A DNA stretch of 18,939 bases. Origin: Pseudonocardiales bacterium (GTDB lineage Bacteria; Actinomycetota; Actinomycetes; Mycobacteriales; Jatrophihabitantaceae). The stretch is taken from the NCBI GenBank assembly GCA_030840415.1, contig JAVEEO010000137.1, forward strand, positions 1-18,939, given 5' to 3'. The notes below the pieces were generated by a model. That model saw only the letters and a list, made by a program, of their open reading frames with translations. It made no database searches and was not told the DNA's origin. A program made the position numbers and the translations under genes. This document shows, piece by piece, positions 1-18,939 of the stretch. The first letter of the stretch is position 1. Each line of letters starts with the position of its first letter.

Positions 1-21
1 CCTCAATAGGTTTGCGGGCGG

Positions 22-1176
22 TCAGCCATTCGCGCGCATGGTGATCGCCCGGTCGGCGTAGGCGGTGGCCAGCTCCTCCAACTGCGCCCGATCACCGGCG
101 AGCTGCTCGGTGACCTCGGCCAGCGCCTCGTCCTGCGCGGTGCGCCCGGCCAGCGCGTCAGCCAACTCCGAAGTGTCGAGCCGGTAGAGCACCGCCTTCG
201 CGATCAGCTCCTCGACTGGGGCGGCGACCACCGTCAACCTGCCGCACCCACCATGATCCGGCCCGGACACGCATACATACCGCCGCGTCGTCTGACGCGC
301 CGCCGAATACAGCGGATGCCCGCACTTGCCGCACCGAAGCAAACCCGACAAGGCATAGCGGCGCGGTGCTCGACGGCCGCTCACTGCCTTCTGCTGCATC
401 AACGCCCGGATACGCCGGTGCTGCTCCTCGCTGATGATCGCCGGCCACACTGCCGGTCCCACGATCACGCCCTGATGCTCACGCAGACCCGCGATCCGAC
501 CCGACGCCAGCACCGCCCTCAGCGTGGTCGTGCGCCACGGCTTACCAGCCACAGTGGCCACTTCGTTGTCTTCCAACCATGCAGCCAACGACCGCAACGA
601 CTCACCCGCCAGGAACCGCTCGGCGAACTGGCGGATGACCACCGCCTCGGACTCGATCACCGTCACCTTGTCCTCGGCATAACTAAAGGCCCGCACATAG
701 CCACCGTGCGGTAGGCTGGCGGCGGCGTTCTGCTCCATCTTCCGCTTGACCCGCCGGCTCTTCGTCGCGGACTCATTCGCCGCCATCGCGGCAAGAATCC
801 GCACCACCATCAACCCGTCCCCGGTGGACAGGTCGGTGTCACCGACCACGAACCGCACCTGCCGCACCTTCGCTGCATCCAAGGCTTCCAGGAACTGCTC
901 CAACTCGATCGGCCTGCGGGTCAGCCGGTCCACGTGATACACGATCACCGCATCCCGCTCACCGTCACGCAGATCGGCCAGCATCCGCTCATAGGCCGGT
1001 CGACGCTTGCCGGAGTAGGCAGACATGTCGTTGTCCACGTACTCCTCGGCCACCGACCAGCCGAGCGAGTTGGCCAGCTTGCGGCAGTCCTCCAGTTGCC
1101 TAGTCACCTCTAACCCGGAACCCTCAACATCACTACTGATCCGGGCGTACACCGCCGCCGCTCGCACTATCGTCAC
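22..1176 (-). CDS. Large serine recombinase/integrase, probable C-terminal frameshift
   Basis: Site-specific serine recombinase of the phage/ICE integrase type (384 aa as read). The N-terminal resolvase domain (about residues 6-150) has the catalytic Ser14 in YARISSD and the DRLTRR motif (Arg84, Arg87). A recombinase domain follows (about 160-265), then a zinc ribbon with Cys282, Cys285, Cys302 and Cys311, then a coiled-coil start (345-375). The start is GTG at 1176 with no clear ribosome-binding site. The protein stops at Gly384, just after YADRAITMR. On the same strand another frame continues EWLTARKPIE up to the window edge, which is the usual continuation for actinobacterial members of this family. 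Removing 2 nt from the CGCGCG run near 31-36 would join the two frames. The gene is therefore probably a truncated or broken copy, or the run is a sequencing error. Its start lies about 30 nt from the 3' end of maf, suggesting it borders an integrated element extending leftwards. Confidence 0.88.
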   Translation of the reverse strand: MTIVRAAAVYARISSDVEGSGLEVTRQLEDCRKLANSLGWSVAEEYVDNDMSAYSGKRRPAYERMLADLRDGERDAVIVYHVDRLTRRPIELEQFLEALDAAKVRQVRFVVGDTDLSTGDGLMVVRILAAMAANESATKSRRVKRKMEQNAAASLPHGGYVRAFSYAEDKVTVIESEAVVIRQFAERFLAGESLRSLAAWLEDNEVATVAGKPWRTTTLRAVLASGRIAGLREHQGVIVGPAVWPAIISEEQHRRIRALMQQKAVSGRRAPRRYALSGLLRCGKCGHPLYSAARQTTRRYVCVSGPDHGGCGRLTVVAAPVEELIAKAVLYRLDTSELADALAGRTAQDEALAEVTEQLAGDRAQLEELATAYADRAITMRANG

Positions 1177-1202
1177 GACGGGTTAGCTTAACGATCAGCG
1201 GA

Positions 1203-1215
1203 CAACCTCAGGTTG
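1203..1215. repeat. Perfect short palindrome at the maf stop / recombinase start junction
   Basis: The sequence caacct-c-aggttg forms a perfect 6-bp inverted repeat around one central base and overlaps the maf stop codon (1208-1210). It lies in the 31-nt gap in front of the serine recombinase, where attachment sites of such integrases are often found. Assigning it as an attachment half-site is inference; no second copy is visible in the window. Confidence 0.3.
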
Positions 1216-1813
1216 GTTGCGCTGGTAGGTCGGTGACGGCGTAGCCGAAGTCCAAAAGCATCCGGCGCAGCAGCGGCAGCGACAGCCCGACCACGTTGTG
1301 ATGGTCGCCGGCGATCGAGTCGACGAACCAACCGCCCAGGCCGTCGACGGTGAAGGCGCCCGCCACCCGCAGCGGCTCGCCGGTGTCGACGTAGGCCGCG
1401 ATCTCGTCATCGGACGGTTCGGCGAAGCGCACCTCGGTACTGGCGACCCGATCCAGCATCCGGCCCGGAGAAGAATCCAGCACCTCGATCAGGGTGTGGC
1501 CGGTGTGCAGCACCGCCGTCCGTCCCCGCATGGACTTCCAGCGTGCGATGGCCTCCTCGACGGACCCAGGCTTGCCCAGGGCAAAGCCGTCCAGTTCCAG
1601 CATCGAGTCACAACCCAGCACCAGCAGGGTGCCCTGCTGGCGCGCAGCAACCGCCACCGCCTTGGCGTGCGCCAGTACCTGCACCAACTCCGCAGGGGTG
1701 GGCGCCACAAGCGCGTCCTCGTCCACCCCGGACACCTCGACCTCGGGCTCGACGCCGGCCTGGCGCAGCGTCCGCAACCGGCCCGACGAGGCCGAGGCGA
1801 GCAGGAAGCGCAT
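1208..1813 (-). CDS. maf: Maf family nucleoside triphosphate pyrophosphatase
   Basis: Maf proteins hydrolyse non-canonical or modified nucleoside triphosphates to the monophosphate and pyrophosphate in the cytoplasm (house-cleaning enzymes, formerly called septum formation inhibitors). The 201-residue length is typical. Visible family motifs are the N-terminal LASASSGRLRTL, GCDSMLELDG (Asp69 is the expected catalytic acid), LGKP (Lys81), GRTAVLHTGH, and the C-terminal signature around VAGAFTVDGLGGWFVDSI and GDHHNVVGLSLPLL. The ATG at 1813 is preceded by a purine-rich GGAAGGAAG ribosome-binding site. It follows the acyl-CoA dehydrogenase on the same strand, with a strong hairpin between the two. 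Association of maf with accD/accE and birA is conserved in mycobacteria (Rv3279c-Rv3282), which supports the assignment. Confidence 0.93.
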   Translation of the reverse strand: MRFLLASASSGRLRTLRQAGVEPEVEVSGVDEDALVAPTPAELVQVLAHAKAVAVAARQQGTLLVLGCDSMLELDGFALGKPGSVEEAIARWKSMRGRTAVLHTGHTLIEVLDSSPGRMLDRVASTEVRFAEPSDDEIAAYVDTGEPLRVAGAFTVDGLGGWFVDSIAGDHHNVVGLSLPLLRRMLLDFGYAVTDLPAQPT

Positions 1814-1834
1814 GCCTTATCTTCCTTCCAGATG

Positions 1835-1896
1835 CATTGTGCGGCCCGAAACGCTGCTGCAACGGAGTCAATAGCGCGCTTTCGGGCCGCACAATG
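1835..1896. repeat. 17-bp perfect inverted repeat (stem-loop) between acyl-CoA dehydrogenase and maf
   Basis: The left arm cattgtgcggcccgaaa (1835-1851) is the exact reverse complement of the right arm tttcgggccgcacaatg (1880-1896), with a 28-nt loop. Inside the loop cgct (1852-1855) can pair with agcg (1873-1876), giving about 21 bp in total with a 3-nt bulge. On the - strand it lies 18 nt after the dehydrogenase stop and just ahead of the maf ribosome-binding site. No T-run follows it. It could act as a terminator or attenuator without a U-tract, or be a dispersed palindromic element. Confidence 0.8.
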
Positions 1897-1914
1897 GCGC
1901 GAAATGCAAGGGAC

Positions 1915-3063
1915 TCAGCCGAGCTTGAGCGACTTGCCGATGATCTCCTTCATGATCTCGGTGGCACCGCCGTAGATCCGGGTGACCCGGGCATCGGCGT
2001 AGGCGCGCGCGATGGGGTACTCCTGCATGTAGCCGTAGCCGCCGTGCAGCTGCAGGCAGCGGTCGACCACCCGGCCCTGCAGTTCGGTGGCCCACCACTT
2101 GGCCTTGGCGGCGTCCTCCGGGGTCAGGTCGCCGACCGACAGGGCGTCGACGCACTTGTCGATGTAGGCCTGCGCGACGTCGACCTCGGTGGCGATCTCG
2201 GCGAGCACGAACCGGGTGTTCTGCTGCGCGCCGATCGACTTGCCGAAGGCCTTGCGCTCGCGGACGTAGCTGATCGTCCAGTTCAGCGCGGCGCGGGCAC
2301 CGGCCACCCCGGAGATCGCGATCGACATCCGTTCCTGCGGCAGGTTCGAGACCAGCCCGAGGAAGCCGCCGCCCAGCTCGCCGAGGATGTTCTCTCGAGG
2401 CACCCGGACGTCGGTGAAGCTCAGCTCGGCGGTGTCCTGAGAGTGCATGCCGAGCTTGTCCAGGTTGCGGCCCCGCTCGAAGCCGGGCATGCCGCGCTCG
2501 ATGATCACCAGGCTCAGGCCCTTGTGGCGGTCCGGTCCGGTGCGCACCGCGGTGATCACCAGGTCGGCGTTGATGCCGTTGGTGATGAAGGTCTTGGCGC
2601 CGTTGACGATCAGGTCGTCCCCATCGGCCACCGCGGAGGTACGGATGCCGGCCAGGTCCGAACCCGCGCCTGGCTCGGTCATCGCCACCGCGGTGATCAA
2701 CTCACCGGAGGCGATGCCTGGCAGCCAGCGCTGCTTCTGCTCCTCGGTGCAGTAGTGGGTGAAGTACGGCAGGCAGATGTCGTTGTGCAGGGTAATGCCC
2801 AGCCCGGCGCCGCCGACGCCGGCCAGCATCAGTTCCTCACCGAGGATCTGGTTGAACCGGAAGTCCGAGGTGCCGCCGCCGCCGTACTGCTCGGGCACCT
2901 GCAGCCCCAGGAAGCCGTTGCTGCCTGCCGCCCGGAACAGCTCGCGAGGGGCGAGGCCGGCCGCCTCCCAGGCGAGGTAGTCCGGCAGCATCTCCTTGCC
3001 GATGAACGTGCGCGCCGCGTCGCCGAAGGCGAGATGGTCCTCGTCGTAGTGCTTGCGCTGCAT
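1915..3063 (-). CDS. Acyl-CoA dehydrogenase (long-chain / isovaleryl type)
   Basis: FAD-dependent acyl-CoA dehydrogenase, 382 aa, catalysing alpha,beta-desaturation of acyl-CoA in fatty acid or branched-chain amino acid catabolism. The FAD-contact motif AMTEPGAGSD (127-136) and TFITNG (158-163) are present, with the C-terminal helical domain ending in YGGATEIMKEI. The position that carries the catalytic Glu in medium-chain enzymes (YEGT) is Gly here. The base is therefore probably Glu244 in LPQERM, as in long-chain and isovaleryl-CoA dehydrogenases. The start was placed at ATG 3063 because GGGAG lies 8-9 nt upstream. An in-frame extension to 3159 has no family similarity. A fadE25 gene lies close to the birA/accD5 locus in mycobacteria, and this may be its counterpart. 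It is divergent from mtnP and upstream of maf. Confidence 0.93.
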   Translation of the reverse strand: MQRKHYDEDHLAFGDAARTFIGKEMLPDYLAWEAAGLAPRELFRAAGSNGFLGLQVPEQYGGGGTSDFRFNQILGEELMLAGVGGAGLGITLHNDICLPYFTHYCTEEQKQRWLPGIASGELITAVAMTEPGAGSDLAGIRTSAVADGDDLIVNGAKTFITNGINADLVITAVRTGPDRHKGLSLVIIERGMPGFERGRNLDKLGMHSQDTAELSFTDVRVPRENILGELGGGFLGLVSNLPQERMSIAISGVAGARAALNWTISYVRERKAFGKSIGAQQNTRFVLAEIATEVDVAQAYIDKCVDALSVGDLTPEDAAKAKWWATELQGRVVDRCLQLHGGYGYMQEYPIARAYADARVTRIYGGATEIMKEIIGKSLKLG

Positions 3064-3215
3064 CCGTCGCTCCCGGCCGTCGTCAACCCCGATGTTCTGA
3101 CGTCCTACTATCTCGCGCGCACCGGCCCAACGCCAAGCCGGGCGGAGCACAACTTCCAACCGATGGCGTTTCGTCCGTTCCGAAGTGATCTGGCCGAGGG
3201 GTGGGCCGCTACCGT

Positions 3216-4055
3216 GTGCGAGTGGCTACCTCTGCATCGACCGAGCTCCGAGCCGACATCGGCGTCATCGGTGGTTCCGGGTTCTATTCACTGCTCGAGC
3301 AGGCCGAGACGGTGCGGGTCGACACCCCGTACGGCGAGCCGAGCGGCGAGCTCACCGTCGGCACGCTGGCCGGACGGCGGGTGGCGTTCCTGCCCCGGCA
3401 CGGGGTCGACCACCGCTTCCCCCCGCACCGGGTGCCCTACCGCGCCAACCTGTGGGCGCTGCGGTCGGTGGGCGTCCGCCAGGTGGTGACCGGCTCGGCG
3501 GTCGGCTCGCTGCTGCCCGAACTGGGGCCCGGCGCCCTGGTGCTGCCCGACCAGATCCTGGACCGGACCTGGGGCCGGCCGCACACCTACAGCGACGGCG
3601 AGGCCGGCGTGGCCCACCTGTCCTTCTCCGACCCCTACTGCCCGGTCGGCCGGGCCGGCGCCCAGCGGGTGGCCGAGGCGGCCGGGCTGGCGCTGACCGG
3701 CACCGGCACCCTGGCGGTGATCAACGGCCCGCGGTTCTCGACCCGCGCCGAATCGGTGGACTACCGGCGCAGCGGCGCCACCATCATCGGCATGACCGCG
3801 ATGCCCGAGGCCGCGCTGGCCCGTGAGCTGGCGCTCTGCTTCACCTCGCTGTGCCTGGTCACCGACCACGACTCCGGCGTCGAGGTGGGCACCGGTGTCA
3901 CCCATGCCGAGGTGCTGGAGACCTTCGCGGCCAACCTGCCGAAGCTGCGCGAGCTGCTGGTCGCCACCCTGGCCGAGCTGCCCGCCGAGCAGGGCGGCGA
4001 CTGTGGCTGCGCCGCGGTGTTCAACGACACCACACCGCCCTACCAGCTGCCCTGA
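3216..4055 (+). CDS. mtnP: S-methyl-5'-thioadenosine phosphorylase
   Basis: Purine nucleoside phosphorylase family 2 / MTAP. It cleaves 5'-methylthioadenosine with phosphate to adenine and methylthioribose-1-phosphate (polyamine by-product and methionine salvage). Visible motifs are IGVIGGSGFY near the N-terminus, FLPRHGVDHRFPPH, TGSAVGSLLPELGPG, NGPRFSTRAESVDY and GMTAMPEAALAREL. Length is about 279 aa, normal for the family. The start is uncertain: GTG codons occur at 3201, 3216 and 3222. A GAGGGG ribosome-binding sequence (3196-3201) abuts 3201, so it can only serve the later starts; 3216 was chosen. The gene is divergent from the acyl-CoA dehydrogenase across a short upstream region and convergent with accE, with only 10 nt between the two stop codons. 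An odd Cys-containing tail (DCGCAAVF) follows the catalytic domain. Confidence 0.9.
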   Translation: MRVATSASTELRADIGVIGGSGFYSLLEQAETVRVDTPYGEPSGELTVGTLAGRRVAFLPRHGVDHRFPPHRVPYRANLWALRSVGVRQVVTGSAVGSLLPELGPGALVLPDQILDRTWGRPHTYSDGEAGVAHLSFSDPYCPVGRAGAQRVAEAAGLALTGTGTLAVINGPRFSTRAESVDYRRSGATIIGMTAMPEAALARELALCFTSLCLVTDHDSGVEVGTGVTHAEVLETFAANLPKLRELLVATLAELPAEQGGDCGCAAVFNDTTPPYQLP

Positions 4056-4065
4056 CGCTGCCGGC

Positions 4066-4281
4066 TCAGGACCAGGCCGAGGCGCGCCATGCGCCGGGAC
4101 CGGGCGGCAGCGGCCGGCGCAGCCGCAGCGCCGGGTCCGCCCAGCCACCGACCTGGTGCGCGGGTTGCGGCCCGGCGGCCCGGGACCGGGCGATCGTCAG
4201 CAGCAGCGCGGTGACGGCGGCCAACTCCTCGGCCGTCGGGTCGCCCGCGGTGATCGAGAACATCGGATCCGAGGTCGTCAT
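4066..4281 (-). CDS. accE: Acyl-CoA carboxylase epsilon subunit
   Basis: Small 71-aa protein of the actinobacterial acyl-CoA carboxylase epsilon family, which binds and stabilises the alpha-beta carboxylase holoenzyme. The N-terminal part [17 protein letters not shown] matches the GxPTxEELAAL helix of the family. The C-terminus [19 protein letters not shown] is the diagnostic epsilon-subunit tail. The ATG at 4281 overlaps the accD stop in an ATGA tetranucleotide, indicating translational coupling to accD. It ends 10 nt from the convergent mtnP stop. This gene is easily missed because it is short. Confidence 0.92.
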
Positions 4282-5930
4282 AGCGGCATGTTGCCGTGCT
4301 TCTTGGGCGGCAGCGTCTGGCGCTTGGTCTTGAGGATCCGCAGCGACTTCACGATCAGCGCCCGGGTCTGCGACGGCGGGATGACGGTGTCGACGTAGCC
4401 CCGTTCGGCGGCCACGTACGGGTTGACCAGGGTGTCCTCGTAGGCGGTGACCAGCTCCGCGCGGCGGGCCTCCTGGGCCGGCAGGTCGTCGGCGAGGGAG
4501 TTGAGCTCCTTGCGGTACAGGATGTTGGCCGCTCCCTGGGCCCCCATCACCGCGATCTGGGCGGTCGGCCAGGCCAGGTTGACGTCGGCGCCCAGGTGCT
4601 TGGACCCCATCACGTCGTAGGCGCCGCCGAAGGCCTTGCGGGTGATCACGGTGATCTTGGGGACGGTGGCCTCGCCGTAGGCGTAGATCAGCTTCGCGCC
4701 GCGCCGGATGATGCCCTGCCACTCCTGGTCGGTGCCGGGCAGGAAGCCCGGGACGTCGACCAGGGTCAGCACCGGCACGTTGAAGGCGTCGCAGGTACGG
4801 ACGAACCTGGCCGCCTTCTCCGAGGCGTCGATGTCCAGGCAGCCGGCGAAGTGCATCGGCTGGTTGCCCACCACGCCGACCGGCTGGCCGTCGATCCGGG
4901 CGAACCCGCAGATGATGTTGGGCGCGAACAGCGCGTGCACCTCGAGGAATTCCTCGTCGTCGACCAGGTGCTCGATCACGGTGTGCATGTCGTAGGGCTG
5001 GTTGGCCGAGTCCGGGATGAAGGTGTCGAGGAACGGGTCGTGGTCGGCCACCGACGGGTCCGCCGGCTCGAAGGCCGGCGGCAGGTCCATGTTGTTGGCG
5101 GGCAGGTAGGACAGCAGCGCCTTGACGTAGTCGATGGCGTCCTGCTCGTCGGCACCGAGGTAGTGGGCGTTGCCGGAGGTGGTGTTGTGCACCCGGGCGC
5201 CACCCAGGTCGTCCATGCTGACGTCCTCGCCGGTGACGGTCTTGATCACGTCCGGGCCGGTGATGAACATCTGCGAGGTGCCCTCGACCATCACCACGAA
5301 GTCGGTGAGGGCGGGGGAGTAGACGTGCCCGCCGGCCGCGGCACCCATGATCAGCGAGATCTGCGGGATCACCCCGGAGGCCTGCACGTTGCGGTAGAAG
5401 ATGTCGCCGTAGAGGCCGAGCGAGACGACGCCCTCCTGGATCCGCGCGCCGCCGCCCTCGTTGATGCCGATCAGCGGGCAGCCGGTCCGCAGCGCGAAGT
5501 CCTGCACCTTGACGATCTTCTCGCCGTAGACCTCGCCGAGCGCGCCGCCGAAGACCGTGACGTCCTGGCTGAACACGCACACCGGGCGGCCGTCCACGGT
5601 GCCGTAGCCGGTGACCACCCCGTCGCCGTACGGGCGATTGGCCTCCAGCCCGAACATGGTGGAGCGGTGCCGGGCCAGTTCGTCGAACTCGACGAACGAG
5701 CCCTCGTCGAGCAGCATGGCGACCCGCTCGCGGGCGGTCTTCTTGCCCCTGGCGTGTTGCTTGGCCACCGCCCGCTCCGAACCGGCGTGTACGGCCTCGT
5801 CGTAGCGGGTCTGCAGCTCAGCGAGCTTGCCGGCGGTGCTGTGCGGGTCGGGACGGCTCTGTGATCCCTGTGGCCCGGGATCGGGCGGGGTTGCCCGGAC
5901 CTCGGCGACCGGATGCAGGTCAGCACTCAT
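4278..5930 (-). CDS. accD: Acyl-CoA (propionyl-CoA type) carboxylase beta subunit
   Basis: Carboxyltransferase (beta) subunit, 550 aa. It transfers CO2 from carboxybiotin on the alpha subunit to acetyl- or propionyl-CoA, giving malonyl- or methylmalonyl-CoA for fatty acid and mycolate-type lipid synthesis. Strong family signatures run along the whole chain: [119 protein letters not shown], and the C-terminus [10 protein letters not shown], almost the same as mycobacterial AccD5. The start at ATG 5930 was chosen over an upstream in-frame start at 6011 that adds 27 unconserved residues. accE follows in an ATGA overlap. birA, which biotinylates the partner alpha subunit, is divergent. The biotin carboxylase subunit itself is not in the window. 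Confidence 0.96.
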
Positions 5931-6042
5931 GAGCGCTGAGCCTAGCCCGAGGGGTAGCCGCCCAGCTTGCGGAGTGACCGACCTCGCGGCCGGCTCGGGA
6001 GAATGCGGCACGCGGCAGGCCGGCCGGGGTCAGAATGAGGCC
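5931..6042. promoter_or_regulatory. Divergent accD / birA promoter region
   Basis: This 112-bp gap must hold promoters for both genes. On the - strand TAGGCT (5939-5944) sits 8 nt from the accD ATG; on the + strand CAGAAT (6031-6036) sits 6 nt before the birA ATG. Both positions fit -10 boxes of leaderless transcripts, common in actinobacteria, but neither has a clear -35 box. birA also has GAGG only 2 nt from its ATG, too close to be a good ribosome-binding site. The promoter calls are inference. Confidence 0.35.
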
Positions 6043-6885
6043 ATGACGCAGCCGGTGGAGCAGTCCAGGCGCCCGCTGGACGCCGACGCGGTGACCGCGC
6101 GGCTGGCCGGCCGGTGGCTGGTCGAGACGGTGGCCGAAACCGGTTCCACCAACGCCGACCTGCTCGCCGCGGCGGCCACCGGCGCGCCGGCCGGCACGGT
6201 GCTGGTGGCCGAGCTGCAGTCCGGCGGCCGGGGCCGGCTGGGCCGGAGTTGGATCTCACCCGCCGGTGCCGGCCTGACCTGTTCGATGCTGCTGCGGCCG
6301 GCGCCCCCGGTGCCGACCTGGGGCTGGCTGCCGCTGCTGACCGGCCTCGCGCTGTCGCGCACCCTCGGTTCGGCGGCCCGGTTGAAGTGGCCCAACGACG
6401 TGCTGTTCGGGGCCGGCGGTGGCAAGGTGGCCGGCATTCTGGTGCAGTCCGGCGACCTGGCGCAGGGCGAAGGCCTGGTGGAAAACGCCGGCCGGGGTGC
6501 GGTGGTGGTCGGACTGGGCCTGAACGTTTCCACCGGCCGGGACGAGCTGCCGGTCGAGACGGCCACCTCGCTGCTGCTGCAGGGCCATCGCGAGCTGGAC
6601 CGCGCCGAGTTGCTGGTCGCCTTCCTGAGCCGCTTCGACGGCCTCTACACCGGGTGGCAGGCCCACGGTGGCGACGCGCTGGCCAGTGGGTTGGCCGAGG
6701 GTTACCGGGCCGGCTGCGCGACGCTGGGCACCGAGGTGTCGGTCGAGCTCGGCAACCGCACCCTGCTCGGCACGGCGGTGGACGTCGACGTCGACGGACG
6801 GCTGCGGGTGCGCCCGGTCGATGGCGGGACTCCGGTGGCGATCGCTGCCGGAGACGTGACGCATGTGCGAAGAAATATTCGCTAA
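6043..6885 (+). CDS. birA: Biotin--[acetyl-CoA-carboxylase] ligase (class I, no HTH)
   Basis: Biotin protein ligase, 280 aa. It makes biotinyl-5'-AMP and attaches biotin to the carrier lysine of acyl-CoA carboxylase alpha subunits. Catalytic motifs in order are ETGSTNADL (32-40), the biotinyl-AMP loop GGRGRLGRSW (61-70), KWPNDVLF (115-122) with KVAGIL (128-133), and VVVGLGLNVS (154-163), followed by the C-terminal SH3-like domain. There is no N-terminal helix-turn-helix, so it is monofunctional and not a bio repressor. The ATG at 6043 was preferred over an in-frame extension to 5827 that overlaps accD and lacks similarity. It is divergent from accD-accE, whose complex needs its product. The PH-domain gene follows 46 nt downstream on the same strand, as in mycobacteria (Rv3279c-Rv3278c). 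Confidence 0.95.
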   Translation: MTQPVEQSRRPLDADAVTARLAGRWLVETVAETGSTNADLLAAAATGAPAGTVLVAELQSGGRGRLGRSWISPAGAGLTCSMLLRPAPPVPTWGWLPLLTGLALSRTLGSAARLKWPNDVLFGAGGGKVAGILVQSGDLAQGEGLVENAGRGAVVVGLGLNVSTGRDELPVETATSLLLQGHRELDRAELLVAFLSRFDGLYTGWQAHGGDALASGLAEGYRAGCATLGTEVSVELGNRTLLGTAVDVDVDGRLRVRPVDGGTPVAIAAGDVTHVRRNIR

Positions 6886-6931
6886 CGTGCACCCAACATG
6901 TTGTGCTGCCTGACCGCAGGGGGTTGTCGGA

Positions 6932-7465
6932 ATGCCGTATCCGGAGAAGTTGCTCAACACCGACGAGGAGATCGTCGAGCACCTGCACCCGCACTGGCTG
7001 ACCCTGGTCCCGGCGGTGCTTGCCTTCCTGGTGGTCTGTGGCCTGTCCGGGCTCGGCTTCGCCTTCCTGCCCGACGGCAACGACAACAACACCGCTCGGC
7101 AGGCCCTGCTGCTGGCGATCGTGGTGGTCGCGCTGGCACTGCTGGCCTGGCTGACGCTGGCCCCGCTGATCCGCTGGCGGTCCACCCACTACGTCATCAC
7201 CACCCGCCGGGTGCTGATCCGGCGTGGCGTGTTCAAGCACGTGGGACGCGACATCACGCTCGGCCGGATCAGCGACGTGGCCTACGAGCAGAGCCTGTGG
7301 GACCGGATCTTCCGGTCCGGCACCCTGCACATCGAGTCGGCCGGTGAGAACGGCCAGGAGACGCTGGTCAACATCCCCCGGGCCAACGACGTGCAGCAGA
7401 CCCTGAACCGGTTGATCGAGGCCGACTCCAACCGGCGCGAGTACCCGCGGCCGTCCGCGGGCTGA
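6932..7465 (+). CDS. PH domain-containing membrane protein
   Basis: A 177-aa integral membrane protein with two predicted transmembrane helices (about residues 22-45 and 58-80). A bacterial PH (YdbS/bPH2-like) domain follows, starting at THYVITTRRVLIRRGV and continuing through DITLGRISDVAYEQSLWDRI to GTLHIESAGENGQ. The molecular role of this family is unknown. The ATG has a GGGGG ribosome-binding site 8 nt upstream (6919-6923). Its place directly after birA matches the mycobacterial gene Rv3278c. A 10-bp palindrome (caacatgttg, 6894-6903) lies in the gap behind birA and may be incidental. The gene ends just before the GGGTTGGG tandem repeat array and is convergent with the coiled-coil genes. 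Confidence 0.88.
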   Translation: MPYPEKLLNTDEEIVEHLHPHWLTLVPAVLAFLVVCGLSGLGFAFLPDGNDNNTARQALLLAIVVVALALLAWLTLAPLIRWRSTHYVITTRRVLIRRGVFKHVGRDITLGRISDVAYEQSLWDRIFRSGTLHIESAGENGQETLVNIPRANDVQQTLNRLIEADSNRREYPRPSAG

Positions 7466-7473
7466 CCGCTGCC

Positions 7474-7593
7474 GGGTTGGGCCAGTCGGTCGGGTTGGGC
7501 CAGTCGGTCGGGTTGGGCCAGTCGGGTTGGGCCAGCCGGGTTGGGCCAGTCGGGTTGGGTCAGTCGGGTTGGGCCAGTCGGGTTGGGTCAGTC
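7474..7593 (+). repeat. Eight-unit GGGTTGGGCCAGTC tandem repeat, G-quadruplex-like
   Basis: Two 18-bp units (gggttgggccagtcggtc, 7474-7491 and 7492-7509) are followed by six 14-bp units of gggttgggccagtc with C/T variants (7510-7593). Each unit carries two GGG tracts, so any two adjacent 14-bp units fit the GGG-N(1-7) four-tract rule for G-quadruplexes on the + strand. The array lies between two convergent genes, and its last unit supplies the stop codon (7588-7590) of the DivIVA-domain gene. Confidence 0.92.
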
Positions 7594-8649
7594 GGGAACG
7601 GCCTGCGGGGCAGCAGGCTGCCCGGTGGTGGTTGCTCCAGCGGTGATCGGTCCGGCAGGCCCCGCAATCGCCTCGACTGGTCCGGCTGGTTCGATCTCCT
7701 CGGCTGCGGGCGGAGCGCCGCCGGACGAGTCGGCCACCTTCCCGTCGCCGCACGCAACGGCGGGCGCCGTGCTGGCCGGGCCGGTGCCGGTCAGCGTCGC
7801 GAGCATCTGCCGGACGTTGGCCAACTGCACGTTGATGCTGTCCCGGCGCTGGGTGGCGGCGCTGAGCTCGCGTTCGGAATCCGAGCGGATCCGGTCCGCC
7901 CGCGCGACCGCCTCGACGAGAAGCTGCTCGGCCTTCTGCTCGGCGTCGGCGATCAGGGCGGCGGCCTGGCGGGTCGCCTCGGCCGCGGTCTGCTCGGTCT
8001 CCGCCCGCAGCAGCTCGGCGTGTTCGCGGGTGATGCTCAGCTGCCGCTCGGCGATCGCGGTGCGCTGGGTCAGGTCGAGCTCGGCCTTGTTCCGGCGCTG
8101 CGCGAGGGCCTGCTCGAAGTCGTTGGCGGCCTGTGCCGCCTGGGCGCGCTGGCCCTCGTAGATCGCCTCGGCCTCGGCCCGGCGGGCGGTGGCGTGCCGG
8201 TTGGCCTCGTCGACGATCTGGTCGGCGCCACGCCTGGCCTCGTCCAGGATGCGGGCCGCGTCCCGGTCCGCGGCGATCCTGGCCTGCTCGGCGTACCGGT
8301 CAGCCTCGGCCATGGTGCGGGCGCTGGTGGCGTCCAGCTCGAGCAGCCGGCGGTTCACCTCGGCCGCCGCCGCGGCGCGCAGCTCGTCGGCCTCCTCGTT
8401 GGCCAGCGTCAGGATCTGCCCGATCCGCGCGCCGAGCTGGGTGTAGGTCGGTTCGTGCGGAGCCGCTCCGGCATTCTGCTGGGCAGCCGCCTGGGCGGCG
8501 GTCAGCTCCTCGATCCGGGTTGCCAGTTGCTCGGCCTGCTGTTCGGCAGCGTCCTTGGCAGCGGTCAGCTCAGCCAGCCGCCGGTCGACCTCGGCGGGTT
8601 CGTAGCCGCGCATTACCGTCCGGAAAGCCTCGTTGCTGTTCTGGATCAT
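7588..8649 (-). CDS. DivIVA-domain coiled-coil protein
   Basis: A 353-aa, alanine/glutamate-rich, almost wholly helical coiled-coil protein. Near the N-terminus FRTVMRGYEPAEVDRRLAEL (residues 9-28) matches the DivIVA membrane-curvature and polar-targeting domain signature (RGYdpaEVD). A coiled coil spans about residues 25-285 and a low-complexity Ala/Pro/Gly tail follows. Such proteins scaffold cell poles or septa in actinobacteria (Wag31, FilP and Scy types). The ATG at 8649 is supported by two in-frame TGA stops 9 nt upstream. The first 80 nt overlap the end of the preceding gene in another frame, so translation is likely coupled. The stop codon lies inside the G-rich tandem array, so the C-terminal residues may have changed as the array moved. 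No enzymatic function is seen. Confidence 0.82.
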   Translation of the reverse strand: MIQNSNEAFRTVMRGYEPAEVDRRLAELTAAKDAAEQQAEQLATRIEELTAAQAAAQQNAGAAPHEPTYTQLGARIGQILTLANEEADELRAAAAAEVNRRLLELDATSARTMAEADRYAEQARIAADRDAARILDEARRGADQIVDEANRHATARRAEAEAIYEGQRAQAAQAANDFEQALAQRRNKAELDLTQRTAIAERQLSITREHAELLRAETEQTAAEATRQAAALIADAEQKAEQLLVEAVARADRIRSDSERELSAATQRRDSINVQLANVRQMLATLTGTGPASTAPAVACGDGKVADSSGGAPPAAEEIEPAGPVEAIAGPAGPITAGATTTGQPAAPQAVPD

Positions 8650-10186
8650 TGGCCGCTCTCATCATCTGCTCGAGTAGGAAGCTGCTCTCGGAATCCTCTG
8701 GGTCGTGGGCATCGTGGGCATCTGGGTCATGGGCATCTGGGAGATCGGGCACCGACGCGATCGTAGGCTGTTCGGGGAGCAGCCAACTCGGTGCGGGCGC
8801 GATGTCGGCCGGCCCCGCGTCGAACGCCACCGGCTCGACGGCTACCGGCTCGGCTGTCGGAACCAACTGGATGACCGCCGCCGGTTCGGCAGCCGCCGCC
8901 TGTTCCGCAACTGCCCCCAGCGGCCCGGGTAGTGACCCCGGCTCGGCGACTGCCACCAGCGCCGGGCTGTCCGGATCGGCCAGTGCCTCGATCACGCCGG
9001 ACAGCTGGCCGAGTTCGGCGGCGATGGCATCCCGCCGCTCGGTGAGCTCAGCGACCTCGGCACGGGCCTCGGCCAGTACCTGCTGCGCCAGCACCCGCAG
9101 GTCCTCGGCCTCGGCGCGAGCGTCGTCGAGCAGCACGCTGGCTTCGGCCTTGGCGGCGCGGCGCAGCTCGTACATCTCGCGCTGTGACTGCCCCACCTGC
9201 TCAGCCACCTGCTCGCGAACCGCGCGGGCGCCGGCCTCGGCCTCGGCGAGCCGCCGCTCGGCGCGGTCGTGATGGCCGGCCGCCACCTGCGCGGCCTCGG
9301 CGATGACCGCCTTGGCCCGCTGCCGCGCGTGGACCAGCACCGCCTCCGATTCCGCGCTCGCCTCGGCGAGCCGGCGGTCGGCGGCGACCGCGGCGGCCTC
9401 GAGGTCGTGCTCCAGCTCGCTGCGCCGCTGCCGCAGCTTCTGCGACGCCGAGGCCAGCACATCGGTGACCCGCAGCCGCACCTGGCGCAGCACCGTGGCG
9501 GCCTCGGCAGCGGCCTGGCTGCGTATCCGGGCAGCCTCCAGGTGCGCCGCCTCCACCAGCCCGGTGACGACCTGTTGCGCCCAGGCGGTCTGGTCGGCAA
9601 CGGCGGCCAGCTCGCGGGCGGCCTCGCCCCGAGCCGCGTCGAGCAGGCCGGTGGCCTCCTCGGCGGCCAGCTGCAGCCGGGTCCTGGTTTCGCGCTCGGC
9701 CTGGTCGAGGCGATCCTGGGCGGCGCCGAGCAGCAGCGCTGCCTGGTGCTGGGCCTGGTCGAGGACCGTCGCGGCATGCTGGTCGGCGGCGGTGCGGACC
9801 ACCGCGGCCTCGGCCTGGGCGTCGGCCTGCAGCTCGCGCAGCTCGACCTCGTGTTCGTTCCAGGACCGGGTGAGATCGGCGGCCAGGCTGGCATGCCGCT
9901 GGTCGGCCTCCCGCTGGGCGCCGAGCAGGATCTGTTCGGCCTGGGCCCGGAACGCGGTAGCGGTCAACCTGGCCTGGGAGCGCTCCTGCTCGGCCTCGAT
10001 CCGGGCTTCGGCCAGCATCAGCTCGGCTGCCTGCTCGGCGGCGGCGGCGACCAGCATCGCCTGGTTGGTGGCGTCGCGGATCAGGGACTGTGCCTCGTCG
10101 TGGGCCTCGGCCAACCGGGCCCGGGCAGAGGCCAGCTGATGCTGGGCGGCAGCCAGGGCCTGCTCGGTTGCCGCGTCCTCCTGCAT
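8570..10186 (-). CDS. Long alanine-rich coiled-coil protein (polar scaffold-like)
   Basis: A 538-aa protein made mostly of alanine-rich coiled coil (about residues 5-390) with repeated A-x-x-E-A patterns. A Pro/Ala-rich linker follows, then a short Asp/His-rich stretch (DAHDPDAHDAHDP) encoded by a 9-bp tandem repeat around 8704-8736. It has no transmembrane segment or signal peptide. The composition resembles Scy- or FilP-like cytoskeletal organisers of actinobacteria, and the next gene encodes a shorter DivIVA-domain coiled coil, echoing the scy-filP pair of Streptomyces. That is an analogy, not shown homology. The ATG at 10186 is preferred over a GTG at 10222. Neither has a ribosome-binding site, so the message may be leaderless. 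The long antisense open frames across this gene are composition shadows. Confidence 0.75.
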   Translation of the reverse strand: MQEDAATEQALAAAQHQLASARARLAEAHDEAQSLIRDATNQAMLVAAAAEQAAELMLAEARIEAEQERSQARLTATAFRAQAEQILLGAQREADQRHASLAADLTRSWNEHEVELRELQADAQAEAAVVRTAADQHAATVLDQAQHQAALLLGAAQDRLDQAERETRTRLQLAAEEATGLLDAARGEAARELAAVADQTAWAQQVVTGLVEAAHLEAARIRSQAAAEAATVLRQVRLRVTDVLASASQKLRQRRSELEHDLEAAAVAADRRLAEASAESEAVLVHARQRAKAVIAEAAQVAAGHHDRAERRLAEAEAGARAVREQVAEQVGQSQREMYELRRAAKAEASVLLDDARAEAEDLRVLAQQVLAEARAEVAELTERRDAIAAELGQLSGVIEALADPDSPALVAVAEPGSLPGPLGAVAEQAAAAEPAAVIQLVPTAEPVAVEPVAFDAGPADIAPAPSWLLPEQPTIASVPDLPDAHDPDAHDAHDPEDSESSFLLEQMMRAANDPEQQRGFPDGNARLRTRRGRPAAG

Positions 10187-10287
10187 GCCGCAGATAGTCG
10201 CAGAAGTTAGCGCGCTACACACCGTTCGCGGGGCAATGTCGGACCATCTATTCTGCCCTGCGCCGTTTGCTCACACCGAGTCAGCAA
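10187..10287. promoter_or_regulatory. Upstream region of the coiled-coil gene pair
   Basis: About 100 bp between the LysE terminator hairpin and the coiled-coil gene start. It must hold the promoter if the coiled-coil genes are transcribed separately from the upstream operon. No convincing -35/-10 pair was recognised; on the - strand GACTAT lies close to the ATG and could be a weak -10 box. Confidence 0.25.
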
Positions 10288-10328
10288 GGCCTGTCGCAGC
10301 GTCACCAATCCTGCCGCTAGCGACGGCC
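10288..10328 (-). terminator. Hairpin terminator after the LysE-family gene
   Basis: GGCCTGTCGCAGCG (10288-10301) pairs with CGCTAGCGACGGCC (10315-10328) as a 13-bp stem with one bulged base on each side and a 13-nt loop. It begins directly after the stop codon of the exporter gene. Only a weak T-run follows on the - strand (TTGCT), as in many actinobacterial terminators. It marks the likely end of the operon that runs leftwards from 18260. Confidence 0.6.
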
Positions 10329-10952
10329 TCAGACCGTCAATTCGATGACCACCGCGATGGCGAGGGCGGCGAATACCCCGCTGGCGGCCCGGTCCAGCGT
10401 GGTGCGAATGCCCGGCCGCCGACCGAGCAGGTCGCGAGCGCCGCCGGCGGCTACCCCGATGATGGCGTCGACGATCCAGCCGATGGCCTGCATGATCAGT
10501 CCGAGAACGACGAACTGGACGATGATCGAACCGTTGTCGGCATCGACGAACTGCGGCAGGAAGGCCGTGAAGAACAGCGCCATCTTCGGATTGGCGAGGT
10601 TGGTCACGGTGCCCCGCCAGAACATCCGGTGGCCCTCGTCGCGCGCACCGTCCAACTCGTGCTGGCCGGCGCTGCGCCAGGTGTCCCAGGCCAGGTAGGC
10701 CAGGTAGCAGGCGCCCGCCACCCGCAGGGCGGTGGAGATCTCGGGCAGCTTGGTGACCAGGGCTCCGAGGCCGAAGGCGGTGGCCAGCACCCAGACCGTC
10801 ACCCCGGCGCTCACGCCGGTCGCGGCCAGCAGGGCACCCCGCGGGCCGCGCGAGAGACCCGAAGCCATCACGAAGGCCATATCCGGGCCGGGTGCCACGC
10901 AGATGACGAGCACCGCGGCGAGGAAGGGACCGAGGACCGATGCGGTCAGCAC
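10329..10952 (-). CDS. LysE/RhtB family amino-acid exporter
   Basis: A 207-aa, six-helix inner-membrane translocator of the LysE/RhtB superfamily. These proteins export amino acids or small amino-acid-like metabolites by proton exchange. Visible are the N-terminal helix with the PGPDM motif (residues 21-25), the GALLAATGVSAG helix, LRVAGACYLAYLAWDTWR, and the conserved NLANPKMALFFTAFLPQF segment. GTG 10952 is the preferred start because GGGAGGG lies 3 nt upstream; the upstream GTG at 10964 would place that sequence inside the gene. It lies 66 nt after aspartokinase on the same strand and is followed by a terminator hairpin, so it is probably the last gene of the operon. It may export the cluster product or an aspartate-family amino acid; the substrate cannot be read from sequence. 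Confidence 0.87.
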   Translation of the reverse strand: MLTASVLGPFLAAVLVICVAPGPDMAFVMASGLSRGPRGALLAATGVSAGVTVWVLATAFGLGALVTKLPEISTALRVAGACYLAYLAWDTWRSAGQHELDGARDEGHRMFWRGTVTNLANPKMALFFTAFLPQFVDADNGSIIVQFVVLGLIMQAIGWIVDAIIGVAAGGARDLLGRRPGIRTTLDRAASGVFAALAIAVVIELTV

Positions 10953-11018
10953 ATGCCCTCCCACGTCGTCCGAAATACCCGAATCACCTTAACAGCAGGC
11001 TATTGGCACGGCCTGTCG

Positions 11019-12272
11019 TCAGGGTGTCCAGCTGCTGCCGAAGGCGGCGTGCAGGGCGCGTACCACCTGGGGCAGGGTCGCCGAACTGGTGGTCACCGAG
11101 ATCGCCTTGTCCGAGGCCGTCATGGAATAGGTGGGGGTGTCGGCCGCCAGCAGGGCCTGGATGAACTCGGACGTGGTGGTGGGGTCCGAGCGCATCCCCC
11201 TGCCCACCACCGACACCGAGCCGATCTTGTCGTCGTAGCTCAGCGAGCTGAAGTTCAGTGCCTGCTGCGCGCCCTGCAACGCCGCCGTCGCCCGGGGGCC
11301 GTCCTCCCCGGACACCGTCATCGTCACATCGACGGTGCCGGCCACCGGATCGGCCGGGCCGGCATACAGGTCCTCGACCGGCACCCCGACGTCGGTCACG
11401 GTGCGCACCAGCGCGGCGACGCTGTCCGGTCCGGTGTCGGCCACCGCATGCAGGACCACGCTGGCCCGGGAAGGGTTGTGCGCGATTCCCGAGATCACCC
11501 GGCTGAACGGTGATACCTCGCTGTGGTGCTCCCCGTCGCGCCGGGCGCTGATCCAGGTACCGGGTTCCTCCGACATCGAGGAACGGACGTGCAGGATCAC
11601 CTGGCAGTTGCGTGCGTACTCGACGCACCGGTCCAACAACACCTTGCAGCCGTGCGCGGCCAGCTCGAGCATGTCGTCGTAGCAGAGCCAGTCGAGCTTC
11701 ACCGCGTCGGGCACCAGGCGCGGATCGGCGGTGTAGACCCCTGCCACGTCGGTGTATATCTCGCACACCTCGGCTCCGAGCGCTCCGGCCAGCGCGACCG
11801 CGGTGGTGTCCGAGCCGCCCCTGCCGAGCGTCGTGACCTCGCCGGAGCGCTCCGAGACGCCCTGGAAGCCGGCGACCAGGGCGACCTTGCCGGCTGCCAG
11901 CGCCTGCCGTACCTCCTCCGGCTCGACCCTCAGGATCCGGGCGTAGCCATGCACGTCGTCGGTGACGATGCCGGCCCGGGCTCCGGTGAACGACTGGGCG
12001 GCGATGCCGGCGGCGTTGAGGCTGATGGCCAGCAGCGTCATCGAGGTGATCTCACCGGTGGCCAGCAGCAGGTCGTTCTCCCGCGGGTCGGGGGAGTTCG
12101 TCAGCTGCCGGCTGAGTTCGAGCAACTGGTCGGTGGTGTCTCCCATCGCCGAGACCACCACGACGACACGGTGTCCGGCCTCGGCCGCCGCAGCAACCCG
12201 GCGGGTCACCCGGGTGATGGCGTCGAGGTCGGCCAGCGACGAGCCACCGAACTTCTGGACGATCGTGGTCAT
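11019..12272 (-). CDS. lysC: Aspartokinase
   Basis: Aspartate kinase, 417 aa. It phosphorylates L-aspartate to beta-aspartyl phosphate, the first step to lysine, threonine, methionine and related metabolites. The amino acid kinase domain (1 to about 245) has VQKFGGSSLA (5-14), VVVVSAMGDTTDQL (37-50) and GRGGSDTTAVALAGALG (150-166). Two ACT regulatory domains follow (about 262-417), including FSSLSYDDKIGSVSVVGRG. The ATG has a strong GGGAGG site 7 nt upstream. An internal Met233 lies near where beta-subunit starts occur in Corynebacterium and Bacillus, but no ribosome-binding site was verified. It follows the A-T-R gene by 51 nt. In most actinobacteria ask is directly followed by asd (aspartate-semialdehyde dehydrogenase); here a LysE exporter follows instead. 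It could be the sole housekeeping enzyme or a pathway-dedicated copy. Confidence 0.95.
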   Translation of the reverse strand: MTTIVQKFGGSSLADLDAITRVTRRVAAAAEAGHRVVVVVSAMGDTTDQLLELSRQLTNSPDPRENDLLLATGEITSMTLLAISLNAAGIAAQSFTGARAGIVTDDVHGYARILRVEPEEVRQALAAGKVALVAGFQGVSERSGEVTTLGRGGSDTTAVALAGALGAEVCEIYTDVAGVYTADPRLVPDAVKLDWLCYDDMLELAAHGCKVLLDRCVEYARNCQVILHVRSSMSEEPGTWISARRDGEHHSEVSPFSRVISGIAHNPSRASVVLHAVADTGPDSVAALVRTVTDVGVPVEDLYAGPADPVAGTVDVTMTVSGEDGPRATAALQGAQQALNFSSLSYDDKIGSVSVVGRGMRSDPTTTSEFIQALLAADTPTYSMTASDKAISVTTSSATLPQVVRALHAAFGSSWTP

Positions 12273-12323
12273 CGGGGCCTCCCTTCCCGGTTGGCGGCCG
12301 AATGCGTGCTTCCTGCCCGCCGC

Positions 12324-15300
12324 TTACTTCCTGGTGACGGCGGCCGCACCGCGACACCACCTCTGGAGCACGGTCGTGTCGATGTCGGGCCACCGGAGCC
12401 CCAGTTCGTCGCAGCGCGCGAGGAAATTGCGACGGAAGGCCGGCGACGTCGAGGTGAAGAACTGGTCGGCCAGCGGCGCGAACTCGTCCTCGGGCTGTTC
12501 GGGCAATACGAGTGCGAGCTTGCGCACTGCCTCCGGAGCCGCCTCGTTACTCGCTTCCTCCTGCAGCAGCTGCCAGAACTCGGGGTACTTGACCTCGGTG
12601 AGTCCGGCTGTCGTGCTCAGCTGGTCGAGCACCTCGTCCAGCGGGAGATCGCGCATGCCCGCGACGTGGTAGCAGCTGCCGGACGGATTTGCCGGCGACG
12701 GCTCGGCAACCGCTCGCGCGATGAAGTCAGCCACTGCCTCGACCGGGCTGAAGTCGCTGACGGCCCCGGTGTGCACCCCGACCCCGAGCCGGCCGCAGCT
12801 CTCCAGGAGCATCTCGGTCAAGCTGCCGGTGTGGCTGACGATGCCGGTCCGGGTGTGCGGCATCACCTCGCCGAGCCGATAGATGTCGACCGGCAGTCCC
12901 TGCTCGCGAGCCGCCGTCAGCAGCCGCTCGGCGCACCACTTGCTCTGGCTGTAGCCGTCGCCCGGCAGGTTCTCCTCGACGAGGCAGGTGTCCTCGTCCA
13001 CCGCCGTCGCGCGCGGCAGCACGCTGAGCGTGGACAGGTGATGGATGGCCTTCGGACGCCCGCGGCGGGCCAGCTCGATCAGGGTTCGCACGCTGGTCAC
13101 GTTCGTCGCCCGCAGTTTCGGGTACGGCGTCACCAGGTTCACCTGAGCGCCCGAATGGACGATCGCGTCGACGCTGTCGGCCAGCTCGGCGAAGCGCTCG
13201 TCGGTCAGCCCCCACCGCGGCAGGGCCAGGTCGCCGACCTCGATCCGGACCCGGGGGTCGGAGAGCGCGTCCGCCAGCTGGTAGTAGTCCAGCCGCGAGC
13301 CCAGTAGATCCACGGCCGCCTGCCGATCCTCCGCGCGCACCAGGCAGCTGATGGTGGCCGAGGTGCGGCGCAGCAGCGCCTGCAGCAAGTAGCTGCCGAT
13401 GAAGCCGGTAGCGCCGGTCAGCAGGATGGATCCCGGTGGGACGGCCGGTGCGGGTCGCTGTTGCGACCACGCGTCCAGCCACTGGTCGGCGAGTACCTGG
13501 TCAGCGGGGTCCGGCGCCTGCTCACCGTCGGACTCCAGCAGCGCTGTCAGGGCTGCCACCGTCGGGTTGTGGACGACGTCGCGCACCGTGATCGGTCGCC
13601 CGAACGCGCCGCGCAGGCTGAGGGCGAGTCGCTGGGCCGACAGCGAGGTGCCGCCGAGGTCGAAGAACGACGCGCCGGCATCGCGGCCGGTGCTGGGCAG
13701 CACCTCGGCCCACAGTTGCTCGACCCGGGCCTGTACCCCGGTCACCGCGGTCCGGCTCTCCTGCCCGGCTTCGGCCTGCCGGACAGCGGCAGCCAGGGCG
13801 CGCCGGTCGGCCTTGCCGTTCGGCGACAGCGGCAACCGGTCCAGCCGGACGAAGCGGTCGGGCACGAACTCCGGCGGCAACACCGCGCGGGCGGCGTCGA
13901 GCAGGTCCGCGGTCACCGGCCGGTCGCTGACCACTGCGGCGATCAGTTGGGCGCGGTCCAGCTCACCGTCGGCGAAGACCTTGACCTCGCGGATGCCCGG
14001 CAGCCGGATCAAGGCATCCTCGACCTCGGTCGGCTCGATCCGCACGCCCCGCAGCTTGATCTGGTCGTCGGCGCGACCGATGAAGTACAGCAGGCCGTCC
14101 TCGCGGAACTGTCCCAGGTCGCCGGTGCGGTACAGCCGCTCGCCGGCAACGTCGGAGAACGGGTTGTCGAGAAAGCTGCGCGCGGTTCTCTCCGGGTCGG
14201 CGAGGTAGCCGTAGCCCACGCAGTCGCCGCCGATCAGCAGCTCCCCGGTCCGGCCCGGGCCGAGCGGGTTCAGCTCCTCGTCCACCACCAGTACCGAGGT
14301 GTTGTCGATCGGCCGGCCGATCGGGATCTCGTGACCGTCGGGAGGAGGTTCGCCGAAGGTGTGGAAGACGCTGCCGATGGAGGCTTCGGTCGGGCCGTAG
14401 GTGTTGGTGAACTCGACGTGCGGCAGCACCTCGTGAAACCGGCGCACCGCCGCGACGTTGATCGCCTCGCCGCCGAGCAGCACCCGGCGCAGGCTGGCGG
14501 CCTGCCGGGTCAGCCCGGCGTCGGAGTGGAGCAGATCGGCCAGTACCGCGAAGATCGACGGCACGAAGTCGGTGATGGTGACGCCGTGCCGGCCGATCTG
14601 GTGCACGGTCTGTTCGAGGTCGAGCAGGCCTTCGCGCACCGGCATCACCACGGTGCCGCCCGAGGTCAGCGGCCAGAGCAGTTGCCACAGCGACGAGTCG
14701 AACACCGAGCGGCTGTTCTGCAGGGCGACGTGCCCGCCGCCGAACATCCGGGTCATGGTGGTGAAGCGGTTCAGCAGGCCGCGGTGGTGGTTGAGCGTGC
14801 ACTTGGGCAGCCCGGTGGTACCGGAGGTGAAGAAGCCGTAGAAGATGTCAGGCCGTGCCGGACGCGCCACGTCGGGCCGCTCGGCCGCCCCGGTCAGCTT
14901 CGCGGCGTCGATCTCGATCCGGCGCCCGGCCGCACCGGCCGAGGCGGGCGTGCGTGGGCTGGCCACCAGCAGGTCGGTTCCCAGCGTTGCCAGCAACGCG
15001 GTGGTGCGATCGGTGGGCCAGCGGGAATCCATCGGCACGAACGGAATGCCGGCCTTCATCGCGGCCACGATGGTCAACGGCAGCTCCAGGCCGTCGGCCA
15101 CCAGCAACGGCAGCAGCCGGCCCGGCTGCGCGCCCTGCTCCAGCAGCATCAAAGCAATCTCGTTCGCCAGCCGGTCCAATTGCGAATAGCTCAGTTGCTG
15201 CTCGCCGAAGATCAGGGCCGGCGCATCCGGGTGGAGCAGGATCTGCCGGTCGATCAGGTCCAGCGTGGTCTGCTCGTCCGGGTAGGGCCGGATCAGGCCG

Positions 15301-15326
15301 GTCAGGGCGTGGCGGGCAATCCTCAC
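12324..15326 (-). CDS. Stand-alone NRPS-like adenylation-thiolation-reductase protein
   Basis: A 1000-aa A-T-R protein with no condensation domain. The adenylation domain (about 15-515) shows A3 FTSGTTGLPKC (166-176; the usual PKG is PKC), A5 NTYGPTE (308-314), A7 YRTGDLG (399-405), A8 GRADDQIKLRG (417-427) and A10 NGKAD with Lys505. The carrier domain has DLGGTSLS with Ser561 as the phosphopantetheine site. The thioester reductase domain (about 632-1000) has LLTGATGFIG (635-644) and the YSQSK catalytic Tyr792/Lys796. It should activate one amino or carboxylic acid, hold it as a thioester and release it with NAD(P)H as an aldehyde or alcohol. A hand alignment to GrsA gives the pocket residues D-S-W-D-L-G-T-I-G-K, which I cannot assign to a substrate. 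The GTG start overlaps the upstream stop as GTGA, so longer in-frame starts are not used. Confidence 0.93.
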   Translation of the reverse strand: MRIARHALTGLIRPYPDEQTTLDLIDRQILLHPDAPALIFGEQQLSYSQLDRLANEIALMLLEQGAQPGRLLPLLVADGLELPLTIVAAMKAGIPFVPMDSRWPTDRTTALLATLGTDLLVASPRTPASAGAAGRRIEIDAAKLTGAAERPDVARPARPDIFYGFFTSGTTGLPKCTLNHHRGLLNRFTTMTRMFGGGHVALQNSRSVFDSSLWQLLWPLTSGGTVVMPVREGLLDLEQTVHQIGRHGVTITDFVPSIFAVLADLLHSDAGLTRQAASLRRVLLGGEAINVAAVRRFHEVLPHVEFTNTYGPTEASIGSVFHTFGEPPPDGHEIPIGRPIDNTSVLVVDEELNPLGPGRTGELLIGGDCVGYGYLADPERTARSFLDNPFSDVAGERLYRTGDLGQFREDGLLYFIGRADDQIKLRGVRIEPTEVEDALIRLPGIREVKVFADGELDRAQLIAAVVSDRPVTADLLDAARAVLPPEFVPDRFVRLDRLPLSPNGKADRRALAAAVRQAEAGQESRTAVTGVQARVEQLWAEVLPSTGRDAGASFFDLGGTSLSAQRLALSLRGAFGRPITVRDVVHNPTVAALTALLESDGEQAPDPADQVLADQWLDAWSQQRPAPAVPPGSILLTGATGFIGSYLLQALLRRTSATISCLVRAEDRQAAVDLLGSRLDYYQLADALSDPRVRIEVGDLALPRWGLTDERFAELADSVDAIVHSGAQVNLVTPYPKLRATNVTSVRTLIELARRGRPKAIHHLSTLSVLPRATAVDEDTCLVEENLPGDGYSQSKWCAERLLTAAREQGLPVDIYRLGEVMPHTRTGIVSHTGSLTEMLLESCGRLGVGVHTGAVSDFSPVEAVADFIARAVAEPSPANPSGSCYHVAGMRDLPLDEVLDQLSTTAGLTEVKYPEFWQLLQEEASNEAAPEAVRKLALVLPEQPEDEFAPLADQFFTSTSPAFRRNFLARCDELGLRWPDIDTTVLQRWCRGAAAVTRK

Positions 15327-16060
15327 CGCGGGCTTCCCGTCGTGCTGAGGCTGAAGTCGCGCAGCCGGTGGTAGAAGGGCAGGTGGTACTCGAGGTAGCC
15401 GGCCAGCCGCTCGTCGTTGTCGGTGGTGACGGGGTAGCTGCGTTCGACGGGCTGGAACGTGGTGCTGGCTGCGGCGTCGGCATGCCAGCGATTGGTCGCA
15501 GACCATTCCGGGCGTTCGGCCGGAGTCCAGTTCAGGGTGTCCGGGCGCTCAGCCAGGCCAACCCGCCGGCAGTACTGCGAAACCACGCCGGCCGGGTCGC
15601 GCACCAGCAGGTCGGCGTCGACCACGACCGGTGCGGTACCGGTCTCGCGGTGCACCAGGTCGAAGATCTGGGCCAGGTGCTCGAAGCCGATCTCGTCGCA
15701 GGTCACGTTCGGGTTGAGGGCGAAGTGCGACTCGATCACCCGGCGCGGGTCGCGGATGATGAAGGTGTGCGTCATCTCCAGCAGTTCGGGGTGCCGGGCG
15801 AACAGGTCCGCATGCCGGAATTCGGTCGTCTCCTTGAAGAAGACCGGCTGAGGGCTGTTCCGCAGAAAGGCGATGACCTCGGCCGCGCCGTGCAGCGTGT
15901 GGCTGCCGACCTGGACCGGTAACCCGCTTTCGCAGGCATAGAAGGGTTCGTGGATCAGGCAGAACTCCTCACGTTCGGCCATCATCCGGAAGAACGCCGT
16001 CGACATCGACCGCGGCGCGCTCCACAGTCCCAGGGGCGCCGCGGTGGTTACCTCGGCCAT
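15323..16060 (-). CDS. PAPS-dependent sulfotransferase family protein
   Basis: A 245-aa soluble sulfotransferase-fold protein. The 5'-phosphosulfate loop is WSAPRSMST (13-21), of the PRSxST type. The 3'-phosphate binding motif is FIIRDPRRVIES (100-111, with Arg103 and Ser111). FFKETTEF (74-81) and HEPFY (37-41) are also typical of this family. It should transfer sulfate from PAPS to a hydroxyl or amine of a small molecule. The ATG has a GAGGAG site 6-7 nt upstream. It starts 12 nt after the aldo/keto reductase stop and ends in a GTGA overlap with the A-T-R gene, so it is very likely translated together with it. In this context its substrate could be the alcohol produced by the reductases. It is not a carbohydrate sulfotransferase by any visible marker. 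Confidence 0.85.
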   Translation of the reverse strand: MAEVTTAAPLGLWSAPRSMSTAFFRMMAEREEFCLIHEPFYACESGLPVQVGSHTLHGAAEVIAFLRNSPQPVFFKETTEFRHADLFARHPELLEMTHTFIIRDPRRVIESHFALNPNVTCDEIGFEHLAQIFDLVHRETGTAPVVVDADLLVRDPAGVVSQYCRRVGLAERPDTLNWTPAERPEWSATNRWHADAAASTTFQPVERSYPVTTDNDERLAGYLEYHLPFYHRLRDFSLSTTGSPR

Positions 16061-16072
16061 CGTTTCTCCTCG

Positions 16073-17056
16073 TTATTGCGACCATTCGGTCGGTTCGCGG
16101 TCCCAGCGGTGGGCCCGCAAGGTAGTCCTCAGCTGATCGGACAGCGGCTGTCCGTCAGCGCTGGCGATGTTTCGACGCACGTGCTCCGGGCGCCGCATGC
16201 CCGGGATTACCGTTGCCACATCGGGATTGGCGAGGATGAAGCGCAACGCGAGGTCGGCCAGGTTGGTCTCGGGCGGCAGGTCGGCCGTGAGCGCCTCAAC
16301 CTTGGCGACCGAGGACTCCAGGTTCTCGGGAACGAAGTACGAGGCCCGCCAGTCGTCGGCGCTGAAGGTGGTGTCGCGGGTGATCGCCCCGGTCAGCGTC
16401 CCTTCGTCGAAGGGAACCCGGGCGATCACCGCGACGTCGTGCGCGCGGCAGGCCGGGAAGAGACTGTCCTCCGGGGCCTGGTCGAAGATGTTGTAGATCA
16501 CCTGGACGCTGTCGATCAGGCCGCTCTCGACCGCCCGTACCCCGTTCCACGGCTCCCACCGGTTGATGCTGATGCCGATTCCCTCGGCCAGGCCGCCGGA
16601 TCTGATCCGAGCAACCGACTCGAGCCACTCATCGTCGTCGACCCAGGCGTCCTCCCAGACGTGGTACTGGAGCAGGTCCAGGCGGTCCACGCCGAGGTTG
16701 CTGATCGACTTGTCGATGTACTCGGCCACGTAGTCGTAGGGAAACACCTCCGACAGCAGCGAGGCGCGGTTTGACGGCCAGGCGCGGTCCTTCGGCGGCA
16801 CCTTGGTCGCGGCGTAGAGCCGGCGGTCGGGGTTGTCCTTGAGCAGCCGCCCGAGGAGTTGTTCGCTGTGCCCGCGGCCATAGATCCAGGCGGTGTCGAA
16901 GAAGTTGCAACCGAGTTCGACGGCCAGCTGCAGGGCCTCCAGGCTCTGCTCGTCGTCGGCGCCCTGCCAGCCGCCGGGCCCGGCGCCCACGCCCCACATG
17001 CCGTAACCGACTTCGCTGACCGACCAGCCCAGTCGGCCGAAGGTGCGGTTGTCCAT
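16073..17056 (-). CDS. Aldo/keto reductase
   Basis: A 327-aa NAD(P)H-dependent oxidoreductase of the aldo/keto reductase superfamily, with a TIM barrel. The catalytic tetrad is visible as Asp54 and Tyr59 in FFDTAWIYGRGHSE, Lys85 in AATKVPP, and His132 in DLLQYHVWED. The C-terminal cofactor region includes IPGMRRPEHVRRNI. It would reduce an aldehyde or ketone to an alcohol. The ATG has a GGGAGCTGAG ribosome-binding site and lies 4 nt after the stop of the ArgG-like gene; the sulfotransferase follows after 12 nt. A plausible substrate is the aldehyde released by the A-T-R protein, but this is inference from context. Confidence 0.93.
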   Translation of the reverse strand: MDNRTFGRLGWSVSEVGYGMWGVGAGPGGWQGADDEQSLEALQLAVELGCNFFDTAWIYGRGHSEQLLGRLLKDNPDRRLYAATKVPPKDRAWPSNRASLLSEVFPYDYVAEYIDKSISNLGVDRLDLLQYHVWEDAWVDDDEWLESVARIRSGGLAEGIGISINRWEPWNGVRAVESGLIDSVQVIYNIFDQAPEDSLFPACRAHDVAVIARVPFDEGTLTGAITRDTTFSADDWRASYFVPENLESSVAKVEALTADLPPETNLADLALRFILANPDVATVIPGMRRPEHVRRNIASADGQPLSDQLRTTLRAHRWDREPTEWSQ

Positions 17057-17060
17057 TGAC

Positions 17061-18260
17061 TCAGCTCCCGTTCCATGCGCTGGTGGATACGGTCAGTGGG
17101 CCCGACGCCCAGTTGTAACCGGTACCGGCGAACCTGCGTTGGTGAACCACTGTCGCGGCGTGGTCGACGTCCTGGATGGACCGGCCGATCACCGCGCCCT
17201 TGTAGATCTCCAGCTCGATGACGGCGTTCACCAGGCGCGCCATCTCTTCCAGTCCGGCACGCGCCGCGCGGGCCGCCAGGGAATCCGTGGTCGACTCGTA
17301 CACCGATACGCCGACCACCCGCGACAGCGTCCGGCGCAACTCGTCGGCGGCCCGGTCGGTGACCGTCTCGTAGGCCGTGCGGACCGCGGCGGACAGCAGT
17401 TGCATGCCGGGTGATTCGTAGACGCCCCGGCACTTGGTGCCGTTCACCCGGTTCTCGAAGACGTCGACCAGGCCGAGGCCGGATCGGCCGGCGAGCAGGT
17501 TGGCCTGCCGCAGCAGGTCGGCCGGCGGCAGCCGCTCGCCGTCCAACTCGACCGGCCGGCCGTTGGCGATGCCGATCGTCACGGTGACGACGGTGTCGGG
17601 TGCGTCCTCGGGGGCCACGCCCAACTGGCGTGCCAGCGAACGAGGGGTGGTGCGCAGGTCCTCGAGCAGGGCGTCCTCGTGCGAGACGCCGGCCAGGTTG
17701 CCCTCGATGGAGTGCTCGGCGGTGTTGCCGGGCATGGGCACCAGGCCGCGATGCTCGAGGTAGGCGGCCATCGCCGCTCGATCGGGCATCCTCGCCCGCA
17801 TCTCGGAATCGTTCCACGGCGCGAATACCGGTACGCCGGGCAGATAACGCGCGCCATTACGCTCGAAACGCCGCTGGTCATTGCCGCCGCCCACGCAGCC
17901 GTGTGCCAGAACCTCACATTTCGAATCCTGGAATTCCTCGACCAGGCCGGCGACGATGACCTCGCGGGACAGGCTGGTGGTGTTCCAGTACCCGCCGTCG
18001 TAGTGGCCGTCGAACGCGATCAGGTCGAGGGCGGCCGAAGCCATCGCCGGCGCCAGATCCACCGTGTGCACCGGCATTCCGCTGGCTCGCACCGAGTCGA
18101 CGAAGGAGTCGAATTCCTCAGGGGTGCACTGGCCGATGTAACCGGCCAGGCCCACCACGTCGTGCCCGTCCTCCAGCAGTCTCGAGCCGACGGCGAGGCA
18201 GGACAGGCCGCCCGACAAGGCGATGCCGATCCGCCGGCCGAACAGTTCGGAATTGTGCAC
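17061..18260 (-). CDS. Divergent argininosuccinate synthase-like ligase
   Basis: A 399-aa homologue of ArgG, the ATP-dependent ligase that joins citrulline and aspartate. Family landmarks are ALSGGLS (14-20), WNTTSLSREVIVAG (92-105), AHGCVGGGNDQRRFE (119-133), EHSIEGNL (182-189), and GLGLVDVFENRVNG with CRGVYESPG near 300. It departs from true ArgG at key positions: the PP-loop SGGLDTS is SGGLSCL, losing the conserved Asp, and GCTGKGND is GCVGGGND, losing the Thr that helps hold aspartate. The Glu of ENR and Tyr of VYESP that contact citrulline are kept. No argH, argF or argR lies nearby; a biosynthetic operon follows. It is therefore probably a repurposed ligase acting on a ureido or related substrate with another amine. 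The GTG start has a GAGAGGGG site about 8 nt upstream. It heads the operon. Confidence 0.85.
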   Translation of the reverse strand: MHNSELFGRRIGIALSGGLSCLAVGSRLLEDGHDVVGLAGYIGQCTPEEFDSFVDSVRASGMPVHTVDLAPAMASAALDLIAFDGHYDGGYWNTTSLSREVIVAGLVEEFQDSKCEVLAHGCVGGGNDQRRFERNGARYLPGVPVFAPWNDSEMRARMPDRAAMAAYLEHRGLVPMPGNTAEHSIEGNLAGVSHEDALLEDLRTTPRSLARQLGVAPEDAPDTVVTVTIGIANGRPVELDGERLPPADLLRQANLLAGRSGLGLVDVFENRVNGTKCRGVYESPGMQLLSAAVRTAYETVTDRAADELRRTLSRVVGVSVYESTTDSLAARAARAGLEEMARLVNAVIELEIYKGAVIGRSIQDVDHAATVVHQRRFAGTGYNWASGPLTVSTSAWNGS

Positions 18261-18463
18261 GAGTCAGCCCCTCTCGGTGACCTCGTTGTGGCGTGAGTGT
18301 CTGCGCCGTCCCAAATCTGGCCTGTCGACGAAGGCGGAGACAAGCTATTTGTGGAGGCCTGGTGCGATTCGATCCGAAGGTAGTAGGTTTGACTGCAACG
18401 AAAGTGGTACGGCCTGCTTGGCGTAGACAACGCGAGATCGAATACGGACGGGAGGTTGTAGCC
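18261..18463. promoter_or_regulatory. Divergent promoter region of the biosynthetic operon and response regulator
   Basis: This 203-bp gap must carry the promoters of the ArgG-like operon and the response regulator gene. An 8-bp inverted repeat, attcgatc (18367-18374) and gatcgaat (18436-18443), spans the middle and could be a pair of operator half-sites. A TTGACT (18389-18394) resembles a -35 box but has no good -10 partner at 16-18 nt. GGGAGG (18450-18455) is a good ribosome-binding site for the regulator. Promoter positions remain unassigned. Confidence 0.4.
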
Positions 18464-18939
18464 ATGCAGGCCGACGCCCCTTCCACCGTGCTTTTGGGTC
18501 GGGATGCCGCAGGGCCGACTGGCGACACCGTGGGGCTGGTCCTCGTCGTCGACCACGGGTTATTCCTGGCGGGTCTGGCCGAACTGCTCAAGACGGTCGA
18601 GGGCTGCGCCGTGCTGGGCCAGGGGACCGACTGCGACGACGCGGTCGTGCTGGCGCGGGCTCACCGTCCGGACATCGTGATGCTCGATGCCACGGTCACC
18701 GGTCCCAGTGTGGGCACCACCATTAGCCGGATTCTGCGGGAAAGCCCGGAAAGTCGGGTGCTGGTGCTGGGCGCGGAGGACGACCCGGAGATGTTGCGCG
18801 AGGTCGTCGACGCCGGTGCGGCCGGCTTCCTGGCCACCAACGCCGGTCCCGCCGAACTGCTGGCGGCCATCACCTGCGCGCGGCGGGCGGTGGACGGCTT
18901 CGTGTTGGTAGCGTCCCGGGTGACGCTCAGTGCCGTGGT
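18464..18939 (+). CDS. Response regulator with degenerate receiver domain (partial)
   Basis: The gene starts at ATG 18464 (GGGAGG 8 nt upstream) and runs off the window after 158 residues. The visible part is a NarL/LuxR-type receiver domain (about 24-140): LVLVVDHGLFLAGLAELL, then PDIVMLDATVTG with the phospho-acceptor position Asp75, and DAGAAGFLATNAGPAELLAAI. Several switch residues differ from active receivers. The acidic pair before HxLF is Val-Asp in place of Asp-Asp, the conserved Thr/Ser after strand 4 is Gly103 (VLVLGAEDD), and the conserved Lys is Thr125 (FLATN). Asp75 remains. Such atypical receivers in Streptomyces (JadR1 type) respond to ligands instead of phosphate. A C-terminal helix-turn-helix is expected outside the window. 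It is divergent from the biosynthetic operon and is its likely regulator. Confidence 0.82.
   Translation, partial: MQADAPSTVLLGRDAAGPTGDTVGLVLVVDHGLFLAGLAELLKTVEGCAVLGQGTDCDDAVVLARAHRPDIVMLDATVTGPSVGTTISRILRESPESRVLVLGAEDDPEMLREVVDAGAAGFLATNAGPAELLAAITCARRAVDGFVLVASRVTLSAV

Follow-up and report, generated by a model that had tools for sequence, protein, structure and literature searches.

An uncharacterised operon with a conserved four-enzyme core, possibly for a small lysine-derived metabolite, in a Pseudonocardiales bacterium

Layout of the operon and its enzymes

The stretch of DNA analysed here (18 939 nt from a Pseudonocardiales bacterium; hereafter the window) carries six tightly packed genes on the minus strand, all with intact ORFs and with the domains named in a preliminary description of the sequence. 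The first gene of the operon encodes an ArgG-like ATP-dependent ligase (17061..18260, 399 aa) and is followed by genes for an aldo/keto reductase (AKR; 16073..17056, 327 aa, Pfam PF00248, tetrad D54 Y59 K85 H132), a PAPS-type sulfotransferase (15323..16060, 245 aa, PF19798), a protein with adenylation, carrier and thioester reductase domains (A-T-R; 12324..15326, 1000 aa, PF00501, PF00550 and PF07993, with TIGR01746 above its cut-off), a second, probably feedback-insensitive aspartokinase (AK; 11019..12272, 417 aa) and a LysE/RhtB-type amino-acid exporter (PF01810). The gaps between the ORFs are 4, 12, −4, 51 and 54 nt when the longest exporter ORF (10329–10964) is used, and the A-T-R gene starts with a GTG inside a GTGA overlap with the sulfotransferase gene. 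A GTG at 10952 is the likelier start of the exporter (10329..10952), with GGGAGG seen by eye upstream; the gap after the AK gene is then 66 nt and all gaps match those first described. The hairpin said to end the operon was rejected as a terminator, as the stem downstream is no more stable than those of shuffled sequences (z −0.99) and a scan downstream of the operon found no intrinsic terminator. No argininosuccinate lyase was found among the window ORFs scanned.

The ArgG-like protein has the N- and C-terminal ArgG domains, and its fold is common to argininosuccinate synthase (ASS) over most of its length, while its score lies below the argG equivalog cut-off (TIGR00032, 202.9 bits vs 268.2). 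An ordinary role in arginine synthesis was rejected, because the genome also carries a distinct ArgG-type gene (30 % identity) in which Asp12 and Thr116 are kept, and because key residues differ in the ArgG-like protein. Its P-loop reads SGGLSCL vs SGGLDTS in ASS, with Asp12 replaced in all 31 sequences compared (30 related loci and the window; Ser in 29, Thr in L024 and Leu in L028). Tt Thr116, which we take to be an aspartate-binding residue of ASS, is Val in all 31; the window protein also has Gly for Tt Lys118, and most relatives have Gly at Tt Ser89. Tt Tyr84, Asn120, Arg124, Ser173, Ser182, Glu258 and Tyr270, presumably the citrulline ligands, are kept in the window protein. This suggests that the enzyme is an ASS relative that has been repurposed and probably no longer uses aspartate. 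The loss of the aspartate-binding residue was missing from the earlier account of this enzyme. The pocket loops of its structural model are of low confidence (pLDDT <50 at 186–205 and 265–280), so no residue geometry was drawn from it.

The A-T-R protein has its three domains in that order, with intact catalytic motifs, and a Pfam scan found no condensation domain in it. Its specificity code, derived by motif anchoring, is DSWDLGTIGK and is identical in 26 of 29 sequences; no match to the A-domain codes was found in the published literature searched. Similarity to the lysine-activating MxcG was rejected as proof of lysine activation, as the MxcG profile match drops to fourth when the A and T domains are used alone and thus reflects the A-T-R layout rather than the A domain. 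The AKR is 55–69 % identical to 25 orthologues, and its Asp-Tyr-Lys-His tetrad is intact in 27 of 28 rows; the remaining one, L034, has a broken frame. In the sulfotransferase, we take the motifs SAPRSMSTAF and RDPRRVIESH to be the 5′-phosphosulfate and 3′-phosphate motifs, respectively, and the core residues of the two are invariant in 30 rows.

Distribution of the four-gene core

The ArgG-like, AKR, sulfotransferase and A-T-R genes were treated as a core, and 30 related loci were chosen through the ArgG-like protein alone, which left the other three genes free to be absent. All four genes were found in one locus in 26 of the 30 relatives, including one Vibrio, which indicates grouping beyond chance and bears out the conserved neighbourhood of ArgG-like and A-T-R genes whose search had been proposed. 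L013 and L028 have the other three genes but no AKR, and L011 is without AKR, sulfotransferase and A-T-R; contig ends truncate seven of the 30 loci. Distance matrices of the core genes, computed for 25 of the 26 full-core loci plus the window and with no species-tree control, were strongly correlated (r 0.973–0.985; 0 of 2000 permutations reached these values).

Among genomes closer to the window, the ArgG-like protein (E 1e-60) was present in one of 24 from the same family and three of 394 from the same class; one of the three is the window's own genome and another, G132, has an ASS-like gene without the surrounding core. An A-T-R search of 396 genomes of the phylum (E 1e-150) matched only the window, so co-conservation rests on the single ArgG-like anchor. 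Presence of the core is patchy, scattered over distant soil bacteria and one Vibrio, yet the sequences compared indicate co-inheritance. This supports the view that the four enzymes travel as a conserved biosynthetic unit.

Precursor supply and export

The other AK copy in the genome is 49 % identical to that of the window, and among the 24 genomes of the family only the window's own has a second full-length AK (the two matches in G397 are fragments). Effector-site residues at Cg 277, 279, 298, 301 and 374 are changed in the window AK and most or all of them in 11 other cluster-type AKs, and are kept in all seven housekeeping AKs compared; Cg 372 and 375 differ in the window AK but in housekeeping AKs as well, and Asp274 and Ser381 are kept in the window AK. 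The second copy and the changed residues led us to reject a housekeeping role. Changes at 298 and 279 appear among lysine-feedback mutants in PMC10464499. The window AK is probably insensitive to feedback and freed from effector control, as judged from these residues.

Of the 30 relatives, 16 have a further AK at a distance of about 10 kb from the ArgG-like gene. In a close lineage, five of nine AK matches at 57 % or more putatively share a contig with A-T-R matches, based on contigs of equal size. Unlinked AKs also exist, with second copies on other contigs in G421 and G422 and a third copy elsewhere in G432. In the Vibrio cluster, a second diaminopimelate decarboxylase (LysA; 498.4 bits vs a cut-off of 297.9), the only LysA in the 30 loci, takes the place of AK. 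Together, the changed second AK, the extra AKs near the core and the second LysA point to a lysine precursor. The second AK copy, the linkage in relatives and the altered effector residues also uphold the earlier proposal that AK supplies precursor.

The exporter scores well above the gathering score for PF01810 (112.3 bits vs 25.6), and its best NCBIfam match is the homoserine/threonine efflux family TIGR00949, below cut-off. The presence of LysE in some relatives only at first looked like weak linkage and was resolved by sorting on cluster type. Nine of the 30 loci have a LysE exporter and no visible partner NRPS module, the other 21 have the module but not LysE, and the window belongs to the LysE form. 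This split is exact but uncorrected for kinship, as five of the nine LysE-form loci are from Streptomyces. It supports a predicted role of LysE in exporting a small product. The argument that a missing condensation domain speaks against a peptide is consistent with the LysE-form clusters, yet 21 of the 30 relatives have a partner NRPS module. No linked AK was seen at any of the nine LysE-form loci of the relatives, and LysA occurs in Vibrio alone, which leaves L010, L013, L019 and the five Streptomyces loci without genes for lysine supply.

AK alone also serves threonine, methionine and homoserine. It is therefore possible, although rather improbable, that the same core chemistry acts on another aspartate-family precursor (homoserine, threonine or 2,4-diaminobutyrate, all fed alike by AK) and that LysE/RhtB exports a homoserine-like antimetabolite. 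The best NCBIfam match of the exporter and a Cys/Met-metabolism PLP enzyme at the Vibrio locus favour such a precursor, whereas the second LysA of Vibrio leads to lysine, the TIGR00949 cut-off is not reached, and no homoserine dehydrogenase or aminotransferase was found among the part of the neighbour genes scanned. AK and LysE might instead be unrelated passengers of a pathway consisting of the four-gene core only, since both follow wider gaps (51 and 54–66 nt) and core-linked AK is missing in 14 of 30 relatives, several on contigs that end nearby. The extra AKs close to the core, present in 16 of the 30 relatives as well as, putatively, in the close lineage, their changed effector residues and the occurrence of LysE in all nine clusters without an NRPS module make this highly improbable.

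Proposed pathway and relation to known systems

We consider it an even chance that this uncharacterised operon uses its core, in the steps that follow, to make a small amino-acid-like metabolite, most likely derived from lysine. The extra AK would raise flux into the lysine branch, and the A-T-R protein would activate a basic amino acid of the aspartate family, L-lysine being the likeliest, and its R domain would release an aldehyde. This aldehyde, or a cyclic imine formed from it, would be reduced by the AKR to an amino alcohol or amine, and the sulfotransferase would sulfonate the amino-alcohol hydroxyl. The ArgG-like enzyme, probably without using aspartate, would spend ATP on activating an amide or a citrulline-like ureido group, which it would then join or dehydrate, and LysE would export the product. 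The order acid, aldehyde, alcohol, sulfate is plausible, and the product is probably reduced, sulfated, lysine-derived and amino-acid-like, although the sulfate could act as a leaving group instead of forming part of it. The use of lysine as substrate, the step order, the group sulfonated, the ArgG-like reaction and the product are what we infer rather than observe.

A leaving-group role would suit a cyclic-guanidine route, which we regard as decidedly unlikely. In this route, A-T-R and AKR would convert lysine to lysinol, a vicinal amino alcohol. The ArgG-like enzyme, having lost its contact to the carboxylate of aspartate but retained its citrulline site, would join the ureido carbon of citrulline to a lysinol amine where ASS uses aspartate, to yield an N-substituted arginine. 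Sulfonation of the hydroxyl by the sulfotransferase would create a sulfate leaving group, which a guanidine nitrogen would displace, closing a 2-aminoimidazoline. LysE-form clusters would export the free amino acid and NRPS-form clusters would incorporate it in a peptide.

No matching described cluster, and in agreement with the preliminary description no described pathway with this gene combination, was found in the PMC literature among the matches listed, which were judged by title and the start of the abstract. An enzyme set that is scattered yet co-inherited, and for which the literature searched describes no product, lends itself well to genome mining. The proposed pathway would show that a bacterial ASS relative has been repurposed away from aspartate, and the changed AK and second LysA, recruited in different lineages, would serve as pointers to the precursor that make the product chemically testable. 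One core serving an amino-acid-sized product (LysE form) and, as the NRPS form would imply, a peptide would be a useful example of how pathways evolve in a modular way.

The ArgG-like enzyme retains the fold and citrulline-site residues of ASS and differs in P-loop Asp12, Thr116 and Lys118. Another ASS-like enzyme in specialized metabolism is the nitrile synthetase ArtA/NitB of the auranthine pathway, which has a common fold and profile similarity, but is fungal and only 17 % identical; to our knowledge it has no A-T-R or sulfotransferase partners. An ArgG-like enzyme acting in the same way, as a nitrile (or cyanamide) synthetase, would adenylate an amide or ureido oxygen and eliminate AMP without the help of a nucleophile, giving a nitrile-bearing, perhaps sulfated, amino-acid derivative as product; we consider this unlikely. 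Myxochelin synthetase MxcG has A, T and R domains in the same order as the window A-T-R, but condenses acyl groups onto lysine, whereas the window protein is without a condensation domain. According to PMC8400222, MxcG activates lysine, releases the aldehyde and reduces it further. The aziridine pathways of the azinomycin/ficellomycin type offer a further comparison. These use amino-carrier-protein chemistry, which was not found among the window genes scanned, and sulfotransferase-assisted ring closure has been proposed for them; in the pathway proposed here, similarly, sulfotransferase action on an amino alcohol could place a sulfate leaving group beside an amine.

Organization and conservation of the operon

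All six ORFs of the operon at 10329–18260 (ArgG-like ligase, aldo/keto reductase (AKR), sulfotransferase, A-T-R reductase, aspartokinase (AK) and LysE/RhtB exporter) lie on the minus strand, and their domains are those given in the preliminary description. Intergenic spacings along the operon were 4, 12, −4, 51 and 54 nt, the last becoming 66 nt should GTG 10952 be the LysE start codon; a GGGAGG ribosome-binding site was seen by eye upstream of it. The A-T-R start codon is the GTG within the GTGA overlap. The adenylation, carrier and reductase domains, AKR and the sulfotransferase all retain intact motifs. This six-gene observation stands except for the proposed terminal hairpin, whose fold was no different from that of shuffled sequence (z −0.99) and at whose site a terminator scan was empty. 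Searches of the window found neither a tRNA nor any Rfam match reaching the gathering score.

An alignment of 31 ArgG-like proteins, used to scan genome contigs, identified 30 loci. Joint conservation of the ArgG-like, AKR, sulfotransferase and A-T-R genes, the main point on which the preliminary description could have been refuted, was borne out, with all four present in 26 of the 30 loci. AKR was absent from L011, L013 and L028, the sulfotransferase from L011, and A-T-R from L011 and L014. For the window and 25 of the 26 full-core loci, matrices of pairwise protein distance were strongly correlated among the four core proteins (r 0.973–0.985, reached by 0 of 2000 permutations, without a species-tree control). 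The orientation of A-T-R is inverted in many loci and one member is from Vibrio (L024; 33, 55, 34 and 30 % identity for ArgG-like, AKR, sulfotransferase and A-T-R), so the four core genes evidently travel together. The cluster family is genuine and conserved, and no description of it was found in the literature searches made.

Individual loci showed further features. In L028 a single 2082-aa ORF (9782–16030) combines the ArgG-like domain, whose P-loop is degenerate, with condensation, adenylation and carrier domains. The AKR reading frame of L034 looks broken (about 10300–12970), and one stop was reported inside the ArgG-like match of L022 (about 9974–11119). The protein at 9516–10775 of L089 resembles argininosuccinate synthase (ASS) and keeps the P-loop Asp and Thr116 of ASS; none of the window's other proteins is encoded in the surrounding 19 kb stretch, and it possibly represents a separate ASS-derived family.

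Two forms of the cluster

A partner NRPS module with the specificity code DV[SGF]DFGG[VI]T occurs in 21 of the 30 loci and is C-A-T in the two scanned (L015 and L018). Acyl-CoA-dehydrogenase-like genes were present in the extended clusters inspected, a thioesterase in L018, and an MFS exporter adjoining AK in all three loci scanned (L081, L084 and L086). LysE was found in exactly the nine loci that showed no partner module (L005–L010, L013, L019 and L024; counts ignore kinship), three of which (L008, L010 and L024) are truncated at the edge of their contig. The LysE form, to which the window belongs, suggests an amino-acid-sized product, and the NRPS/MFS form suggests a peptide. In Streptomyces L005 the core has a LuxR-type regulator as a neighbour. 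Between the core genes of Vibrio L024 (3749–7044) are a Cys/Met-metabolism PLP enzyme, a gamma-glutamyl-cyclotransferase-like gene and a GFA-domain gene.

Distribution and genomic setting

The window is one contig of a genome of 4.14 Mb (569 contigs, completeness 85.6 %). Among the nearest ArgG-like proteins, the named ones are from Jatrophihabitans, which makes a host of that kind probable. At E 1e-60 the ArgG-like gene was found in one of 24 same-family genomes and three of 394 same-class genomes, namely the window's own, G275 (a Herbidospora-type cluster) and G132 (an ASS-like gene, with the core absent within about 9 kb on each side). A genome of the same genus (G406) keeps the flanking MTAP, AccD, BirA, PH and both DivIVA-like genes in order, with other genes in the operon's place. 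The operon is therefore patchily gained or lost.

A minus-strand large serine recombinase with Resolvase, Recombinase and Zn-ribbon domains (22–1176) is encoded next to housekeeping genes at the edge of the contig and may mark a mobile element. Between the PH-domain and DivIVA-like genes lies a tandem repeat (7471–7596) of 6.4 copies of the 14 bp unit GTCGGGTTGGGCCA plus an 18 bp variant. Two coiled-coil-like genes that adjoin and overlap each other, one of them matching DivIVA, occupy the minus strand at 7588–10222 and are also adjacent in two same-genus genomes. A divergent plus-strand gene, receiver-like by eye (response regulator), runs off the contig (18293–18937).

Proposed pathway and precursor

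The pathway of the preliminary description is plausible, and the most likely scheme runs AK, A-T-R, AKR, sulfotransferase, ArgG-like enzyme, LysE. A desensitised AK would boost lysine, A-T-R would yield an aldehyde for reduction by AKR, the sulfotransferase would modify the hydroxyl, the ArgG-like enzyme would form a C–N bond or dehydrate a ureido/amide group, and LysE would export the product. Gene content, motifs and conservation are the only established parts of this scheme. Sulfate next to an amine or guanidine leaves readily; it may therefore be present only transiently, and the product may be a cyclic compound.

Of 29 A-T-R proteins, 26 share the code DSWDLGTIGK exactly and those of L010, L024 and L028 each depart from it at one position; a common substrate throughout is therefore probable. 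By itself the code is no proof of lysine, because literature searches found no published match for the A-domain codes and likeness to the lysine-activating myxochelin synthetase MxcG was lost in an A-T-only control. Lysine is the best common denominator for the precursor, since its biosynthesis starts with AK and finishes with diaminopimelate decarboxylase (LysA), and amino acids are the cargo of LysE-family exporters. LysA occurs in one of the 30 loci, Vibrio L024 (498.4 bits against an equivalog cut-off of 297.9), as a second copy in that genome.

The window's genome encodes another AK, 49 % identical to the operon AK. In 16 of the 30 relatives, all of the NRPS form, the ArgG-like gene has a second AK gene some 10 kb away, and unlinked second copies occur in genomes G421 and G422. 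In the close lineage, five of nine AK matches (at least 57 % identity) share a contig size with an A-T-R match (10789, 7812, 24256, 12628 and 14806), which is indirect evidence that each pair lies on one contig. Q298G and A279T are listed among substitutions that free C. glutamicum AK from feedback by lysine, the matching of strengths to individual substitutions being uncertain (PMC10464499). When aligned with the AK of C. glutamicum, the operon copy retains positions 274 and 381, is changed at 372 and 375 as housekeeping AKs also are, and is changed at 277, 279, 298, 301 and 374, all five of which are kept in seven of seven housekeeping AKs chosen among the family AK matches. All five positions are likewise changed in the AKs linked to the core in four extended clusters and in six of seven close operon-clade AKs (drawn from the nine matches above), the remaining one, P0248, retaining 277.
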